From: Peptococcaceae bacterium BRH_c4a
GTDB lineage: Bacteria; Bacillota; Desulfotomaculia; Desulfotomaculales; Desulfocucumaceae
Direction: 5' to 3'
NCBI GenBank assembly: GCA_000961585.1
Contig: LADN01000051.1
Coordinates: 1 to 64,000, forward strand
DNA: 64,000 bases
Shown: positions 1 through 64,000 of the stretch, one piece after another
Layout of the letters: every line of letters starts with the position of its first letter
How positions within the stretch are numbered: the stretch's first letter is position 1
Made by a program: the position numbers and the translations under genes
Notes under the pieces: model-generated
Told to the model about the DNA's origin: nothing
Databases searched by the model: none
The model's input: only the letters and a program-made list of their open reading frames with translations

Positions 1-190
1 CGGCTCGGCATTCCGTAGGCTCGGTCGTTAAGAGACAGTAGCAGCCTCCGGTACATTCCGCACGGACTTAAATCACTCCCCCTCACTGCATGTCGCTGTG
101 GGGTCGCTTGAGGGTCGCTTTTAAGGCAGGCTGTCACCATTCTGGATTCTGGCTCCTGGCTCCTGGATTCCGCCGTCTGCAAGACGGCAA
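1..190 (-). repeat. Long-hairpin interspersed element, copy A (truncated by window start)
   Basis: This is the head half of a family of about 450-bp elements also found near 12185, 31261, 56258 and 59106. It reads in reverse here. The conserved parts are the CGGAATGCCGA-type arm at the window edge, the AGAGACAG arm, a stretch matching TCACTGCATGTCGCTGTGG, degenerate CTGGCTC heptamers, and the head hairpin around 171-190 (GCCGTCTGCAAGACGGC). A short decayed relative of the same head lies at 214-262. It has no coding content. The rest of the copy lies outside the window. Confidence 0.8.
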
Positions 191-213
191 CGCCCGTCAG
201 GGCGTTTTTTTAT
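190..213 (+). terminator. Terminator-like hairpin at the head of copy A
   Basis: AACGCCC, loop GTCA and GGGCGTT are followed by a run of seven T. It occupies the slot that in other copies holds the stem AACCGCC/GGCGGT, so it is probably part of the element rather than of a gene. Confidence 0.6.
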
Positions 214-271
214 AAGGTCGCTCCTAAAGCAGGCTGTTACTATTCTGACTCCTGGCTCCTGAATTCTGAAG

Positions 272-1861
272 TTACGCCACCGTTCTGTCGGCGTAACTCC
301 TAAAATCTATATCGGGGAAGGCATTGTTTTTGGATTCAAGATGATACAGCCATCCCTCGTCTATTCTATTTTCCTTAATTTCATAGTAAAGCCTCAGGAA
401 GTTGTCCAGGTGTGTTTTTGTGCGGCGGACGGCGTATTCTGTCATGGTTCCGGTATTCATTATAAACGCCCAGTCGCTGCTCTGGGCCAGCATCAGTTCC
501 CGGGCCGCCTGATTAAGTGCCCTGACCTGAAGTCCCGCGGCATGGTAAAGCTTTTCCGCCAGTTCCACCATTCTGTCTGAAGCCACATGCAGATGTTTGT
601 ATATCCAGTCGTTTTTATCGCACAGCCACACCTCGTTGTAGCCCTTGTGGCCCCAGCTGGAGGCGCAGGGGGTGGCGACCTGATTGTAACCATGACGCTT
701 CAGATATTCTCCGGGAGTGATCAGGCTGAAGGTGTTTTGGTCGAAATGAATTTTCTTCATCAGTATTTCCAGCCAAAGAGGTCCTTCAAACCACCAGTGT
801 CCAAAAAGTTCGGCATCATAGGGAGCCACTATAATGGGCGGCCGGTCCATGATGCTGCTTATAAATTCCACCTGAAGTTTCCTGTTGAACATAAAGTTGC
901 CGGCGTGGATGGCGGCTTTTTCCCTGGCGTTTGAAGGCACATAGGCTTCCTTGTGGTCACTTTTCCCAGTGATGCGGAAATGCTTTATGCCGGTATGAAT
1001 CCTTATTCCGTCAGGGTGTATGTAAGGTTTAACATACTCGAAATCAAGATCGAATCCTATATCCCTGTAAAACTCACGGTAGTCAAAATCCCCGGGATAT
1101 CCCTCGTTTGAGCTCCATACCTGCTTGGAGGATTCGGTGTCCCTGCCGAAGGCAGCAACTCCAGAAGGGCAGAATATTGGGGCATATACCCCATACCTGG
1201 GCCTGTGAGAGGCAAACAGCAATCCATGGGTATCCAGAATAAAGTACTTTAGCCCGTAATCCTTAAGCAATGGGTCAATACCCGGTGTATATGCGCATTC
1301 GGGGAGCCATATCCCCTCAGGCTGCCGCCCTGTCTGTCTGGCATGAAGATCTACTGCCGTTCTTATTTGCGCGCGGATGGCGTTTTTATTATTCATCATA
1401 AGGGGCAGAAAACCATGGGTCGCGGCGCAGGTCATTATTTCCAGGCGGTCAAGATCCTGGAATTTTTTAAACGCCTTGACCAAATTTCCTTGATAACTAT
1501 AAAAAGTATCCCTGGACCGTTTAAACTGATCCTGGTACATAAGGGCACTTTGGTGAAAGGGAGTGTTGTAGGTTCTTCCGGCCTCTTTATCCGACAGTTC
1601 AATGATTTTATTGAGATGCCTGGAATATCGTTCCTGCAGAAGTCCGTCGGTGAGCATGGAGAGCAAAGTTGGTGACAGACTTATGGTGAGTCTGAAAGGA
1701 ACCCCTTCCTCCGCCAACCTCTCAAAAGCATTGATTAACGGTATATAGGTTTCAGTGATAGCCTCGAAAAGCCATTTTTCCTCAAGAAAGTTTTCATGCT
1801 CCGGATGCCTGACGTAAGGGAGGTGGGCATGCAGTATCATACACAGGTAACCTTTATACAT
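272..1861 (-). CDS. GH57-family 1,4-alpha-glucan branching enzyme
   Basis: The 529-residue protein matches the GH57 branching enzyme type (the DUF1957/TK1436-like group). It would introduce alpha-1,6 branches into glycogen-like glucan in the cytoplasm. The N-terminus carries the GH57 signature HAHLPYVRHPE at residues 11-21. The probable nucleophile is E188 in GIWLPECAY, and the probable acid/base is D349 in PYDAELFGHWWFEGP. These assignments follow the family pattern. The ATG start at 1861 has an upstream GGAGG on the minus strand. The DUF4912 gene lies directly upstream on the same strand 27 bp away, so the two are probably cotranscribed. No other glycogen genes are in the window. Confidence 0.85.
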   Translation of the reverse strand: MYKGYLCMILHAHLPYVRHPEHENFLEEKWLFEAITETYIPLINAFERLAEEGVPFRLTISLSPTLLSMLTDGLLQERYSRHLNKIIELSDKEAGRTYNTPFHQSALMYQDQFKRSRDTFYSYQGNLVKAFKKFQDLDRLEIMTCAATHGFLPLMMNNKNAIRAQIRTAVDLHARQTGRQPEGIWLPECAYTPGIDPLLKDYGLKYFILDTHGLLFASHRPRYGVYAPIFCPSGVAAFGRDTESSKQVWSSNEGYPGDFDYREFYRDIGFDLDFEYVKPYIHPDGIRIHTGIKHFRITGKSDHKEAYVPSNAREKAAIHAGNFMFNRKLQVEFISSIMDRPPIIVAPYDAELFGHWWFEGPLWLEILMKKIHFDQNTFSLITPGEYLKRHGYNQVATPCASSWGHKGYNEVWLCDKNDWIYKHLHVASDRMVELAEKLYHAAGLQVRALNQAARELMLAQSSDWAFIMNTGTMTEYAVRRTKTHLDNFLRLYYEIKENRIDEGWLYHLESKNNAFPDIDFRSYADRTVA

Positions 1862-1888
1862 AATTTCCTCCGGATAGTTTTATATATT

Positions 1889-2602
1889 TTAGTTTACGTG
1901 CGAATCATAAAAACCAGGTGAGCTAATCCCCAGGGGGATCTCCCCCATCCTCTCGCTAATCTCTTCAATTATCAACGGAGAGCTTATTCCCATTTGGAAT
2001 TTAGTGTAAAGCCCCTCTATCCACATCCATTCTTCATCGAGCCTGTCAGAAAGAGAATCCCTTGGTGTCGTAACTATGTTGGACCGAAGAAGGGTGATAA
2101 AACTTCCGTCCGGAAACAGCCTCCCTAGGTCAACGCAGAAGGAACGGTTGGCCTCAGCTGCGTTTATGTGCCAGTCATCAGCATTCCCACCCAGAGCGCA
2201 ATCAAAATAACGATTGGCGTTGGCGCCGTTAAAAATAATTCCGGTAACGTCATAAACCCTCAGCACGGGCTTTGAGTTCTCCCATATCATAGGGCCGTAT
2301 CTGGAGGTTATTTCCTCCATGCTGGTGGCCGTGATTTCCCAGTAGGCATAGAGCCAATACGGATCCTTTACCATAAGGATTAACCGGTCTATGCCGTATG
2401 ATCCGGGAAGTTCGGGCACCGGCTCCGGGGTTTGCTGCGGCGCCGGAATGGACAGTTCCCCGGCATACTCTTCCATGAACAGGGGTTTCTCTTGCTTTAT
2501 TTCTGGTTTACTGGCCTGCCGTGATTTGAGGAACGGCCACAGCGTGTAAGCCAGTAACAATATTATTGCTATCCCGATGACCATTGGCAAAAATGCTGGC
2601 AA
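1889..2602 (-). CDS. DUF4912 domain protein with N-terminal membrane anchor
   Basis: This 237-residue protein starts at a TTG preceded by GGGAGGGG. Residues 4-25 are a single hydrophobic segment, followed by a proline-rich linker (about 45-65). A DUF4912-like domain follows from about residue 70, with the motif DPYWLYAYWEIT typical of that family. The function of the domain is not established. In Firmicutes it is often found next to GH57 branching enzymes, as here, so a role linked to glucan or cell-surface polysaccharide is plausible but only inferred. It is the first gene of a two-gene minus-strand unit. Confidence 0.7.
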   Translation of the reverse strand: MPAFLPMVIGIAIILLLAYTLWPFLKSRQASKPEIKQEKPLFMEEYAGELSIPAPQQTPEPVPELPGSYGIDRLILMVKDPYWLYAYWEITATSMEEITSRYGPMIWENSKPVLRVYDVTGIIFNGANANRYFDCALGGNADDWHINAAEANRSFCVDLGRLFPDGSFITLLRSNIVTTPRDSLSDRLDEEWMWIEGLYTKFQMGISSPLIIEEISERMGEIPLGISSPGFYDSHVN

Positions 2603-2861
2603 ACGTTACCCCTCCCTGGTGAAATATTTATCCAATATCAGATGGGTTAAATAATGGTTTTATTATTGCCATGGGCGTAGGGTTATAATCATCAGATAAG
2701 GTGTCTGAACCGTTTATAAGAGGGAGATAGATTAATAAACAGATTTTGCAACAAAAAATATTATTCCTTGAAAACTGAAAAAAAATACTCTTTAAACCTT
2801 TTAAAAAAGACAGACCGGTGATAATATCTTTTGTGAGTTCAGGTAAAAAGGGGCGAATTAT

Positions 2862-3293
2862 ATGTTTGAAAATCCTTCTGACAATCAAATAAAGGAAATA
2901 CTGCAAAAATCGAAGAATATTGCCGTGGTGGGACTATCCGGGAACAGCGAAAAGGACAGCTATCGGGTAGCCCGGTACATGATGGAAAAGGGTTACAAAA
3001 TAATACCGGTTAATCCCGGAGAGGATCAAATAATGGGCCTGAAGTCATATCCGGATCTGACTTCAATTTCAGAAAGAATAGACATTGTTAACGTGTTCAG
3101 GCGTAGTGAATTCCTCCCCTCAGTGGCGGAAGAGGCCCTGCAGGTGAGGCCGGACTGTATATGGACCCAGTTGGGAGTGGCGGAAGAGGGTTCGGCCGCC
3201 AGGGCACAAAGCCAAGGAATCACTGTGGTAATGAACCGCTGTATTAAAATTGAACATGAGCGCCTGCTGGCGGAACACCATGAAAAACAATAG
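2862..3293 (+). CDS. CoA-binding (YccU-type) protein
   Basis: This 143-residue, single-domain protein has a CoA-binding Rossmann fold. The N-terminal motif VVGLSGNSEKDSYRVARYM is the dinucleotide/CoA loop. VNPGEDQIMGLKSYPDL and the later segment VMNRCIKIEH match the YccU/COG1832 pattern. The family resembles the CoA-binding domain of succinyl-CoA synthetase alpha but lacks catalytic domains. Its exact role is unknown. The start is ATG with AAAGGGG upstream. The coding end overlaps nth by 14 bp, which suggests translational coupling. Confidence 0.8.
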   Translation: MFENPSDNQIKEILQKSKNIAVVGLSGNSEKDSYRVARYMMEKGYKIIPVNPGEDQIMGLKSYPDLTSISERIDIVNVFRRSEFLPSVAEEALQVRPDCIWTQLGVAEEGSAARAQSQGITVVMNRCIKIEHERLLAEHHEKQ

Positions 3294-3933
3294 CTTCACA
3301 GTCAAACAGGAAATCCTTAAGGAACTAGGGGGGCTTTACCCTGAGGCACGGACAGAACTGGAGTACGGCAGCACATTTCAGCTTTTAGTGGCGGTAATGC
3401 TATCCGCCCAGTGTACCGACCGACAGGTAAACAGAATCACCTCCGGACTATTCCAAAAGTACGTTAAGCCTGAGGACTTCGCACATCTGGAATGGGAGGA
3501 TTTGGCCGGGGAAATAAAGGGCTGCGGGCTGTACAGGAACAAAAGCCGCAACATCATCAAGACCAGCCGCATACTGGAGGAAAAATACCATTCCCGGGTT
3601 CCCGGTGACCGGGAGGCCCTGGAGTCTCTTCCCGGAGTGGGCAGAAAAACAGCAAATGTTGTTTTGAATATAGCCTTTGGCAGGCCGGTGATGCCAGTGG
3701 ATACCCATGTTTTCAGGATTTCCCGCCGGCTGGGCCTGTCAGCTGGAAAAACCCCGGCTGCGGTTGAAAAGGATCTCCAGGCCATTGTTCCCCCTGAGTG
3801 GATGGGGAAAATTCATCACTGCCTTATTTTACATGGCCGCCATATATGCAGGGCCCGCAGCCCTCTTTGCGGAAAATGCACACTATCCGTCCTGTGCCTG
3901 AAAAACCGGATGGCGGTGGTGGGAGAACAGTGA
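3280..3933 (+). CDS. nth: Endonuclease III, DNA glycosylase/AP lyase
   Basis: This 217-residue base-excision repair enzyme removes oxidised pyrimidines and cleaves the AP site. The helix-hairpin-helix LPGVGRKTANVVLNIAFG contains the catalytic Lys. The catalytic Asp is in VDTHVFR. The [4Fe-4S] ligands follow the pattern C-X6-C-X2-C-X5-C near the C-terminus (CRARSPLCGKC and onward). An upstream in-frame start at 3250 is possible. The ATG at 3280 gives the normal family N-terminus and overlaps the preceding gene by 14 bp. Confidence 0.92.
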   Translation: MKNNSFTVKQEILKELGGLYPEARTELEYGSTFQLLVAVMLSAQCTDRQVNRITSGLFQKYVKPEDFAHLEWEDLAGEIKGCGLYRNKSRNIIKTSRILEEKYHSRVPGDREALESLPGVGRKTANVVLNIAFGRPVMPVDTHVFRISRRLGLSAGKTPAAVEKDLQAIVPPEWMGKIHHCLILHGRHICRARSPLCGKCTLSVLCLKNRMAVVGEQ

Positions 3934-3968
3934 TTTAACGATGGCGCAAAAAAATTGAGGTGGTAAAT

Positions 3969-4427
3969 TTGCGGGTGGTCCTGGTGGAGCCGGAGATACC
4001 GGCCAATACCGGTAATATTGCAAGGACCTGCGCAGTTACCGGAACAGAGCTTTTTTTAGTGCGGCCCCTGGGTTTTTCCATTGAGGACAGGTATCTTAAA
4101 AGGGCCGGGCTGGATTACTGGCACATGGTCAGAATACATGTATACGACAGCTTTGCCGATCTGGCCCGGGATTATAAAGAAGAAAGGTTTTTTTACCTTT
4201 CCACCAGGGGGAAAAAGTTTTACAGCGACTTCCAATACAGTGATAAGGACTTTCTGGTGTTCGGCAAAGAAACTGCCGGGCTGCCTGATTATGTGCTGAA
4301 GGGCAATGAGGAGTACACCCTGAGGGTTCCCATGAAGCCCGGCAGCAGGTCCTTAAACCTCTCCAACACAGTGGCCCTCGTTCTTTTTGAGGGATTGAGG
4401 CAGCAGGGGTTTCAGGGAATGATCTGA
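3969..4427 (+). CDS. trmL: tRNA (cytidine/uridine-34-2'-O)-methyltransferase
   Basis: This is a 152-residue SPOUT-class methyltransferase of the TrmL/YibK type, which methylates the wobble ribose of tRNA-Leu isoacceptors. Motifs include VEPEIPANTGNIARTC at the N-terminus, FGKETAGLP in the middle, and a C-terminal trefoil-knot segment RSLNLSNTVALVLFE that forms the AdoMet pocket. A GTG at 3960 is in frame. The TTG at 3969 is preferred because GAGGTGG lies 6 bp before it and the family normally begins directly with the first beta strand. It lies 36 bp after nth. Confidence 0.88.
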   Translation: MRVVLVEPEIPANTGNIARTCAVTGTELFLVRPLGFSIEDRYLKRAGLDYWHMVRIHVYDSFADLARDYKEERFFYLSTRGKKFYSDFQYSDKDFLVFGKETAGLPDYVLKGNEEYTLRVPMKPGSRSLNLSNTVALVLFEGLRQQGFQGMI

Positions 4428-4541
4428 GCGGCCCGGATAAATAATTGTCGGAAGTGGTGACAATGCTATAAAGAAGGATTTAACCCGTGGTAATAGAATA
4501 TAGATGTATATAAATATTGACACATTTAGAATGAGGTAAAA

Positions 4542-5432
4542 ATGATGAACACTGGTCTGAGGGATCTTAAAAATGCAATGGAGCGACAGGGCTATATATG
4601 CGGGGACGATCTGGCGGTAACGGTGTATCTTGCCCTTACCCTGAAAAAGCCTCTGCTGGTTGAAGGGGCGCCCGGTGTGGGAAAAACAGAAATTGCCAAG
4701 GTGCTGGGAAGGGTTTTCGAAACCGAGGTGATCCGGCTGCAGTGCTATGAGGGTCTTGATGAGAATAAAGCGCTTTACGAATGGAACTACCAAAGACAGC
4801 TTCTAAAAATACAGATAATGAAGGACAAATGCCGGCAGGAGGATATGGAAAAGGATCTGTTTGACGAGGAGTATCTTCTGAAGAGGCCTCTCTTAAAGGC
4901 CATAAGGTCGGATAAGAGGGTTGTTCTTCTGATTGACGAAGTGGATAAGGTTGATGAGCCCTTTGAGGCTTTTCTTTTTGAGCTTCTGTCTGATTTTCAG
5001 GTCTCCATTCCTGAACTTGGAACTCTGTCCGCCAGGCATATTCCCATAGTGGTGCTTACAAGCAACGGCGACAGGGAGCTTTCTGACGGTCTGAAGAGGC
5101 GGTGCGTTTACCTTTATATAGATTATCCCGATATTGAAAAGGAAGTAAAAATATTGCAGACCAAGGTTCCCGAGGCCGGTGAAAGACTTAACCGGGAGGT
5201 GGCGGCGGCTGTAAACTACCTCAGGTCAAACCTGGATCTGCGTAAGCAGCCCTCTATATCCGAGTCCCTGGACTGGGCCAGGGCCTTGCTTGCCCTTAAC
5301 GCCGACGGCCTCACCATTGAGAATATATCGGCCACCACCAATCTGCTTATGAAAAACCGTGAAGACAGTTTGCAGCTTTTAGATCCGGGAGTTTTGAGAG
5401 ACATAGTAAAACATGTGACTAATCCCTCCTAA
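4542..5432 (+). CDS. MoxR-type AAA+ ATPase
   Basis: This 296-residue AAA+ protein has Walker A GAPGVGKTE at residues 42-50 and Walker B VVLLIDEVDK near 130, followed by sensor-like LTSNGDREL and the arginine-finger region LKRRCVYLYID. MoxR ATPases act as chaperone-like activators together with VWA-domain partners. The partner is encoded 26 bp downstream. This pair resembles the CoxD/CoxE arrangement seen near carbon monoxide dehydrogenase or hydrogenase maturation genes. The CODH genes here are 29 kb away and of the Ni type, so the client is unknown. Confidence 0.85.
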   Translation: MMNTGLRDLKNAMERQGYICGDDLAVTVYLALTLKKPLLVEGAPGVGKTEIAKVLGRVFETEVIRLQCYEGLDENKALYEWNYQRQLLKIQIMKDKCRQEDMEKDLFDEEYLLKRPLLKAIRSDKRVVLLIDEVDKVDEPFEAFLFELLSDFQVSIPELGTLSARHIPIVVLTSNGDRELSDGLKRRCVYLYIDYPDIEKEVKILQTKVPEAGERLNREVAAAVNYLRSNLDLRKQPSISESLDWARALLALNADGLTIENISATTNLLMKNREDSLQLLDPGVLRDIVKHVTNPS

Positions 5433-5458
5433 TATGATCTCTAAGCGGGGTGGCGTAA

Positions 5459-6886
5459 TTGGATCTGGATAATGTGACCGCCATATTGGCAGAAGTCGGG
5501 AGTACCGGAAAGGATACCATTGAGTACAACATTACGCGTTTTGCTCAGATATTAAGGCACTTGGGCGTCAGGGTCAGCTTGGCGGAAACCATGGATGCCT
5601 TGGGGGCACTGTCAAAGGCGGACCTTCTCAGCCGGGATCAGGTGAGGGGAGTGTTGCGGGCATGCCTGGCAAAAAGCAGGAAAGAAGCCGGAATATTTGA
5701 GGAGGCCTTTAATCTTTTCTTTGTAACCCCTGAGGAAAAACTTGCCAGACAAACGAACCGCAGAGAAATGCAAACGGAAAGGCGCCGCATTATAAACGAG
5801 GCTCAACAGGAAATAATGGAGGCTGTCAGTGAATGGCAACAGGACGAGCCCGATAAGACAATACTTACCGAAAGCCAGTTGGAGACATTCTCTCTTCTAC
5901 CGGAAGAAGAGAAGGAGAGAATGAAAGAAATACTTGAAAAGATGAAATCAAATCCTGTAAATAACCCCGGTGAACTGATTAACAGGGTTTTGCAGTCATC
6001 TCTGAACTATTGGCGATACCACATGATGAAGAATGCCGAAATGGAAAAAAACGCAGGATTGCCCGATGCCAGGCTGACTGGTGACGAAGAGATGGACGAG
6101 GTTATTCAAAGTGTGGCGGCCCATTTCTACCACAATCCAGGCGACCGGATTATGCACCGGGACATGGAAAGCCTGGAGGACGGCGATATTTCCCGGATGA
6201 CCTCCCTTATAAACTATATCTCGGCGCAGCTTGCCCTGGGTATGAGCAGAAGATACAAAAAAAGCTCCCGGGCGGTATCGGTGGATATAAGGCGGACGCT
6301 TAGAAGGAATATGAGGTACGGAGGTATCCCCATAAACCTAAGTTACCGGTCAAAGCGCAAAAAGAGGCCCCGGTTTTTGCTGATATGCGACGTTTCTGCA
6401 TCCATGGCCAGATACGCCAGGTTTATTATGCAGTTCATGTACGGGCTTGGCAGTGCCCTGGGGGGTATAGAAAGCTTTATATTTTCGGAGGACCTGGAGA
6501 GGATAACTGATTATTTTAACCGGAAAAAGGACTTTACCCAAAGCATGGCCCGGATAATTAATGACAGCAGGCAGTGGGGCAAGTCCACAAATCTATACGT
6601 GTCCCTGGCGACCTTTAACAGTCGGTATAGAAAGTTACTATCACCTGAAACCGTTGTTTTTATTGTAAGTGACGCTAAAACCATATCTCCGGAAAGGGCG
6701 GCAAAGCTTTTAGAGGATATCAAACTCAGATGCGGTCACATTGTCTGGCTGAATACACTGCCGGCCAGGGAGTGGGCAGGGCACCCTCCGATCAAAATAT
6801 TTAAAAAGGTTGTGGACATGTATGAGTGCAATACCCTGTCCCAGCTGGAGAGAACCTTGCGAAGGCAAGTTATGAGGAATATATAA
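5459..6886 (+). CDS. CoxE-like VWA domain protein
   Basis: This 475-residue partner of the preceding MoxR ATPase has a long charged helical region at residues 95-200. A von Willebrand A domain then begins near residue 300 with the MIDAS motif DVSAS in LLICDVSASMARYARF, and the later VFIVSDAK contributes a second metal-site segment. The start is TTG at 5459. The substrate acted on by the pair is not evident from the neighbourhood. Confidence 0.82.
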   Translation: MDLDNVTAILAEVGSTGKDTIEYNITRFAQILRHLGVRVSLAETMDALGALSKADLLSRDQVRGVLRACLAKSRKEAGIFEEAFNLFFVTPEEKLARQTNRREMQTERRRIINEAQQEIMEAVSEWQQDEPDKTILTESQLETFSLLPEEEKERMKEILEKMKSNPVNNPGELINRVLQSSLNYWRYHMMKNAEMEKNAGLPDARLTGDEEMDEVIQSVAAHFYHNPGDRIMHRDMESLEDGDISRMTSLINYISAQLALGMSRRYKKSSRAVSVDIRRTLRRNMRYGGIPINLSYRSKRKKRPRFLLICDVSASMARYARFIMQFMYGLGSALGGIESFIFSEDLERITDYFNRKKDFTQSMARIINDSRQWGKSTNLYVSLATFNSRYRKLLSPETVVFIVSDAKTISPERAAKLLEDIKLRCGHIVWLNTLPAREWAGHPPIKIFKKVVDMYECNTLSQLERTLRRQVMRNI

Positions 6887-6923
6887 CCGTTGGAATATAG
6901 GATCTTCCGGAAGGGGTGGGCAC

Positions 6924-8657
6924 TTGGGAATAAAAAATATCGAAAACTACCTGCTTGATGAGCTTTCAGCCCTTCATTCAATCCATAACCTGGTCATGGG
7001 TATAGATTATCAGGGGCGCATAATAATTTTTAATTCAGCTGCAGAAAGGCTTTTCGGCATAAAGGCCGAAAAGGTCATGGGGCGTTTCATCAATGATGTC
7101 ATTCCCGGCACCGGACTGATGAAGGTGCTTAAAACAGGGACCGGACATATTGGCAGAAAGTTTATGGTGGGTAACACCCTATACATGGTCAACAGAACCC
7201 CCATAATGAAGGGCGACAAAATAGCGGGCGCCATCGGTGTTTGCCAGGAAATTACCGAACTCCAGCACCTGGCGGAAGAACTGGAGGTTGTTAAAGAACT
7301 GAAGGGTACCCTGCAGACCATTTTTGACAGCGCCCATGACGGCTACATGGCGGTTAACAACGATGGTATAATTATAATGATAAACAGGGCCTTTGCCGAG
7401 CTGATAAACCTTCCCTCTCCCGAGCAGGCCATGGGAAAACATGTTAATGAGATTGTAAAAGAGCAAAAGCTCCGGGAGGTGCCGCGCACAGGAAAGCCGC
7501 ACCATGGGGAAATAGTACGCATCAGCGGCAGGGAAACCGTTTTGATGCGTTTTCCTATCCGAAAAGACGGGATAATTATAGGATCGGTCGCCAAGGTGAT
7601 TTTTAAGGATATAAACCAGTTAGTTTCCCTGGCGGAAAAAATAAACGCTCTGAATAAGGAGTTGGATTATTATAAAAATGAACTGAAAAGGGTTCAGGGC
7701 GCCCGGTACACCATCGAAAACCTTATAGGCAGCAGCCCGGTAATGATGAAGCTGAAGGAAACGGTAAGAAGAGTGTCCCAGGGACCTTCAACGGTGTTAA
7801 TCAGGGGAGACAGCGGAACAGGCAAGGAATTGCTGGCCCACGCCCTGCACACAGGGTCCCCCCGCCGCTTCAAGCAGTTTGTAAAGGTTAATTGCGCTGC
7901 AGTTCCGGAAAACCTGCTGGAATCTGAGCTTTTCGGATACCAGGAAGGAGCCTTTACAGGGGCAAGAAAGGGCGGGCAGACGGGTAAATTTGAGCAGGCT
8001 AACGGCGGAACCATCTTCCTCGATGAGATAGGCGATATGCCAATGTTCATGCAGTCGAAGCTATTAAGGGTGCTGCAGGAAAAGGAGATTGAACGCCTGG
8101 GGGAAAACAGGCCCAGGCAGGTGGATGTAAGGGTGGTGGCCGCCTCCAACAGGCCCCTGGAAGAACTTATCAACGAGGGAAGGTTCCGACAGGACCTTTA
8201 TTACCGGCTTAATGTGGTCTCCCTTCAGATCCCGCCTCTCAGGGAGAGGATGGAGGATATAGTTGAGCTTACCATGCATTTTATAAAAAAATTCAACATG
8301 GAATTTGGCCTTAACATTGGAGATATGGAAAAGGATGTTTGGGATCTCTTTCACAGCTATAACTGGCCCGGCAACGTAAGGGAGTTGGAAAATATAATTG
8401 AAAGGGCCTTTAACATGGTGGACAGTGATCTTATATCCCTGTCACATCTCCCGCAATACATGCAAAAGCTGGGCAAGGGGCCCAGGAGGTCGCCGGCGGG
8501 CAAGGGTCTGCCGGCACTGCTGGATCAGGTGGAAAAGGAAGCCATAATAGAGACCCTGGCCTCCACTGGCGGGAACAAGATGCAGGCGGCCCGGTCTCTG
8601 GGGATATCCAGGGCGTGGCTGTATAAAAAAATGAAACAGTACGGCATAAATCTTTAG
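6924..8657 (+). CDS. Sigma-54-dependent transcriptional activator with two PAS domains
   Basis: This 577-residue bacterial enhancer-binding protein starts at a TTG preceded by GGAAGGGG. PAS domains lie at about 12-110 and 125-225, separated by a helical linker. The sigma-54 interaction AAA+ domain spans about 265-495, with Walker A GDSGTGKE and the loop EGAFTGA that contacts sigma-54. The C-terminus (about 535-577) is a Fis-type helix-turn-helix with ARSLGISRAWLYKKM. The PAS ligand and target promoters are unknown. It lies between the MoxR/VWA pair and dnaE, and no clear -24/-12 promoter was found next to it. Confidence 0.9.
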   Translation: MGIKNIENYLLDELSALHSIHNLVMGIDYQGRIIIFNSAAERLFGIKAEKVMGRFINDVIPGTGLMKVLKTGTGHIGRKFMVGNTLYMVNRTPIMKGDKIAGAIGVCQEITELQHLAEELEVVKELKGTLQTIFDSAHDGYMAVNNDGIIIMINRAFAELINLPSPEQAMGKHVNEIVKEQKLREVPRTGKPHHGEIVRISGRETVLMRFPIRKDGIIIGSVAKVIFKDINQLVSLAEKINALNKELDYYKNELKRVQGARYTIENLIGSSPVMMKLKETVRRVSQGPSTVLIRGDSGTGKELLAHALHTGSPRRFKQFVKVNCAAVPENLLESELFGYQEGAFTGARKGGQTGKFEQANGGTIFLDEIGDMPMFMQSKLLRVLQEKEIERLGENRPRQVDVRVVAASNRPLEELINEGRFRQDLYYRLNVVSLQIPPLRERMEDIVELTMHFIKKFNMEFGLNIGDMEKDVWDLFHSYNWPGNVRELENIIERAFNMVDSDLISLSHLPQYMQKLGKGPRRSPAGKGLPALLDQVEKEAIIETLASTGGNKMQAARSLGISRAWLYKKMKQYGINL

Positions 8658-8682
8658 ATAATCTAAAAAGAGGTTGATATTT

Positions 8683-11600
8683 TTGTCCTTTGTTCATCTC
8701 CATGTTCATTCAGAATACAGTTTGTTGGACGGCGCCGCAAGGATTAAACAGGCTGTTAAAAAAGCGGTTAATTTAGGTATGCCTGCGCTGGCAATGACAG
8801 ACCACGGGGTCATGTTCGGAGCGGTGGATTTTTACAAGGCGTGTAAAAAGGAAGGCATCAAGCCGGTATTGGGATGCGAGGTTTATGTGGCCCCCAGAAC
8901 CATGGCCGACCGGACCCCCAGGGTTGACGACAGCCCTTACCACCTGGTGCTGCTGGCCGAAAACGACGAGGGCTACAGAAACATACTGAAACTGGTCTCC
9001 CTGGGCTTCACCAAGGGCTTTTACTACAAGCCGCGGGTGGACAGGCATGCTCTGGCCGCCCACAGCGGGGGACTTATCGCCCTGTCCGGGTGTATCGGCG
9101 GGGAGGTGGCGCAAAAGGTTCTGGCCGGTAAGATCCATGAGGCTGGCGCCACAGCCCTGGAATACAGAGATATATTCGGAAGAGATAATTATTTCCTTGA
9201 ACTCCAGGATCACGGTTTCGAAGAACAGAGAATTGCCAACCGGGAATTGTTGAAAATCAGCCGGGATACCGGAATACCCCTGGTGGTTACCAATGATGTG
9301 CATTATGTGGATAAAGAACACGCTGAAATGCAGGACGTGCTGCTGTGCATTCAGACGGGTAAAACGGTGGACGACCCGGCCAGGATGAAATTCCAGTCCC
9401 AGGAGCTGTACCTGAAAAGCAGGGAAGAGATAGGTCTTATATTCGGAGAGCACAGGGAGGCCATGGATGTAACGCTGGCCATCGCTGAACGCTGCAACGT
9501 GGAACTTTCCTTCGGAAAGCTTCACCTTCCGGTGTACAGCGTGCCGGAGGGTTACACAGTGGATACCTACCTGGAAAAGCTCTGCCGGGATGGTATAGGG
9601 TGGCGGTACGGCCAGGCTTCGGATCTGGTGAGTAAAAGGCTGGAATTTGAGCTGAGAGTTATCAAACAAATGGATTATTCCGGATATTTCCTTATAGTTT
9701 GGGATATGATCAATTTCTCCAGGCAGAATGGCATACCGGTGGGGCCTGGTCGGGGATCTGCGGCCGGTAGCCTGGTGGCCTATTCCCTGGGCATTACTGA
9801 CATAGATCCGCTTAGATACGGACTTCTGTTCGAAAGGTTCCTCAACCCGGAAAGGGTTTCCATGCCTGATATTGATATAGACTTTTGCTATGAGCGCCGG
9901 GGAGAGGTCATTAATTACGTGGCCAGAAAGTATGGCGCCGATCGGGTGGCACAGATTGCCACCTTTGGAACCATGGCCGCCAGGGCAGCTATAAGGGATG
10001 TGGGGAGAACTCTAAACATTCCCTACAGTGAGGTGGACAGGGTGGCCAAGCTGGTGCCCTCCGAACTGCACATTACCATTGAAAAGGCATTGAATGATTC
10101 GGCCGATCTCAAAGAAATATATGACAGCAACAGGCAGATAAAAAAACTAATTGACATGGCCGGGCTTTTGGAGGGGATGCCCAGACACGCCTCCACCCAC
10201 GCCGCAGGCGTGGTTATCACCAGGGAACCCCTGACACATTACCTGCCGCTTTACAAGGCCAGTGACGGCCCCCTTACCACCCAGTTCGCAAAGGACCAGG
10301 TGGAGGAACTGGGACTTCTGAAGATGGACCTTCTGGGTCTCCGAACCCTCACTGTGATAGCCGATGTCATAAAGGCATTGGAGGAAAACAGGGGAGTAAA
10401 GGTGGATATGGCCGCCATACCCTTAGACGATGAAAAAACCTATGACCTATTCTGCAGGGGAGAGGGAACAGGCGTATTCCAGCTGGAAAGCAGCGGCATG
10501 AGGGCTATTCTGAGAGACTTAAGGCCCAGTGTTTTCGAGGATATTGTGGCGCTGGTGGCCCTTTACCGGCCCGGCCCCCTGGGGAGCGGAATGGTTAATG
10601 ATTTTATACTAAATAAACACGGACAGAGGAAGATCACCTACCTGCACCCAAGGCTGGAACCTATTTTAAAGGATACTTACGGCGTAATACTTTATCAGGA
10701 ACAGGTTATGCGTATATCTTCCGACCTAGCCGGATTTTCTCTGGGCGAGGCAGACCTGCTGCGCCGGGCAATGGGCAAAAAGAAACCCGAAATAATAGCC
10801 GGACTGCGGGCTCAATTTGTCGAGGGCGCAGTGAAAAATAATATTAATGCGGAAATCGCCGGACAGATATTTGATTTGATGGAGTTTTTTGCCGGGTATG
10901 GTTTCAACAAAAGCCACTCGGCCGCCTATGCCCTGGTTTCGTATCAGACGGCCTATTTAAAGGCCAACTACACGGTGGAATTTATGACCGCCCTGCTTAC
11001 CTCGGTGCGTGACAACACCGACAAGGTGGTGGTATATATTGAAGAAAGCAGGCGTCTGGGTATAGATGTGCTGCCGCCGGATGTAAATCAGAGCCGGGAG
11101 AGCTTTTCTGTGGAAGGGGCCAGAATACGCTTTGGCTTGGCGGCCATCAAAAATGTGGGGCTGGCCGCAGTGGAGGCCATAATAGCTTCAAGGGAGAAAG
11201 ATGGCCCCTTCATGAATTTTGCCGATTTCTGCAGCCGCCTGGATACCCGGGCGGTTAACCGCCGGGTGGTGGAAAACCTTATAAAGGCCGGGGCCATGGA
11301 GTCACTGGGCCATCATCGCGCCCAGCTGATGGCCGCCGTAGATGCCGGCCTAAACCTTGCCCAGCACACACAAAAGGAAAGGGCCAGTGGGCAGTTATCA
11401 TTGCTGGAGTTCTGGGGAGACGAGGTGAAACACACCCTTAGCCTCAGTATGCCGGATATAGAGGAGTATTCCAGGTCGGAGACGCTGGTCTTTGAAAAGG
11501 AGGCCATCGGCTTTTATCTAAGCGGACACCCACTGATGGACTACCGGCTCTCTATGCAGGAGGTCGCCGCATCTACACTGGCAGAGCTTAAGGAACTGGC

Positions 11601-12090
11601 GGAAGAATGTAATGTAACCTGTGCCGGAATGCTCACGACGATAAAAAGGATAAACACCAAAAAAGGAGTTCCCATGGCCTTCGCCACCCTGGAGGATCTC
11701 ACCGGCAACCTGGAAGTGGTTTTCTTCCCCAAGGTATACCGGGAGTGCCAGAAACTGATTGAAAACGATTCCGTGGTGCTTATAAAGGGGAAGACCGGAT
11801 CAGCCGGCGAGGGCGTGAAAATTCTGGCGGACGAGGTACTGCCTCTGGTTAAAAGAGTAATTGGGGATCTCTACCTGAGGTTGGACGACGTCAGTCCCGA
11901 AGTGATGGACAGCATTAAAATTATACTGAAGTCTTATCCTGGAGAGTCAAGGGTCTTCCTCTACTTTGAAAAAGAGAAAAAACTGAAACAGATACCAAAG
12001 GACCACTGGGTTGACATTTCAGGCACTATCCTGGGAGAGCTGAGAAAACTCCTGGGCAGCCGCAATGTAAAAGTAAAAGAGAGGCAGTAA
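8683..12090 (+). CDS. dnaE: DNA polymerase III alpha subunit (DnaE)
   Basis: This 1135-residue replicative polymerase has a PHP domain at the N-terminus that keeps its metal ligands (HLHVH at residues 4-8, DHG, TNDVHY), so it may be active as a nuclease. The polymerase palm aspartates are in MPDIDIDF near residue 397. The fingers region contains GYGFNKSHSAAY. A helix-hairpin-helix segment and an OB fold (about 985-1060) follow. A TTG at 8674 is in frame, but the TTG at 8683 gives the canonical start MSFVHLHVH and is 9 bp from AGAGG. Element-like sequence begins immediately at the stop codon. Confidence 0.95.
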   Translation: MSFVHLHVHSEYSLLDGAARIKQAVKKAVNLGMPALAMTDHGVMFGAVDFYKACKKEGIKPVLGCEVYVAPRTMADRTPRVDDSPYHLVLLAENDEGYRNILKLVSLGFTKGFYYKPRVDRHALAAHSGGLIALSGCIGGEVAQKVLAGKIHEAGATALEYRDIFGRDNYFLELQDHGFEEQRIANRELLKISRDTGIPLVVTNDVHYVDKEHAEMQDVLLCIQTGKTVDDPARMKFQSQELYLKSREEIGLIFGEHREAMDVTLAIAERCNVELSFGKLHLPVYSVPEGYTVDTYLEKLCRDGIGWRYGQASDLVSKRLEFELRVIKQMDYSGYFLIVWDMINFSRQNGIPVGPGRGSAAGSLVAYSLGITDIDPLRYGLLFERFLNPERVSMPDIDIDFCYERRGEVINYVARKYGADRVAQIATFGTMAARAAIRDVGRTLNIPYSEVDRVAKLVPSELHITIEKALNDSADLKEIYDSNRQIKKLIDMAGLLEGMPRHASTHAAGVVITREPLTHYLPLYKASDGPLTTQFAKDQVEELGLLKMDLLGLRTLTVIADVIKALEENRGVKVDMAAIPLDDEKTYDLFCRGEGTGVFQLESSGMRAILRDLRPSVFEDIVALVALYRPGPLGSGMVNDFILNKHGQRKITYLHPRLEPILKDTYGVILYQEQVMRISSDLAGFSLGEADLLRRAMGKKKPEIIAGLRAQFVEGAVKNNINAEIAGQIFDLMEFFAGYGFNKSHSAAYALVSYQTAYLKANYTVEFMTALLTSVRDNTDKVVVYIEESRRLGIDVLPPDVNQSRESFSVEGARIRFGLAAIKNVGLAAVEAIIASREKDGPFMNFADFCSRLDTRAVNRRVVENLIKAGAMESLGHHRAQLMAAVDAGLNLAQHTQKERASGQLSLLEFWGDEVKHTLSLSMPDIEEYSRSETLVFEKEAIGFYLSGHPLMDYRLSMQEVAASTLAELKELAEECNVTCAGMLTTIKRINTKKGVPMAFATLEDLTGNLEVVFFPKVYRECQKLIENDSVVLIKGKTGSAGEGVKILADEVLPLVKRVIGDLYLRLDDVSPEVMDSIKIILKSYPGESRVFLYFEKEKKLKQIPKDHWVDISGTILGELRKLLGSRNVKVKERQ

Positions 12091-12120
12091 AATAACCGCC
12101 TTGCCGGCGGTGCCGGCTAA
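12091..12120 (+). repeat. Isolated head fragment of the long-hairpin element
   Basis: The sequence AATAACCGCCTTGCCGGCGG directly after the dnaE stop is the head of the interspersed element, but it breaks off after GGTGCCGGC. It forms a GC-rich hairpin that could serve as a terminator, although no T run follows. Confidence 0.6.
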
Positions 12121-12193
12121 GGAAAGGGGACACACCTCTCTAGTGTGACTGCCTCCGGGGGTCAGAGGAATGTCCCCGATGCTTAGACGGCGG
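12121..12193 (+). repeat. REP-like palindromic repeat, left copy
   Basis: This 73-bp unit has outer arms GGGGACA and TGTCCCC enclosing ACCTCTC and GTCAGAGG, so it can fold as one hairpin. A nearly identical unit lies at 12521-12594, and the two flank long-hairpin copy B as direct repeats. Sequences of this GGGGACA...AGGAATGTCCCC type are known in Clostridia as REP-like units mobilised by Y1 (RAYT) transposases. No such transposase is in the window. Confidence 0.7.
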
Positions 12194-12520
12194 AATCCAG
12201 AATTCAGAATTCAGAATGGTGACAGCATACTTTAAAAGTGACCCTCAAGAGACCCCACAGCGACATGCAGTGAGGGGGAGTGATTTAAGTCCGTGCGGAA
12301 TGTACCGGAGGCTGCTACTGTCTCTTAACGACCGAGCCTACGGAATGCCGAGCCGGCTGCAGGACGCAGCCGGAAGCCGGAATCGACGCAAGGATGCGGC
12401 GTTGGAGGCGGTCGGCATTCCGTTGGCGACCGAGTTTAGAGACAGTTGCAGCAGGAGGTTATGCAGGCCGGACTTAAATCGCTCCACCTACCCATTAGCG
12501 ACCATGTAGCGACCCAAAAA
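12185..12520 (+). repeat. Long-hairpin interspersed element, copy B (subfamily 1)
   Basis: After CAGAATT heptamers, this copy folds into one long imperfect hairpin. The outer arms run from about GAGTGATTTAAGTCCG to CGGACTTAAATCGCTC. The middle arms are CTGTCTCT (12318-12325) with AGAGACAG (12438-12445), and the inner arms are CGGAATGCCGA (12341-12351) with TCGGCATTCCG (12412-12422). The apex holds two small hairpins, GGCTGC/GCAGCC and CGCA/TGCG. Weak open frames through it are not conserved as proteins among the copies. Confidence 0.8.
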
Positions 12521-12594
12521 GGAAAGGGGACACACCTCTCCAGTGTGATTGCCTCAGGTGGTCAGAGGAATGTCCCCGATGCTTAGACGGCGGA
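12521..12594 (+). repeat. REP-like palindromic repeat, right copy
   Basis: This is the second copy of the 73-bp GGGGACA...TGTCCCC unit and differs from the left copy at only a few positions. It also ends in GATGCTTAGACGGCGGAA. Together with the left unit it brackets copy B. Confidence 0.7.
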
Positions 12595-12620
12595 AGCCAG
12601 AAGCCAGAATACTGTTTATC

Positions 12621-12650
12621 TTGCGATCAGCAGTGGGTCTGTGCTATTAT
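12621..12650 (+). promoter_or_regulatory. Probable sigma-A promoter of mtrB
   Basis: TTGCGA at 12621-12626 and TATTAT at 12645-12650 are separated by 18 bp, 38 bp upstream of the mtrB start. Confidence 0.45.
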
Positions 12651-12687
12651 TTTCGTTAGGATAGCGGGATAAACGGGGGATGAGGCA

Positions 12688-12921
12688 ATGTGCGAAAAGC
12701 CGAATAATACAGGCGGAGATTATATTGTGGTAAAAGCTTTGGACAACGGGGTTACCATTATAGGCCTCACCAGGGGCAAGGATACAAAATTTCACCACTC
12801 GGAAAAGCTGGATAAAGGCGAAATAATGGTGGCTCAATTTACCGAACACACCTCAGCCATTAAAATAAGAGGTAAGGTTGAAGTGCTGACCAAAAACGGT
12901 AAGATGAGGACAGACGAATAA
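12688..12921 (+). CDS. mtrB: TRAP, trp RNA-binding attenuation protein
   Basis: This 77-residue protein closely follows Bacillus MtrB. It carries the diagnostic stretches [20 protein letters not shown] and [15 protein letters not shown] forms an 11-mer ring that binds tryptophan and wraps trp leader RNA containing repeated (G/U)AG triplets. The ATG start follows GGGGGATGAGG. Unlike in Bacillus, no folE (mtrA) and no trp genes adjoin it. It is monocistronic, with its own promoter-like element upstream and a terminator directly downstream. Any anti-TRAP gene must lie elsewhere. Confidence 0.93.
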
Positions 12922-12927
12922 TATGAA

Positions 12928-12968
12928 AATATCCGGGGATCTTTGCGGTCTGCGGATATTTTTTTATT
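12928..12968 (+). terminator. Rho-independent terminator of mtrB
   Basis: AATATCCG at 12928-12935 and CGGATATT at 12953-12960 form the stem, followed by a T-rich tract. Confidence 0.85.
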
Positions 12969-13044
12969 TTTTAAAAGGAATAAGCAGTTAATGAGTAGAA
13001 AAGACTAATTCGTGTTCGTACTGCTGGGGAGGAGGAATTCTGAA

Positions 13045-13284
13045 GTGTGGACCGTAGTATATATTGCGCCTCACATGAGGGAAGCCGAAAAAATAAAAAA
13101 TGTGCTCTCAAGCGAGGGTTTTCTGGTGAAACTTAAAACAGTGGGAATATCCCATGTAAATGAATGCGGGCCCGTTGAAGTCCTTGTTCCCGAATCCGAG
13201 GTGGAAGAGGCAACGGAAATAATGAACGTTTATAAACTGTCGGGGAGGCAAGGTAACGTTTCAAGTTATCCGGTCAAAAATTGA
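13045..13284 (+). CDS. Small DUF2007-like protein
   Basis: This protein of about 79 residues starts at GTG 13045, 8-9 bp after GGAGGAGG. An upstream in-frame GTG at 13012 lacks such a site. The pattern of an N-terminal strand (WTVVYIAPHMREAEKIKNVL), a helix, then PVEVLVPESEVEEATEIM resembles DUF2007 putative signal-transducing domains with a ferredoxin-like fold. The function is unknown. It lies 63 bp upstream of pfkA on the same strand. Confidence 0.65.
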   Translation: MWTVVYIAPHMREAEKIKNVLSSEGFLVKLKTVGISHVNECGPVEVLVPESEVEEATEIMNVYKLSGRQGNVSSYPVKN

Positions 13285-14310
<1,026 letters not shown>

Positions 14311-14359
14311 TTCGATAAAAGAAATATATTTATAAACAACGGTTATGGGGGGGTATCCG

Positions 14360-16111
14360 ATGCTTCGCACCAAAATTGTCTGTACTGTAGGGCCGTCCGC
14401 CGAGAGAATTCCGGTACTGATGAAAATGATACAGGCCGGGATGAATGTGGCCAGATTTAATTTTTCTCACGGAACCCACCAGGACCACGCCCGCAGACTG
14501 GATTTAATCAGGGAGGCCGCCCGTAAAACCGGAAAAAATGTAGCTGTAATGCTGGATACAAAGGGTCCGGAAATAAGGCTGGGATATCTGGAGGATGAAC
14601 CGATTACCCTGGAGACCGGGAAAAGAATAACCGTAACAGTAAATGATATAAAGGGAAATGAGAATATCCTACCGGTCACCTACCGGGGACTTCCCAGGGA
14701 TGTTTGCCCCGGTGACAGGATATTGATTGCTGATGGGCTGATAGAGTTGAGGGTATTGGAAAAAAACAGGAAGAATGTGGAGTGCGAGATAATAAACGGC
14801 GGGGAGATCACCTCGCAAAAAGGGGTAAACCTGCCGGGGGTTGTGGTCAACATACCGGCAGTCACCGACCGGGACATTGACGACATAATTTTTGGAATTA
14901 AAAACGGAATGGATTTCATAGCTGCGTCATTTATCCGCAAAGCCAACGATGTGCTGGCCATCAGGCAGATTATAGAGGAATCGGGGGCCGACCTGGACAT
15001 AATCGCAAAGATTGAAAGCCGCGAAGGACTAAATAATATAGACGAAATAATAAGGGTTGCGGACGGAATAATGGTGGCCAGAGGGGATTTGGGCGTGGAA
15101 ATACCGGTGGAAGAAGTCCCACTGGTACAAAAAGCCATCATTGAAAAGTGCAACCGGGTAGGAAAGCCGGTTATAATAGCTACCCAGATGCTGGAGTCCA
15201 TGATACATAACCCCAGGCCCACCAGGGCGGAGGCAACTGACATAGCCAACGCCATTTTTGACGGCACCGACGCCATAATGCTGTCCGGGGAGACGGCAGC
15301 CGGCAAATATCCTGTGGAGGCTGTGGAGACAATGGCCAGAATAGCCTTAAAGGCCGAGTCTTCCCTGAAATACGAGGAAATTCTTCTTCGCCGGGGCAGG
15401 TACAACCACTGTACCGTTACAGACGCCATCAGTCACGCCACCTGCACCATATCCGAGGATCTGGGCGCAGCCGCTATAATTACCTCCACTGAGACCGGGC
15501 ATACTTCAAAGATGGTCAGTAAGTACCGCTCAAGGGCTCCGGTGGTGGCCGTTACACCGGTGGAAAAGGTTTTAAGAAAAATGTCGCTGGTATGGGGTGT
15601 ACAGCCCCTGCTGGTAAAACGCACAACCGACACTGACAGTATGATTACCACTGCCATAGAGGCATCCCTGGAAGCTAACCTCATTAGTCCCGGTGACCTG
15701 GTGGTGGTTACCGCCGGGGTTCCGGTGGGGGTCCATGGGACCACCAACCTGATAAAGATTCACACGGTGGGAGAAATACTGGCCAGGGGAACAGGCATAG
15801 GTCCACGGTCGGTAACCGGCAGGGCCAGAGTGTGCGGCACTGTAAAAGAAGCACTGGAAAGTGTTGAGCCCGGTGATATACTGGTGACTCCCGCAACCGA
15901 CAGAGAATATATACCTGCCATACAAAAGGCAGCAGCCCTGATTACAGAAGTTGGCGGACTTACCTCCCATGCGGCCATTGTTGGGCTGGCCTACGGCATT
16001 CCAGTGGTGGTGGGGGTTGATGATGCCGTCCGGCTGATTGCTGATGGAGAAACAATAACTGTGGACGGTCAGAGGGGATTGGTGTACAAAGGGGCGGCCA
16101 AGGTTTTGTAG
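14360..16111 (+). CDS. pyk: Pyruvate kinase with C-terminal PEP-utiliser domain
   Basis: This 583-residue enzyme converts PEP and ADP to pyruvate and ATP. The barrel contains DTKGPEIRLG, AKIESREGL and the nucleotide/metal segment MVARGDLGVEIPVEEVP. The last 80 residues or so are an extra PEP-utilising mobile domain with GGLTSHAAIVG, as in Bacillus and Geobacillus Pyk. In those enzymes this domain lacks known phosphotransfer activity. The ATG at 14360 follows a G-rich site (TATGGGGGGGTATCC). The ATG at 14345 is in frame but overlaps that site. Confidence 0.95.
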   Translation: MLRTKIVCTVGPSAERIPVLMKMIQAGMNVARFNFSHGTHQDHARRLDLIREAARKTGKNVAVMLDTKGPEIRLGYLEDEPITLETGKRITVTVNDIKGNENILPVTYRGLPRDVCPGDRILIADGLIELRVLEKNRKNVECEIINGGEITSQKGVNLPGVVVNIPAVTDRDIDDIIFGIKNGMDFIAASFIRKANDVLAIRQIIEESGADLDIIAKIESREGLNNIDEIIRVADGIMVARGDLGVEIPVEEVPLVQKAIIEKCNRVGKPVIIATQMLESMIHNPRPTRAEATDIANAIFDGTDAIMLSGETAAGKYPVEAVETMARIALKAESSLKYEEILLRRGRYNHCTVTDAISHATCTISEDLGAAAIITSTETGHTSKMVSKYRSRAPVVAVTPVEKVLRKMSLVWGVQPLLVKRTTDTDSMITTAIEASLEANLISPGDLVVVTAGVPVGVHGTTNLIKIHTVGEILARGTGIGPRSVTGRARVCGTVKEALESVEPGDILVTPATDREYIPAIQKAAALITEVGGLTSHAAIVGLAYGIPVVVGVDDAVRLIADGETITVDGQRGLVYKGAAKVL

Positions 16112-16193
16112 GAAAAAAGTATTTATTAATTATGATCCCGGAGACTGAGAACAATTCCCGGTGGTTATGATAATCTATCGGGGTGAGTATATA

Positions 16194-16778
16194 ATGGACA
16201 CTGCCTACCAATTCCTGGGCCACCTGGGCCTGGCGGGGATATTCCTGGGAACCGTAATCGAGGCCATGGGAATACCCTTTCCCGGAGGGCTGATGCTGGT
16301 TCTGGCGGGGGTGCTGATCGGGGAGGGCAGGATTAATTTCATTGCGGCCGTTGCCATGGCGGTGATAGGATTTAATCTGGGCGGGGTTGCCGCATACATA
16401 ATAGGAAGAACTATGGGTGAGCCCTTCTTTCAAAGATTCGAACGTGTGTTCAAGATTGATCACTCCAAGCTGGAAAGGGCCAGGGACTGGATGAGGCAGT
16501 CGTCTGCGGCCTTTATAGTATTTGGCCGCTTTATTCCCATGGCCAGCAATCTGACTCCTTATCTGGCTGGAATGAGCGGATTGGGACCGGTAATATTTCT
16601 AATCTACAACAGTATATTTGCCATTGGATGGTCTATCCTATATATTGCTTTGGGGTATTATTTTTCGCAGAACTGGCAGGCACTGACCAGTTTTATCCAG
16701 GTGCGACTGCCTTATGTCGCAGGCGCCGCGCTGCTGGTATACCTGGGGGCGGCGCTCCTTATCCGGAGAAAAATATAG
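16194..16778 (+). CDS. DedA-family membrane protein
   Basis: This 194-residue integral membrane protein has about five hydrophobic segments and typical DedA/SNARE-associated features: an early acidic re-entrant region GTVIEAMGIPFPGG, then the motif FGRFIPMASNLTPYLAGMSG. DedA proteins are proposed lipid flippases or transporters linked to membrane homeostasis and proton-motive force. Many cargo assignments (undecaprenyl phosphate, PE) are family knowledge only. The start is ATG 16194 after GGGGTGAG. Confidence 0.88.
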   Translation: MDTAYQFLGHLGLAGIFLGTVIEAMGIPFPGGLMLVLAGVLIGEGRINFIAAVAMAVIGFNLGGVAAYIIGRTMGEPFFQRFERVFKIDHSKLERARDWMRQSSAAFIVFGRFIPMASNLTPYLAGMSGLGPVIFLIYNSIFAIGWSILYIALGYYFSQNWQALTSFIQVRLPYVAGAALLVYLGAALLIRRKI

Positions 16779-16828
16779 AGCGATTGGCATATGCATATAT
16801 TAATGGGGTTTTTTTATGGGGTGATGTA

Positions 16829-17788
16829 ATGAGAAACGGATACGCCATCAGGCCATATTTACCCGGTGACGAAGAAGGATGCCTGGACCTGTACAATTAC
16901 GTCTTTCCCCAGCAAATGACGGCATATCAATGGCGCTGGCTAAATGATGACAACCCGGCAGGGGTTTCCATCATTGAAACCGCCTGGGATAAAAACAGGC
17001 TAATGGGATTCTATGGACTGATTCCCATGAAGTTTTATGCGGCGGGTAAAACTATAAAAGGGGCTCTATCAGGCATAGCCGTCACCCACCCGGATTACCG
17101 TTACGGAGGAGTCTTTAGCAGCCTTGGAAAAGAAGCGTATAAAAGGGCTGAAATGTCAGGAATTGAGATGATCTACGGGTTTCCCACAGAGCACAGCCGG
17201 CATGGTATGAAGAAAAACCTTGGCTGGGATTTTATTCAGCAGGGTCAATTAATAACGGGCAGGGGGTTGGCTGTATCTGATGGCGGGACATATACCACTA
17301 CTCAAAAAGAAGAATTGTTTGGCCAGGAATTGGATTTCATCTGGAATAGGCTGGCGGAAGGGGCTTTAAGGTCCTCTATACTGGTTGCCCGGGACAGAGA
17401 ATACCTTGAATGGAGGTTTCAGAGTTGTCCTGCCAAAGGCTACTCCATCATCATAGCTGAGGACCGGTTGGGTCCTTCCGGCTACATGGTTGTCCGACCG
17501 TTGGTTATCAGCGGTGAACAATACTGCCACATAGACGACGTTGCAGCGGCTGATATTAACAGCTTCAGAAAGATGGTAAAATACATGGCCGAATATTATG
17601 GGGATACGGTTTTTTACCAGGCCAGGCTTTCAGAGGATAGTCCCTTTTACCGGTGCGCCATTGGAATGGGTTTCAGGGAAAGCGGCATTAAGTACTATTT
17701 CGGCAGTAAGCTAATGAAAAAAAAATTAACTGCCCGGGAATATCAATGGTATTTTACCATGGCCGATTCTCCAGAATTCGCCATCTGA
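16829..17788 (+). CDS. GNAT-family N-acetyltransferase
   Basis: This 319-residue protein has ATG 16829 as its start, just after GGGGTGATG. The acetyl-CoA site is in the segment GIAVTHPDYRYGGVFSSLGK (about residues 80-100), a relaxed V/I-x-P-x-x-R-x-G-G pattern. A second domain half follows with WRFQSCPAKGYSIIIAE. The two-domain length and the internal pattern recall Eis-like acetyltransferases, but no substrate can be named. It lies 50 bp after the DedA gene and may be coupled to it. Confidence 0.7.
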   Translation: MRNGYAIRPYLPGDEEGCLDLYNYVFPQQMTAYQWRWLNDDNPAGVSIIETAWDKNRLMGFYGLIPMKFYAAGKTIKGALSGIAVTHPDYRYGGVFSSLGKEAYKRAEMSGIEMIYGFPTEHSRHGMKKNLGWDFIQQGQLITGRGLAVSDGGTYTTTQKEELFGQELDFIWNRLAEGALRSSILVARDREYLEWRFQSCPAKGYSIIIAEDRLGPSGYMVVRPLVISGEQYCHIDDVAAADINSFRKMVKYMAEYYGDTVFYQARLSEDSPFYRCAIGMGFRESGIKYYFGSKLMKKKLTAREYQWYFTMADSPEFAI

Positions 17789-18000
17789 AAAACATTAATT
17801 CACAAACCTGGTGGTTCAGACATAGAATGCATGTGAGGTTCCGGTAGGCAAACCTATTATAATAATTGTGGATTTAACAACAGGTTTACACAAAACTCAC
17901 AGCTGGTTATTAAATGAAATTAAAATAACACAATAGAGGATTTTCCCCGAATATGTCGAATTAATATGTGCTGGTTTTTAATGGAAAAGGGGATGTTTCT

Positions 18001-19128
18001 TTGCGCAGATTGCCGTGGTATGCCTTGTACCCGGGGCTGGAAGTGGCTCGCCCGGTATACAATAAAAATGGGCAGGTCCTGCTTGGTGTGGGAACCATAC
18101 TTACCAAAAGATATATTGAAAGATTAAAGCTATTGGGCATCCAGGCACTTTATATTGAAGACGGTCTGGCGCCCGACATAGAAGTAAATGACATAATCAT
18201 TGACGAAACAAGGATTAAGGCAGTATCTCTGGTTAGAAACTTTTTTGTTGATCGTGATCGTGAGTCTGGCGGCAAAATCAAAAGAGGCGCCATTATGTCA
18301 AGGGAAATAACGGAAACCATTTCAGAAATCATAGATCAGCTAATGGAAAACAGAAATACCGTGGTAAACCTGGTGGATATACGGGGATATGACGAATACA
18401 CATTCAGCCACTCGGTAAATGTATGCGTATTATCCATATTAACGGGCATCACACTTGGTTATACCAGGGAAAGGCTGTCTCAGCTGGGTATGGGAACGTT
18501 GCTGCACGATGTGGGAAAGATACTGATACCTCAGGAATTACTAAATAAAAAGGATGCGCTGACCGTTGAGGATTTTGAGGAATTAAAAAAACATTGTCAA
18601 TATGGCCATCAAATAATAAAAAACGGCAACATGACAGATATAGTGACCGCATCTGTTTCCCTTCAGCATCATGAACGATACGAGGGACAAGGATATCCCA
18701 ATGGCCTGAAAGGAAAACAAATACATGAGTTTTCACGTATTGCCGGAATCGCCGATACATACGACGCTGTAACGGTGGACAGGGTATACCGTAGGGCCAT
18801 ACCTCCCGATGAGGCATGGGAACTGATTTCCAGTTCGGGCGGGAGCTTGTTCGACTTTGACATCACCAAAGCATTCCTGGGTCATATAGCGGCCTATCCG
18901 GTAGGGACCATAGTTCTTCTCAGCAGCAATGAGCTTGGTGTGGTGGTGGAAAATATTAAAGGGTACTCTAAAATCCCCAGAATAAGAATAATCTTTGATC
19001 CCAAAGGCCGGTATATGGATGGATATGATGAGTTCTGGCTGGCGGATCAGGCTGGTTTGTTTATTGTAAGGGCCGTTGATGATATCAGAAATGTATTTTT
19101 CAACGATCAGAAGGCGGTAAAGGTCTGA
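18001..19128 (+). CDS. HD-GYP domain protein, probable cyclic-di-GMP phosphodiesterase
   Basis: This protein of about 375 residues has an N-terminal DUF3391-like region and then an HD-GYP domain with LLHDVGKILIP, CQYGHQIIK, LQHHERYEGQGYPNGL and ADTYDAVTVDR. All the expected HD and GYP residues are present, so it probably hydrolyses c-di-GMP. A short C-terminal beta domain follows (about 295-365). TTG 18001 follows GGAAAAGGGG by a normal spacing. GTG 17968 is also in frame. A monocistronic transcript is likely, because a strong terminator follows at 19244. Confidence 0.88.
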   Translation: MRRLPWYALYPGLEVARPVYNKNGQVLLGVGTILTKRYIERLKLLGIQALYIEDGLAPDIEVNDIIIDETRIKAVSLVRNFFVDRDRESGGKIKRGAIMSREITETISEIIDQLMENRNTVVNLVDIRGYDEYTFSHSVNVCVLSILTGITLGYTRERLSQLGMGTLLHDVGKILIPQELLNKKDALTVEDFEELKKHCQYGHQIIKNGNMTDIVTASVSLQHHERYEGQGYPNGLKGKQIHEFSRIAGIADTYDAVTVDRVYRRAIPPDEAWELISSSGGSLFDFDITKAFLGHIAAYPVGTIVLLSSNELGVVVENIKGYSKIPRIRIIFDPKGRYMDGYDEFWLADQAGLFIVRAVDDIRNVFFNDQKAVKV

Positions 19129-19243
19129 TTTCAGGCCGCTGAAGGAATTCGGCCTCATTATGTTGAATAAATATGAATATTTTACTGGAAAAAGAGTGGA
19201 AGGGATTTGAAAAGAAAGTTAACTGAGCAGTTTGAAGGTAATG

Positions 19244-19275
19244 GGCGGCCCCGGCAGGGGCCGCCACGTGTTTTT
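19244..19275 (+). terminator. Rho-independent terminator after the HD-GYP gene
   Basis: GGCGGCCCC at 19244-19252, loop GGCA and GGGGCCGCC at 19257-19265 are followed by a short T tract. Confidence 0.8.
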
Positions 19276-19394
19276 CCTGAAATATAATCATGTAACCTGT
19301 ATTTACATATTCAGTGTTAACAGACGATAACTTGTGTTGTATAATAGACAAAATTAATATAAAATTCTAATAATTAAAAATTACCCGGCGGTGA

Positions 19395-19525
19395 ATAAAA
19401 TAATGGTTTACGAAAAAAATTCCCAAAAGCATAAACGATCTTAAAATCAGGCAGGATTCAATGGACCCCTGCGATGTTATTAACATGCAATATACTACGG
19501 GTACTACCGGTTTCCCAAATAGAAT
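19395..19525 (+). pseudogene. Relic of an AMP-forming acyl-CoA synthetase
   Basis: Within the 500-bp gap between the HD-GYP and exonuclease genes, one frame reads MDPCDVINMQYTTGTTGFPN (from 19461). This is nearly the adenylate-forming enzyme P-loop consensus (D-V-I-N-M-Q-Y-T-S-G-T-T-G-F-P-K). About 20 preceding codons are compatible with the same family. After TGFPN the match stops and nothing else of a 500-residue synthetase is visible nearby. It is best read as a decayed fragment. The remaining parts of the gap (19276-19394, 19526-19640) show no feature I can support. Confidence 0.55.
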
Positions 19526-19642
19526 TGGCTGGATATTATTCTCCGTCCGCCATGTGTGTGGTCGGGGTTATTTTCCTTTTGTGCCGTTTAATCGTCAGTG
19601 TCAAGTGAGCTTGCGGCTTAGGGCAAGGTGGGTGGTTTTCCA

Positions 19643-20368
19643 TTGGTGGAAGTCATAAAGAGAATCCTTCCGCATAACTGGTTTAACAAAGGCCAGTTCG
19701 CTCCGGATCATCCCGGTGCAAAAAATATTGAAAAGTTCAGGGGTTTAGTCAAAAAAAATGACTACCGGGAAAAGGACGATCTTCATTTGCGGGAGATGAA
19801 GATCATAGTGTTGGATACGGAAACTACAGGTTTAAAGCCGCATTCCGGGGATGAGGTAATATCGGTGGGAGCCTGTCTGTTAGAGAACGGGGAAATTTTG
19901 CCGGAACATTTTCACAAACTGGTTAACCCATTTAAACCGATACCCCGGTTTATTACAGAACTGACAGGAATCTGCGATGATATGGTGTCCGGGGCGGAGG
20001 ATTTCTGTACCGTTATGTGTGACTTTTTGGAATTCCTGAAGGACAGTATAATTGTAGGTCATTCCATAGATTTTGATATTAACTTCCTCAATTACAAACT
20101 GAAGCCCTTTAATGTCAGAATCAATAATTATGCCATTGATACCGGAATGCTGTCTAAGGCGTTAAACCCGCAGATAAAGCTGCATACCCTGGACAGCATA
20201 CTGGTATCCATGGACATAAATCCAGATGGCAGACATACATCCCTGGGTGACGCCCTGCTCACTGCCGATGTTTTTTTGAATTTTCAAAAGCAACTGGAGG
20301 ATCTGGGAATAAAAACACTTTCTGACTTGAGGTACTATATAAAAAAGGCCATTCTATATAAGTTTTAG
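19643..20368 (+). CDS. DnaQ-like 3'-5' exonuclease
   Basis: This protein of about 241 residues has a DEDDh-type exonuclease domain beginning near residue 52. Exo I is VLDTETTG, Exo II is VGHSIDFDINFL, and Exo III is the HTSLGDALLTADVF region, with the catalytic His and Asp visible. The first 50 residues are a basic, poorly conserved extension. TTG 19643 follows GGTGGGTGG. A shorter product beginning at the ATG near 19798 is also possible. It is followed 36 bp later by a cNMP/CBS/DUF294 protein. Fused or adjacent exonuclease plus DUF294 modules are common, but their substrate is unknown. Confidence 0.8.
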   Translation: MVEVIKRILPHNWFNKGQFAPDHPGAKNIEKFRGLVKKNDYREKDDLHLREMKIIVLDTETTGLKPHSGDEVISVGACLLENGEILPEHFHKLVNPFKPIPRFITELTGICDDMVSGAEDFCTVMCDFLEFLKDSIIVGHSIDFDINFLNYKLKPFNVRINNYAIDTGMLSKALNPQIKLHTLDSILVSMDINPDGRHTSLGDALLTADVFLNFQKQLEDLGIKTLSDLRYYIKKAILYKF

Positions 20369-20404
20369 TCCCAAGGGTATTCTGTTATGGAGGAGGTGTT
20401 AAAA

Positions 20405-22336
20405 GTGCCGAAAGAAAAGAAAGAATTTTTAAGGACGGTTCCCCCCTTTAGCCTGCTTCCCTCCGAGGTTATTGACGGGCTGCTGCTTAAAATAAAAGTC
20501 AAGACTTTTCCCGCCGGCGCTTATGTATTCAGACAGGGTGAGGAAAGTCTTGACACATTGTTTTTGATTCTTAGCGGATCGGCCGAGGTGGTAGCCATCA
20601 ATGACAAAGGTGATGAGACGGTTGTAGGCTTTCGGAGTGAGGAAGAATTTTTTGGTGAGACAGGTCTGACCGGGGGTCAGTATTCCGCAACCATCAGGGC
20701 AAAGGAAGAACTTACCTGTCTGCTTATTCCGGGGGAAGAGATCGAAGAGCTTATAGGAAGGCACAACAACTTTGCAGGCTACGTAACCGAATTACTGTTG
20801 GAGCGAATGCGGTCTCTTTATGAAGAAATAATTCATGAACAGTCCTTTGACGCTAACAGCCGGGTTGAAACTCCCCTCTTCAGAAAACGTATCAGTGACA
20901 TAATGTCCACCCCGGTGGTTACCTGCAGAGTTGACGATTCTGTGGTTAGTGTATCAAAATTGATGGAACACAAAAAAATAAGCGCAGTTTTTGTGGTGGA
21001 CAATGAAAGCCGCCCGGTTGGGGTGATTACCACCGCAGACCTGGTTCACAAAATAATTGCCCGGTCAGTTACCGATTACCTGAATGTCACCGCCGGCATG
21101 ATCATGAATACCAAACTGGTTTCAATCCCTTCCAAGGCATTTTTTGCCGAGGCCCTGCTGGCTGTTTCAAAATATCAGACAAAACATCTGGCCGTCACAA
21201 GCCGGGAAAAACTTGTTGGTATTGTGACTGTGGCCGACCTGATAAAGACCAGGAGCACCGGTACCCTTACCCTTATTCACGATATTGAGTCCCAGCAGGA
21301 CATTGAAGGACTTACCGCCATTGGCACCGAGACCGATAATCTCCTTAACGCCCTGGTGGCTGAAAAGGCCCCGGTACAGGAGATTCTGATGATCATATCC
21401 GAGTTTCACGAAAGGCTGACCCGCAAGGTTGTACAGCTTTGTGAACAGGAAATGGTCAAGATGGGCTACGGTCCTCCTCCGGTGGAATACTGCTGGGTCA
21501 ATATGGGCAGCGCAGGAAGGAAGGAGCAGACTGCCCGTACTGACCAGGATAATATGATCATATTTAAGGATCACGAGTCAATAGACCTGGACTACATTCA
21601 GGGATACTTTTTAAAACTGGCCATAATGGTCAATGAGGGACTTGACCGGTGTGGATTTGCCAAATGCCCTGGAAATGTCATGGCTTCCAATCCCCAGTGG
21701 TGTAAATCCCTCGGGGAATGGGAGGAACTCTGTGAAGTATGGATTGGGACGGTGGCCAAGGACCCCCAGGCAATAAGGCAGCTCACAATATTGCTGGATT
21801 TCAGGCCGGTGTATGGGAATAAGAAACTGGCGGACTCCCTGTGGAAAAACATTATCAAGCTATATAATAACAATTCATCCGCAGTCACTCACTTCCTGAC
21901 CCAGGATGATCTCAGCGCCAGGGTTCCGGTAACCATGTGGGGAGGGTTTTCCACAGTAAAAACCGGACCTCATAAGGATGAAATAAATCTAAAGAATTCA
22001 GCCTGTGTACATATAGTAAACTGCATCAGGATATTTGCTCTTAATAGCGGTATTACAGAAACATCTACCTTTCGGAGGATTGCGGAGCTTAGAAAACGGG
22101 GCGGGCTAAAATCAGATGAGGCCGACTTTATTGAGGCCTCATTCGAAACACTGATGATGTTCAGGGTTCGTGAAAATCTTAAGAAAGTTAAACGGGGGGA
22201 AAAGGCCGATAACTACATAAATCCGGCTCATTTGAGGAAGCAGGAGCGTGAAATTCTAAAAGGGGCGTTTACAGCGGTAAACCGGCTGCAGAAACTTACC
22301 GGCTCGACATTTACCGTGGTTTGGCTGTCTAAATAA
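20405..22336 (+). CDS. cNMP-binding, CBS-pair and DUF294 nucleotidyltransferase protein
   Basis: This 643-residue cytoplasmic signalling protein has a cyclic-nucleotide-binding fold at about 15-130, a CBS pair at about 165-285 (DIMSTPVVTCR; GVITTADLVHK; GIVTVADLIK) and a DUF294 nucleotidyltransferase domain at about 330-640. The last contains GSAGRKEQTARTDQDN, the G-S-x-x-R-x-E-Q and D-x-D pattern of GlnD-like transferases. It is presumed to sense adenine nucleotides and modify an unknown partner. GTG 20405 follows GGAGGAGGTG. The ATG at 20387 overlaps that site. Confidence 0.85.
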   Translation: MPKEKKEFLRTVPPFSLLPSEVIDGLLLKIKVKTFPAGAYVFRQGEESLDTLFLILSGSAEVVAINDKGDETVVGFRSEEEFFGETGLTGGQYSATIRAKEELTCLLIPGEEIEELIGRHNNFAGYVTELLLERMRSLYEEIIHEQSFDANSRVETPLFRKRISDIMSTPVVTCRVDDSVVSVSKLMEHKKISAVFVVDNESRPVGVITTADLVHKIIARSVTDYLNVTAGMIMNTKLVSIPSKAFFAEALLAVSKYQTKHLAVTSREKLVGIVTVADLIKTRSTGTLTLIHDIESQQDIEGLTAIGTETDNLLNALVAEKAPVQEILMIISEFHERLTRKVVQLCEQEMVKMGYGPPPVEYCWVNMGSAGRKEQTARTDQDNMIIFKDHESIDLDYIQGYFLKLAIMVNEGLDRCGFAKCPGNVMASNPQWCKSLGEWEELCEVWIGTVAKDPQAIRQLTILLDFRPVYGNKKLADSLWKNIIKLYNNNSSAVTHFLTQDDLSARVPVTMWGGFSTVKTGPHKDEINLKNSACVHIVNCIRIFALNSGITETSTFRRIAELRKRGGLKSDEADFIEASFETLMMFRVRENLKKVKRGEKADNYINPAHLRKQEREILKGAFTAVNRLQKLTGSTFTVVWLSK

Positions 22337-22339
22337 ATA

Positions 22340-23080
22340 TTACACAGGAACCAGTTTTATCCTTCCCATTGCAGCCAGTTTATCGTCCTTTAGGGCTACC
22401 GCCCCTTTAATGCCCTGTATGGAAAGGGCAAAATTAACAGCCTTTTCAAGGTCGTCCCGGGAATGGATCAGGTTGCCGGCGGCGGTGGCCACTGCATCAG
22501 CCAGGGGGGCTGAGGGAGACACAATCACCACTGCGTCGGCACAGCCAAAGCTAAGGGAGTGTCCCACGGTGCCTGACGAGGTGCAGATTCCCACAGGGGT
22601 GTCATCCGGTTGTACTTCCAGGGCGATCCTATGGCTTAAGGGGGACTTGCCGGCGAAAATACCTATATTTCTGATTCTCCTGGTGCGCAGGAAGATGTCG
22701 CCGCCATTTTCCACTATTACATCCCTGGAATGCTTCAAAAGCTTTTGGCCCACCGCTTCAGATATGGCCCCGGCCACGGCGGCCATTGGTCCGACTCCGG
22801 CAGCCCGGGCGGCATCAGCCATACCAGCTGCTATTGCCGGAGCGTCAGTCATTATATCGTGAGGAATAAGTGATTTAAGGAAGGCTGGATCAGTATTGAT
22901 GTATTTCTCAAGCTGATCCCGGTATTCAGCCACAAGCCGTTCAACCAGGGAAACCAGCCCCTGGTTGAACCTTTCTTTTCTTATGCCTATGTCCAGGTCG
23001 GTCTCCCTGACGGCCACCCGGAAATGTATCAGATCCTCCTGCCGGTGTCTGAGGCGGTAATCCCTGTCGATGTAATCCAC
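22340..23080 (-). CDS. UPF0280 family protein, homocysteine-synthesis associated
   Basis: This is the UPF0280/COG2122 family, distantly ApbE-like. The segment AVAGAISEAVGQKLLKHSRD and the glycine-rich NGGDIFLR are typical. In methanogens a UPF0280 protein acts with DUF39 and NIL-ferredoxin proteins in converting aspartate semialdehyde to homocysteine. Gene order here supports the same set. GTG 23080 comes directly after the upstream stop. An ATG at 23116, which would overlap the ferredoxin gene, is also in frame. It ends 4 bp from the convergent DUF294 gene. Confidence 0.8.
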   Translation of the reverse strand: MDYIDRDYRLRHRQEDLIHFRVAVRETDLDIGIRKERFNQGLVSLVERLVAEYRDQLEKYINTDPAFLKSLIPHDIMTDAPAIAAGMADAARAAGVGPMAAVAGAISEAVGQKLLKHSRDVIVENGGDIFLRTRRIRNIGIFAGKSPLSHRIALEVQPDDTPVGICTSSGTVGHSLSFGCADAVVIVSPSAPLADAVATAAGNLIHSRDDLEKAVNFALSIQGIKGAVALKDDKLAAMGRIKLVPV

Positions 23081-23082
23081 AA

Positions 23083-23484
23083 CTAGAGTTTTACCTCCAT
23101 GGCCCTCACGGGGCATATTTTAAGGCACAGTTGGCAGACTACGCAGTTGTCGCCATCGAACTTTACTTCCATAGAAGGCCTCTCGATGTATAATGCCCCG
23201 GTGGGGCAAATGGCGGTACAGCCTCCGCACATGGTGCATTTTTCTTCATCTCTTATAATTTCCTGGGTCAGAGGCTGAACCTGAACGCCCAGCTTGCGGA
23301 GGTATTCCATTCCTCCTTCCACCTGTTCGCCCGTTATTTCAAGAACCAGGGTTCCTTCTCTTTGAGGGTTGACATTGGCCTTCACTATATTAATCAGCAG
23401 GTCGTAATCCTTTACAAGCCGGGAAATTATTGGCTTATCAGAAATTTCAGGGCTGAATCTCAATACTATTTTTTTAGGTGACAA
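23083..23484 (-). CDS. NIL domain protein with 2x[4Fe-4S] ferredoxin
   Basis: This 133-residue protein has an N-terminal NIL domain (about 5-75, the ligand-binding fold also found on methionine ABC transporters). Two CX2CX2CX3C motifs follow: CTMCGGCTAICP and CVVCQLCLKICP. It corresponds to the methanogen MA1822-type partner of DUF39 and probably supplies electrons for sulfide incorporation into homocysteine. TTG 23484 follows AAAGGAGTGAG. It is the middle gene of a three-gene minus-strand operon under an S-box. Confidence 0.88.
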   Translation of the reverse strand: MSPKKIVLRFSPEISDKPIISRLVKDYDLLINIVKANVNPQREGTLVLEITGEQVEGGMEYLRKLGVQVQPLTQEIIRDEEKCTMCGGCTAICPTGALYIERPSMEVKFDGDNCVVCQLCLKICPVRAMEVKL

Positions 23485-23541
23485 ACCGGCTCACTCCTTT
23501 CATTTTGGCTTCAAGCTATAAGCTGTAACCACATCTAATCC

Positions 23542-24732
23542 CTACCCTTTAAGCGCCTTGCCGCATATTCCGTCTGCTGGGGAGGCCAGTGGCTGCACCG
23601 GTTCTGTTATCTGGAAGCCGCCATCGGAAATCCACTGTTTTAGAATGGCTGCAATTTCCCTGGCCTTGGGGTAACTGGACATCGGAGCGGTGGCAACTTC
23701 CCTGCCGTTTACAGTGATCTTTCCGGTCTTCAGGTCAGCATAGCTTACATGGCCAAGATTCCCTGGCACCCTGTTGGGATAGGCGTCACTGTAATCAACT
23801 ATGGGAGCGTACAAGTCCCGGTCGGTGGCCGCCGCATAAAGGGCAACTTCTTCATTGAGTATTGGTATGGGTATTCCTATGCCGACCGCAAAAGAAGCCC
23901 CGTACCCTGCAAAGCTGACTCCTTTTAGCCATTTTGAGGACATCTGCTTCAGATCCCCGATTACTGAGAGGGTTCCTCCGGCCGGCCCAAGATCCTTCCC
24001 TTCGGGAGATTTCTGTATTGACGGGAAATGCTGTGTTCCGTTCCAGGCAACATAACCGATACCTCCACCCAGGAATATCCTGGTCCCTATTCCAATGGTT
24101 TTAAAATGCGGGTCCTTAAGCAGGGGGCTTAACTGGCCGGAGGTAGAATAGTGGGCATTGCCGAGATTGGGTTTAAGCATCCCCATGTAAGTATATATGG
24201 TCTTGCTGCCCAGGTTTACGGCACAGTTATAATTCTGGTACCCATTTCTGGGGTTAAAAAGGAATGCCTCATTAATCTCATCCAGGGTAATGGTTGTTTC
24301 CAATGTTTTCCTGGGGTAGCAGTCTGTGCCGTAACTGGTGGCCTTCATTTTAATTGGTTTGCCTGCCACCAGATCTTCAATGACATGCCCGCCCCCATAC
24401 CTGAACTCGCCGGGGAATTGACTGTTCAGTGGGTCGTCTTCCGGAACTTCAGTAGCCCCGATATAAGCGTCCACCGCTGCCACACCTGCATAGGCGGGTA
24501 CCTCATTCAGCCAGACCCTGTGCATTTTCATCCTGGGTGAAGAATGTCCAAAGTTTAAAAAGGCGCCGGAAGAACACATGGGAGCAAAGGTGCCGGTGGT
24601 TACCACATCCACCGTTCGGGCGGCCCCGGAAATGCCTTTTTCCTCCGCCAGGGAGATAAATTCTTCTGCGGATAGCACCACGGCCTTACCTGACTTGATT
24701 TTTGCGTTGATTTCTGCATAACTTTTTTCCAT
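23542..24732 (-). CDS. DUF39 homocysteine biosynthesis protein
   Basis: This 396-residue DUF39 (COG1900) protein has the family start KSYAEINAKIKSGKAVVLSA and conserved Cys residues such as those in APMCSSGAF and GTDCYPRK. DUF39 proteins are implicated in making homocysteine from aspartate semialdehyde and sulfide, bypassing O-acyl-homoserine. Methanogen versions often carry C-terminal CBS domains, which are absent here. It is the first gene after the S-box leader, which fits a methionine-supply role. The three-gene set appears complete in the window. Confidence 0.85.
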   Translation of the reverse strand: MEKSYAEINAKIKSGKAVVLSAEEFISLAEEKGISGAARTVDVVTTGTFAPMCSSGAFLNFGHSSPRMKMHRVWLNEVPAYAGVAAVDAYIGATEVPEDDPLNSQFPGEFRYGGGHVIEDLVAGKPIKMKATSYGTDCYPRKTLETTITLDEINEAFLFNPRNGYQNYNCAVNLGSKTIYTYMGMLKPNLGNAHYSTSGQLSPLLKDPHFKTIGIGTRIFLGGGIGYVAWNGTQHFPSIQKSPEGKDLGPAGGTLSVIGDLKQMSSKWLKGVSFAGYGASFAVGIGIPIPILNEEVALYAAATDRDLYAPIVDYSDAYPNRVPGNLGHVSYADLKTGKITVNGREVATAPMSSYPKAREIAAILKQWISDGGFQITEPVQPLASPADGICGKALKG

Positions 24733-24779
24733 GGTTTTAGTTCATCCCTCCACTTGTGCTCTAAATCCAGCAACCAGAT

Positions 24780-24808
24780 TAAGAAAGCCTCTTCATTACA
24801 GAAGAGGC
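24780..24808 (-). terminator. Intrinsic terminator of the S-box leader
   Basis: Read on the minus strand, GCCTCTTC, loop TGTAAT and GAAGAGGC are followed by TTTCTT. It lies between the aptamer and the DUF39 start, as expected for SAM-dependent premature termination. Confidence 0.75.
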
Positions 24809-24826
24809 CAGCATAATCCTGCTCAC

Positions 24827-24956
24827 CTCTTATCTTTCAGAAGATTTTACTTCTGCAGGAATTAGCACCATGCTATCTCTTACGAAAACATTTTTTCGTT
24901 TGATAGCTGGTTGCCGGGCTTCATTGGGCCAGTCCCTCCACCTCTCCGGATAAGAG
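24827..24956 (-). promoter_or_regulatory. SAM-I (S-box) riboswitch
   Basis: Read on the minus strand, the P1 strands are CTCTTATC (plus-strand 24949-24956 reversed) and GATAAGAG (24827-24834 reversed). Between them lie the S-box core elements GGTGGAGGGACTGGCCC, GAAGCCCGGCAACC and GGTGCTAATTCC. Spacing and order match the family. When SAM is plentiful the downstream terminator should form and shut off the homocysteine operon. Confidence 0.95.
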
Positions 24957-25026
24957 CACACATCTTTTTTTAATTAAAAATCAGTATAGCAGTTAGTTAA
25001 ATCTTTGTCAACGCATTGCTTAATTA

Positions 25027-25728
25027 TTATAGGCCTTCCACTGCAAACTGATCGTTTAGCCGGCTGATGGCCTTTTTTTCTATTCGCGAAACGTATGATC
25101 TGGATATGCCGAGTTTTTTTGCTATTTCCCTTTGAGTAAAGCTGAGCCCGTTTTTCAAGCCATACCTCATAATCAGCACCTTTTTCTCCTGGGAGTTCAA
25201 TTTAGAAAGTTTACCCCAGAGGCGCTCACTCTCAAATTTTCCCGAAACAGCATCAATAACGGTTTCGGGGTCAGTACCCAGCACATCAATAAAACTTAGC
25301 TCATTTCCCTCTTTATCTGTTCCTATGGGCTCATAAATGGAAAACTCTGATCTCAGTTTTTTGCGGGACCGGTAATACATAAGTATTTCATTCTCAATGC
25401 ATCTTGAAGCGTATGTGGCCAGACGCGTTCCCTTATCAGGGTTATACGTGTTTATTGCCTTGATCAGACCAATGGTTCCAATGGAAACCAAATCGTCAAA
25501 ATCTTCTCCGTCAAATTTTTTAATTATGTGTGCCACAAGCCTCAGATTTCTTTCCACCAGCACTTTTTTTGCAGATTCGTCACCTGTCATGGCCAGTACA
25601 ATGTAGGTATTTTCTTCTTGCTCACTGAGTGGTTTTGGAAAGCTGTTATTTGCCACGTATGACACCAGCAGCGCCAATCCGTTCAAGAGAGACAGAACGG
25701 CAATAGTCAGGAGTCCGGGCAGCACCAA
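25027..25728 (-). CDS. sigK: Sporulation sigma factor SigK
   Basis: This 233-residue sigma-70 family protein matches SigK. It has a short hydrophobic pro-sequence (residues 1-25), region 2 with ERNLRLVAHIIKKFDGEDFDDLVSIGTIGLIKAINTY-type sequence split by the usual helices, and region 4 with FTQREIAKKLGISRSYVSRIEKKA. SigK directs late mother-cell transcription in endospore formation. The gene is uninterrupted, with no skin-like prophage. TTG 25728 (or GTG 25725) follows AAGGGGGG. It is monocistronic and indicates a spore-forming host. Confidence 0.93.
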   Translation of the reverse strand: MVLPGLLTIAVLSLLNGLALLVSYVANNSFPKPLSEQEENTYIVLAMTGDESAKKVLVERNLRLVAHIIKKFDGEDFDDLVSIGTIGLIKAINTYNPDKGTRLATYASRCIENEILMYYRSRKKLRSEFSIYEPIGTDKEGNELSFIDVLGTDPETVIDAVSGKFESERLWGKLSKLNSQEKKVLIMRYGLKNGLSFTQREIAKKLGISRSYVSRIEKKAISRLNDQFAVEGL

Positions 25729-25874
25729 TAGGATCCCCCCTTAAAAATGCGATGCTTTATATAATATGTCTCAGGTTAAAAAATGTGCCAGTCCCTGTTT
25801 TTATTAGAAAGATTTAAGGATCTGGAGGCCGAGGGATAATACCGTATTGACTTTATAAAACACCGGAGGTATAT

Positions 25875-25918
25875 TGTATACATGAGAGAAATATTGAAAT
25901 AATATGTACATGTATACA
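25875..25918. promoter_or_regulatory. Pair of TGTATACA palindromes upstream of the sodium-pump genes
   Basis: Perfect 8-bp palindromes TGTATACA occur at 25875-25882 and 25911-25918, with ATGTACAT overlapping the second. They sit 34-77 bp before the first small membrane ORF and could be paired operator sites. The regulator is unknown. Confidence 0.4.
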
Positions 25919-25951
25919 TAATGTTATTTCTAAAAGAAAAGAGGTGTCAAA

Positions 25952-26125
25952 ATGATTAGCCAGTACATTTTTGTAGCTCTGACAGTATACCTGATGGTGG
26001 CTGTTATTTCTCTGGCGGTGGCCTTTCTGATTAAGTCAATATACGTGGGAATTAAGCTGCAAGGCAGTTTAAAACTGAGGTCCGCTCAGTTAAGAATGTC
26101 AAAGGCCTCATTGCAAAGCCGTTAA
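25952..26125 (+). CDS. Small single-span membrane protein (OadG-like position)
   Basis: This 57-residue protein starts at ATG 25952 after GAGGTG. It has one hydrophobic span (about residues 6-30, YIFVALTVYLMVAVISLAVA) and a basic tail. Its size, topology and place 18 bp before the beta subunit recall OadG/MmdD-type small subunits of sodium-translocating decarboxylases, which assemble alpha and beta subunits. The sequence alone does not prove homology. Confidence 0.65.
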   Translation: MISQYIFVALTVYLMVAVISLAVAFLIKSIYVGIKLQGSLKLRSAQLRMSKASLQSR

Positions 26126-26143
26126 GTAGTTAAAAAAGAGGGT

Positions 26144-27364
26144 ATGGATATGTTTGACTTCAATGTGTTAAGTCTTTTTCAGGGGATCTCCACATTGGTG
26201 GCGGCGGAAACCTCAATAGCCATTGCCAGAATTGTGCTGATTGCGCTGGGTATCGCATTGGTATACCTGGGAGCCAAAAATACGCTGGATCCGTTGCTGA
26301 TGATCCCCATGGGTTTTGGAATGGCCTCGGTTAACGCGGCTGTTTTATTCTTGTCGGCTGGTGAAACTGGCACAATTTTTATCGATCCGATGATAACCGA
26401 GACTTCCCAGTTGATGAATATTCTGCAGATTGATTTTTTGCAGCCGATTTATACATTTACTTTCAGTAACGGCCTGATCGCCTGTTTTATTTTTATGGGG
26501 ATAGGTGTAATCACTGAAATAGGGTATGTGCTGGCCAGGCCTTTCAGCAGCATGTTCATTGCCATCTGCGCTGAACTGGGTACCGTGGCGACCTTTCCGG
26601 TCGCCCTGCTGCTGGGGCTAAATTACGGTGAGGCGGCTTCTGTGGCTATGATTGGGGGGGCTGACGGCCCCATGGTTTTGTATACTTCACTGATACTGGC
26701 CAAGGATCTGTTCGTTCCTATAACAATAGTGGCGTATTTATACCTGAGCCTGGCTTACGGAGGCTACCCGTACCTGGTAAAACTGCTGGTGCCGAAACGG
26801 CTCAGGGGAATAAAGATGGATTTGACAAAGATACCTACTGTAACCAAGGGGGAAAAAATTACTTTTTCCATTGTCGCATGTGTGGTCCTGAGTCTTTTAT
26901 TCCCGGTAGCCGCCCCTCTTTTCATGTCGTTTTTCCTTGGGGTTGCCATCAGAGAAGTAGGCCTGAAGGAGTATATCTCGTTTATCGAGGGGCCGCTTTT
27001 GTACGGATCGACCTTCTTTTTGGGATTGCTTCTGGGAGTGCTTTGTGAGGCCAACACCATAATGAATCCAAAGGTAACCGTACTTTTGGTGCTGGGGATT
27101 TTTTCACTGCTGCTTTCTGCAATCGGTGGAATTATAGGGGGGTATATAATGTATTATATAAGCAAGGGGGAATTTAACCCTGTTATCGGCATAGCCGGGG
27201 TATCCTGCATTCCCACCACCGCCAAGGTGGCCCAGAAGGCAGTTGCTGAAGCCAACCCCTATGCAATAGTACTGCCCTATGCCATTGGGGCAAGTATTAG
27301 TGGGGTAATTACATCGGCAATAATTGCGGGTATTTTCGTTACATTAATACCGTTGATAAAATGA
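26144..27364 (+). CDS. Sodium-ion-translocating decarboxylase beta subunit
   Basis: This 406-residue polytopic membrane protein of the OadB/GcdB/MmdB family couples carboxybiotin decarboxylation to sodium export. The motif GGADGPMVLYTSL, with the family's sodium-site Asp, is visible near residue 170. The second half has the repeat-related GVSCIPTTAKVAQK. No carboxyltransferase alpha subunit or biotin carrier lies nearby, so the partner must be encoded elsewhere, or this is an orphan carrier. It overlaps the next small ORF by 4 bp (ATGA). Confidence 0.9.
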   Translation: MDMFDFNVLSLFQGISTLVAAETSIAIARIVLIALGIALVYLGAKNTLDPLLMIPMGFGMASVNAAVLFLSAGETGTIFIDPMITETSQLMNILQIDFLQPIYTFTFSNGLIACFIFMGIGVITEIGYVLARPFSSMFIAICAELGTVATFPVALLLGLNYGEAASVAMIGGADGPMVLYTSLILAKDLFVPITIVAYLYLSLAYGGYPYLVKLLVPKRLRGIKMDLTKIPTVTKGEKITFSIVACVVLSLLFPVAAPLFMSFFLGVAIREVGLKEYISFIEGPLLYGSTFFLGLLLGVLCEANTIMNPKVTVLLVLGIFSLLLSAIGGIIGGYIMYYISKGEFNPVIGIAGVSCIPTTAKVAQKAVAEANPYAIVLPYAIGASISGVITSAIIAGIFVTLIPLIK

Positions 27365-27546
27365 TCAGGGAAAGAATTATATACTGGCTGGTGGGGACAG
27401 CGGCGGCCTTCGGCGGGGTTTTTATGGTAAGGGTATTGTCTCATAATTTACCGGATAACGGGCGAATTATGATTACTCTGTTGGGTTACTCCCTGGCGTT
27501 TTTAGGTTTATTCATAATTACCCTGGGGACCAAAAGAAAAGGCTGA
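27361..27546 (+). CDS. Small two-span membrane protein
   Basis: This 61-residue ORF overlaps the beta-subunit stop (ATGA at 27361-27364), so it is translationally coupled. It has two hydrophobic segments (about 8-24 and 38-55) joined by a short hydrophilic loop with RVLSHNLPDNGR. I do not recognise a family. Context suggests an accessory to the sodium pump. Confidence 0.6.
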   Translation: MIRERIIYWLVGTAAAFGGVFMVRVLSHNLPDNGRIMITLLGYSLAFLGLFIITLGTKRKG

Positions 27547-27579
27547 CAAAGCCGTACAAAAAAATAGTTTCACATAAGA

Positions 27580-27615
27580 GTCCAGGCAGGGCATAATCCG
27601 CCTGGACTTTGCCTT
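27580..27615 (+). terminator. Rho-independent terminator after the sodium-pump genes
   Basis: GTCCAGGC at 27580-27587 and GCCTGGAC at 27600-27607 form an 8-bp stem followed by a T-rich tail. Confidence 0.85.
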
Positions 27616-27681
27616 TATGTATTGAGAAATTGGCAAGTCTGTGGTACAGTTCAGATTAGGTATGCTTTTGGGGGTTAGGCA

Positions 27682-28716
27682 ATGAGCAAGGATGTGCAGC
27701 TGTTTAATAAGTTTTTGGGTAATATGTTTCCAGAATTTACTGATGTGGTGGCTGAGATTAGGGATCGTTCGGTCATTGTTAATATCTTGTCCGGACTGAT
27801 GGAATCCGGAACGGATTTATTAACAACCATTCCCGTGGGGAAAACCACTAAAAAGATGCTGAAAATGAGAATTGAAGGTGCAACCATGGCTCTGGTGGAT
27901 ATTAAAAACAAGACGGCATACAGGGTTGGACCTCCACTTGGAATTATGCTGGCCAGATTTCCCAGGCATCCTGCGCACAATTTTGTCAGGGTTAACTATT
28001 GCGGTCTTATAGATCCTGAGGACAAAAAGAAGAGGTTGGCCCAAAGAGACGCTTATTCCCCCGACGATGATATCAGGATAAAGGCCATGGAAAACAGTGG
28101 CTGGTTTATTTTGTATCCTGCAGGGTCACTCCTGGCCGACCAGAGGCTGGAAAAGCGTATCAGGGATCTTGCCGTGAGCGGCCGGGAGTCAGCGATGTTT
28201 AGTGAGTTTGTAGCCCTTGTTGACGGAGAGCTTGATAAATCCCATGAAATTGAGCTGGTAGAATACCAGCCTGAGGATCAAAAACTGTGGGAACAGTGGC
28301 AAACTAAAATTGATACCGACTTGTTTCAGACCATCGTTCGCCCAAGAAACTTCAGTGCCGGTTCTGGACGTTCGGAGGATTACTATCTTAAGCTGATTAA
28401 GTATGGAAACATGAAGATAGGCGCCGTCTGGTTTGAGAAGATCAACCAGCGCACTGCCACAGCGGAATTGGGGCTGATTATAGGAGAACCCCATCTTTGG
28501 GGAATGGGAATAGGCAGCAAGGCAGTTAACGCCATGATTGCCATTGCCAAAAATGACCTGGGACTTAATTTCATTTGGGCGTCGGTCAGAGAGGCCAACC
28601 AGAGGGCGGTTAACTGCTACGGCAGGGGGGGGTTCTCGATAGTAAGGAAGGTTCCCGTTTTTAACAAGACCGATGGATCATATCAGATGTGGGTTCATAT
28701 GGAAAAAATGATTTAA
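27682..28716 (+). CDS. Two-domain protein with C-terminal GNAT acetyltransferase
   Basis: In this 344-residue protein, residues 1-185 form an unrecognised domain with basic motifs such as GMLARFPRHPAHNF-like sequence and LYPAGSLLADQRLEKRIRDL. Residues 190-344 are a RimJ/RimL-type GNAT domain, with the acetyl-CoA loop GEPHLWGMGIGSKAV and the C-terminal helix SVREANQRAVNCYGRGGF. The substrate is unknown. A cysteine synthase gene begins 25 bp downstream, so the two may be cotranscribed. The start is ATG 27682 with GGGGTTAGG just upstream. Confidence 0.75.
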   Translation: MSKDVQLFNKFLGNMFPEFTDVVAEIRDRSVIVNILSGLMESGTDLLTTIPVGKTTKKMLKMRIEGATMALVDIKNKTAYRVGPPLGIMLARFPRHPAHNFVRVNYCGLIDPEDKKKRLAQRDAYSPDDDIRIKAMENSGWFILYPAGSLLADQRLEKRIRDLAVSGRESAMFSEFVALVDGELDKSHEIELVEYQPEDQKLWEQWQTKIDTDLFQTIVRPRNFSAGSGRSEDYYLKLIKYGNMKIGAVWFEKINQRTATAELGLIIGEPHLWGMGIGSKAVNAMIAIAKNDLGLNFIWASVREANQRAVNCYGRGGFSIVRKVPVFNKTDGSYQMWVHMEKMI

Positions 28717-28741
28717 TATTTTAGGGTAAAGGATTAAGAAA

Positions 28742-29629
28742 ATGCTATTTTCAAACATCATTGAAACAATCGGCAATACGCCGGTGGCTGAACTAAAGTC
28801 TTACGGTAGATCAGGAGTAAAAATATATGCTAAACTGGAAGGAAATAACCCCGGGGGATCGGTAAAGGACAGGACGGCCAAATACCTGGTTGAAGCTGCT
28901 GAAAAGGAAGGGCGCCTGCAAAAAGGAAGAATAATTCTGGAAGCCACCAGCGGGAACACCGGTATTGCCCTGGCCATGATAGCGGCAATAAAGGGGTATG
29001 GTTTTGTGGCGGTCATGCCCGAAAACGCCAGCGAGGAAAGAGTAAAGCTTTTAAAGGCATACGGTGCGGAAATAATTCTGACAGAGGGGGAGAAGGGCAC
29101 CAATGGAGCCATAGAGGTAGCCCGGAAAATGGCGAATCAGGACCAAAGGTATTACATGCCTGATCAATTTACAAACCCGGCAAACCCCCTGGCTCATTTT
29201 GAAACCACTGGAAAAGAGATTATTGAAGACATTCCCGATGTCACAGCCTTCGTTGCCGGTGTGGGCACTGGCGGAACCATTACCGGGGCAGGCCGAAGAC
29301 TCAAAATATACAATCCGAAGATTGACATCATCGGAGTTGAGCCGCCTGCGCAAACAAGAATACAGGGGTTAAGGAACATGGAGGCATACAAACCGCCAAT
29401 TTATGATGATTCCATTCTGGACTGCAAATTGGATGTCCCGGATGAAGAGGCTTTTATTCTGGCCAGGGAATTATACGTCAGGGAGGGGCTGACTGCCGGA
29501 ATATCATGCGGAGCCGCCCTCTGGGGAGCTCTGCGGTATAGTGAAATGATAGAGAGTGGAAATATCGTTATGATTTTTCCCGATCGCGGAGATAAATATT
29601 TCAGCACCGAGCTGTTCCAGGTGACATGA
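28742..29629 (+). CDS. PLP-dependent cysteine synthase family protein
   Basis: This 295-residue fold-type II PLP enzyme forms cysteine from an O-activated serine and sulfide. The PLP lysine is K42 in GNNPGGSVKDR. The substrate loop is EATSGNTGIALAM and the phosphate-binding loop is GVGTGGTITGAGR. The C-terminal YVREGLTAGISCGAALWG fits CysK/CysM. It is shorter than most CysK, and the GGSVKDR context is closer to CysM, so no symbol is assigned. Confidence 0.88.
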   Translation: MLFSNIIETIGNTPVAELKSYGRSGVKIYAKLEGNNPGGSVKDRTAKYLVEAAEKEGRLQKGRIILEATSGNTGIALAMIAAIKGYGFVAVMPENASEERVKLLKAYGAEIILTEGEKGTNGAIEVARKMANQDQRYYMPDQFTNPANPLAHFETTGKEIIEDIPDVTAFVAGVGTGGTITGAGRRLKIYNPKIDIIGVEPPAQTRIQGLRNMEAYKPPIYDDSILDCKLDVPDEEAFILARELYVREGLTAGISCGAALWGALRYSEMIESGNIVMIFPDRGDKYFSTELFQVT

Positions 29630-29637
29630 GGATTTGG

Positions 29638-29790
29638 CTATAAGCGGTAAGCGGTAAGCTTTAAGCTTTAAGCTTTCCAGAATAATTATAGGATTTTTGA
29701 TTGCAGCCGCCGCAGGGCGGCTGTTTTACCGTTAAGTCAGGTGTATGCCGCTTAAGGCAGGTGGTCACTATTCTGTCTCCTGTCTCCTGA
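29638..29790. repeat. Degenerate intergenic repeats, including a decayed element head
   Basis: AAGCGGT and AAGCTTT tandem units (29641-29676) are followed by a GCCGCC/GGCGGC hairpin (29706-29722). A stretch GCTTAAGGCAGGTGGTCAC and CTGTCTCCTGTCTCC heptamers then resemble the heads of the long-hairpin elements. Confidence 0.5.
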
Positions 29791-30952
29791 CTTCGCCCTC
29801 CTCGTTTTTTGCCCGGAAATAATAGAAAAAACAAGCTGCCAGGGCCACCAGGGCACATATTAAATAGAGGATTCTGGCTCCCAGGCCCGACATGATTGCC
29901 CCTCCCAGGACCGACCCGGCTATGCCGGCCACGCCTCCCAAAAATGCTGCAAGCATTCCCTGGGCGGTGGACCTCAGGCGGTCAGGGGCCAATTTGCTCA
30001 TGTAACTGACCGAGCACAGGAAGAAAAGGCCAAAGGAGAGGCTGTGGATCAGCTGGATCAGAATAATAAGTCCGGGATCCGGAGTAATTCCCAATAACGT
30101 CCAGCGGAGGACAAACACCCCTGCCGCCACTGTAAGCAGTTTCAGCTCGGAAAACCTTGCCAGCAGCATGCCTCCCAGAGCCAGGACAGGGACCTCGCTC
30201 AGGGCTGCCACCGTCCAGGCATAGCCTACTGTATCGGACTGCCCTCCCAGTTGTTTTATAAATATCCCTATGAATGCGTCATTGGCCCTGTTGGTTGAGC
30301 TTAGCAGGGCGGTAAGAAGAAGGAAGGTGAACACCTTGCGGCTGGACGCCAGACGTTTTATGTCATTGAGGCAGGCCTTTCTGCCTGCGTAAACAGAGTC
30401 CTGCAGGAAAAAGCTTGTACAAAGGCATAGAATCAGCAGCAGCGAGTAGCATATGGGAAATAAAAGCAGGTCATGGGTGCGGAAGAATAAGCCGAATAGA
30501 AGGGCGCTAAATCCGAACCCCAGGGATCCCCACAGTCTGAAGGAACCGTAATGGGTGCCCCGGCTGTTTTTTATTGAGGAAAGGGCCAGGCTGTCCATCA
30601 GAGGTATTATGGGAAAGGCAAATACATTGAACACAAACAGTGTTGGTAAAAGCAGTTCAAAGTTAGTGACGCGGAAAACCACAAATGAGAGTATGGCGGT
30701 AACGATAAGTTGGAGTATTATTAATTTTTTAACGGTTTTAAAGCGATCGCTCAGAAATCCCCAGAGGGGTTGTATGGCGATGGTTACCATGGGCCCCATG
30801 GAGAAAAGAATTCCTATCTGCAGACTGGAAAGCCCGTTTTGGCGAAAAAGCAGGGGCAGGTATGGCAGGGATAAACCGATTGTTGAAAAATAAAAAAAGA
30901 TAAATACTCTCAGTGCAAGGCCGCCGGATTTTGGTGCGCCATCCTTCGACAA
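29768..30952 (-). CDS. Major facilitator superfamily transporter (MFS_1-like)
   Basis: This 394-residue protein has 12 hydrophobic segments. The N-terminal YFSTIGLSLPYLPLLFRQNG and the cytoplasmic loop GFLSDRFKTVKK are typical of the MFS_1-like/HcaT-NHS branch. Family members carry diverse solutes, so the substrate cannot be given. It is transcribed from right to left, apparently alone. Its C-terminal codons run into CTGTCTC-type intergenic repeats at 29768-29790, which suggests the natural stop was altered by repeat insertion. Confidence 0.85.
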   Translation of the reverse strand: MSKDGAPKSGGLALRVFIFFYFSTIGLSLPYLPLLFRQNGLSSLQIGILFSMGPMVTIAIQPLWGFLSDRFKTVKKLIILQLIVTAILSFVVFRVTNFELLLPTLFVFNVFAFPIIPLMDSLALSSIKNSRGTHYGSFRLWGSLGFGFSALLFGLFFRTHDLLLFPICYSLLLILCLCTSFFLQDSVYAGRKACLNDIKRLASSRKVFTFLLLTALLSSTNRANDAFIGIFIKQLGGQSDTVGYAWTVAALSEVPVLALGGMLLARFSELKLLTVAAGVFVLRWTLLGITPDPGLIILIQLIHSLSFGLFFLCSVSYMSKLAPDRLRSTAQGMLAAFLGGVAGIAGSVLGGAIMSGLGARILYLICALVALAACFFYYFRAKNEEGEVRRQETE

Positions 30953-31052
30953 TGTTTCATATCTCCTTGTTTATGTTGCTTTTTTATATTCACCACGGAT
31001 ATTTAGTTAACCTTTCCCGCCAATACTGTGCCACAGGCAAGTTTAAAAGTAA

Positions 31053-31078
31053 ACCCCGCCTTTTGACGGGGTTTATAA
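31053..31078 (-). terminator. Terminator downstream of tRNA-Pro
   Basis: AAACCCCG, a short loop and CGGGGTTT form a symmetrical hairpin 50 bp 3' of the minus-strand tRNA gene. Confidence 0.65.
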
Positions 31079-31124
31079 CTAATATTTTTGTGCGGGCATA
31101 CGGCCTGTTGGCAGATATTACTTT

Positions 31125-31201
31125 TGGTCGGGATGACAGGATTCGAACCTGCGGCCTCCTGCTCCCAAGGCAGGCGCGCTACCAAACTGCGCCACATCCC
31201 G
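31125..31201 (-). tRNA. tRNA-Pro (anticodon UGG), CCA encoded
   Basis: The 77-nt minus-strand cloverleaf has a 7-bp acceptor stem CGGGATG/CATCCCG, a D arm GCGC...GCGC, an anticodon stem CCTGC/GCAGG with loop CTTGGGA, a T arm GCAGG/CCTGT with loop TTCGAAT, discriminator A, and CCA encoded at 31125-31127 (read in reverse). All stems pair. Confidence 0.96.
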
Positions 31202-31260
31202 AAAAATCTCACAAGACGCAAAAGTTATTATAACAGAACGTTTCAGTCATTGCAAGGAAT

Positions 31261-31723
31261 AAAAATAACCGCCTTGCCGGCGGTGCCGTCTTGCAGACGG
31301 CGGAAGCCAGGAGCCAGGAGCCAGAAGCCAGAATGGTGACAGCATGCCTTAAAAGCGACCCGCAAGAGACCCCACAGCGACATGCAGTGAGGGGGAGGGG
31401 TTTTAGTCCAGGCGGATGTTCCGGAGGCTGTTATCTGGCTCTTGGCGACAGAGCCGTACGGACTGCCGAGCCGGCTGCAGGACGCAGCCGGAAGCCGGAA
31501 TCGACGCAAGGATGCGGCGTTGGAGGCGGTCGGCATCCCGTTGGCGACCGAGTTTAGAGACAGTTGCAGCAGGAGGTTATGCAGCCCAGGTTCAAATCAC
31601 TTTCCCTACCCGTTAGTGACCCCGGAGCGACCCCGGAAAAACTCTGGGCTTGCATAAAAATGCTTTGGTACTTCAGCGCTTTAATGCTTTAATATGGCAT
31701 ATACTTTCCTTAACGATAAAAAA
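31261..31723 (+). repeat. Long-hairpin interspersed element, copy D (hybrid subfamily)
   Basis: This copy is full length, from the AATAACCGCCTTGCCGGCGG head to AATATGGCATATAC and the conserved tail TTTCCTTAACGATAAAAAAA. Its left arms are of subfamily 2 (CTGGCTCT at 31435-31442, CGGACTGCCGA at 31459-31469). Its right arms are of subfamily 1 (TCGGCATCCCG at 31530-31540, AGAGACAG at 31556-31563), so the hairpin carries mismatches. It fills most of the gap between tRNA-Pro and the phosphatase-like gene. Confidence 0.8.
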
Positions 31724-31744
31724 AGTCCAGCTATTATGCTGGAC
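31714..31744 (-). terminator. Terminator hairpin at the tail of copy D
   Basis: Read on the minus strand, GTCCAGC, loop ATAATA and GCTGGAC are followed by seven T. No minus-strand gene lies upstream of it, so it appears to be carried with, or was targeted by, the repeat. Confidence 0.65.
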
Positions 31745-32001
31745 GGGGAGAGATAGAACTCACCAAAGCGGAGTGTTAGTATTATTTCCGGCGCTATTAT
31801 ATTTATACATGGCCCAAAAAAATATGGAAAATGGAAATCAATTGGTAATAAATGACTTTCCTTTTCATTATAGTATAGATAAGGGATCAACCTAATGGCT
31901 GGCAGTTGTGAGCGTTTTTCGACCATAGCCCGGATTTTGGCAGGGACGCACTATAAATGATGAAGCGTAAAAAAGCAAAGAAAACTTTGGGGGGTGCGGA
32001 T

Positions 32002-33144
32002 ATGGCTTTTAAAGTAGGGGTGTCAGTTTTGATTTTTCTGGTTTTTTGTTTACCGGGAGGAACCTTTGCTCTGCCGGAAGGTATAAATGAGGTAAAGCCC
32101 CCGGTTCAGCAAAAGACCCGGCAGGTGGTTATTATTGTCATAGACGGGCTGCAGGCGGATTCTGTAAGTACAGCCGCATCTCCAAATATCAGCGGACTGG
32201 GCATGGCAGGAATAAAGGTGGGCAGGGTTAGCGTCATGCCTCCGGATAATAATGAATTTCGGCTTTACACCATGCTTTCTGGCACTGAACAGTGGGAATA
32301 TACAAAAGGTGATAAAGCAGAACCTGCCCCCTCCACCATACTGTCCCAGGCGGAAAAAAAGGGCATTAAAACAGCTTTCATCGACGGGACGGGACACATG
32401 GAAGGCCCGGGAAAGGATGTGTCCTATAAGTACCCGGGTCCGTTTAAAAATGACGGAGAAGTTGTGGATACGGCGATGGATGTAATCAGAAAGAAAAAGC
32501 CCTTTATATCAGTGATGGTTATGGCTGGTCCGGGAAAAAGATCTTCATCGCTAACCGACTCAAAAAGTTACCTGAATTCTATATTGGCAGCAGACAATGA
32601 GGTGGGAAGGTTTTTAAAACAATTACATATAGACGGTACTTACGAGGAGACAATGCTGGTGGTTACAGGGACAACCGGCAAGCCTCCGCTGATCGTCAAA
32701 GGGGTGGAATTTCTTTCCGGCAGCCGCCTTGCTCCGGCCTGTCTTAAGGATCTGGCTCCAACCCTGGGCTACCTTTTCGGGATTAATATACCCAATGCCA
32801 AGGGTCTTATTTTGTGGAACTCTCTAAAGCCTGCTCCGGATCGTTCAGATAACTTTATGATGCAGCAGAGGGTTTTAGATTTAAGTACGGCTTTTGCGGA
32901 TGCGGTTGATTCGGCAGCCAGGCTGGAGAATGAGAAAATAACGGTGCAGGAGGAAAAGGTCCGTTTAACCGCCGAAAAAAGGACGGTGGAAGAAGAGATT
33001 GCTTATAAAGACGACCGTATTAAAAGATTAAATACAATTATTTTGGTAATGAAAGCTGCCGGAATTGGTATAATAGTTCTATTTGTATCGGCAATGATTA
33101 TGGAGTATAGGATACTAAAGAAGAAGTTTTTGTTTTTTACATAA
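32002..33144 (+). CDS. Alkaline-phosphatase-fold membrane protein, probably catalytically degenerate
   Basis: This protein of about 380 residues starts at ATG 32002 after GGGGGGTG. Residues 5-24 form a signal peptide or anchor. The fold signature VIIVIDGLQADSV begins the alkaline phosphatase/phosphopentomutase-like domain, which also has SPNISGLGMAGIKV. The usual nucleophile Ser/Thr segment reads MPPDNNEFRLYTMLSG, and the usual metal-site DHG reads VTGTTGKPP, so key ligands are missing. Residues 295-350 are a charged coiled coil, followed by one transmembrane helix and a basic tail. I infer a surface-anchored, probably non-enzymatic protein. Confidence 0.65.
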   Translation: MAFKVGVSVLIFLVFCLPGGTFALPEGINEVKPPVQQKTRQVVIIVIDGLQADSVSTAASPNISGLGMAGIKVGRVSVMPPDNNEFRLYTMLSGTEQWEYTKGDKAEPAPSTILSQAEKKGIKTAFIDGTGHMEGPGKDVSYKYPGPFKNDGEVVDTAMDVIRKKKPFISVMVMAGPGKRSSSLTDSKSYLNSILAADNEVGRFLKQLHIDGTYEETMLVVTGTTGKPPLIVKGVEFLSGSRLAPACLKDLAPTLGYLFGINIPNAKGLILWNSLKPAPDRSDNFMMQQRVLDLSTAFADAVDSAARLENEKITVQEEKVRLTAEKRTVEEEIAYKDDRIKRLNTIILVMKAAGIGIIVLFVSAMIMEYRILKKKFLFFT

Positions 33145-33196
33145 TGCCGGTTGGGGGTTTATGTTCAGTAATGACTGTAAAGCCTTATCAGACAAG

Positions 33197-33240
33197 AAAA
33201 ATTCTGAACCTTTGTTTCCATAGGTTCAGAATTTTTTATT
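33197..33240 (+). terminator. Rho-independent terminator
   Basis: AAATTCTGAACCT and AGGTTCAGAATTT form a 13-bp stem followed by a T-rich run, which ends transcription from the phosphatase-like gene before the CODH cluster. Confidence 0.88.
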
Positions 33241-33360
33241 TTCAGAAGAGGAATTCTATTTTTAGGTGTCGAACTAATGGTCGACGTACGGAAAATAATT
33301 ATAGATGAAGGGGTTAAGATTGCGGGAGGATTTTCCCCTAACCCTGTAGAATTAAAACAG

Positions 33361-33388
33361 TTGACTGTGCTTTTTTGCTTTTTATGAC
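33361..33388 (+). promoter_or_regulatory. Possible promoter of the cooC-cooS operon
   Basis: TTGACT at 33361-33366 and TATGAC at 33383-33388 are 16 bp apart, 48 bp before the cooC start. A TGTCGAA motif like a Spo0A box lies at 33267. Both are weak matches. Confidence 0.35.
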
Positions 33389-33435
33389 TTTGCATCTTTC
33401 ACAGCGGCAAATATACACAGTATGGGGTGACGATC

Positions 33436-34230
33436 GTGAAAATAGCTATATCAGGAAAAGGCGGAGTAGGCAAAACAACCATCGCCTCGGCCCTTATTAA
33501 ATCATTTGCTGAAACCCATCAGACCGTTTATGCCATTGACGGGGATCCTGATGCATGCCTGGCGGCAGCAATAGGAATCCCCGCTAAAGTGTCTGCCGGA
33601 ATTAAGCCGGTGGTGGAGATGGGTGAAAAAATAAAGTCGGTCAGTGGCGGCGGGGCAATTTATACCCTGAACCCCACCATAGACGACAGTATATTGGAAG
33701 AATACTGCCACAGCCACGGTAATATCAGGTTCATGCGCATGGGGGATGTCAAAAAGGGGGGCTCCCAGTGCTACTGCAGGGAGAACACCTTCCTTCAGGC
33801 CCTTATCTCACTGCTCCTTCTGGATAAGGATGAGGTGGTAATAATGGACATGGGTGCCGGTATCGAACATCTTTCCAGGGGCACCGCCAGGGGTGTGGAC
33901 TTAATGGTGGTGGTGGTGGAGCCCAGCCGAAACAGTGTCAATACCGCCATGAACGTTATGGGAATGGCCGCCGACCTGGGAATAGGGCGGATCAGGATAG
34001 TAGGCAATAAAATCCGTTCCGAGAAGGAAAAAGAATTTATAGAAAAAAGTTTCCAGCCCGGAAAGGTGCTGGGGTATATTAGCTTTAGCAACGATATATG
34101 GGAGAACTCCATGGACCCGGTATCGGCCAGTACAGAAGATGAACTGCTGAATGGTATGAGAGAGGTCCGGGAAAAAATTTTGGGAGAGGCAGGTGGTATT
34201 CAGCGGAGTAAGGGAGGGGGACCGGTTTAA
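33436..34230 (+). CDS. cooC: CooC-type nickel-insertion ATPase
   Basis: This SIMIBI-class P-loop ATPase of about 264 residues has the deviant Walker A GKGGVGKTT at residues 6-14, the switch region VMDMGAGIEHLSRG and a Cys pair in GGSQCYCREN. CooC proteins bind nickel between subunits of a dimer and help assemble the Ni-Fe-S cluster of carbon monoxide dehydrogenase. GTG 33436 follows GGGGTG. It is the first gene of the acetyl-CoA pathway operon, 75 bp before cooS, and has a second paralog at 40115. Confidence 0.88.
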   Translation: MKIAISGKGGVGKTTIASALIKSFAETHQTVYAIDGDPDACLAAAIGIPAKVSAGIKPVVEMGEKIKSVSGGGAIYTLNPTIDDSILEEYCHSHGNIRFMRMGDVKKGGSQCYCRENTFLQALISLLLLDKDEVVIMDMGAGIEHLSRGTARGVDLMVVVVEPSRNSVNTAMNVMGMAADLGIGRIRIVGNKIRSEKEKEFIEKSFQPGKVLGYISFSNDIWENSMDPVSASTEDELLNGMREVREKILGEAGGIQRSKGGGPV

Positions 34231-34305
34231 CGGTGGGTTAGAGAGTAGGCCGCTGTATTTAGCCGGTTAGTTGGTTGAAATTTCATCACTAAGGAGGTTT
34301 AATTA

Positions 34306-36321
34306 ATGCCAAGGTTTAACGATCCCAGTCATACCTGCAAGCCTTCGGCAGCCCCCCGGGTTGTCGATCCTAAGTCCGTTAGACGCACAGTTGACCCCGG
34401 CATCCTTGAAATGATTGACATTGCCAAGGAGCGGGGTATGATTACAGCCTTTGACCGGGCTGTGGCCCAGCAGCCCCAGTGTCAGTTCGGCTATAAAGGT
34501 ATCTGCTGCCGCTTCTGCATGATGGGCCCGTGCCGTATCAAAGCCGATGAGGGTCCTGGCAGCAAAGGAATCTGCGGAGCGGCCCACTGGACCATAGCAG
34601 CCCGCAGCACCGGACTTATGCTTCTTACCGGAGCCGCTTCCCACAGTGAGCACGCCCAGCATATTGCTCACACTCTGCTGGAGGCCTCTGAGGGCCATGC
34701 TCCTGATTACGGAGTAAAGGATCAGGCCAAGCTATACAAGGTGGCGAAGAGAATAGGCGTTGCCACCGAGGGACGCACTGACAATGAAATAGCCCATGAC
34801 GTGGCCAAGGCTGCCCTGGAAGAGTACAGCCGCCTGAAGGGCTTTGGCGAGTCCACCTGGGTTAACACAACAGCCACCAAGGGCCGCATTGAGAAGTTCC
34901 GCACCCACGATATAATGCCCAGCGGAATTTACAACGTTATATCAGAGCTGGTCACCCAGGCCCACGTGGGCATGGACAACGATCCGGTTAACCTTATATT
35001 CTCCGCCCTGCGGGTAGCCCTGGGAGACTATGTGGGAATGCATGTGGGAACCGACCTGTCTGACATTATCTTTGGCACTCCCAAGCCCGTGGTCAGCGAG
35101 GCCAACCTTGGAGTGATCGATCCGGAGTGTGTCAACGTAGTTCTCCACGGCCACAACCCCATTCTTTCGGAAATTATCGTGCAGGCCGCCAAGGATCTGG
35201 ATGGAGAGGCAAAAGCCATAGGTGCCAAGGGAATCAAGCTGATGGGCATCTGCTGCACCGGTAACGAGGTGCTGATGCGTCATGGAGTTCCCATTGTGAC
35301 TTCATTCTCATCCCAGGAATACGCCATAGCCACCGGCGCCATCGACGCCATGGTGGTGGACGTGCAGTGCATCATGCCGGCCGTCCGCAATGCCGCCGAG
35401 TGTTTCCACACCAGGATCATCACCACTTCGCCCATTGCCAAGATTCCGGGATCGTATCACATCGACTTTCAGACCAGTAAGGCTCTTGACAACGCCAAGA
35501 CGGCCATCCGCCTGGCCATGGACGCCTACAAAGAAAGAGACGCCAAGAAGATTTTTATTCCCAAGGTTGTCAACAAGGTTGTAGCCGGATGGAGCCTGGA
35601 AGCGCTGTACGACATGTTTGCCTCTGTCAGCCCCGATAAGCCGGTCAAGGCCCTTACCGACGCCATTTTGGCCGGGGAAATCAAGGGTGTGGCCCTGCTG
35701 GCAGGCTGCAACAACGTCAAGCGGCCCCAGGACGAAAGCCACCTGGCCATAGCCGAAGAAATGATTAAAAACGATGTGTTTGTAATAGGCACCGGCTGCG
35801 TAATGCAGGGCTGCGCCAAGATGGGCCTCCTGGCCCCCGAGGCCATGGAAAAGGCAGGCCCCGGACTGAAGAAATTCCTTGCCAGGGTCAGCGCAAAGGC
35901 AAACCTCAGCACCCCGCTGCCGCCTATCTTCCACATGGGTTCCTGCGTGGACAACACCCGCTGCTCGGACCTGCTGATGGATATGGCAAACGAAATGGGT
36001 GTGGACACCCCGAAGGTGCCCTGGGTAGCCTCTGCTCCCGAAGCAATGAGCGGCAAGGCCGTTTCCATCGGCTGCTGGTGCGTGGCCATGGGTATGCCGG
36101 TACACGTGGGAGCAATGCCCCCGCTGGAAGGCAGCGACCTCATCTACTCCATCACCACCCAGATCGCCAGCGATGTTTACGGTGGATACTTCATATTTGA
36201 AATGGATCCGACCGTGGCAGCCAAGAAGATGCTCAATGCGCTGGAATACCGCAACTGGAAACTGGGTGTTCACCGGAAGGCCGCCGAAGACTTCGAGACC
36301 GACCTGTGCAAGAATTACTAA
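34306..36321 (+). CDS. cooS: Ni-dependent carbon monoxide dehydrogenase catalytic subunit
   Basis: This 671-residue CODH subunit (AcsA/CooS) reduces CO2 to CO and passes it through a channel to acetyl-CoA synthase. The N-terminal cluster ligands are in CQFGYKGICCRFCMMGPCR. C-cluster region residues appear in ICCTGNEVLMRHG, LLAGCNNVKRPQDE, GTGCVMQGCAKMG and HMGSCVDNTRCSD. ATG 34306 follows AAGGAGG. It is located directly before acsB, the order found in acetogens and sulfate-reducing Clostridia, so it is probably the acsA-type subunit of the CODH/ACS complex. Confidence 0.96.
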   Translation: MPRFNDPSHTCKPSAAPRVVDPKSVRRTVDPGILEMIDIAKERGMITAFDRAVAQQPQCQFGYKGICCRFCMMGPCRIKADEGPGSKGICGAAHWTIAARSTGLMLLTGAASHSEHAQHIAHTLLEASEGHAPDYGVKDQAKLYKVAKRIGVATEGRTDNEIAHDVAKAALEEYSRLKGFGESTWVNTTATKGRIEKFRTHDIMPSGIYNVISELVTQAHVGMDNDPVNLIFSALRVALGDYVGMHVGTDLSDIIFGTPKPVVSEANLGVIDPECVNVVLHGHNPILSEIIVQAAKDLDGEAKAIGAKGIKLMGICCTGNEVLMRHGVPIVTSFSSQEYAIATGAIDAMVVDVQCIMPAVRNAAECFHTRIITTSPIAKIPGSYHIDFQTSKALDNAKTAIRLAMDAYKERDAKKIFIPKVVNKVVAGWSLEALYDMFASVSPDKPVKALTDAILAGEIKGVALLAGCNNVKRPQDESHLAIAEEMIKNDVFVIGTGCVMQGCAKMGLLAPEAMEKAGPGLKKFLARVSAKANLSTPLPPIFHMGSCVDNTRCSDLLMDMANEMGVDTPKVPWVASAPEAMSGKAVSIGCWCVAMGMPVHVGAMPPLEGSDLIYSITTQIASDVYGGYFIFEMDPTVAAKKMLNALEYRNWKLGVHRKAAEDFETDLCKNY

Positions 36322-36349
36322 TTCTTCAGTTTGAAAGGAGGAGACCATA

Positions 36350-38551
36350 TTGTCTGAGCAGATTAACTTTGATAAGCTCTTTGACGGCATTGTAGAACCG
36401 GGTAAAGAGCCCAAGGCGCTTTTTAAATCAGCATTTAACGGCGCCATCACCGCCATGAGCTATGCGGAAATACTGTTGAGCCAGGCCATCAGGGATTTTG
36501 GCGCGGACCAGCCGGTGGCTTATCCCGATACTGCTTACTACCTGCCCGTCATCCGCTGCCTCAGTGGTGAAGAGGTAAGAACTCTGGGAGACCTGGTGCC
36601 CATCCTCAACCGCGCAAGGGCTTCCTTCAGGGAAGACTACAGAGATTTTACCAATGCCCGCCAGATGGGTGAGGCCACCTGGTATGCCGCTGAAATTATC
36701 GAGGCTGTGCGCTACCTGCGCAACACCCCGGAAAACCCACTGCATGTGGCCCCCTGGACCGGTTTCCTGGGCGACCCGGTGGTGCGTATGTACGGTACAA
36801 AACTGGTTGACTGGACCATTCCCGGCGAGGCCGTCATTCTGGGCCGGGCCAAGGACAGCAAGGCCGCCAAGAAATTGGTGGACAGCTTTATGGCCAAGGG
36901 CCTGATGCTCTTCCTCAGTGATGAGATTATTGAGCAGCTGATGGAAGAGAACGTCAAGCTTGGAATTGACTACATCGCCTTCCCCCTGGGCAACTTTACT
37001 CAGGTGGTGCACGCCGCTAACTTTGCTTTGCGGGCCGGCATGATGTTCGGCGCCATCCCGGCCGGAGCCAGGGATGCCCAGAGAGACTACCAGCATCGCA
37101 GGGTACTGGCATTTATATTGTATCTGGGCGAGCATGACATGGTAAGGGACGCCGCCGCCATGGGCGCCATCAACGTGGGCTTCCCGGTGATTACCGACCA
37201 GGTGCTGCCGGAAGACAAGCAGATCAAGGATTGGTTCGTATCACAGCCCGACTATGATAAAATAGTACAGACATGTCTTGAGTACCGTGGAATCAAGATT
37301 ACCGCCATTGATATCGATGTTCCCATCACCATCGGCCCGGCCTTTGAGGGTGAGTCCATCCGTAAGAAGGACATGTATGTGGAATTCGGCGGACAAAAGA
37401 CTCCCGGCTTCGAATTGGTGCGCATGGTAGGCGAGGATGAAATCGAGGACGGCAAGGTTACCGTTGTGGGTCCGGACATCGATACCATCCAGCCCGGAGG
37501 CAGACTGCCCATAGGACTGGTGATAGATGTTTACGGCCGCAAGATGCAGGAAGACTTCGAGCCTGTGCTGGAGCGCCGCATACACTACTTCACCAACTAC
37601 GGCGAAGGCCTGTGGCACGTTGCCCAGAGGGACATCAACTGGATGCGTATTTCAAACGACGCCTTCGCCAAGGGTTTCCGCCTGGAGCACATAGGCAGAA
37701 TTCTGTACGCCAAATTCAAGTCGGAGTTCCCGGCCATCGTGGACCGCGTGCAGGTTACCATCTACACTGACGAGCAGAAAGTGCTGGAAATGCGCGATCT
37801 GGCCCGCAGTTACTACCAGAAGAGGGATGACCGCCTCAAGGAGCTGCAGGACGAGAAAGTTGACACCTTCTACTCCTGCACGCTTTGCCAGTCCTTTGCC
37901 CCCACCCACGTCTGCGTAATCGCCCCCGAGCGGGTCGGCCTTTGCGGCGCGGTGAGTTGGCTGGACGCCAAAGCGGCTTTCGAAATCAACCCCCATGGCT
38001 CCAACCAGCCCATTCCCAAGAATGGCACCCTCGACGAGGTTAAGGGCCAGTGGGAATCCTTTAACGAGTTTTGCTTCAACAATTCGCAGAGGAACATCAC
38101 CAATGTGAACTTCTATACCATAATGGAGTACCCCATGACCTCCTGCGGATGTTTTGAGTGCATTCTGGCTATGGTTCCCGAGTGCAATGGTTTCATGGTG
38201 GTTAACCGCGAGCACAGCGGCATGACCCCGTCCGGGATGTCCTTCTCCACCCTGGCCGGAACAATCGGCGCTGGCGCACAAATGCCCGGTTTCATGGGCT
38301 GCGGCAAATCCTACCTGGGATCACGCAAGTTCGTTCCCGCCGACGGAGGGCTGGGACGCCTGGTATGGATGCCCAAGGCTTTGAAGGAAGAACTGCGCCC
38401 GATGCTGGAGGAAGCAGCCGAGAACGTTGGCTTGGGCAAAGACTTCGTGGATAAAATCGCCGACGAGTCAATCGGAACCGCTGGCGACGAGATTATGAGC
38501 TTCCTGGAAGAAAAAGGGCACCCGGCCCTGACCATGGATCCCCTTATCTGA
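36350..38551 (+). CDS. acsB: Acetyl-CoA synthase subunit (CODH/ACS beta)
   Basis: This 733-residue enzyme condenses CO, a methyl group from the corrinoid protein, and CoA. The A-cluster cysteines lie in CTLCQSFAPTHVC, LCGAVSW and SCGCFECI. The N-terminal CODH-contacting domain and the middle domain are both present, as in the Moorella enzyme of similar length. TTG 36350 is the start, 6-7 bp after AAAGGAGGAG. It lies 28 bp after cooS. Confidence 0.96.
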   Translation: MSEQINFDKLFDGIVEPGKEPKALFKSAFNGAITAMSYAEILLSQAIRDFGADQPVAYPDTAYYLPVIRCLSGEEVRTLGDLVPILNRARASFREDYRDFTNARQMGEATWYAAEIIEAVRYLRNTPENPLHVAPWTGFLGDPVVRMYGTKLVDWTIPGEAVILGRAKDSKAAKKLVDSFMAKGLMLFLSDEIIEQLMEENVKLGIDYIAFPLGNFTQVVHAANFALRAGMMFGAIPAGARDAQRDYQHRRVLAFILYLGEHDMVRDAAAMGAINVGFPVITDQVLPEDKQIKDWFVSQPDYDKIVQTCLEYRGIKITAIDIDVPITIGPAFEGESIRKKDMYVEFGGQKTPGFELVRMVGEDEIEDGKVTVVGPDIDTIQPGGRLPIGLVIDVYGRKMQEDFEPVLERRIHYFTNYGEGLWHVAQRDINWMRISNDAFAKGFRLEHIGRILYAKFKSEFPAIVDRVQVTIYTDEQKVLEMRDLARSYYQKRDDRLKELQDEKVDTFYSCTLCQSFAPTHVCVIAPERVGLCGAVSWLDAKAAFEINPHGSNQPIPKNGTLDEVKGQWESFNEFCFNNSQRNITNVNFYTIMEYPMTSCGCFECILAMVPECNGFMVVNREHSGMTPSGMSFSTLAGTIGAGAQMPGFMGCGKSYLGSRKFVPADGGLGRLVWMPKALKEELRPMLEEAAENVGLGKDFVDKIADESIGTAGDEIMSFLEEKGHPALTMDPLI

Positions 38552-38575
38552 TTTATATCAACCAATAGTAGTAAT

Positions 38576-38615
38576 TCGGGTAAGACAACCGGTTTTAATA
38601 CCGGTTGCCTTACCG
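38576..38615 (+). promoter_or_regulatory. Intercistronic hairpin between acsB and acsC
   Basis: The arms TCGGGTAAGACAACCGGT and ACCGGTTGCCTTACCGA form a long stem with loop TTTAAT, followed by a T-rich (not uniform) stretch. It could be a partial terminator or an mRNA-stabilising processing site that sets the acsB to acsC expression ratio. Confidence 0.6.
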
Positions 38616-38667
38616 AATATTTATTTTTCAATGGTCAACAATAACCGATGAGAAAGGAGTATGGAGA

Positions 38668-40002
38668 ATGGGTTTAACAGGATTAGAGATTTTTAAACAA
38701 CTGCCCAAAACAAACTGTAAGGACTGCGGTCAACCAACATGCCTGGCCTTTGCCATGTCGCTGGCCGGCGGTAAAGCAAGCCTGGACGCTTGCCCCCACG
38801 TAAGCGCTGCCGCCAGGGAGGCGCTTGACTCCGCTTCCGCCCCGCCCATAGCACTGGTTAAAATAGGAGTTGGTGACAACGCTATCCAACTTGGTAATGA
38901 AACCGTGCTGTTCCGTCATGACAAGAGATTCGAACACAAGGCAGGAATCGCTGTTTCGGTGTGCGACACAATGAGTGCGGACGAAATAGCCGCCAAGGTG
39001 GATCAGGTTAATAAACTGGTGTTTGACCGGGTGGGTCAGACCCACAATGTCAACCTGGTGGCGGTAGGCAACTGTTCCGGTGACGCCGGTAAATTTGCTG
39101 TGGCCGTCAAGGTGGCTGCGGAAAAATCCAATTTCCCGCTGGTACTGATGAGCGAGGACGCTTCAGCCGTTGAAAAGGCCCTGGAAATCACAGCCGCCAA
39201 AAAGCCGCTGGTTTGCGGCGCCAATGCAGCCAATGTTGAGGCCATGACCAACCTGGCCAAAAAATTTGATGTGCCCCTGGTGATAAAGGGTGCTGACCTG
39301 AATGAACTGGCCACCCTGGTGGAAAAGGTTGTGGGTATGGGCCACAAGCAACTGATCATTGATTCCGGAGCAAGGGAAGTTAACAAGGTTATGGCTGATC
39401 AGACCCAGCTTCGCCGCCAGGCCCTTAAGAAATTCCGTCCTTTCGGATATCCCACCATTGCCTTTGCGGACAATGCGGATGCTTTCCAGGCAGTTGTGGA
39501 TGCCGGCGTTTATATTGCAAAATATGCCAGCATAGTGGTAATCGAAAGCGCAGACCCGGCTGATGTGCTGCCTCTGATTACTCTGCGCCTGAATATATAC
39601 ACAGACCCGCAGAAACCCATTGCTGTGGAGTCCAAGATTTATGAAATCGGTAATGTAACCGCCGATTCTCCGGTCTTTGTAACCACCAACTTCTCCCTGA
39701 CCTATTTCTGCGTGGCGGGAGATGTGGAATCCTCACGGGTTCCCGGCTATATTCTGCCGGTGGACACCGATGGAATATCAGTTATGACCGGATGGGCCGC
39801 AGGCAAATTCACACCGGAGAAAATAACCGACATGCTTCAGAATACAGGTATCGCCGACAAGGTTAAACACCGCAAGGTGATAATACCGGGCGGCGTGGCG
39901 GTATTAAGCGGAAAACTGGGCGAGCTTTCCGGATGGGAAATACTGGTTGGTCCCCGTGAATCCTCCGGTATTGCTTCTTTCCTGAAGCAGCGCTGGGCAT
40001 AG
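38668..40002 (+). CDS. acsC: Corrinoid/iron-sulfur protein large subunit
   Basis: This 444-residue large (gamma) subunit of the CFeSP carries the methyl group from methyl-THF to AcsB. The N-terminal domain binds a [4Fe-4S] cluster through CKDCGQPTC and the Cys of LDACPHV. The TIM barrel and the C-terminal cobalamin-binding region follow. The preferred start is ATG 38668, after AGAAAGGAG. An in-frame ATG 63 bp upstream would lie in the hairpin region. The small subunit acsD follows after a cooC-type gene. Confidence 0.95.
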   Translation: MGLTGLEIFKQLPKTNCKDCGQPTCLAFAMSLAGGKASLDACPHVSAAAREALDSASAPPIALVKIGVGDNAIQLGNETVLFRHDKRFEHKAGIAVSVCDTMSADEIAAKVDQVNKLVFDRVGQTHNVNLVAVGNCSGDAGKFAVAVKVAAEKSNFPLVLMSEDASAVEKALEITAAKKPLVCGANAANVEAMTNLAKKFDVPLVIKGADLNELATLVEKVVGMGHKQLIIDSGAREVNKVMADQTQLRRQALKKFRPFGYPTIAFADNADAFQAVVDAGVYIAKYASIVVIESADPADVLPLITLRLNIYTDPQKPIAVESKIYEIGNVTADSPVFVTTNFSLTYFCVAGDVESSRVPGYILPVDTDGISVMTGWAAGKFTPEKITDMLQNTGIADKVKHRKVIIPGGVAVLSGKLGELSGWEILVGPRESSGIASFLKQRWA

Positions 40003-40114
40003 ACCATCGTCTAATAAGGCGGCGCTTCTTCTGCAAAAAAGATGGCGTTTTCCAGAAATGCAGCAGCATTTACAGTATTTTAAGAAGTAATATCTACAGA
40101 AGGGTTGTGTGGAA

Positions 40115-40873
40115 ATGGCTTTTACCATCGCCATAGCAGGAAAGGGAGGGACTGGCAAGACCACCCTGGCCGCCCTTCTTATAAGGCAGATAACAAAGGC
40201 TGGCAAGGGACCGGTACTGGCCGTGGACGCTGACGCCAACGCCAATTTGCACGAAGCTCTGGGTATTAAAGTCGATGATACCATTTCCGAAATGTTAAAC
40301 CGCATCAACAGGAACATTGAGCCGCTTCCGGCCGGAATGACCAAGGACCAGTACGTGGCGTACCGTGTCCATCAGTCGCTGGCCGAAGGAGACGATGTGG
40401 ATCTGCTGGTCATGGGTGGGCCGGAAGGCGCCGGATGCTATTGCTATGCCAATAATCTGGTGCGCGGCTTCATGCAGGATCTCAGCAACAATTACCCCTT
40501 TGTGGTAATGGATAATGAAGCCGGCCTGGAGCATTTGAGCCGGAGGACTACACAGAATGTGGATGTGCTTTTTGTAAGCAGTGACTCCAGCGCCCGGGGC
40601 ATCAGGTCGGCCGGCAGGGTCAAGGAACTGGTGGACTCTCTGGGGTTGGATATTCGCAAAATGTATCTTGTGGTGAGCAGGGTTAGTGAAGGAACCATAG
40701 AGGCCCTTCGTGGAGAAATTGAAAATACCGGCCTGGAACTGGTGGGGACAATTCCCCAGGATGATCAGGTGCGGGACTTTGACTTGCACAGTAAGCCTTT
40801 GGTAAGCTTACCTGACGGTTCACCGGTGGTGACGGCGGTAACTGATATTTTAAAAAAGGCCGGCATCCTCTAA
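40115..40873 (+). CDS. CooC/AcsF-type maturation ATPase
   Basis: This is a 252-residue paralog of CooC with Walker A GKGGTGKTT, switch region VMDNEAGLEHLSRR, and the Cys pair in GAGCYCYANN. In other acetyl-CoA pathway operons the gene between acsC and acsD is often annotated acsF or cooC and is linked to nickel insertion into AcsB or CODH. Having two paralogs in one operon suggests separate clients, one for each Ni enzyme. This is inference. The start is ATG 40115, or GTG 40109 two codons earlier. Confidence 0.85.
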   Translation: MAFTIAIAGKGGTGKTTLAALLIRQITKAGKGPVLAVDADANANLHEALGIKVDDTISEMLNRINRNIEPLPAGMTKDQYVAYRVHQSLAEGDDVDLLVMGGPEGAGCYCYANNLVRGFMQDLSNNYPFVVMDNEAGLEHLSRRTTQNVDVLFVSSDSSARGIRSAGRVKELVDSLGLDIRKMYLVVSRVSEGTIEALRGEIENTGLELVGTIPQDDQVRDFDLHSKPLVSLPDGSPVVTAVTDILKKAGIL

Positions 40874-40966
40874 AAAGCTAAGGTTCCCAATAACAAGGCG
40901 GAGGTATTTGAAACCTTAACCAGAAGGATTTTAAAGGCCTCGCATTAAAAGAAAGGAGCGGGAGTA

Positions 40967-41917
40967 ATGGCTGTAACAGTAGCTAAGGAAAGATGGACCA
41001 GCAAGGTGAACGAACTGGTTCTTGGAGTAGAGCCTAATGTCATAAAAGTCGGCGGGGACAGCACTCTGCCCTTCCTGTTTTTTGAAGGTGAGATGCCCAA
41101 CCGTCCGGTGGTGGCTCTGGAAGTATGTGATTTGGAGCCGGAAGATTGGCCCGAAATATTAAAAGAGGCATATGCCGGTGTCTTGGGAGACCCGGTGGCC
41201 TGGGCGAAGAAATGTGTTGAATACGGGGCGGACATTGTTTGCCTGAAACTTACCAGCGCTCACCCCGATTTTAAAAACGCCAGTGCGGAAGATTGCGCCA
41301 AGACTGCCAGGGCGGTGGCGGATGCCGTTAACGTTCCCATTATGGTGATTGGCTGCGGTATTGAGGAAAAGGATGCGGTAATCATGCCGGTGGTGGGTGA
41401 GGCCCTAGCCGGGAAGGCAACCCTGATGGGCTGCGCCACCCCCAACAACTACAAGACCATGACCGCTGCCTGCATGGTGAACGGGCATTCCATCATAGCT
41501 TCAAGCCCGCTGGACATCAACCTTGCCAAGCAGTTAAACATTCTTATAACAGAAATGGGACTGGCCGCCGACAGGATCGCCATCGATCCCCTGGTAGGCG
41601 CCTTGGGATACGGTATTGAATACGCCTACTCAATCATGGAACGCGCCCGTCTGGGCGCACTGACCGGAGATAAGATGCTGGCCATGCCGGTTGTCTGCTT
41701 TGTAGGTCAGGAAGCCTGGAAAGCCAAAGAAGCCAAAACCACCAGGGATGAAACTCCTGAGTGGGGCGATCAGGCCCGCCGCGCCATACTATGGGAAGTG
41801 ATGACGGCCTCCACCTTTGCCCAGGCCAGTGGAGCCATCTTTGTCCTGCGGCATCCGGAATCTCTCAAACAGTTCAAGGCCCACATCGACAAGATGATGG
41901 AGCCGGTGAAATACTAA
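40967..41917 (+). CDS. acsD: Corrinoid/iron-sulfur protein small subunit
   Basis: This 316-residue TIM-barrel subunit (delta) pairs with AcsC to hold cobalamin for methyl transfer. The segment GGDSTLPFLFFEGEMPNRP and the C-terminal VMTASTFAQASGAIFVLRHPESL match the CdhD/AcsD family. ATG 40967 follows AAAGGAGCGGG. It is 94 bp after the cooC-type gene and 119 bp before acsE. Confidence 0.95.
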   Translation: MAVTVAKERWTSKVNELVLGVEPNVIKVGGDSTLPFLFFEGEMPNRPVVALEVCDLEPEDWPEILKEAYAGVLGDPVAWAKKCVEYGADIVCLKLTSAHPDFKNASAEDCAKTARAVADAVNVPIMVIGCGIEEKDAVIMPVVGEALAGKATLMGCATPNNYKTMTAACMVNGHSIIASSPLDINLAKQLNILITEMGLAADRIAIDPLVGALGYGIEYAYSIMERARLGALTGDKMLAMPVVCFVGQEAWKAKEAKTTRDETPEWGDQARRAILWEVMTASTFAQASGAIFVLRHPESLKQFKAHIDKMMEPVKY

Positions 41918-41933
41918 GCTTATTCTGAAACAA

Positions 41934-42003
41934 TAGGGGGGTCAGGAGACAGAATACAGGAGTCAGAATATTGAAGGCCGTTCTTATTCTGTCTCCTGTA
42001 TTC
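41934..42003. repeat. Short CAGGAG/CTCCTG dyad repeats between acsD and acsE
   Basis: TCAGGAGACAGAATACAGGAG and the inverted CTGTCTCCTGTATTC form a small imperfect palindrome. Related heptamer strings occur inside the long-hairpin elements and at 49720-49763. Confidence 0.55.
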
Positions 42004-42036
42004 AGACCATATAGAAATACAAAGGAGGAATAATGA

Positions 42037-42831
42037 ATGATCCTTATAGGCGAACGGATCAACGGTATGTTTAAGGACATCCGTGAGGGGATCCTTGGCA
42101 AAGATCCCGCACCCATCAAGCACTGGGCAAAGCGCCAGTTCGAATCCGGCGCACACTATCTGGACGTAAACACAGGTCCCACCGTGGAAGCCCAAGATCA
42201 GCCCGCCGTAATGGAGTGGTTGGTTAACATATGCAACGAAACTGTTCCCCTGCCCTGCTGCGTGGATTCCACCAACCCCGACGCCATTGAGGCCGGCTGT
42301 TCCGCCAACAAGCACGGGAAGGTTATGATCAACTCAACCCACGCTGACCAGTGGAAAATGGATCTCTATCTGCCCATGGCGGCCAAATATAATGCTGCCA
42401 TCATAGGTCTTGCCATGAATGAGAGCGGAGTGCCCAAGAGCGCCTCAGACCGCGCTGCGCTGGCCATGGAGATTGTGGTAAACGCCGATATGCACGGAGT
42501 TCCCATGGAGGATCTGTATATCGACCCCCTCATGCTTCCCGCCAATGTGGCCCAGGAACATGGAATTGAAGTTCTGGAAGCCATTCGTCAGATTAAAGCC
42601 CTGGCCCCGGGAGTAAGGACCACTTTGGGTCTGTCCAACACATCCCAGCGCTGCACCAACCGTCACCTTCTGAACAGGACTTTCCTGATCATGTGCATGG
42701 CGGTGGGACTGGACTCGGCCATTGCCGACGTAGACGACGAGGCGCTGGTGGATGCTGTGGCCGCAGCCAATATACTATTAAATAAAGACATTTACTGTGA
42801 CTCCTTCCTGAAAACTTTCAGACAGAGATAA
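42037..42831 (+). CDS. acsE: Methyltetrahydrofolate:corrinoid/iron-sulfur protein methyltransferase
   Basis: This 264-residue MeTr moves the methyl group of methyl-THF to the cobalt of the CFeSP. The pterin-binding barrel shows LIGERINGMFKDIREG, HYLDVNTGP, CVDSTNPDAIEAG and LGLSNTSQRC, all typical of AcsE. ATG 42037 follows AAAGGAGG. It completes a contiguous cooS-acsB-acsC-acsD-acsE set. Confidence 0.95.
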   Translation: MILIGERINGMFKDIREGILGKDPAPIKHWAKRQFESGAHYLDVNTGPTVEAQDQPAVMEWLVNICNETVPLPCCVDSTNPDAIEAGCSANKHGKVMINSTHADQWKMDLYLPMAAKYNAAIIGLAMNESGVPKSASDRAALAMEIVVNADMHGVPMEDLYIDPLMLPANVAQEHGIEVLEAIRQIKALAPGVRTTLGLSNTSQRCTNRHLLNRTFLIMCMAVGLDSAIADVDDEALVDAVAAANILLNKDIYCDSFLKTFRQR

Positions 42832-42847
42832 CCTGCCAATTAAAAAT

Positions 42848-42880
42848 AGGGGCGGCAGATACACTGCCGTCCCTTGTTGA
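42848..42880 (+). terminator. Probable terminator after acsE
   Basis: GGGGCGGCAG, loop ATACAC and TGCCGTCCC, then TTGTTG. The stem is good but the T tract is broken, so some read-through is possible. Confidence 0.55.
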
Positions 42881-42956
42881 AATACCGGATAATGCAAGGC
42901 AATCATAATGACAAAATTGTGATGATATAATTGAAACAGTCCGTTTTTTAAAGGAA

Positions 42957-42985
42957 TTGACAGTAAAACTGAGAAATATTATACT
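42957..42985 (+). promoter_or_regulatory. Sigma-A promoter of the hdrA-flx operon
   Basis: TTGACA at 42957-42962, a 17-bp spacer, and TATACT at 42980-42985 make a near-consensus promoter. It lies about 415 bp before the first clear start codon. Confidence 0.75.
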
Positions 42986-42991
42986 GGGGTG

Positions 42992-43406
42992 ACAAGATGT
43001 CTGCAGGATACTGAAGTCCTGGGGCAGTTTGAGAAATGTGAAATGCATCCTGAGGAACCGGGGAAACTATGATGGTGCGGAAAAAATCCGAGATAATCAG
43101 TGCCGTTCCGCCTGAAAAAGGGTGGGAGACGGTGCGGTTTTTTTGCGATTGCCGTCATGTATCCGGGAGTATCAACTCAAATGATGTTAAAACCATGAAG
43201 GTGGGAGGTGAGTCAAGAACACTACAGGGTCGGGTTAACCGTGCGTATATATATCAATATAATTTAGGGAAGCCAGGGGAGAAGATTGGACTTAAATTTT
43301 TACGGAATTTTTTTTACCCGTCCAATAGGAGTTAATCTCTTCTAAGGCTGATGGCTGGAGAAACCTCGCCTGACGCCGAAATTAGGAGAACGGATGTGAT
43401 GTAAAT
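42992..43406 (+). promoter_or_regulatory. Long 5' leader of the hdrA operon with terminator-like hairpin
   Basis: The leader of about 415 nt contains no supportable gene. An imperfect GC-rich hairpin (about 43102-43137) is followed by seven T at 43138-43145, like an attenuator. It does not match the riboswitch cores I can recognise. At its end, SD AGGAGA (43384-43389) is followed by the start-stop ATGTAA (43399-43404), and then the hdrA ATG at 43407. Confidence 0.45.
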
Positions 43407-46400
43407 ATGACAAATAAACCCGATAAAGTCGGGGCGGTACTGGTACTGGGCTCCGGTATAGCAGGTATCCAGGCGTCACTGGATCTGGCTGAATCCGGCT
43501 ACTATGTATATCTGGTGGAAAAGAACCCTGCCATCGGCGGTACCATGCCTATGTTGGATAAGACATTCCCCACAAATGACTGCTCAATGTGTATTCTGTC
43601 GCCAAAGCTTGTGGAATGTGGACGTCACCTGAATATAGAAACTCTGACCTGTTCAGAGCTCACCGATCTACGGGGTGAACCCGGAAATTTCAAGGCTACC
43701 ATTCTAAAAAAAGCCCGTTTTGTCGACCCGGATAAATGTACGGGTTGCGGGTCCTGCGTAGAAGACTGTCCGGTTAAAGTGGACGATGCCTTCAACCAGG
43801 GACTGGGTAAAAGAAAAGCCATCTACAAGCTTTATGCCCAGGCCTATCCCAATGCCTATGCCATTGATAAGGCAAAATGCCTTAAAATTAAAAAGCCCAA
43901 GGCCTGTGGAAAATGCCTGGAGGCCTGCCAGGCCGGCGCCATAGACCATTTAATGCAAGATGAGACCATTGAGGTCAATGTTGGATCGGTTATTCTGGCG
44001 CCCGGATTTGACGCCTTCCAGCCGGAACAGCTTTTCTACTACGGTTACGGCAAATTCCCCAACGTTCTTACCAGCCTTGAGTTTGAACGAATTTTAAGCG
44101 CCTCCGGCCCCTTCGGAGGTCACCTGATCCGGCCCTCGGATCACAAAGAGCCTAAAAAGATTGCCTGGATTCAGTGTGTGGGCTCCAGAAACTGCAAACT
44201 GGATCACGGCTATTGCTCCTCGGTGTGCTGCATGTACGCCATAAAGGAAGCTGTCATCGCCAAGGAACACACTCCTTATGAATTGGACACCTCAATTTTC
44301 TTCATGGATATGCGGACCTACGGCAAGGAGTTTGAAAAGTATTATGACCGAGCCAGGAATGATCACGGTGTACGTTTTGTCCGGTCCCGGATTTACGAGG
44401 TAACCGAGGCCACTGATGGCAGCGGGAATCTAAAGATACGCTATGCCAATGAGGATGGAACCATCACCAATGAAGAATTCGATATGGTGGTGCTATCCAT
44501 AGGTCTGGAGCCCTCTGAAGAAGTGGTTGAACTGGCCGGCAAACTGGGTGTGGAGGTCAACAAATTTAAATTCGCGGAACCCCCCAGCCTTACCGGAGTA
44601 GGCACCACAAGGCCTGGAATCTACGTGGCGGGAGCCTTCAGCGGACCCAGGGACATTCCTGAGACCGTTATGCAGGCCAGTGCGGCAGCCGGAGATTCGT
44701 CGGTGATACTTTCAGAGGCCAGGGGTACCATGGTCAAGAAGAAGGAGTATCCCCCCGAGAATGAAGTGGCCGGTGATATCGTCCGTACGGGAGTTTTCGT
44801 ATGTCACTGCGGAATTAATATCGGCGGTGTGGTCAAGGTGCCCGATGTGGTTGCCTATGCCAGGACCCTGCCGGGAGTGGTGTTTGCAGACGAGAAGATA
44901 TATGCCTGTTCCCAGGACAGCTCAGGACAGATCAAAGAGGCCATTGAAAAATACGGTCTGAACCGGATAGTGGTGGCCTCCTGCAGCCCCAGGACCCACG
45001 AACCCATGTTTCAGGAAACCCTAAAGGAAGCCGGGCTGAACGCTAACCTGTTCGAGATGGCCAATATCCGGGATCAGTGCTCATGGGTGCACCAGAGTGA
45101 GCCCGAAAAGGCCACCGAAAAATCAAAGGATCTGATCAAGATGGCTGTGAACAAAGCAGCCTTGCTGGAGCCGGTTAAGGGCATCAGCCTGGGAATGAAC
45201 CACGACGCTCTGGTTATAGGCGGTGGCGTATCAGGAATGAATGCGGCACTTAATATGGCAGCCCAGGGCTATAAGGTAAGCCTTGTGGAGAAAGCCGCCA
45301 GCCTGGGAGGAATCGCAGCCAGCATTCGCTACGGGATGAAGGGCGAGGATGTTCAGTCCTACCTGTCTGAACTGATTTCCAGGGTTAACTCCAACCAATT
45401 GATTAAAGTGTATACCGGTGTGGAAATTACCGAGGTGCATGGATTTGTTGGTAATTTCGTAACCAAGCTGTCCAGCGGTGATGAAATACAGCACGGTGTG
45501 GCCATAATCGCCACCGGCGGGAAGGAGTACAAGCCAACAGAGTACCTTTACGGACAAAACCAGAAGGTTAAAACACTGCTTGAGCTTGAGTCCGAACTGG
45601 CCGATGGAAAGCTTAACACCGCCAAGAATGTTGTATTCATTCAGTGCGTGGGATCCAGGGAGCCTGAACGTCCGTACTGCAGCAGGATCTGCTGCACCAA
45701 GTCAGTCAAGCAGGCACTCAAGATTAAGGAAACCAACCCCGATGCCAACGTGTTCATTCTTTACAGGGATATCCGCACCTACGGATTCTATGAGGACCTG
45801 TACACCGAGGCCAGGCGCAAGGGGGTCATATTTGTACGCTACGCCACTGAAGAAAAGCCAGTGGTGGAGGCGGCGGGGGACAAGGTGAAGGTTACCGTCA
45901 CCGAACATGTTCTGGGCGTGCCCATGGTTATAGACGCCGACATGGTGGGCCTGGCCGCCGCTGTACTGCCGGCGGAAAACAATAAGCTTTCACAGTTATT
46001 CAAGGTGCCTTTGAACCAGGAGGGATTCTACCTGGAGGCCCACTTAAAACTTCGTCCGGTTGATTTTGGCACCGACGGGGTGTTCATGTGCGGGCTTGCT
46101 CACGGCCCGAAGAACCTGGAGGAAAATATTTCTCAGGCCAAAGCTGCCGTGGCCAGGGCCTGTACGGTGTTGGCCAAGGAAACCATAGACGTGGAAGGCA
46201 AGTGCGCTGTGGTCAACAAGAAGAAATGTGCCGGCTGTGGTGTCTGTGAATCGGTTTGCCCGGCCAAGGCGGTGTCTGTGGATGCGGCTGAAAAGGTGGC
46301 CGTGGTTAACGAGGCCCTTTGCAAGGGTTGCGGCGCCTGCTCTTCTTCCTGCCGCTGCGGGGCTCTTAACGTCAAGGGTTGCACCAACGAACAGATTATG

Positions 46401-46421
46401 GCCATGATTAACGCGCTATAG
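43407..46421 (+). CDS. hdrA: HdrA1, long-form heterodisulfide-reductase-type flavin subunit
   Basis: This 1004-residue HdrA homolog carries two tandem FAD/NAD-type domains, GSGIAG near residue 13 and GGGVSG near 605. Fe-S motifs follow CTGCGSCVEDCP near 110, and CGKCLEACQ. Two C-terminal ferredoxin motifs are CAGCGVCESVCP and CKGCGACSSSC. In characterised systems HdrA holds the bifurcating FAD. The protein is paralogous to HdrA2 at 51129 over its whole length. It is followed by an MvhD/FlxD-type selenoprotein gene 20 bp downstream and by Flx-type genes, which suggests coupling of NADH and ferredoxin. Confidence 0.9.
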   Translation: MTNKPDKVGAVLVLGSGIAGIQASLDLAESGYYVYLVEKNPAIGGTMPMLDKTFPTNDCSMCILSPKLVECGRHLNIETLTCSELTDLRGEPGNFKATILKKARFVDPDKCTGCGSCVEDCPVKVDDAFNQGLGKRKAIYKLYAQAYPNAYAIDKAKCLKIKKPKACGKCLEACQAGAIDHLMQDETIEVNVGSVILAPGFDAFQPEQLFYYGYGKFPNVLTSLEFERILSASGPFGGHLIRPSDHKEPKKIAWIQCVGSRNCKLDHGYCSSVCCMYAIKEAVIAKEHTPYELDTSIFFMDMRTYGKEFEKYYDRARNDHGVRFVRSRIYEVTEATDGSGNLKIRYANEDGTITNEEFDMVVLSIGLEPSEEVVELAGKLGVEVNKFKFAEPPSLTGVGTTRPGIYVAGAFSGPRDIPETVMQASAAAGDSSVILSEARGTMVKKKEYPPENEVAGDIVRTGVFVCHCGINIGGVVKVPDVVAYARTLPGVVFADEKIYACSQDSSGQIKEAIEKYGLNRIVVASCSPRTHEPMFQETLKEAGLNANLFEMANIRDQCSWVHQSEPEKATEKSKDLIKMAVNKAALLEPVKGISLGMNHDALVIGGGVSGMNAALNMAAQGYKVSLVEKAASLGGIAASIRYGMKGEDVQSYLSELISRVNSNQLIKVYTGVEITEVHGFVGNFVTKLSSGDEIQHGVAIIATGGKEYKPTEYLYGQNQKVKTLLELESELADGKLNTAKNVVFIQCVGSREPERPYCSRICCTKSVKQALKIKETNPDANVFILYRDIRTYGFYEDLYTEARRKGVIFVRYATEEKPVVEAAGDKVKVTVTEHVLGVPMVIDADMVGLAAAVLPAENNKLSQLFKVPLNQEGFYLEAHLKLRPVDFGTDGVFMCGLAHGPKNLEENISQAKAAVARACTVLAKETIDVEGKCAVVNKKKCAGCGVCESVCPAKAVSVDAAEKVAVVNEALCKGCGACSSSCRCGALNVKGCTNEQIMAMINAL

Positions 46422-46441
46422 CGACAGGGGGAGGATAGGTT

Positions 46442-46885
46442 ATGGAATGGGAACCTAAATTAATTGCCTTTCTGTGCAACTGGTGTAGTTATGCTGGGGC
46501 CGATCTGGCCGGCGTGGGCCGGATTCAGTATCCCCCCAACATTCGCGTGATCCGCATACCCTGCTCGGGCCGGATAAACCCTCTGTTTATCATGTCGGCC
46601 ATAAAGAACGGTGCGGATGGCGTGTTAACCTCCGGGTGACACCCTGGTGACTGCCACTATGCTAGTGGCAACCTGGTGGCCAGAAGGAAATTTGCTCTGT
46701 TAAAGAGCCTTATGGAATATATCGGCGTGGATGAGGACCGGGTCAATTTTGCCTGGGTATCAGCCGCCGAGGGTGGCCGGTTTGCGGAACTGGTCAAGGA
46801 TGTAACCGACAAAGTGAGAAAACTGGGCCCCAACAAGGGGCTAAATCCCAGTGAATCGGGGTGTTGTTGCGGATGCAAAAGCTAG
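46442..46885 (+). CDS. MvhD/FlxD1, selenocysteine-containing electron-transfer subunit
   Basis: This 147-residue MvhD-type [2Fe-2S] protein is read through an in-frame UGA at 46637-46639, taken as selenocysteine (residue 66). The frame before the UGA gives [13 protein letters not shown] and ADGVLTSG. After it comes [11 protein letters not shown] and then [10 protein letters not shown]. MvhD relatives have Cys where the UGA falls (G-C-HPGDC). A SECIS-like hairpin follows: TGCCACTA and TAGTGGCA with loop TGC (46660-46662). Translated conventionally, the gene would be two fragments. It feeds electrons between HdrA and the Flx subunits. Confidence 0.9.
46652..46670 (+). promoter_or_regulatory. 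Bacterial SECIS element of mvhD/flxD1
   Basis: An 8-bp perfect stem with a 3-nt loop containing G lies within the coding sequence. The apical loop starts 20 nt after the UGA, inside the window required by bacterial SelB. Confidence 0.8.
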
Positions 46886-47826
46886 CTTCGGCTATACAGG
46901 ACATGGCAAAAAAGCTTCTGGAGGAAAAAAAGGTTGATCTGGTGGTGGGATTTGCCGGGGGCAGCCTGCCTCTTCGCAGCACTCCCTGCTTTATTCGCAA
47001 GCCTGAGGATGCTGAAAAGCTGACCTGGGATTATAGCTGCGAGAACAACCTGGCCAATTACCTGCGCAAGCGGGAAGGCAAGGTGGCCGTTGTGGCCAAG
47101 GGCTGCGACGTTCGTTCCATAGTGGCCCTGATCAATGAAAATCAAGTGAGCAGGGACAATCTATACATCATAGGCATTCCGTGCTCGGGCATGGTGGACC
47201 GGGTAAAGGCGGACGAGGCCGTAGAGGGCAAGGACCTTCTGGCGGTTGAGGAAAATGGGGGATCGCTGATACTGAAAGGCAAAGGGTTCTCAAAGGAAGT
47301 AAAGCTGGACGAACTGCTGCACGACACCTGTAAGGTCTGCCGGTACGGCAATCCGGTAGTCTATGACACCATCATAGGCGATACTGTGCCGGACAAAGCG
47401 GAGGATAGTTTTGCCGATGTGGCAGCCTTTGAGTCTCTTTCTCCGGCCGAACGCAGGGCCGCCCTGGCTGCCGAGTTTTCGAAGTGCATAAGGTGTTACG
47501 CATGCCGCAACGCCTGTCCAATGTGCTACTGCACCGAGTGCTTTGTGGACTGCTCATCCCCGGAATGGATTAAAAAATCCACCGATACTGCCGACAATAT
47601 TATGTTCCAGGCCGGCAGGGTTTTCCACAGCGCAGGACGCTGCGCCGACTGCGGGGCCTGTGACAGAGCCTGCCCCATGGGTATAAACCTGCGTGGCATG
47701 ACACGGAAAATGGTCAAGGAAGTCAAGGATCTGTTCGGATATGAAACTGGTGTCGGCATGGGTGAAAAACCGGCGCTGGCAACATTCACCGCCGGCGATC
47801 CAGAGCCTTTCCTGGTGAAGGAGTGA
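46873..47826 (+). CDS. Flx-type iron-sulfur protein (FlxC-like)
   Basis: This protein of about 317 residues starts at ATG 46873, overlapping mvhD by 13 bp. Its N-terminal two thirds contain scattered cysteines (CFIRKPEDAEK region, AKGCDVRS, GIPCSGM, TCKVCRYG) resembling F420-hydrogenase beta/FrhB-type proteins. A C-terminal pair of clusters follows: CIRCYACRNACP with MCYCTEC, then CADCGACDRACP. In Flx-Hdr systems two Fe-S proteins link the NADH-oxidising FlxA to FlxD/HdrA. Assignment as the C member is from gene order only. Confidence 0.7.
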   Translation: MQKLASAIQDMAKKLLEEKKVDLVVGFAGGSLPLRSTPCFIRKPEDAEKLTWDYSCENNLANYLRKREGKVAVVAKGCDVRSIVALINENQVSRDNLYIIGIPCSGMVDRVKADEAVEGKDLLAVEENGGSLILKGKGFSKEVKLDELLHDTCKVCRYGNPVVYDTIIGDTVPDKAEDSFADVAAFESLSPAERRAALAAEFSKCIRCYACRNACPMCYCTECFVDCSSPEWIKKSTDTADNIMFQAGRVFHSAGRCADCGACDRACPMGINLRGMTRKMVKEVKDLFGYETGVGMGEKPALATFTAGDPEPFLVKE

Positions 47827-47836
47827 GGTGAAAAGG

Positions 47837-48856
47837 ATGATTATAGCCAAGAACGCGTTACCCGGCCTGCTTGATAAGCTGGCTGCCGAATACGAAGTGT
47901 ATGCCCCGGTGAAACAGGGAGCCTACTCGCTGTATAAACAGATTTGCAATGGCGCTGAGGCAGATTTTGGGTATGTCAACAGCAAAATCCCTCCCAAGGG
48001 GATCCTTTTCCCTCAGTCTGAAAAGCTTTACAGCTATTCTGTAACCGGGGAAGGAACCAGTCTGGAGGAGTGCGTAGACACCCGCAAGAAAGTGATTTTC
48101 GGAATTCGTCCCTGTGACGCAAAAAGCCTTTTGCTGATGGATAACGTATTTAACAATGATAAATTCCAGGATCCGTACTACCTCACCCGCAGATCAAACA
48201 CCATCCTGGTGGGAATGGCCTGTAACGATCCTGCCGGCACCTGCTTCTGCACCTCCATGGACGGCGGTCCCTTTGATCAAAGCGGACTGGATCTGCTGCT
48301 TACCGATATAGGGGAAGCCTATGTGGTGGAAGCGGTAAGCCAAAAGGGCAAGGATCTGGCGGCGGCACTGGCCCTGGGCGCCGCTGACGACTCTCAGAAG
48401 GCTGCGGCCGCCGAAGCCAGGGAATCAGCCGAGGTAGCCTGCGCGGTAAATACCGTGGGTCTGAAGGCCAGGCTGGATGTCAATTTCTACGACCCAATCT
48501 GGGAAAAATTTCATGAAAAATGCCTGGGCTGCGCCGCCTGCACTTACTCATGCCCCACCTGCCACTGTTTTGATATAGTGGATGAGGCAAAGGACTGCAA
48601 CGGCTGTCGGGTCAGAAACTGGGATTCCTGCATGTTCCCCCTGTTTACCCTGCACGGGTCGGGACACAACCCCCGGACCAGCGGCAAGGAGCGCATGCGC
48701 CAGAGGATAATGCACAAATTCAAGTATTTTGTGGATAATTTCAATGCGACAGCTTGTGTGGGCTGTGGAAGGTGTATAAAAAACTGCCCCGTTAATCTGG
48801 ACGTTAGAGAAGTACTGGCGGATATCCGGGGCTCGGAAGCGAGGTCGGATAAATAA
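47837..48856 (+). CDS. Flx-type 4Fe-4S dicluster protein (FlxB-like)
   Basis: This protein of about 339 residues is related to the Fe-S subunits of sulfhydrogenase/anaerobic sulfite reductase A. The N-terminal half has FGIRPCDAKSLLLMD and GMACNDPAGTCFC. The C-terminal half holds two CX2CX2CX3C motifs, CLGCAACTYSCP and CVGCGRCIKNCP. It probably relays electrons from the adjacent FAD/NAD protein. Its stop overlaps the next start (TAATG). GTG 47828 is an alternative start. Confidence 0.78.
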   Translation: MIIAKNALPGLLDKLAAEYEVYAPVKQGAYSLYKQICNGAEADFGYVNSKIPPKGILFPQSEKLYSYSVTGEGTSLEECVDTRKKVIFGIRPCDAKSLLLMDNVFNNDKFQDPYYLTRRSNTILVGMACNDPAGTCFCTSMDGGPFDQSGLDLLLTDIGEAYVVEAVSQKGKDLAAALALGAADDSQKAAAAEARESAEVACAVNTVGLKARLDVNFYDPIWEKFHEKCLGCAACTYSCPTCHCFDIVDEAKDCNGCRVRNWDSCMFPLFTLHGSGHNPRTSGKERMRQRIMHKFKYFVDNFNATACVGCGRCIKNCPVNLDVREVLADIRGSEARSDK

Positions 48857-49698
48857 TGCAAAGAAATCCATATCTGCCGCTCCCAATGAAACTGGTAAAG
48901 AACTTTACCGAAACCGAGGATAAGCTTATCCACACTTTCACCTTCCAGTTCCTCAGCGAGGAAGATGAAAAGAGCTTCCCGTATATGCCCGGACAGTTTG
49001 CCGAGGTGTGCGTGTTCGGTAAGGGCGAGGCGCCCTTTGGAATCGCCTCCTCACCCACCGAGCCTGGATTTTTAAAGTTCTCGGTGGCCAAGGTGGGCCT
49101 GGTTTCCACCGCCCTCCACATGATGGAGGAGGGAACCATTGTCGGTGTCCGCGGTCCCCTGGGCAATTACTACCCGCTGGAACAACTGAAAGGCAAGAAC
49201 ATTGTGATCATAGGCGGAGGATTTGCCTTTACCACTCTCAGGTCGATGATTACCTATATACTGAAACCGGAACACAGGGGTGACTACGGAAAGCTGACCG
49301 TTATATACGGCGCCCGGAACCCCGGCCTGCTCCTCTACAAAGAGGAGTTGGAAGAGTGGAACGGACGTTCTGATATTGATTTGGTGTGCACCATTGACCG
49401 CCCGGTGGAAGGATGGACCGGAAGGGTGGGTTTTGTTCCCACCGTCACCAAGGAAGTGGCTCCCAGTTCGGAAAACTCGGTGGCCATTATCTGCGGACCG
49501 CCGGTGATGATCAAATTCACCATGCCCGAGCTGGAGGCCTGCGGCTTTAAGCCCGATCAGATTATAATGTCTCTGGAAAACCGCATGAAGTGTGGAATAG
49601 GCATGTGCGGCCGCTGCAACGTGGGCAACAGGTATGTCTGCAAGGACGGCCCGGTGTTCACCAAGGCCGAGCTGAACCAGTTACCCAACGAATACTAG
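48856..49698 (+). CDS. FlxA-like FAD/NAD(P)-binding oxidoreductase
   Basis: This 280-residue flavoprotein of the ferredoxin-NADP reductase family has an FAD-binding barrel with YMPGQFAEVCVFGKGEAPF, an NAD domain with NIVIIGGGFAFTTLR, and a C-terminal [2Fe-2S]-type CGIGMCGRCNVGNRYVCKDGP. Related to the sulfhydrogenase gamma and FlxA proteins, it should oxidise NAD(P)H or reduce NAD(P)+ at one end of the chain. It is the last gene of the Flx block. Confidence 0.85.
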   Translation: MQRNPYLPLPMKLVKNFTETEDKLIHTFTFQFLSEEDEKSFPYMPGQFAEVCVFGKGEAPFGIASSPTEPGFLKFSVAKVGLVSTALHMMEEGTIVGVRGPLGNYYPLEQLKGKNIVIIGGGFAFTTLRSMITYILKPEHRGDYGKLTVIYGARNPGLLLYKEELEEWNGRSDIDLVCTIDRPVEGWTGRVGFVPTVTKEVAPSSENSVAIICGPPVMIKFTMPELEACGFKPDQIIMSLENRMKCGIGMCGRCNVGNRYVCKDGPVFTKAELNQLPNEY

Positions 49699-49719
49699 GC
49701 TAAAGAGCGATTCTTTCTG

Positions 49720-49763
49720 GTCAGAATTCAGGAGACAGATATTTATTCTGACTCCTGAATGCC
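49720..49763. repeat. Short inverted CAGGAGACAG/CTCCTG repeat
   Basis: GTCAGAATTCAGGAGACAGA and TTCTGACTCCTGAA form an imperfect palindrome similar to that at 41934-42003. It may serve as an mRNA hairpin between the FlxA-like and HdrC/B-like genes. Confidence 0.5.
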
Positions 49764-49819
49764 CAGGATAAGGAATACCCTATATGAAAGTAACTCCGTA
49801 GAGGGGAGGATCATCATTA

Positions 49820-51058
49820 ATGGAAAATGCCGTTGAAACAATTCAGGCATCAAAACTTAATCCCAAATTCAGGGAAAGGGTGGCCGGGCTGCTTAAAAAT
49901 TATGATTTCGCCCAGTGCCTGACCTGTGGTATGTGCACCGCCGGATGTCCTTACTCGGATATCCACGAAAACAATGACCCCCGTAAATTCCTCCGCAAAA
50001 TCAATTTGGGAATGGAAGAGGAAGTATTCGCCGATCCCTATATCTGGTACTGCACCATGTGCGAGCGCTGCACCATCGAGTGTCCCATGGGCATCAACAT
50101 GGCCGTGGTAACGCGCACCATGCGAGGACAGTTTGACAAGGACAAAATTCCCGGCTATATGCAGACTATTGCCAGAGAGCATATCGAATCCGGCAACCAG
50201 ATGAACGTAGGTCAGGTGGACTACGAGGAAACCCTGGAGTGGATTCAGGATGAGATGCGGGAAGAACTTGAGGACCCCGAATTCACCATTCCCCTGAACA
50301 AGAAGGGGGCCAAGTACTTCTACGGGTTCAACGCCCGGGATATTAAAATCTATGCCAATGAATTGCAAACTACACTCAAGATATTCTATGCCGCAGGCAT
50401 TGACTACACCATCAGCACCAAACGCTGGGATGCCACCAATATATCCCTTTTCACCGGGCATAACGATGACTTTAACGCAATATCCCAGCCGATCTGGGAG
50501 GAGTTCATAAAACTTGGCTGCGAGCAGTTTATTGTTACAGAGTGCGGCCACGCTTTCCGCTCCATGAAATGGGGGCAAAGGATGTTCTGGAAAGGTGAAA
50601 TGTTCCCTATCCGTCATATACTTGAACTTCTCAACGAACTGGTTAAGGAAGGCAAGCTCAAACTGGATCCCGAAGCCATCACAGAATTGGTTACCTACCA
50701 TGATCCCTGCAACACCGCCCGCAAGGAAGGCGTTTGGGAGGCCCCCAGGGAGTTGGCCAAAAGCTTCATCAAGAACTTTGTGGATATGAACCCCAATGGC
50801 AAGATGAACTACTGCTGCGGGGCCGGCGGCGGCGGAATGGCCATGCCGGAATTCAATGAAAAGCGCAAGGCAAAGGGCAAGCGCAAGGTGGATCAGGTAG
50901 TGGAGACCGGGGCGGAAATAGTGATAGTGCCCTGCCACAACTGCATTGACCAGTTCAACGACCTGAACAAGTGGTACCCCGACACCAAGGGCAAATCCAA
51001 GAATATGCACATGTGCACTCTGATGGAGCGCGCCCTGATACTGCCGGAGAAGGAATAG
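49820..51058 (+). CDS. HdrC/HdrB-like fused iron-sulfur subunit (HdrD type)
   Basis: In this 412-residue protein, residues 30-100 carry two [4Fe-4S] motifs as in HdrC (CLTCGMCTAGCP and CTMCERCTIECP). The C-terminal part resembles HdrB/HdrD. Only one complete CCG-type cysteine set is visible (HDPCNTARKEG, NYCCGAGGGG, VPCHNCIDQ). The earlier half-site has a single Cys in TECGHAF, so one noncubane cluster may be absent. In MetFV-Hdr complexes this component connects HdrA to the partner enzyme. It starts at ATG 49820 after GAGGGGAGG. Confidence 0.82.
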   Translation: MENAVETIQASKLNPKFRERVAGLLKNYDFAQCLTCGMCTAGCPYSDIHENNDPRKFLRKINLGMEEEVFADPYIWYCTMCERCTIECPMGINMAVVTRTMRGQFDKDKIPGYMQTIAREHIESGNQMNVGQVDYEETLEWIQDEMREELEDPEFTIPLNKKGAKYFYGFNARDIKIYANELQTTLKIFYAAGIDYTISTKRWDATNISLFTGHNDDFNAISQPIWEEFIKLGCEQFIVTECGHAFRSMKWGQRMFWKGEMFPIRHILELLNELVKEGKLKLDPEAITELVTYHDPCNTARKEGVWEAPRELAKSFIKNFVDMNPNGKMNYCCGAGGGGMAMPEFNEKRKAKGKRKVDQVVETGAEIVIVPCHNCIDQFNDLNKWYPDTKGKSKNMHMCTLMERALILPEKE

Positions 51059-51105
51059 ATTTTCTGATACTTTAACCGGTATTCTCAATAGATCATGCCA
51101 TTTAA

Positions 51106-51132
51106 GAGAGGACGGATGTGATGTCTAAGTGA
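51106..51132 (+). promoter_or_regulatory. Minimal upstream ORF coupled to hdrA2
   Basis: SD GAGAGGA (51106-51112) is ideally spaced from ATG 51121, which opens a three-codon frame (M-S-K) whose stop overlaps the hdrA2 GTG (GTGA at 51129-51132). The same ACGGATGTGATGT context precedes hdrA1. Confidence 0.5.
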
Positions 51133-54100
51133 GTTCTGAAAAAGTCGGGGCGGTAATGGTGGTAGGGGCCGGTATCGCAGGTATCCAGGCTTCCCTGGAC
51201 CTGGCTGAGTCCGGTTACTACGTGTACCTGGTGGAAAGCACCACGGCCATAGGCGGAACCATGCCTATGCTGGATAAAACCTTTCCCACCAATGATTGCT
51301 CCATGTGCATACTTTCCCCCAAGCTGGTGGAGTGTGGCCGTCACCTGAATATCAAGATTCTCACCAGTTCCGATGTGCAGGAAGTTGCCGGTGAACCCGG
51401 CAACTTCAATGTCAAGATACGGCAGCGCCCCCGCTTCGTAGATGCCAACAAGTGCACCGGCTGTGGTTCCTGCTCCGAAGAGTGCCCCATTAAGGTGGAT
51501 GATGAATTCAACCAGGACCTGGGTAAACGGAAAGCCATATACAAACTTTACGCCCAGGCTTATCCCAACGCCTATGCCATAGACAAGGCAAAATGCCTGA
51601 GGATTAAAAATCCCAAGGCCTGCGGTAAATGCCTGAAGGCCTGCCAGGCCGACGCCATCAATTTTGAAATGGCGGAGGAAACCATAGACCTCAACGTGGG
51701 GGCCATAGTCTTAAGCCCGGGCTTTGAGAAATTCGACGCATCGGCCCTGTTCTATTACGGCTACGGCAAGTTCCCCAATGTACTGACCAGCCTTGAGTTT
51801 GAGCGGGTGTTAAGCGCCTCGGGACCCTTCCAGGGACACATGGTGCGGCCCTATGACGGCAAGGAACCCAAGAAAATCGCCTGGATACAGTGCGTGGGCT
51901 CCCGGAACACCAAGGAAAAGCACGGATACTGCTCATCGGTATGCTGCATGTATGCCATAAAAGAGGCTGTTATTGCCAAGGAACACAGCCACGAACCCCT
52001 GGAGACCACCATATTCTTCATGGATATGCGCACCTTCGGCAAGGGCTTTGAGAAGTATTACGACCGGGCCCGGGATGAAAAGGGAGTGCGCTTCGTAAGG
52101 TCAAGGATTTACGAGGTTACCGAGAAGAACGACGAATCCAAAAACCTGATCATACGGTATTCCAATGAGGACGGAACCATAAGCACCGAGGAGTTTGATA
52201 TGGTGGTGCTTTCGGTGGGCCTGCAGCCTTCCAAGTCCGTAATGGAACTGGGAGAAAAACTGGGTCTGGATATGAACCAGTACGGCTTTGCCGACACCCA
52301 GAAGCTCACCGGCGTCAACAGCAGCAAGCCCGGAATCTATGTGTCCGGCGCCTTCTGCGGTCCCAAGGACATTCCCGAGACAGTGATGCAGGCCAGCGCG
52401 GCGGCCGGGGCATCGGCCAGCCTTTTGGCCGAGTCAAGGGGAACAAAGGTAACCGAGAAAGAGTATCCCGCCGAGAAAGACGTGTCAGGTCAGGATCCCC
52501 GCATAGGCGTGTTTGTTTGCCACTGCGGAGTAAACATCGGAAGCGTGGTAAATGTTCCCGGGGTTGTGGAAATGGCCAAGGGACTGCCCAATGTGGTTTA
52601 TTCCGGGGAGTATCTCTATGTTTGCTCCCAGGACAGCCAGAACACCATGCGCCAGATAGTGGAGGAGAACGGTCTGAACAGGGTGGTGGTGGCTTCCTGC
52701 AGCCCCCGCACCCACAAGCCGCTGTTCCAGGAAACCATGATGGAGGCCGGTGTGAACAGGTATCTGTTTGAGATGGCCAACATCCGGGATCAGTGTTCCT
52801 GGGTACACCAGAACGAGCCTGACAAAGCCACTGAGAAGGCCAAGGATTTGGTCAAAATGATGGTTGCCAAGTCCGCACTGCTGAGCCCCATTCATCAGCC
52901 TTCGGTTGATGTTACAAAGGCCGCTATGATTATAGGCGGAGGGGTTTCCGGAATGAACAGCGCCCTCTCCCTGGCCGATCAGGGCTACAAGGTATATCTG
53001 GTGGAAAAAGCGGACAGCCTTGGAGGTATAGCCAGACGCATCAAGCAGGGCTTCCGGGGAGAGGACGTTCAGGAATATCTGGCAGAACTGATTGATAAGG
53101 TAAAAGCCAATTCCTTAATTGAACTGTTCACCGGCACCGAGGTGCAGGATGTCAAGGGTTTCGTGGGCAATTTTAAGTCCACCCTTTCAAATGGCGCACA
53201 GATACAGCACGGCGTGGTGATCATCGCCATTGGCGGAGAAGAGTATCTTCCCACAGAATACCTGTACGGCAAGAATAACCGGGTTATGACCCAGCTGGAA
53301 ATGGAAGAGGCCATGACAGCCGGTGACTCCAGGTTTGACCAGGCAAAGAACATCGTGATGATACAGTGCGTGGGTTCCAGGGAGCCGGAAAGGGGCTACT
53401 GCAGCAGGGTATGCTGCACCAAGTCGATCAAACTGGCCATCAAGGCAAAGGATAAAAACCCCGACGCCAATGTGTTTATACTGTACCGGGATATCAGATC
53501 CTACGGTTTCTTTGAGGATATGTACACCGAGGCCCGCCGCAAGGGAGTAATCTTCATACGCTACAGCGTGGAACAAAAACCCCTGGTGGAGGAGGCCGGC
53601 GGAAAGTTGATGATTACCGTCACCGACCACGTGCTGGGACAGCCGGTGGTCATTGAGGCTGACATCTTGGGCCTGGCAGCGGCCAAACTGGCCTCCCGGG
53701 ACAACAAGAAAATGAACAGCCTGTTCAAGGTGCCCCTAAACGAGGACGGTTTCTTCCTGGAGGCGCACATGAAGCTGCGTCCGGTGGACTTCGCTTCCGA
53801 GGGTATTTTCATGGCTGGCCTGGCTCACGGCCCCAAAAACTTGGAGGAGAATATTTCCCAGGCCAAGGCGGCGGCAGGCAGGGCCGGAGTAATACTCTCC
53901 AAGAGCAAACTGGAATCCCACGGTGTGACAGCGGTTGTGCAGCCGGACAAGTGCGCCGCCTGTCTAACCTGCGTGCGCCTGTGTCCCTATGGAGCGCCCA
54001 AGGTCAGGAACTATGCGGCTGAAATAGAGTCGGTGCTTTGCCAGGGCTGCGGATCCTGCGCCGGTGAGTGCCCCAACAAGGCCATTACACTACAGGGATA

Positions 54101-54155
54101 CAACGACCGGATGTACATGAGCATGGTCAACGGCCTGTGCAAGGAGGTGCTGTAA
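51129..54155 (+). CDS. hdrA: HdrA2, long-form heterodisulfide-reductase-type flavin subunit
   Basis: This 1008-residue paralog of HdrA1 has the same order: GAGIAG FAD motif near residue 14, CTGCGSCSEECP near 110, CGKCLKACQ, a second FAD motif GGGVSG near 605, and C-terminal CAACLTCVRLCP and CQGCGSCAGECP ferredoxin motifs. Its neighbours (HdrC/B-like upstream; MvhD2, MetV, MetF downstream) match the Moorella MetVF-HdrABC-MvhD cluster. It is therefore the likely bifurcating flavin subunit for methylene-THF reductase. GTG 51129 overlaps a minimal upstream ORF. Confidence 0.9.
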   Translation: MSSEKVGAVMVVGAGIAGIQASLDLAESGYYVYLVESTTAIGGTMPMLDKTFPTNDCSMCILSPKLVECGRHLNIKILTSSDVQEVAGEPGNFNVKIRQRPRFVDANKCTGCGSCSEECPIKVDDEFNQDLGKRKAIYKLYAQAYPNAYAIDKAKCLRIKNPKACGKCLKACQADAINFEMAEETIDLNVGAIVLSPGFEKFDASALFYYGYGKFPNVLTSLEFERVLSASGPFQGHMVRPYDGKEPKKIAWIQCVGSRNTKEKHGYCSSVCCMYAIKEAVIAKEHSHEPLETTIFFMDMRTFGKGFEKYYDRARDEKGVRFVRSRIYEVTEKNDESKNLIIRYSNEDGTISTEEFDMVVLSVGLQPSKSVMELGEKLGLDMNQYGFADTQKLTGVNSSKPGIYVSGAFCGPKDIPETVMQASAAAGASASLLAESRGTKVTEKEYPAEKDVSGQDPRIGVFVCHCGVNIGSVVNVPGVVEMAKGLPNVVYSGEYLYVCSQDSQNTMRQIVEENGLNRVVVASCSPRTHKPLFQETMMEAGVNRYLFEMANIRDQCSWVHQNEPDKATEKAKDLVKMMVAKSALLSPIHQPSVDVTKAAMIIGGGVSGMNSALSLADQGYKVYLVEKADSLGGIARRIKQGFRGEDVQEYLAELIDKVKANSLIELFTGTEVQDVKGFVGNFKSTLSNGAQIQHGVVIIAIGGEEYLPTEYLYGKNNRVMTQLEMEEAMTAGDSRFDQAKNIVMIQCVGSREPERGYCSRVCCTKSIKLAIKAKDKNPDANVFILYRDIRSYGFFEDMYTEARRKGVIFIRYSVEQKPLVEEAGGKLMITVTDHVLGQPVVIEADILGLAAAKLASRDNKKMNSLFKVPLNEDGFFLEAHMKLRPVDFASEGIFMAGLAHGPKNLEENISQAKAAAGRAGVILSKSKLESHGVTAVVQPDKCAACLTCVRLCPYGAPKVRNYAAEIESVLCQGCGSCAGECPNKAITLQGYNDRMYMSMVNGLCKEVL

Positions 54156-54157
54156 AG

Positions 54158-54613
54158 GTGGGTTTTGAACCGAAAATTGTTGGTTTCTGCTGCCACTACT
54201 GAGCATACTCTGCTGCGGACCTGGCAGGTTCGATGAGACTTCAGTATGCAACCAATATAAGAATAGTGGAAATGACTTGCTCCGGTAATATCGACCACCG
54301 CGTGATTCTTAACGCCTTTGAAGAAGGCGCCGATGGTGTGTTTGTAGCCGGCTGCATGGAGGGTGACTGCCATTTCCTGAAAGGGAATATACGGGCCCGG
54401 AAGAGAGTAAACGCGGTTAAAAAACTGCTGGATGAAATAGGGATAGGCGGAGACCGTCTGGAAATGTACAACCTGTCTTCAGCCCAGGGAGGCCGCTTTG
54501 CCGAAATAGCCAATGATATAACAGCAAAAATAAAGGATCTGGGACCCAACCCGTTATTTAAAAACAGCTCATGCTGCGGCTGCAGCTGCTCGAAAGAAGG
54601 TGGGGACCAATGA
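54158..54613 (+). CDS. MvhD2, selenocysteine-containing electron-transfer subunit
   Basis: This 151-residue MvhD homolog starts at GTG 54158 (AAGGAG within the end of hdrA2). UGA at 54200-54202 (residue 15) falls exactly where relatives have the Cys of the N-W-C motif (here FCCHY-Sec-AYSAADLAG). The second motif keeps Cys (VAGCMEGDCHFLKGN). The C-terminus has CCGCSC. A two-part SECIS-like stem follows the UGA. The stop overlaps metV (ATGA). Without UGA recoding, only a fragment from 54233 would remain. Confidence 0.92.
54203..54249 (+). promoter_or_regulatory. Bacterial SECIS element of mvhD2
   Basis: Outer arms GCATACT (54203-54209) and AGTATGC (54243-54249) pair perfectly. The inner stem GGACCT/AGGTTC (54217-54222 and 54226-54231) has loop GGC. 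The apical loop starts 20 nt after the UGA. Confidence 0.82.
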
Positions 54614-55278
54614 TTATTGCCCAACAGAAACAAATCAAAGAAATCGCCGCCATGGTCAGCGACTGCAAAAAAGTGGCCTTGATAGGGTGTGCAGGATGTG
54701 TCACAGTGTGCCTTTCCGGCGGTGAAAAAGAAACTGAAATAATGGCCGCTGCCCTTCGTATTATGCGCAAGCTGGAAGGCAACCCGGTGGAAACAATAAC
54801 CTTCACCGCAACCCGCCAGTGCGACCCGGAATACGTGGAGGCCTTGGACGGAGTGGTCAAGGATGCCGACGCCATCATATCCCTGGCCTGCGGGGTAGGA
54901 GTGCAGTACCTGGCCGAGCGTTTTGACAAGTGGGTGGTTCCCGCCCTGGACACCAACTTTATAGGTGGGTCCAAGGTGCACGGGGTATGGGAAGAGAAAT
55001 GCGGAATGTGCGGAGACTGCGTTCTGCACAAGACCGGAGGCATCTGCCCCATTATACGCTGCTCCAAGAGCATCCTGAACGGCCCCTGCGGCGGTTCACA
55101 GTACGGCAAGTGTGAAATAAGCAAAGATGTTGATTGCGCCTGGCAGTTGATATACGATCGCATGAAGTCCCTGGGTAAACTGGATAAGCTCATGGCCATC
55201 CAGCCGCCCAAGGACTGGACCAAGTCCAGAGACGGCGGTCCCCGCAGGGCCGTCAGGGAGGATGTGATGATAGGGTGA
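54610..55278 (+). CDS. metV: MetV, zinc/Fe-S partner of methylene-THF reductase
   Basis: This 222-residue MTHFR C-terminal-domain protein has cysteine motifs in ALIGCAGCVTVC, KCGMCGDCVLHKTGGICP and GPCGGSQYGKC. MetV is the obligatory small subunit of MetFV-type methylenetetrahydrofolate reductases and links MetF to the Hdr/MvhD subunits. ATG 54610 overlaps the mvhD2 stop as ATGA, and the metV stop overlaps the metF start as GTGA, so the three are tightly coupled. Confidence 0.92.
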   Translation: MIIAQQKQIKEIAAMVSDCKKVALIGCAGCVTVCLSGGEKETEIMAAALRIMRKLEGNPVETITFTATRQCDPEYVEALDGVVKDADAIISLACGVGVQYLAERFDKWVVPALDTNFIGGSKVHGVWEEKCGMCGDCVLHKTGGICPIIRCSKSILNGPCGGSQYGKCEISKDVDCAWQLIYDRMKSLGKLDKLMAIQPPKDWTKSRDGGPRRAVREDVMIG

Positions 55279-56204
55279 GTTATTTAAGCAAACTGCAACG
55301 CATTTTAGACAGCGGACAATTTGCCGTCACCGCCGAAATCGGCCCGCCCAAGCACGCATCCGCCCACGGTGTGCGCCACCACGCTGAAATGCTGGTGAAC
55401 CATGTGGACGCCACCAATATCACCGACTGCCAGACCGCCATAGTGCGCATGAGCAGTATTGCGGCCGGTGTGCATATACTGGACTGCGGCATTGAGCCCA
55501 TAGTCCAGATGACCTGCCGCGACCGCAACAGAATCGCCATGCAGTCGGACCTCTTGGGGGCCTACAGCCTGGGCATGAGAAACGTGCTCTGCCTGTCCGG
55601 CGACCATCAAAAGTTCGGCAACCACCCCTCCTCCAAAAACGTCTATGACGTGGATTCCATGCAGCTTATTCAGTTGCTGGCCAGGATGAGGGACGAGAAG
55701 AAATTTTTCTCCGGTGAAGAGTTTAAGGATCATGAACCCAAGTTCTACATCGGGGCTGTGGCCAACCCCTTCGCCGACCCCTTTGAATTCAGAGTGGACC
55801 GGCTGGAGAAGAAGGTGGAGGCCGGGGCTCAGTTTATTCAGACCCAGTGCATATTCGACATGGAGCGTTTTGAGCGCTTCATGGAGATGGTAAGGGAAAG
55901 AGGGATCGACCAGAGGACTCATATTCTGGCCGGGATTACGCCCCTTAAGGGCTGGAGGGCCGCCAAATACCTGCAGACCGGAGTTTCCGGAATGCTGGTG
56001 CCTGATTCATTGGTGGAACGGCTTAAAGGCGCCCAGGATCCCAAGCGCGAGGGCATCGAGGTGGCCATTGAGCAGATCAATTACATCAGGGAAAAAGTCA
56101 AGGGAGTGCACGGCGTCCATGTCATGGCCATCGCATGGGAAGAGGTCGTTCCTGAAATAGTTGAGCGTACCGGACTTTTTCCGCGTCCCAAGTTCGAAGA
56201 CTAA
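55275..56204 (+). CDS. metF: Methylenetetrahydrofolate reductase
   Basis: This 309-residue FAD-dependent TIM-barrel enzyme reduces methylene-THF to methyl-THF, the methyl donor for AcsE. The family features AEIGPPKHASAHG, MSGDH-type LCLSGDHQKFGNH and QFIQTQCIFDMERF are visible. GTG 55275 overlaps metV. It is the last gene of the operon, ending at a strong terminator. The length and the neighbouring MetV and HdrA/MvhD indicate the Moorella-type MetFV rather than the enteric enzyme. Confidence 0.94.
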   Translation: MSYLSKLQRILDSGQFAVTAEIGPPKHASAHGVRHHAEMLVNHVDATNITDCQTAIVRMSSIAAGVHILDCGIEPIVQMTCRDRNRIAMQSDLLGAYSLGMRNVLCLSGDHQKFGNHPSSKNVYDVDSMQLIQLLARMRDEKKFFSGEEFKDHEPKFYIGAVANPFADPFEFRVDRLEKKVEAGAQFIQTQCIFDMERFERFMEMVRERGIDQRTHILAGITPLKGWRAAKYLQTGVSGMLVPDSLVERLKGAQDPKREGIEVAIEQINYIREKVKGVHGVHVMAIAWEEVVPEIVERTGLFPRPKFED

Positions 56205-56221
56205 ATCAATATCAAAAAAAG

Positions 56222-56264
56222 AAGACTGCAAGATTTGATTTTTTAAATCTTGCAGTCTTTTTTA
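56222..56264 (+). terminator. Rho-independent terminator after metF
   Basis: AAGACTGCAAGATTT at 56222-56236 and AAATCTTGCAGTCTT at 56245-56259 pair perfectly over 15 bp, followed by a T run. Confidence 0.93.
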
Positions 56265-56724
56265 TCGTTAAGGAAAGTATATACCATATTAAAGTATTAA
56301 AGCGCTAAATCGCCAAAGCATTTTTATGTACCCCAGAGTTTTTCCGGGGTCGCTCCGGGGTCACTTGAGGGTCGCTGCATTGTCGCTAATGGGTAGGCGG
56401 AGCGATTTAAGTCCGGCCTGCATAACCTCCTGCTGCAACTGTCTCTAAACTCGGTCGCCAACGGAATGCCGACCGCCTCCAACGCCGCATCCATGCGTCG
56501 ATTCCGGCTTCCGGCTGCGTCCTGCAGCCGGCTCGGCATTCCGTAGGCTCGGTCGTTAAGAGACAGTAGCAGCCTCCGGTACATTCCGCACGGACTTAAA
56601 TCACTCCCCCTCACTGCATGTCGCTGTGGGGTCGCTTTTAAGGCAGCCTGTCACCATTCTGGATTCTGGATTCTGGCTTCCGCCGTCTGCAAGACGGCAC
56701 CGCCGGCAAGGCGGTTATTTTTAT
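56258..56724 (-). repeat. Long-hairpin interspersed element, copy E (subfamily 1)
   Basis: This full copy is in reverse orientation. Its tail TTTTTTATCGTTAAGGAAAG is identical to that of copy D and starts at the T run of the metF terminator. The arms CTGTCTCT and CGGAATGCCGA match TCGGCATTCCG and AGAGACAG perfectly, as in copy B. The head hairpin GCCGTCTGCAAGACGGC and the stem ACCGCCGGCAAGGCGGT end it near 56724. It fills the gap between metF and the P-type ATPase. Confidence 0.82.
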
Positions 56725-56856
56725 TAAAAAGCTAGGGTATATTTCGGCGGGTACGTGAAAAGAATTTGATTTTAGAATGCCGGAAAAAAAGAGTGACAAA
56801 GAAGCTGGGCTGATATATTATAATATTAAAGTAATCGTTTGAATGGTGGTATGGCC

Positions 56857-59109
56857 ATGTCAGAAAAAGTTGGAGTCAGAAAACAGGCGAATGGAGGTTG
56901 CAGCTGTGGCGGTGGCTGTGCGGTATCAGCCGAGGAGAAGCCTGATCATACAGTATTAAGGCTGGAGGGGCTGGACTGCGCAGACTGCGCTGCAAAGCTG
57001 GAGAAAAAAGTCAGCGAGATCCCTGGAGTGGTGGAAGCAAGAGTTAATTTCGGGGCCTCCAAAATGACGGTCCAGCACTGGAACACGTTAGAAGCGGGGT
57101 CCATAGTAAAAGCGGTTAAAGAGGCTGGTTACGGCGCCGAAGTGGAACGTGGAAAACCGATGAAAGATCAGCCGGAAGGTTTTAAAAACAAAAAAGTGAT
57201 ACTTACCGTTATTTCAGGCATTCTTCTGGCAACCGGTTTAATTCTCTCGTTTTTCGGGGTATCCGGGAGTGTGGTTGTATTCTTTTATTTCGCCTCCATG
57301 CTGACGGGCGGCTTTTACACAGCGAGAAGCGCACTTTCGTCTCTAAGGTCCCTGAGCATGGACATGAACTTTCTGATGACGGTGGCGGTGGTTGGTGCGG
57401 CGGCTATAGGGGAGTGGGCTGAAGGCGCCATGGTGGTGTTCCTCTTCTCCCTTGGCAATACCCTGCAGGCGTACACGATGGAAAAAACCAGGAACTCCAT
57501 CCGGGCGTTGATGGATCTCTCTCCCAGGGAGGCGTTGGTCAGGCGGAACGGTGAAGAAGTTCGACTTGCGGTGGAGGAGATCAATATCGGCGACATTATT
57601 ATAGTAAAGCCCGGCGAGCGCTTTGCCATGGACGGTGAAGTTATTTTGGGCGGAACGGACGTGAACCAGGCGCCGATTACGGGTGAGTCCATGCCGGTAA
57701 AAAAGAAGCCCGGGGACGAGGTTCACGCCGGGACCGTCAACGGACAGGGATCCGTCGAGGTGAAAGTCACCAAACTGGTGGAGGACACTACTCTGGCCAG
57801 GATCATCAACCTTGTGGAGGAGGCCCAGGCTCAGAAGGCCCCGTCCCAGCAGTTCGTGGACGTTTTTGCCAAATACTACACTCCTGCGGTCGTCGTCGGC
57901 GCAGTACTGGTGGCCACGGTGCCCTGGCTGGCCTTCGGGCAGCCCTTTCAACTGTGGTTTGAGCGGGCGCTGATCCTGCTGGTGATTTCTTGCCCCTGCG
58001 CTCTGGTCATCTCGACCCCGGTGTCCATTGTCGCAGCCATCGGCAGCGCCGCCAGGAGAGGAGTTCTGATCAAGGGGGGCGCTTACCTGGAAGAAGCGGG
58101 GGCCTTGAAGGTGATAGCCTTCGATAAAACAGGCACCTTAACCGCCGGTCTGCCGGAAGTAACCGACGTAATAGCGGCGGCAGGGTACATCCAGGAAAAG
58201 GTGGTTGAAATCGCAGCAGCAATTGAGAAACGCTCCCAGCACCCCCTGGCGGATGCGATTATACGTTACGCCCGGGCAAGAAACATTGCGGTACCCGACG
58301 CAGATGACTTTCAGTCCTTTACCGGCAAGGGCGCCGGGGCCAGAATCGGTGGGGAAGCCTATTATGTAGGCAGCAGGCGGTTGCTTGAGGATTTGAATAT
58401 CCCCTTGGCATCTGTGTTGATTAAACATCTGACAGAACTCCAGGATCGGGGTAAAACAGCCATGATAGTCGGAACAGCTGACGAAGTGGCGGGGATTATT
58501 GCGGTGGCCGACAGCAGCAGGGAGAGCGGCAGGGCGACCGTGGAGGGACTGCGCCGGGCAGGAATAACAAAACTGGTCATGCTGACAGGTGACAACGCCG
58601 GAACGGCCAGGGCCATTGCCGCTGAACTGGGAATAAACGAATACCGTGCGGAACTGTTGCCGGAGGACAAGCTGGACGTTATTAGATCTCTTCAGGCGGA
58701 ATGCGGCAGGGTGGCCATGGTGGGCGACGGGGTCAATGACGCCCCGGCTCTGGCCGCCGCCACGGTGGGCATAGCCATGGGCGGGGCCGGCACCGACACC
58801 GCCCTGGAGACCGCCGATATCGTCTTGATGGCCGATGACCTGACCAAGCTGCCTTACGCCGTTTATTTAAGCCGGCGGGCGCTGCGGGTGATCAAGCAGA
58901 ACATCGCCTTTTCCCTGCTGGTTAAAGGTGTGTTCATTGCGGCAACCTTCGCAGGGTTTGCCAACCTCTGGATGGCGGTCTTCGCCGATACCGGGGCGGC
59001 CCTGTTGGTGATCGCCAACGGGATGCGCCTGATGAGGGTGGAAGATCCGTACAGACAGCAGGAGCCCAGTCCGACCCGCAGTCCATCAGTCATTTACGCC
59101 AAGGCATAA
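56857..59109 (+). CDS. cadA: Heavy-metal P1B-type ATPase (CadA/ZntA-like)
   Basis: This protein of about 750 residues exports divalent soft metals (Zn, Cd, Pb). A Cys-rich N-terminus (CSCGGGC) and an HMA domain with GLDCADCAAKLEKK at about 40-100 precede the core. The core carries ITGESMPVKKK, the transmembrane CPCALVIS, the phosphorylation motif DKTGTLT and the hinge GDGVNDAPALA. CPC plus these motifs fits the Zn/Cd subgroup. ATG 56857 and ATG 56851 are both plausible starts. An ArsR gene lies downstream, separated by element copy F. Confidence 0.9.
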   Translation: MSEKVGVRKQANGGCSCGGGCAVSAEEKPDHTVLRLEGLDCADCAAKLEKKVSEIPGVVEARVNFGASKMTVQHWNTLEAGSIVKAVKEAGYGAEVERGKPMKDQPEGFKNKKVILTVISGILLATGLILSFFGVSGSVVVFFYFASMLTGGFYTARSALSSLRSLSMDMNFLMTVAVVGAAAIGEWAEGAMVVFLFSLGNTLQAYTMEKTRNSIRALMDLSPREALVRRNGEEVRLAVEEINIGDIIIVKPGERFAMDGEVILGGTDVNQAPITGESMPVKKKPGDEVHAGTVNGQGSVEVKVTKLVEDTTLARIINLVEEAQAQKAPSQQFVDVFAKYYTPAVVVGAVLVATVPWLAFGQPFQLWFERALILLVISCPCALVISTPVSIVAAIGSAARRGVLIKGGAYLEEAGALKVIAFDKTGTLTAGLPEVTDVIAAAGYIQEKVVEIAAAIEKRSQHPLADAIIRYARARNIAVPDADDFQSFTGKGAGARIGGEAYYVGSRRLLEDLNIPLASVLIKHLTELQDRGKTAMIVGTADEVAGIIAVADSSRESGRATVEGLRRAGITKLVMLTGDNAGTARAIAAELGINEYRAELLPEDKLDVIRSLQAECGRVAMVGDGVNDAPALAAATVGIAMGGAGTDTALETADIVLMADDLTKLPYAVYLSRRALRVIKQNIAFSLLVKGVFIAATFAGFANLWMAVFADTGAALLVIANGMRLMRVEDPYRQQEPSPTRSPSVIYAKA

Positions 59110-59490
59110 AATAACCGCCTTGCCGGCGGTGCCGTCTTGCAGACGGCGGAATCCAGGAGCCAGAAGCCAGGAGCCAGAATAAGCAAGCGTGACCCTCAAG
59201 CGACATGCAGTGAGGGGGAGGGTTTTTAGTCCAGGCGGATGTTCCGGAGGCTGTTATCTGGCTCTTGGCGACAGAGCCGTACGGACTGCCGAACCGGCTG
59301 CAGGACGCAGCCGGTAGCCGGAATCGACGCAAGGACGCGGCGTTGGAGGCGGTCGGCAGTCCGTTAGGCGACGAGCTTAGAGCCAGTTCAGCCGGAGGAT
59401 AAGTAGATCGGACTCAAACCCCTCCACCGGCCACAGAGTGACCCCGGAGCGACATGCAGTGATTTAAGTCCGTGCGGATGCTGGAAATGA
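59106..59490 (+). repeat. Long-hairpin interspersed element, copy F (subfamily 2)
   Basis: The copy begins at the cadA stop codon. The arms CTGGCTCT (59258-59265) and AGAGCCAG (59379-59386), and CGGACTGCCGA (59282-59292) and TCGGCAGTCCG (59353-59363), are perfectly complementary yet differ in sequence from copies B and E. The tail differs from those of D and E: it ends in a second TGCAGTGATTTAAGTCCGTG-like piece. It fills the gap between cadA and the ArsR gene. Confidence 0.82.
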
Positions 59491-59554
59491 CATAATAGCT
59501 TAAAGGAATTATTATGATGTTTAAACGGGGGATCCTGTTTTAGGGAGGGATAAT

Positions 59555-59938
59555 ATGTCCGGTGTCAGGCAGCAGGACGTTTGTGAAGTTTTTTGTTTTA
59601 ATGAAGAAAAAGTTGAGCGTTTGAAAAGTGAAGTGAAAATAACAGATGGACTCGCTACTGTTTTCAAGGCCCTCGCCGACGATACCAGGATTAAAATAGT
59701 ATACGCACTGTCCCGGGAGGAACTGTGCGTGTGCGATGTGTCCAGCATTATCGGCTCTACGGTGGCTGCGGCCTCCCATCACCTGCGCTTCTTGAAAAAT
59801 ATCGGCCTGGCCAAACAGCGCAGACAGGGGAAAATGATCTTTTATTCGCTTGACGACGACTGCGTTACTACCATAATTGATTCGGCTCTCAATCATTTCC
59901 GTCACAACAACCAGAAAAAAGGAAAAAGAATTGAATGA
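59555..59938 (+). CDS. ArsR/SmtB-family metal-responsive repressor (CadC/CmtR-like)
   Basis: This 127-residue winged-helix protein has the sensor motif ELCVCDVSSI in the alpha-3 region and DNA-recognition helix residues around VAAASHHLRFLKNIG. An N-terminal Cys (VCEVFCF) could complete a CadC-type thiolate site. The protein probably releases DNA on binding Cd/Pb/Zn or a similar thiophilic ion. It lies between cadA and selD and could control either. A dyad in the selD leader is a candidate operator. Confidence 0.85.
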   Translation: MSGVRQQDVCEVFCFNEEKVERLKSEVKITDGLATVFKALADDTRIKIVYALSREELCVCDVSSIIGSTVAAASHHLRFLKNIGLAKQRRQGKMIFYSLDDDCVTTIIDSALNHFRHNNQKKGKRIE

Positions 59939-59991
59939 GGATTATGCGCTATATATGCTGGCCTGAGTTTGCAAGATCATATATAATATAA

Positions 59992-60010
59992 ACGCATAGT
60001 ATGTATGCGT
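59992..60010. promoter_or_regulatory. Candidate ArsR operator upstream of selD
   Basis: ACGCATA at 59992-59998 and TATGCGT at 60004-60010 form a perfect 7-5-7 inverted repeat. It lies just after TATAAT (59982-59987) and 68 bp before the selD start. ArsR-family operators are imperfect dyads with flanking AT-rich half-sites. Confidence 0.5.
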
Positions 60011-60077
60011 ATTATTCATTTGTATTATACATCTTTCCGTGGTAGCCTGTAAGCATAGGGTACAAAGGAGTGTCGCC

Positions 60078-61127
60078 TTGAAAAACCAATTTCCCAATAT
60101 TAATTTAACTTCTTATTCGCCTGGGTCCGGGTGAGCTTGTAAAATAGGTCCGGCGGACCTTACTCAAATACTGCGTTGCCTGCCGCCAATCAAAGACCTG
60201 AACGTCCTGGCGGGCCGTGACGATAACGCGGCAGTCTATAAACTTAATGACGAAACAGCTCTGGTTCAAACCGTGGACTATATAACTCCCGTTGTTGACG
60301 ACCCCTATCATTTCGGAATGATAGCCGCTGCCAACGCTCTAAGCGATATTTACGCCATGGGCGGAAAACCGGTAATGGCTTTGAATTTAATAGGTTTTCC
60401 CAACCAAAGCCTTCCCCTTTCAATCATGGAGGCCATCATGAAAGGTGGTGCTGATAAAGCTGCCGAGGCTGGCGTGACCATCGTTGGAGGTCATTCGATT
60501 ACCGACAATTCTCCCAAGTACGGACTTGTAGCAACCGGTTTTTTAAATGTCCGAAGCATGATTACAAAACGCGGTGCGAGGCCGGGAGACTCTCTAATCC
60601 TTACAAAACCGCTGGGCGTCGGTGTGATTACCACAGGGATCGACCACAAAATGGTGGGTGACGATACTGTCAACCGGGTAGTAAAGATTATGACCACCTT
60701 AAACAAAAGGGCATCGGAAATTATGCTTGCCGTCGGGGTGAATGCCTGTACCGACGTAACAGGATTCGGGCTGTTGGGACACCTGCGGGAGATACTTGCA
60801 GCCAGTAATGTCGGAGTGCGCATAACAGCCTCCACGGTTCCCGTTATCCCGGAATCAGAGGAGTTGATACAGGCAGGAGCGGTGGCCGGAGGAACTCATA
60901 ACAATTACCGCTTCCTCCGGGATATGGTTAAATGGGACCCTTCCTTGTCCAAAGAAATGAGACTGATTCTTTGCGATCCTCAGACATCAGGCGGTCTTTT
61001 AATAGCAGTATCCCCTGAGAATAAGGATCGTTTAATTATGGAGCTTCAAGAAGACAAAGAAATTCTGGAGGCGGCAGAAATTGGGGCAATAATTGAAAAT
61101 CCCGGAGAAATAAGTGTGCTGGCTTGA
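60078..61127 (+). CDS. selD: Selenophosphate synthase, selenocysteine-containing
   Basis: This 349-residue enzyme makes selenophosphate from selenide and ATP, the Se donor for Sec-tRNA. TTG 60078 follows AAAGGAG. UGA at 60132-60134 (residue 19) lies in the active-site loop GSG-Sec-ACKIGPADL, exactly where SelD proteins have Cys or Sec. Later motifs include GRDDNAAVYKL, DYITPVVDDPYHFG and GGHSITDN. Without recoding, only a protein lacking the catalytic loop (from about 60273) would be predicted. Other sel genes are not in the window. Confidence 0.95.
60146..60160 (+). promoter_or_regulatory. Bacterial SECIS element of selD
   Basis: AGGTCC (60146-60151), loop GGC and GGACCT (60155-60160) form a perfect 6-bp stem. 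The apical loop begins 17 nt after the UGA. Confidence 0.82.
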
Positions 61128-61173
61128 AGAAATGAAATCAATCGACTTAATATTATAATGAGGAGAAGTCATT

Positions 61174-62319
61174 ATGAAGTTTTCACCATTTAAATTTCAG
61201 TTACCCTTAGCTGCAGGCGGTATTACATTAATGGCCTTCAATTATCTACAGTTTGCAGTGCCTCATGGAAAAGGATTAATAACATTGTCAGATATCACAC
61301 GGGCTGGATTAACTATGGGTCAAACAGCCTTATATTACCCTATAATCGTAATTATGTTAGCATTAACCATTGTAGACCTGTTTTTTACTGTTGTTTTCCT
61401 AAAAAGCCTTATACAATGGCTTTTCAATAAAAATGAATATACAGAATTTTTAAATGGTCCACCGACAACAAGTATAGGCATTTTTGTACCTATTGCCTCG
61501 CTGTCTATGACAGCAAATGTGATTTGGGGTCCCTTGGGTTTTTTTATTCCGAAATTGTCATCTAATATACAATCGCTGATGTTGCCTGCCTTAATCTTCT
61601 TTGGATTCCTTTGGCTGATGCTTTTTGTACTTGAACTTAGGCTTCTTAAGGTCTGGTTAAGCCAGCCACTTGATTTAACAAAATTAAGTTTCGTATGGCT
61701 GCTTGACGTTTTTACATTCGGTCTGGTCAATTTAACCGGTACAGGAATTGCCGCTACAGCAAGCGACAGGGCGATCTCATCCATAGCAGCCTTTTCGTCT
61801 TCACTTGCCTTAACTGTTGGTATTTTCTTATTTATAACCAAACTGGCTTATTTGATTTACCTGCAGATAAAATCCGCCAGTTTACCGCAAAAACCAGTGC
61901 AACCAAGTTACTTTTTAGTGATTCCCATTACTTGTCTTTTCGGAATTAGCTTTTACAAAATCACACTTTATTTGCAAACACATTTCAAATATGATGTAGA
62001 AGCTTTATCGTTCTTCCTGATCAATTTTTCTTATGTTATTACAATCGGCTGGGGTGTCTTTTGTTTATATCTACTAAGTGATTACTTTATAAATTATTTC
62101 TATAAGAGTGATTTTTCACCAACCCAATGGGGTATGGTCTGAGCTTTGGTTGGCTCTCAAGTTTTGGGAGTTTATGTTTACGGAAATTATTATCCCAGCT
62201 TAGCGCTCTCGATTTTAAACTATGTAAGTACAATATTGGCATCAGTTGTATTTATTCTTGTTGCCGTTAAATTTTATCAGGCGGAAAAGAAAAACAAATT
62301 AACTATGGTAAAGGTTTGA
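61174..62319 (+). CDS. Candidate membrane selenoprotein, TDT/TehA-SLAC1-like
   Basis: A conventional reading ends at UGA 62140-62142 after 322 residues. The same frame continues 58 codons with a further hydrophobic segment and a Lys-rich tail, giving a 381-residue protein with UGA at residue 323 (QWGMV-Sec-ALVGSQVLG). About ten hydrophobic segments and the N-terminal FQLPLAAGGITLMAF recall TDT (TehA/SLAC1) carriers. A SECIS-like stem follows the UGA. The start is ATG after GAGGAGAAG. It lies 46 bp after selD and is visibly more AT-rich than its neighbours. Function is inferred only: selenium or sulfur oxyanion transport is possible. I recall a TsoY (seleno)protein label in public annotation that may cover this family; I could not check. 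Confidence 0.8.
62154..62170 (+). promoter_or_regulatory. Candidate bacterial SECIS element in the membrane protein gene
   Basis: CTCTCAA (62154-62160), loop GTT and TTGGGAG (62164-62170) form a 7-bp stem with one G-U pair. G occupies the apical loop, which begins 18 nt after the UGA. Confidence 0.75.
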
Positions 62320-62355
62320 TAAGCGCAATGATGATCTAAGCGGAGGGGGAATACC

Positions 62356-62615
62356 ATGAATGCAGTCGCTATTACAGAAAAGCGCCACCGCTTACAACCG
62401 CTAATTGGTCACTCTGGTACTCCTGATCGTTGGAGGCGAACAGCTGCACATACTGTGGTACTTGTGAAAAAGTCTGCCGGATGCAAATAAACCCAGGTCT
62501 TTACCGTGAAACAGGTATTGTGAATCACGGAGACTGCCTGAAATGTTCATGTTGTATTGAGAAATGCCCCCAAAGAGCATTGAGTTTTAATGATAGTTCA
62601 AAAAATGTAGCTTAA
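62356..62615 (+). pseudogene. Frameshifted small Fe-S membrane protein
   Basis: The coding signal moves through three frames. ATG 62356 (SD GGAGGGGGA) gives MNAVAITEKRHRLQPLI. From 62405 the +1 frame gives a hydrophobic LVTLVLLIVGGEQ. From about 62439 the next frame gives CTYCGTCEKVC and CLKCSCCIEKCP, two complete [4Fe-4S] motifs. Joined, they would make a basic N-terminus, one membrane helix and a ferredoxin, resembling NapH/YccM-type proteins. Two one-base shifts imply a pseudogene or sequence errors. If separate, the ferredoxin would start at TTG 62430. It is the third gene of the selD unit. Confidence 0.6.
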
Positions 62616-62645
62616 GAGATGAATTACTTCTTAGCTAAATCCGTT

Positions 62646-62786
62646 TTAGTAGACAAACATTATAATTATTAATATAGCCAGGGCCAGGGATAAAACCACG
62701 TAGTCCTCAGCCCTTTCGGTGGCGAATAGCATTAACGGATTATTATTCTCATTCTCCGGGGTTTTTTCTTTGGATTTATCTGGCAT
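62646..62786 (-). CDS. Small single-span membrane protein
   Basis: This 46-residue minus-strand ORF has ATG 62786 preceded by GGAGG at a good distance. The N-terminal half is hydrophilic (MPDKSKEKTPENENNN) and the C-terminal half is one hydrophobic helix (VVLSLALAILIIIMFVY). I do not recognise a family. It sits in the 474-bp gap between the Fe-S remnant and the IS110 transposase. The rest of the gap (62787-63089) is probably promoter region and the IS end. Confidence 0.5.
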   Translation of the reverse strand: MPDKSKEKTPENENNNPLMLFATERAEDYVVLSLALAILIIIMFVY

Positions 62787-62892
62787 AATAACCTCCATTT
62801 CGCCGCCTACTGCTGGCGACACAAATAGTAATGAAAACGGGATGCGCAGCAAACACCCCTGCGTTACAATGTATCTGAGGGAAAAGCACACT

Positions 62893-63089
62893 ACAAAGCA
62901 CGATGAGGTGAGTTGCAGACTGCCTCTTGGCTTAAATCAGTATAATAACCAGTGTAAGGATCGCCTTTCAAGCACAAATAAGTGGTGCCACGAGGCCGCA
63001 CGCTAATCATTGTTTTAGCTCTTCGTTAAATGTGTGGCAATCCAGTCGCTGCCTTCTCCCTCACGATTTATTTGTGAGGAGGGAAAAAA
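62893..63089 (+). mobile_element. Probable noncoding left end of the IS110 element
   Basis: About 200 bp between the small ORF region and the transposase lacks coding signal. In IS110-group elements this end carries the promoter and the bridge RNA gene. The exact boundary is not visible, because the right end is outside the window. Confidence 0.4.
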
Positions 63090-64000
63090 TTGAAAGTTGT
63101 TTACCCTATTTGTTGTGGCGTCGATGTACACAAGACATTTCTCGTCGCTACGATCATCGCAACCCAGGGCATAGTTCCGAGTTACAAGAAGAAGCGCTTT
63201 TCCACCTTCAACAATTCCATTCTGGCGTTCAAGCAGTGGTTGTTGGATAACAATTGCTTGGACGTCTGCATGGAGAGCACCGGCAAATACTATGTCCCCA
63301 TCTACAATTTACTGGAGGACAGCATCCGCGTTACCGTCGCCAATCCCAAGTGGGTTGCTGCTGTTAAGGGCAACAAGGATGACGTTAAGGACTCCAAGTG
63401 GATCGGCGACCTGTTTCGGCTCGGCCTAGTTCCCGGCAGCTTTATCCCATCTAAGTGCGTCCGCATTTTGCGGGAGTACACACGGTATCGCTTCAAACTC
63501 GTTTCCTGCAAGTCTAGCGAAAAGAACCGCTTCCAGAACGCTTTCACCGTTTGCAATGTCGCCCTTGATGCTGTCGTTTCCGACATGTTTGGCAAATCTG
63601 CCTCATCCATCACGGACTACCTTGTAAACTCTGATACCTTCGATCCGGAGCATTGCATTTCGCTGCTGCAACGATCCCTCAAAAAGAAAGCCGATGCGGT
63701 CATCGAATCCATAGAGGGTTTTCAGATGACCGAGGAACAAAAGGAGCGCATCCGTTTCGTTCGCAAGCACTTGGATTTCGTGGATAAGCTCATTGCTGAT
63801 CTCGATCAAACCATCACCGGTATGGTTGAACCCTTTGAAAGTGCAATCTCCCTGCTGTGTACCATTCCCGGAGTTGACCGCACCTCTGCTATTACGATCA
63901 TCTCCGAGATCGGTACGGATATGTCTCAGTTCTCGTCCTCAAAACGCCTGTGCTGCTGGGCGGGACTAACGCCCGGCAACAATCAATCCGCAGGTAAAAA
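63090..64000 (+). CDS. IS110-family transposase, 3' end beyond the window
   Basis: At least 303 residues are visible, starting at TTG 63090 after GAGGAGGG. The DEDD catalytic residues are visible as D12 (GVDVHKT), E62 (MESTGKYY), and D97/D98 with D101 (GNKDDVKDSKW). The C-terminal transposase_20 domain begins with LLCTIPGVDRTSAITIISEIG and CCWAGLTPGNNQS. The serine-containing end expected in the family lies past 64000. IS110 transposases use a bridge RNA encoded in the noncoding end. Confidence 0.9.
   Translation, partial: MKVVYPICCGVDVHKTFLVATIIATQGIVPSYKKKRFSTFNNSILAFKQWLLDNNCLDVCMESTGKYYVPIYNLLEDSIRVTVANPKWVAAVKGNKDDVKDSKWIGDLFRLGLVPGSFIPSKCVRILREYTRYRFKLVSCKSSEKNRFQNAFTVCNVALDAVVSDMFGKSASSITDYLVNSDTFDPEHCISLLQRSLKKKADAVIESIEGFQMTEEQKERIRFVRKHLDFVDKLIADLDQTITGMVEPFESAISLLCTIPGVDRTSAITIISEIGTDMSQFSSSKRLCCWAGLTPGNNQSAGK

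Follow-up and report, generated by a model that had tools for sequence, protein, structure and literature searches.

The 64,000-nt stretch of Peptococcaceae bacterium BRH_c4a analyzed here (hereafter the window) encodes two paralogous MvhD/FlpD connector proteins, MvhD1 and MvhD2, whose genes lie 7.7 kb apart and each carry an internal in-frame UGA codon. These genes and their neighbors are as follows:

43407–46421 (+): HdrA1, ~1004 aa with two HdrA-type copies (NF040770, 977 bits, below the full-length cut-off of 1100)
46442–46885 (+): mvhD1, Sec66-type MvhD/FlpD connector protein, Flx-linked (PF02662, E 3.3e-52)
46861–47826 (+): FlxC-like/FrhB_FdhB_C iron-sulfur protein (PF04432, Fer4_8)
47837–48856 (+): FlxB-like iron-sulfur protein (PF17179, E 5.2e-32)
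48856–49698 (+): FlxA-like FAD/NAD(P)-binding subunit (PF00175, PF10418; NF006220, 222 bits, below cut-off)
49820–51058 (+): HdrCB-like 4Fe-4S/CCG-domain protein (PF02754, PF13534)
51129–54155 (+): HdrA2 of the MetVF cluster (NF040770, 999 bits, below the full-length cut-off of 1100)
54158–54613 (+): mvhD2, Sec15-type MvhD/FlpD connector protein, MetVF-linked, its frame continuous when TGA is taken as Sec (PF02662, E 1.6e-48)
54610–55278 (+): MetV (PF12225, E 1.7e-38), its ATG overlapping the mvhD2 stop
55275–56204 (+): MetF, methylenetetrahydrofolate reductase (PF02219, E 1.2e-44)

Both paralogs cover the whole PF02662 profile, scoring 164 and 176 bits where the cut-off is 22.3, and each is directly preceded by an hdrA gene; MvhD2 further matches the MvhD/VhuD chains in the PDB with E-values of 1e-37 to 1e-39. 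Against the NCBIfam VhuD exception model (NF045873) the pair scores 159.6 and 132 bits, under the curated cut-off of 215, and the two proteins are relatives of that model, not members of it. The original prediction had placed one paralog in an Flx and the other in a MetVF context, and the profile matches of the neighboring genes bear this out, with the Flx proteins being Flx-like. The arrangement hdrCB-hdrA-mvhD-metV-metF at the mvhD2 locus is the same as that of the known HdrABC-MvhD-MetVF complex from Moorella thermoacetica (Mock 2014, as summarized in PMC5736913 and PMC6085437). The [2Fe-2S] cluster of MvhD lies between the module that donates electrons and the FAD of HdrA at which they bifurcate (PMC12350162, PMC6019823). 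We propose that MvhD1 and MvhD2 serve as the small [2Fe-2S] connectors in two complexes built on HdrA, respectively HdrA-FlxABC-like and HdrA-MetVF. HdrA itself has a Sec-containing version (CxxU; PMC13188914) that is a selenoprotein of the same complexes, whereas both HdrAs in the window have Cys at that position (motif NDCSMC in HdrA1).

The mvhD2 gene starts with a GTG at 54158, with an AAGGAG box upstream at 54142–54147, and its terminal TGA (54611–54613) forms an ATGA overlap with the metV start. By this gene layout, UGA in one and the same mRNA would specify Sec at codon 15 of mvhD2 and termination at codon 152. Elsewhere in the window are three TwoAYGGAY RNA matches just above the gathering score (12303–12460, +; 56424–56581, −; 59242–59400, +) and a SAM riboswitch (24827–24956, −; 90 bits).

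In-frame UGA codons and their downstream hairpins

The elements bearing on the decoding of the two UGA codons in the window are the following:

46637–46639 (+): UGA at mvhD1 codon 66, read as Sec (motif GUHPGDC, opposite GCMEGDC in MvhD2)
46653–46669 (+): putative bacterial SECIS hairpin of mvhD1 (GCCACTA-TGC-TAGTGGC)
54200–54202 (+): UGA at mvhD2 codon 15, read as Sec (motif CHYU, opposite CNWC in MvhD1)
54216–54232 (+): putative bacterial SECIS hairpin of mvhD2 (CGGACCT-GGC-AGGTTCG; 7/7 pairs)
60039–61127 (+): selD (TIGR00476, 386 bits, cut-off 125), its end set at the next in-frame TGA

Re-reading of the sequence upheld what had originally been stated of the mvhD2 coordinates, the UGA at residue 15 and the spacing of the paralogs, and their alignment established the reverse pattern claimed for MvhD1: U15 of MvhD2 is paired with C15 of its paralog, and U66 of MvhD1 lines up with C66 of MvhD2, which retains the Cys in GCMEGDC. 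Thus, in both paralogs the in-frame UGA aligns with a Cys of the relatives. The genome encodes the complete selenoprotein machinery, with adjacent selA and selB genes (C9:24645 and 26057), a tRNA-Sec (selC) with the anticodon TCA (UCA), and the selD gene of the window, which itself contains an in-frame UGA (SGUACKIGP, 60132–60134). Directly 3' of each mvhD UGA lies a putative SECIS-like stem-loop recognized from sequence, and the two share a register in which a 7-bp stem with a 3-nt loop starts 13 nt past the UGA codon.

Since this register was taken post hoc from the two hairpins of the window, the relatives of the two genes serve as its test, using a register-specific pair count that replaced an earlier folding z-score test, which was weak for Sec15. 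At least six of the seven pairs are formed in 27/27 Sec15 MetVF genes versus 3/55 of their Cys15 MetVF relatives, and in 67/67 Flx-linked Sec66 genes versus 12/98 Cys66 relatives (Fisher p ~1e-18 for Sec15 and 3e-34 for Sec66, both uncorrected for relatedness). The codons for A20, D21, L22, A23 and G24 take a single form each in the Sec15 genes versus two to six forms in the Cys relatives. The Sec15 stem hardly varies, and its support hence comes from the Sec-versus-Cys contrast and this synonymous constraint rather than from covariation. A different hairpin with a 3-nt shift (ATTACCT-GGA-AGGTAAT) follows the Sec66 codon of the Chloroflexota-type MetVF-MvhDs.

The same in-frame TGA recurs across independent assemblies (27 MetVF-linked Sec15 and 67 Flx-linked Sec66 genes), which excludes chance. 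A reading of the MvhD2 UGA as a genuine stop, a mark of pseudogenization or an artifact of assembly, with the protein starting downstream, could draw on UGA being a standard stop codon and on an in-frame ATG a short distance further into mvhD2; however, it would have to account for the same UGA in 27 genes of independent assemblies, the preservation of the protein sequence by the codons upstream of it, the SECIS-like hairpins accompanied by a full Sec machinery, and the standing of MvhD as an established Sec family (PMC13188914, PMC2702500). We consider such an explanation barely credible, and at the sequence level it is already strongly disfavored. The evidence at this level instead identifies both UGAs as Sec codons, each predicted to be directed by its own downstream hairpin. 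As a practical consequence, mvhD genes with such a UGA are likely annotated as truncated.

Distribution and origins of the two Sec sites

MvhD/VhuD is a verified selenoprotein family, for which a 2026 review lists a CxxU motif and two Sec residues (PMC13188914), and the vhuD gene of M. maripaludis has two TGA codons (PMC9622424). In the PDB entry 9SFI, chain K (VhuD) has an X, i.e., a non-standard residue, at exactly the MvhD columns 15 and 66; in the HdrA of the same entry an X occupies the known Sec position of HdrA, which corresponds to Cys197 of 5ODC, an Fe-S ligand position (PMC9012536), and we therefore infer that X in 9SFI stands for Sec. Hence, both Sec sites are already known to biology, together in the methanogen VhuD, which belongs to the same family as MvhD1 and MvhD2 and has Sec at the same two columns. 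However, the Methanococcus protein combines both Sec residues and relies on an archaeal 3'-UTR SECIS, whereas MvhD1 and MvhD2 have one Sec each, with their own in-frame hairpins, and occur in Flx and MetVF contexts. Among bacteria, Desulfobacterium autotrophicum HRM2 is described as having four Sec-MvhDs (MvhD1, 2, 3 and 5), which, as in BRH_c4a, adjoin hdrA/hdrL genes; the accessible portion of that account gives no Sec positions, SECIS elements or split between sites (PMC2702500).

Our survey of MvhD relatives comprised 80 loci from a named genome collection and ~80 regions from relatives, the latter picked mostly for containing a TGA. Among 218 domain hits Sec occurs only at columns 15 and 66, and the same holds for 27 further proteins inspected by eye, including seven with both. 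The 210 distinct MvhD domains divide into 91 with Sec66, 28 with Sec15, seven with both and 84 with neither, though these frequencies are not population estimates, as the sampling favored UGA genes and many of the genes are related rather than independent observations. By genomic context, 187 distinct proteins are partitioned into MetVF-linked (50 Cys/Cys, 27 Sec15, five Sec66, one Ser15), Flx-linked (67 Sec66, three Cys/Cys) and other (17 Sec66, one Sec15, the remainder without Sec) versions. The BRH_c4a genome encodes nine FlpD domains, five of which have one TGA (three Sec66 and two Sec15). The second of these Sec15 proteins (CNWU; locus L003, contig C37) has a long C-terminal extension, its frame staying open for 259 aa beyond the UGA, and a hairpin in the common register was not found there.

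With the two Sec columns left out of the alignment, tree building separates a MetVF-type clade (89 members, support 93) from the rest (117 members, support 88); this was a quick tree of ~130 columns in which many inner branches are weak. The placement of the MetVF-linked and Flx-linked MvhDs in separate clades implies that their Sec residues arose independently, in line with the original prediction; parsimony calls for a minimum of seven changes for Sec15 and 16 for Sec66, and the MvhD1-type and MvhD2-type hairpins differ in sequence. The sequence data thus lend good support to separate Sec acquisitions in the two lineages.

A pattern search with confirmation by translation recovered double-Sec MvhD genes in seven of 297 Desulfobacterota genomes (L215–L221); each Sec15 codon is followed by a strong hairpin, and most of the Sec66 codons by hairpins that differ in strength. 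The same pattern, the efficacy of which is evident from these seven cases, retrieved none from 299 genomes of the window's own phylum, a weak negative given that few of these are expected to hold an MvhD. In both of the two double-Sec loci checked, a gene for a molybdopterin (Fdh-type) oxidoreductase lies near mvhD, which suggests a formate dehydrogenase partner for these proteins. A limited search, mostly of papers available without subscription, found no description of a split of the two sites between neighboring paralogs, of bacterial double-Sec MvhDs or of the hairpins, and these three aspects are apparently new.

The original prediction had linked the choice of site to different electron routes. 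In its strict form, with Flx complexes needing Sec66 and MetVF complexes needing Sec15, this would fit the contrast between 27 Sec15 and five Sec66 among the MetVF-linked proteins versus zero and 67 among the Flx-linked ones (Fisher p 1.4e-19, a value that overstates independence because route and clade coincide in Firmicutes), the conservation of the Sec66-Flx/Sec15-MetVF pair in ~19 genomes, with Desulfofundulus australicus and D. thermosubterraneus being examples of cultured relatives that have it, and the molybdopterin oxidoreductase genes near both double-Sec MvhDs examined. However, Sec66 occurs in the MetVF-MvhDs of Chloroflexota and others (L143, L145, L155, L160, L162) along with the 3-nt-shifted hairpin, 50 MetVF-MvhDs have Cys only, L003 has Sec15 outside the MetVF context, and seven Desulfobacterota genomes have both sites in one protein. 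With these exceptions, dictation of the site by the electron partner appears unlikely, and this part of the original prediction is weakened and lacks support. Another potential determinant is whether the protein sequence at a given site can encode a SECIS hairpin at all, as the SECIS of bacteria is embedded in the open reading frame and competes with the protein sequence (PMC9622424). Enumeration of synonymous codons largely refutes this, since every group would be able to encode an average of 6.5–7 of the seven pairs at either site; moreover, the double-Sec proteins accommodate both sites, leaving encodability a highly improbable explanation. The best explanation is that site choice follows mainly clade and lineage and only loosely the partner enzyme. 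It is part of an overall model that we regard as likely, in which the MvhD fold would offer two cysteines that have repeatedly been swapped for Sec in evolution, namely residue 15 (CxxU) and residue 66 (GU), with bacterial lineages using either site, both or neither, and with each UGA of the two connector subunits being read as Sec through the hairpin just 3' of it.

Cysteine conservation and potential roles of the two selenocysteines

Both UGAs fall on conserved columns, contrary to what would have undermined the original prediction: C12, C41, C66 and C71 are invariant across 47 diverse sequences, and C15, while not invariant, is more than 90% conserved. Residue 15 is Ser in L135 and Asp in divergent FlpDs that keep the other four cysteines. 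This pattern suggests that C12, C41, C66 and C71 are the cluster ligands and that C15 is a fifth thiol. Accordingly, the earlier designation of both Sec positions as probable [2Fe-2S] ligands is supported in part: by conservation C66 is a probable ligand, whereas the replaceable C15 may be a non-ligand thiol. Our search of the literature for publications naming the MvhD cluster ligands found none.

With Sec66 at a probable ligand position and Sec15 perhaps not at one, the two residues should act differently: Sec66 would tune the cluster, and Sec15 would act as a selenol beside it. More specifically, and only tentatively, Sec66 could ligate the [2Fe-2S] cluster of MvhD as a naturally occurring selenolate and Sec15 could be an adjacent non-ligand selenol, with selection having possibly acted on two chemically distinct positions, each settable independently so as to give proteins with neither, one or both. 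The usual rationale for Sec is a catalytic role at substrate or metal sites, but MvhD only passes electrons. The paralog pair, together with the Cys-only and double-Sec relatives, offers a ready comparison of selenium at a probable Fe-S ligand versus a neighboring thiol in flavin-based electron bifurcation.

Two further sets of relatives differ in Sec content. One genome (L071) encodes a Cys-only and a Sec15 MetVF-type MvhD 7 kb apart in addition to a Sec66 MvhD (positions 503, 7510 and 13092), a set that possibly represents selenium-dependent isoforms. Two Desulfobacterota genomes (L198 and L208) encode near-identical MvhDs whose chief difference is Cys versus Sec at residue 66.

Follow-up and report, generated by a model that had tools for sequence, protein, structure and literature searches.

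The DNA analysed here, to which we refer as the window, is the whole stretch of 64,000 nucleotides from Peptococcaceae bacterium BRH_c4a, and it carries two neighbouring genes with in-frame UGA codons, selD and tsoY, downstream of a gene for an ArsR/SmtB-family regulator (Table 1). The tsoY frame opens at an ATG preceded by a GGAG site, meets a UGA at codon 323, remains open beyond it, and is closed by a TGA (62317-62319) directly followed by a TAA (62320-62322). A sequence-only reading of the same DNA had proposed this frame as a new membrane selenoprotein. Re-reading of the sequence reproduced its coordinates, its count of 58 readthrough codons, and its TGATAA double stop, as well as the 46 bp that separate tsoY from the stop codon (61125-61127) of a Sec-containing selD.

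The newness of the family, however, is rejected. The product matches the NCBIfam equivalog model NF047643, selenoprotein TsoY, over the entire model (1-366 of 366) and with 581.6 bits, the cut-off being 250, and the family is also named in a 2026 review (PMC13188914), which gives the TsoY site as UxxV, crediting Haft & Tolstoy 2025 (mSystems e01417-24). The addition of the present analysis is structural, namely a predicted SLAC1/TehA fold and the placement by alignment of Sec at the gate position, both absent from the sequence-only reading. The accessible part of the review makes no mention of this fold or gate position for TsoY, and the literature searched, the founding paper (Haft & Tolstoy 2025) aside, yielded no statement on the replacement of the gate residue by Sec.

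Table 1. Features of the window referred to in the text.
Feature	Position	Strand	Basis or remark
TwoAYGGAY RNA motif	12303-12460	+	RF01731
VhuD/MvhD-like iron-sulfur subunit (hydrogenase/heterodisulfide-reductase), candidate selenoprotein	54159-54613	+	159 bits; directly 3' of an HdrA-like gene
UGA in the iron-sulfur subunit	54200-54202	+	GFCCHYUAYSAADLAG
TwoAYGGAY RNA motif	56424-56581	-	RF01731
Heavy-metal P-type ATPase	56839-59109	+	TIGR01525, 631 bits; just 5' of the ArsR regulator and selD-tsoY
TwoAYGGAY RNA motif	59242-59400	+	RF01731
ArsR/SmtB-family regulator	59555-59938	+	NF033788, 90.3 bits, cut-off 55
selD, selenophosphate synthetase, Sec form	60078-61127	+	TIGR00476, 386.5 bits; TTG start after AAAGGAG
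selD UGA	60132-60134	+	motif SYSPGSGUACK
tsoY, SLAC1/TehA-fold (predicted) membrane selenoprotein	61174-62319	+	381 residues with UGA as Sec; NF047643, PF03595, homolog alignment
Sec323 codon UGA	62140-62142	+	TGA in each of 15 close homologs; two distant homologs have Cys
Readthrough, 58 codons	62143-62316	+	remainder of TM9, plus TM10
bSECIS-like hairpin GGCUCUCAA-GUU-UUGGGAGUU	62152-62172	+	equal spacing in 15 genomes, low synonymous variation
4Fe-4S dicluster remnant	62427-62612	+	Fer4, 30 bits; right after tsoY
IS110-family transposase	63090-63998	+	NF033542, 177.7 bits; 3' of the tsoY locus, runs off the window

The 4Fe-4S remnant that follows tsoY has its upstream part out of frame and is thus probably what is left of a NapH-like gene after decay, with intact relatives near tsoY in two other loci (L041 and L048). 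An HSGTPDRW fragment on this side of tsoY was considered as a broken tsoX (HSGNPxU) and discarded, its readable part being the ferredoxin remnant.

Selenocysteine at the in-frame UGA

Whole genomes of one phylum were searched with TsoY models as queries, and 14 further genomes were found whose tsoY holds exactly one in-frame TGA, which makes 15 with BRH_c4a. All of these TGAs share a single alignment column, in the motif MVU[AG][LF]VGSQVLG, and over the 45 residues past the UGA the Sec homologs are 47-76% identical to the window protein, against 50-74% ahead of it. Two distant homologs (L014 and L040; 21-24% identity) have Cys at the Sec site, in LICPGVA, and no stop. Among the 17 sequences 23 columns are invariant, of which Sec/Cys323 is one, and the only one to hold a Cys. 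Homologs with Cys at residue 323, which the sequence-only reading had put forward as worth looking for, were found; no homolog was found to end at residue 322, and all 17 have either Sec or Cys at residue 323. The two Cys proteins represent natural Cys controls; one is encoded by an organism from the same family (L014:1468-2643), the other by a genome that decodes Sec and has YedE as well (L040:6857-8026, genome G319). A contig scan with the poor peptide patterns of a three-sequence alignment returned two loci, from Desulfotruncus arcticus and Peptococcaceae BRH_c8a, both already found, and a comparison of the TsoY protein with plasmids gave no match.

The readthrough contains a hairpin with a 9-bp stem that starts 10 nt past the UGA, its loop lying 19-21 nt past it, and the consensus GGCUCYCAR-GUU-YUGGGRGUU stands at a fixed distance from the UGA in 15/15 homologs. 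Across these, 98.5% of the stem cells pair, whereas slid controls reach 27-73%, and one compensatory change, from A-U to G-C, is present in L045. Third-position entropy in the stem averages 0.43 bits versus 1.01 upstream, where none of 63 windows of the alignment is as low, and a GGC codon in the stem is used by all 15 homologs. Folded alone, the hairpin of this genome is unremarkable (z -0.88; 39/200 shuffles as good), and such single-sequence energies say little. The shuffle control for pair covariation is weak as well (42/500 shuffles reach the observed value), since the stem hardly varies, which makes synonymous constraint the better test. The sequence-only reading had likened the hairpin spacing to that at three other UGA sites; two of these were confirmed, in selD (60132) and at 54200.

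The genome encodes selA, selB, selC, and selD, with selA and selB adjacent on one contig (C9) and the tRNA-Sec gene, anticodon UCA, on another (C37), so that the absence of selA, selB, and selC, named earlier as a point that would speak against Sec, does not apply. A second tRNA-Sec-shaped tRNA (L016:1501-1597, that is G000:C85:102163-102255; RF01852, 51.6 bits, above the gathering score) lies ~50 bp ahead of a SirA-like gene and yedE (487 bits). Its anticodon, GCA, is that for Cys, and it is possibly an allo-tRNA of Sec type that serves Cys. Within the window, the iron-sulfur subunit with an in-frame UGA is a candidate for a second selenoprotein.

The conserved UGA, the Cys homologs, the conserved hairpin with its low synonymous variation, and the complete Sec machinery make the case for Sec at residue 323 a strong one, established as far as sequence allows, and they bear out the proposal of a membrane selenoprotein beside selD. 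It might be argued that UGA 62140 is an ordinary stop and the frame downstream of it a product of chance, because the hairpin of the window sequence taken alone is unexceptional and the ORF truncated at the UGA already reaches 503.8 bits with NF047643. Nevertheless, a chance frame would hardly place the UGA in one column 15 times out of 15, with Cys in distant homologs, nor keep a readthrough that is 47-76% identical among homologs and a hairpin under constraint; chance readthrough is rejected on this conservation, and we regard it as highly improbable.

Predicted fold and the gate position

The TsoY profile had no match among PDB sequences, and it took Pfam, profile-profile alignment, and the comparison of structures to reveal the fold. 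PF03595 (SLAC1, voltage-dependent anion channel) covers residues 3-366 with 31.1 bits, over a gathering cut-off of 27.9, and matches 12/17 members of the family at E 0.01. An AlphaFold2 model, built from a shallow alignment of 17 sequences with Cys standing for Sec, has a pLDDT of 84.2 and a pTM of 0.86, and its predicted helices at 316-338 and 343-380 underlie the assignment of the readthrough to the remainder of TM9 and to TM10. The first thirteen Foldseek matches of this model are SLAC1, SLAH, and TehA structures (E down to 1.2e-4), and VIA-align gives Z values of 26.6-30.9 for every SLAC1/TehA entry, those of 28-31 extending over ~300 residues, the next row being a designed helical protein with Z 19.2. 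According to the model, TsoY is a protein of the SLAC1/TehA anion-channel fold with ten helices.

In a profile-profile comparison (hhalign, 95.2%) with 13 ordinary members of the SLAC1 family, all from bacteria of the same class, Sec323 aligns with the invariant Phe of SLSWWAFTFPLGA, the F of WWAFTFP. HMMER places it on this Phe in 15/15 Sec members, and sub-alignments do likewise (97.5% and 95.3%). The local posterior at this match is moderate, ~7/9, with a gap three residues on, and the two Cys homologs by themselves gave no reliable alignment with SLAC1. In TehA the aligned Phe has the number 262 and stands directly ahead of Pro263. Phe262 is the TehA gate on TM9 and its plant equivalent, SLAC1 F450, is a key gate residue; conductance is raised by F262A in TehA and by F450A in SLAC1 (PMC11050165, PMC10645844). 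By alignment, Sec323 would thus occupy the gate-Phe position of TM9, an assignment of limited confidence. Since it is Sec or Cys that aligns with the gate Phe, what we claim is the fold, and not a Phe-gated SLAC1 channel.

Gene company and putative function

The neighbourhood of 16 tsoY loci was surveyed over ~6 kb on each side. selD occurs in 10/16, a divergent LysR gene also in 10/16, and a NifS-like cysteine desulfurase in 6/16, while other recurrent neighbours are DsrE-like proteins, related to TusD or YedF, and ArsR genes, with an ArsR-like gene adjoining tsoY in L041 and L052. The co-occurrence with selD, raised in the sequence-only reading, is widespread: the Sec motif of selD lies within ~7.5 kb in 11/15 Sec loci. 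All ten LysR proteins match NF040786 (selenium metabolism-associated LysR, LysR_Sec_metab) with the lowest E in the list, the best being 3.9e-73, and the two proteins scored, with 224 and 229.8, stay just below the cut-off of 250. YedE, YedF, and LysR_Se were put forward as selenium genes from gene company of this kind (PMC5322559). LipDH-like oxidoreductase and ferredoxin-type proteins are encoded close to tsoY in several loci. TsoX, another selenoprotein, thioredoxin-like, is present in only 2/17 TsoY-family genomes and adjoins tsoY only in L054, in the order tsoY-tsoX-selD; none scored above the cut-off in the BRH_c4a genome, nor did TsoB in any of the 17. In a survey of the phylum (398 genomes), 3/12 SelA-positive genomes with TsoY encode true YedE, versus 140/245 of those without TsoY (Fisher p 0.037, uncorrected for relatedness). 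BRH_c4a is one of the three with both, its yedE lying on contig C85, so that TsoY is not its sole candidate selenium transporter.

We consider it fairly probable that TsoY is a ten-helix selenoprotein of SLAC1/TehA fold with Sec323 at the gate, which would act as a channel-like carrier of selenium or sulfur anions. TsoY would conduct a small anion of selenium or sulfur (selenite, sulfite, HSe-, or HS-) and in this way feed or unburden the SelD pathway. In the constriction, chemical control by the selenolate would take the place of steric gating by Phe, either through reversible oxidation or through a direct bond between Sec323 and the chalcogen species in passage. Since a selenolate has less bulk than Phe, carries a charge at neutral pH, and is reactive, it might hold the pore open, capture a chalcogen, or respond to redox. 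The selenium-handling role suggested by the sequence-only reading is in keeping with this, a selenium or sulfur anion being the best guess from the fold and the selenium-gene neighbours. A precedent comes from yeast, which becomes tolerant of selenite when SSU1, the gene of a sulfite pump, is overexpressed (PMC5349236).

The direction of transport might be opposite to uptake, TsoY being, like Ssu1, an exporter or a valve by which selenite, sulfite, or selenide leaves the cell when in excess. SLAC1/TehA channels are passive, the gradient sets the direction, and a negative inside potential favours anion efflux. The ArsR-family regulator upstream in the window, and those at two other loci, would suit such a valve, as would the selenite tolerance of yeast that overexpresses SSU1. 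However, the SelD, NifS-like, DsrE/YedF-like, and LysR neighbours look like selenium supply, and YedE is somewhat rarer with TsoY, as if TsoY could take its place, even though the direction of YedE is itself undecided in the literature; export is a tentative reading. It is rather unlikely that Sec323 is catalytic and TsoY a membrane selenol/thiol oxidoreductase working with TsoX on a SLAC1 scaffold, instead of a channel. Most Sec residues are redox catalysts, and the thioredoxin-like TsoX between tsoY and selD in L054, like the LipDH-like and ferredoxin-type proteins of several loci, would fit such an enzyme, but the 23 invariant columns offer no conserved resolving Cys near Sec323, and the rarity of TsoX argues against a general partnership.

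The most specific form of the anion-carrier reading, in which TsoY is a Sec-gated channel whose selenolate, in the place of the gate Phe, senses or binds the conducted selenium or sulfur species, is a possibility we hold with considerable doubt. If true, TsoY would give prokaryotes a channel dedicated to selenium anions, and it would be, to our knowledge, the first channel with a Sec gate. TsoY also suggests that the steric plug of a channel gate can be exchanged for a chemically reactive residue. According to the 2026 review (PMC13188914), a specific high-affinity system for selenium transport is yet to be identified in prokaryotes. As a concrete candidate, TsoY offers a relative of solved fold, a named residue, Sec323, and Cys homologs for comparison.

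As for known systems, the window protein has the UxxV site of the TsoY family (VUALVGSQ) and matches it over the full length, with no difference in sequence. Yeast Ssu1, which belongs to the TDT/SLAC1 family whose fold TsoY would share, is eukaryotic and has no Sec, the likeness being one of superfamily. The putative selenium transporter YedE (TIGR04112) is also a ten-helix membrane protein encoded beside selenium genes in SelD organisms (PMC5322559), yet it belongs to a different family. To TehA and SLAC1 (HiTehA 3M71, AtSLAC1) TsoY is linked by the PF03595 match, the predicted fold, and the TM9 motif W-x-x-x-[gate], at ~12% identity. Whereas these channels have Phe at the gate, TsoY has Sec or Cys, and the helix-breaking Pro that follows the gate is Ala or Gly in the Sec-containing TsoY proteins.
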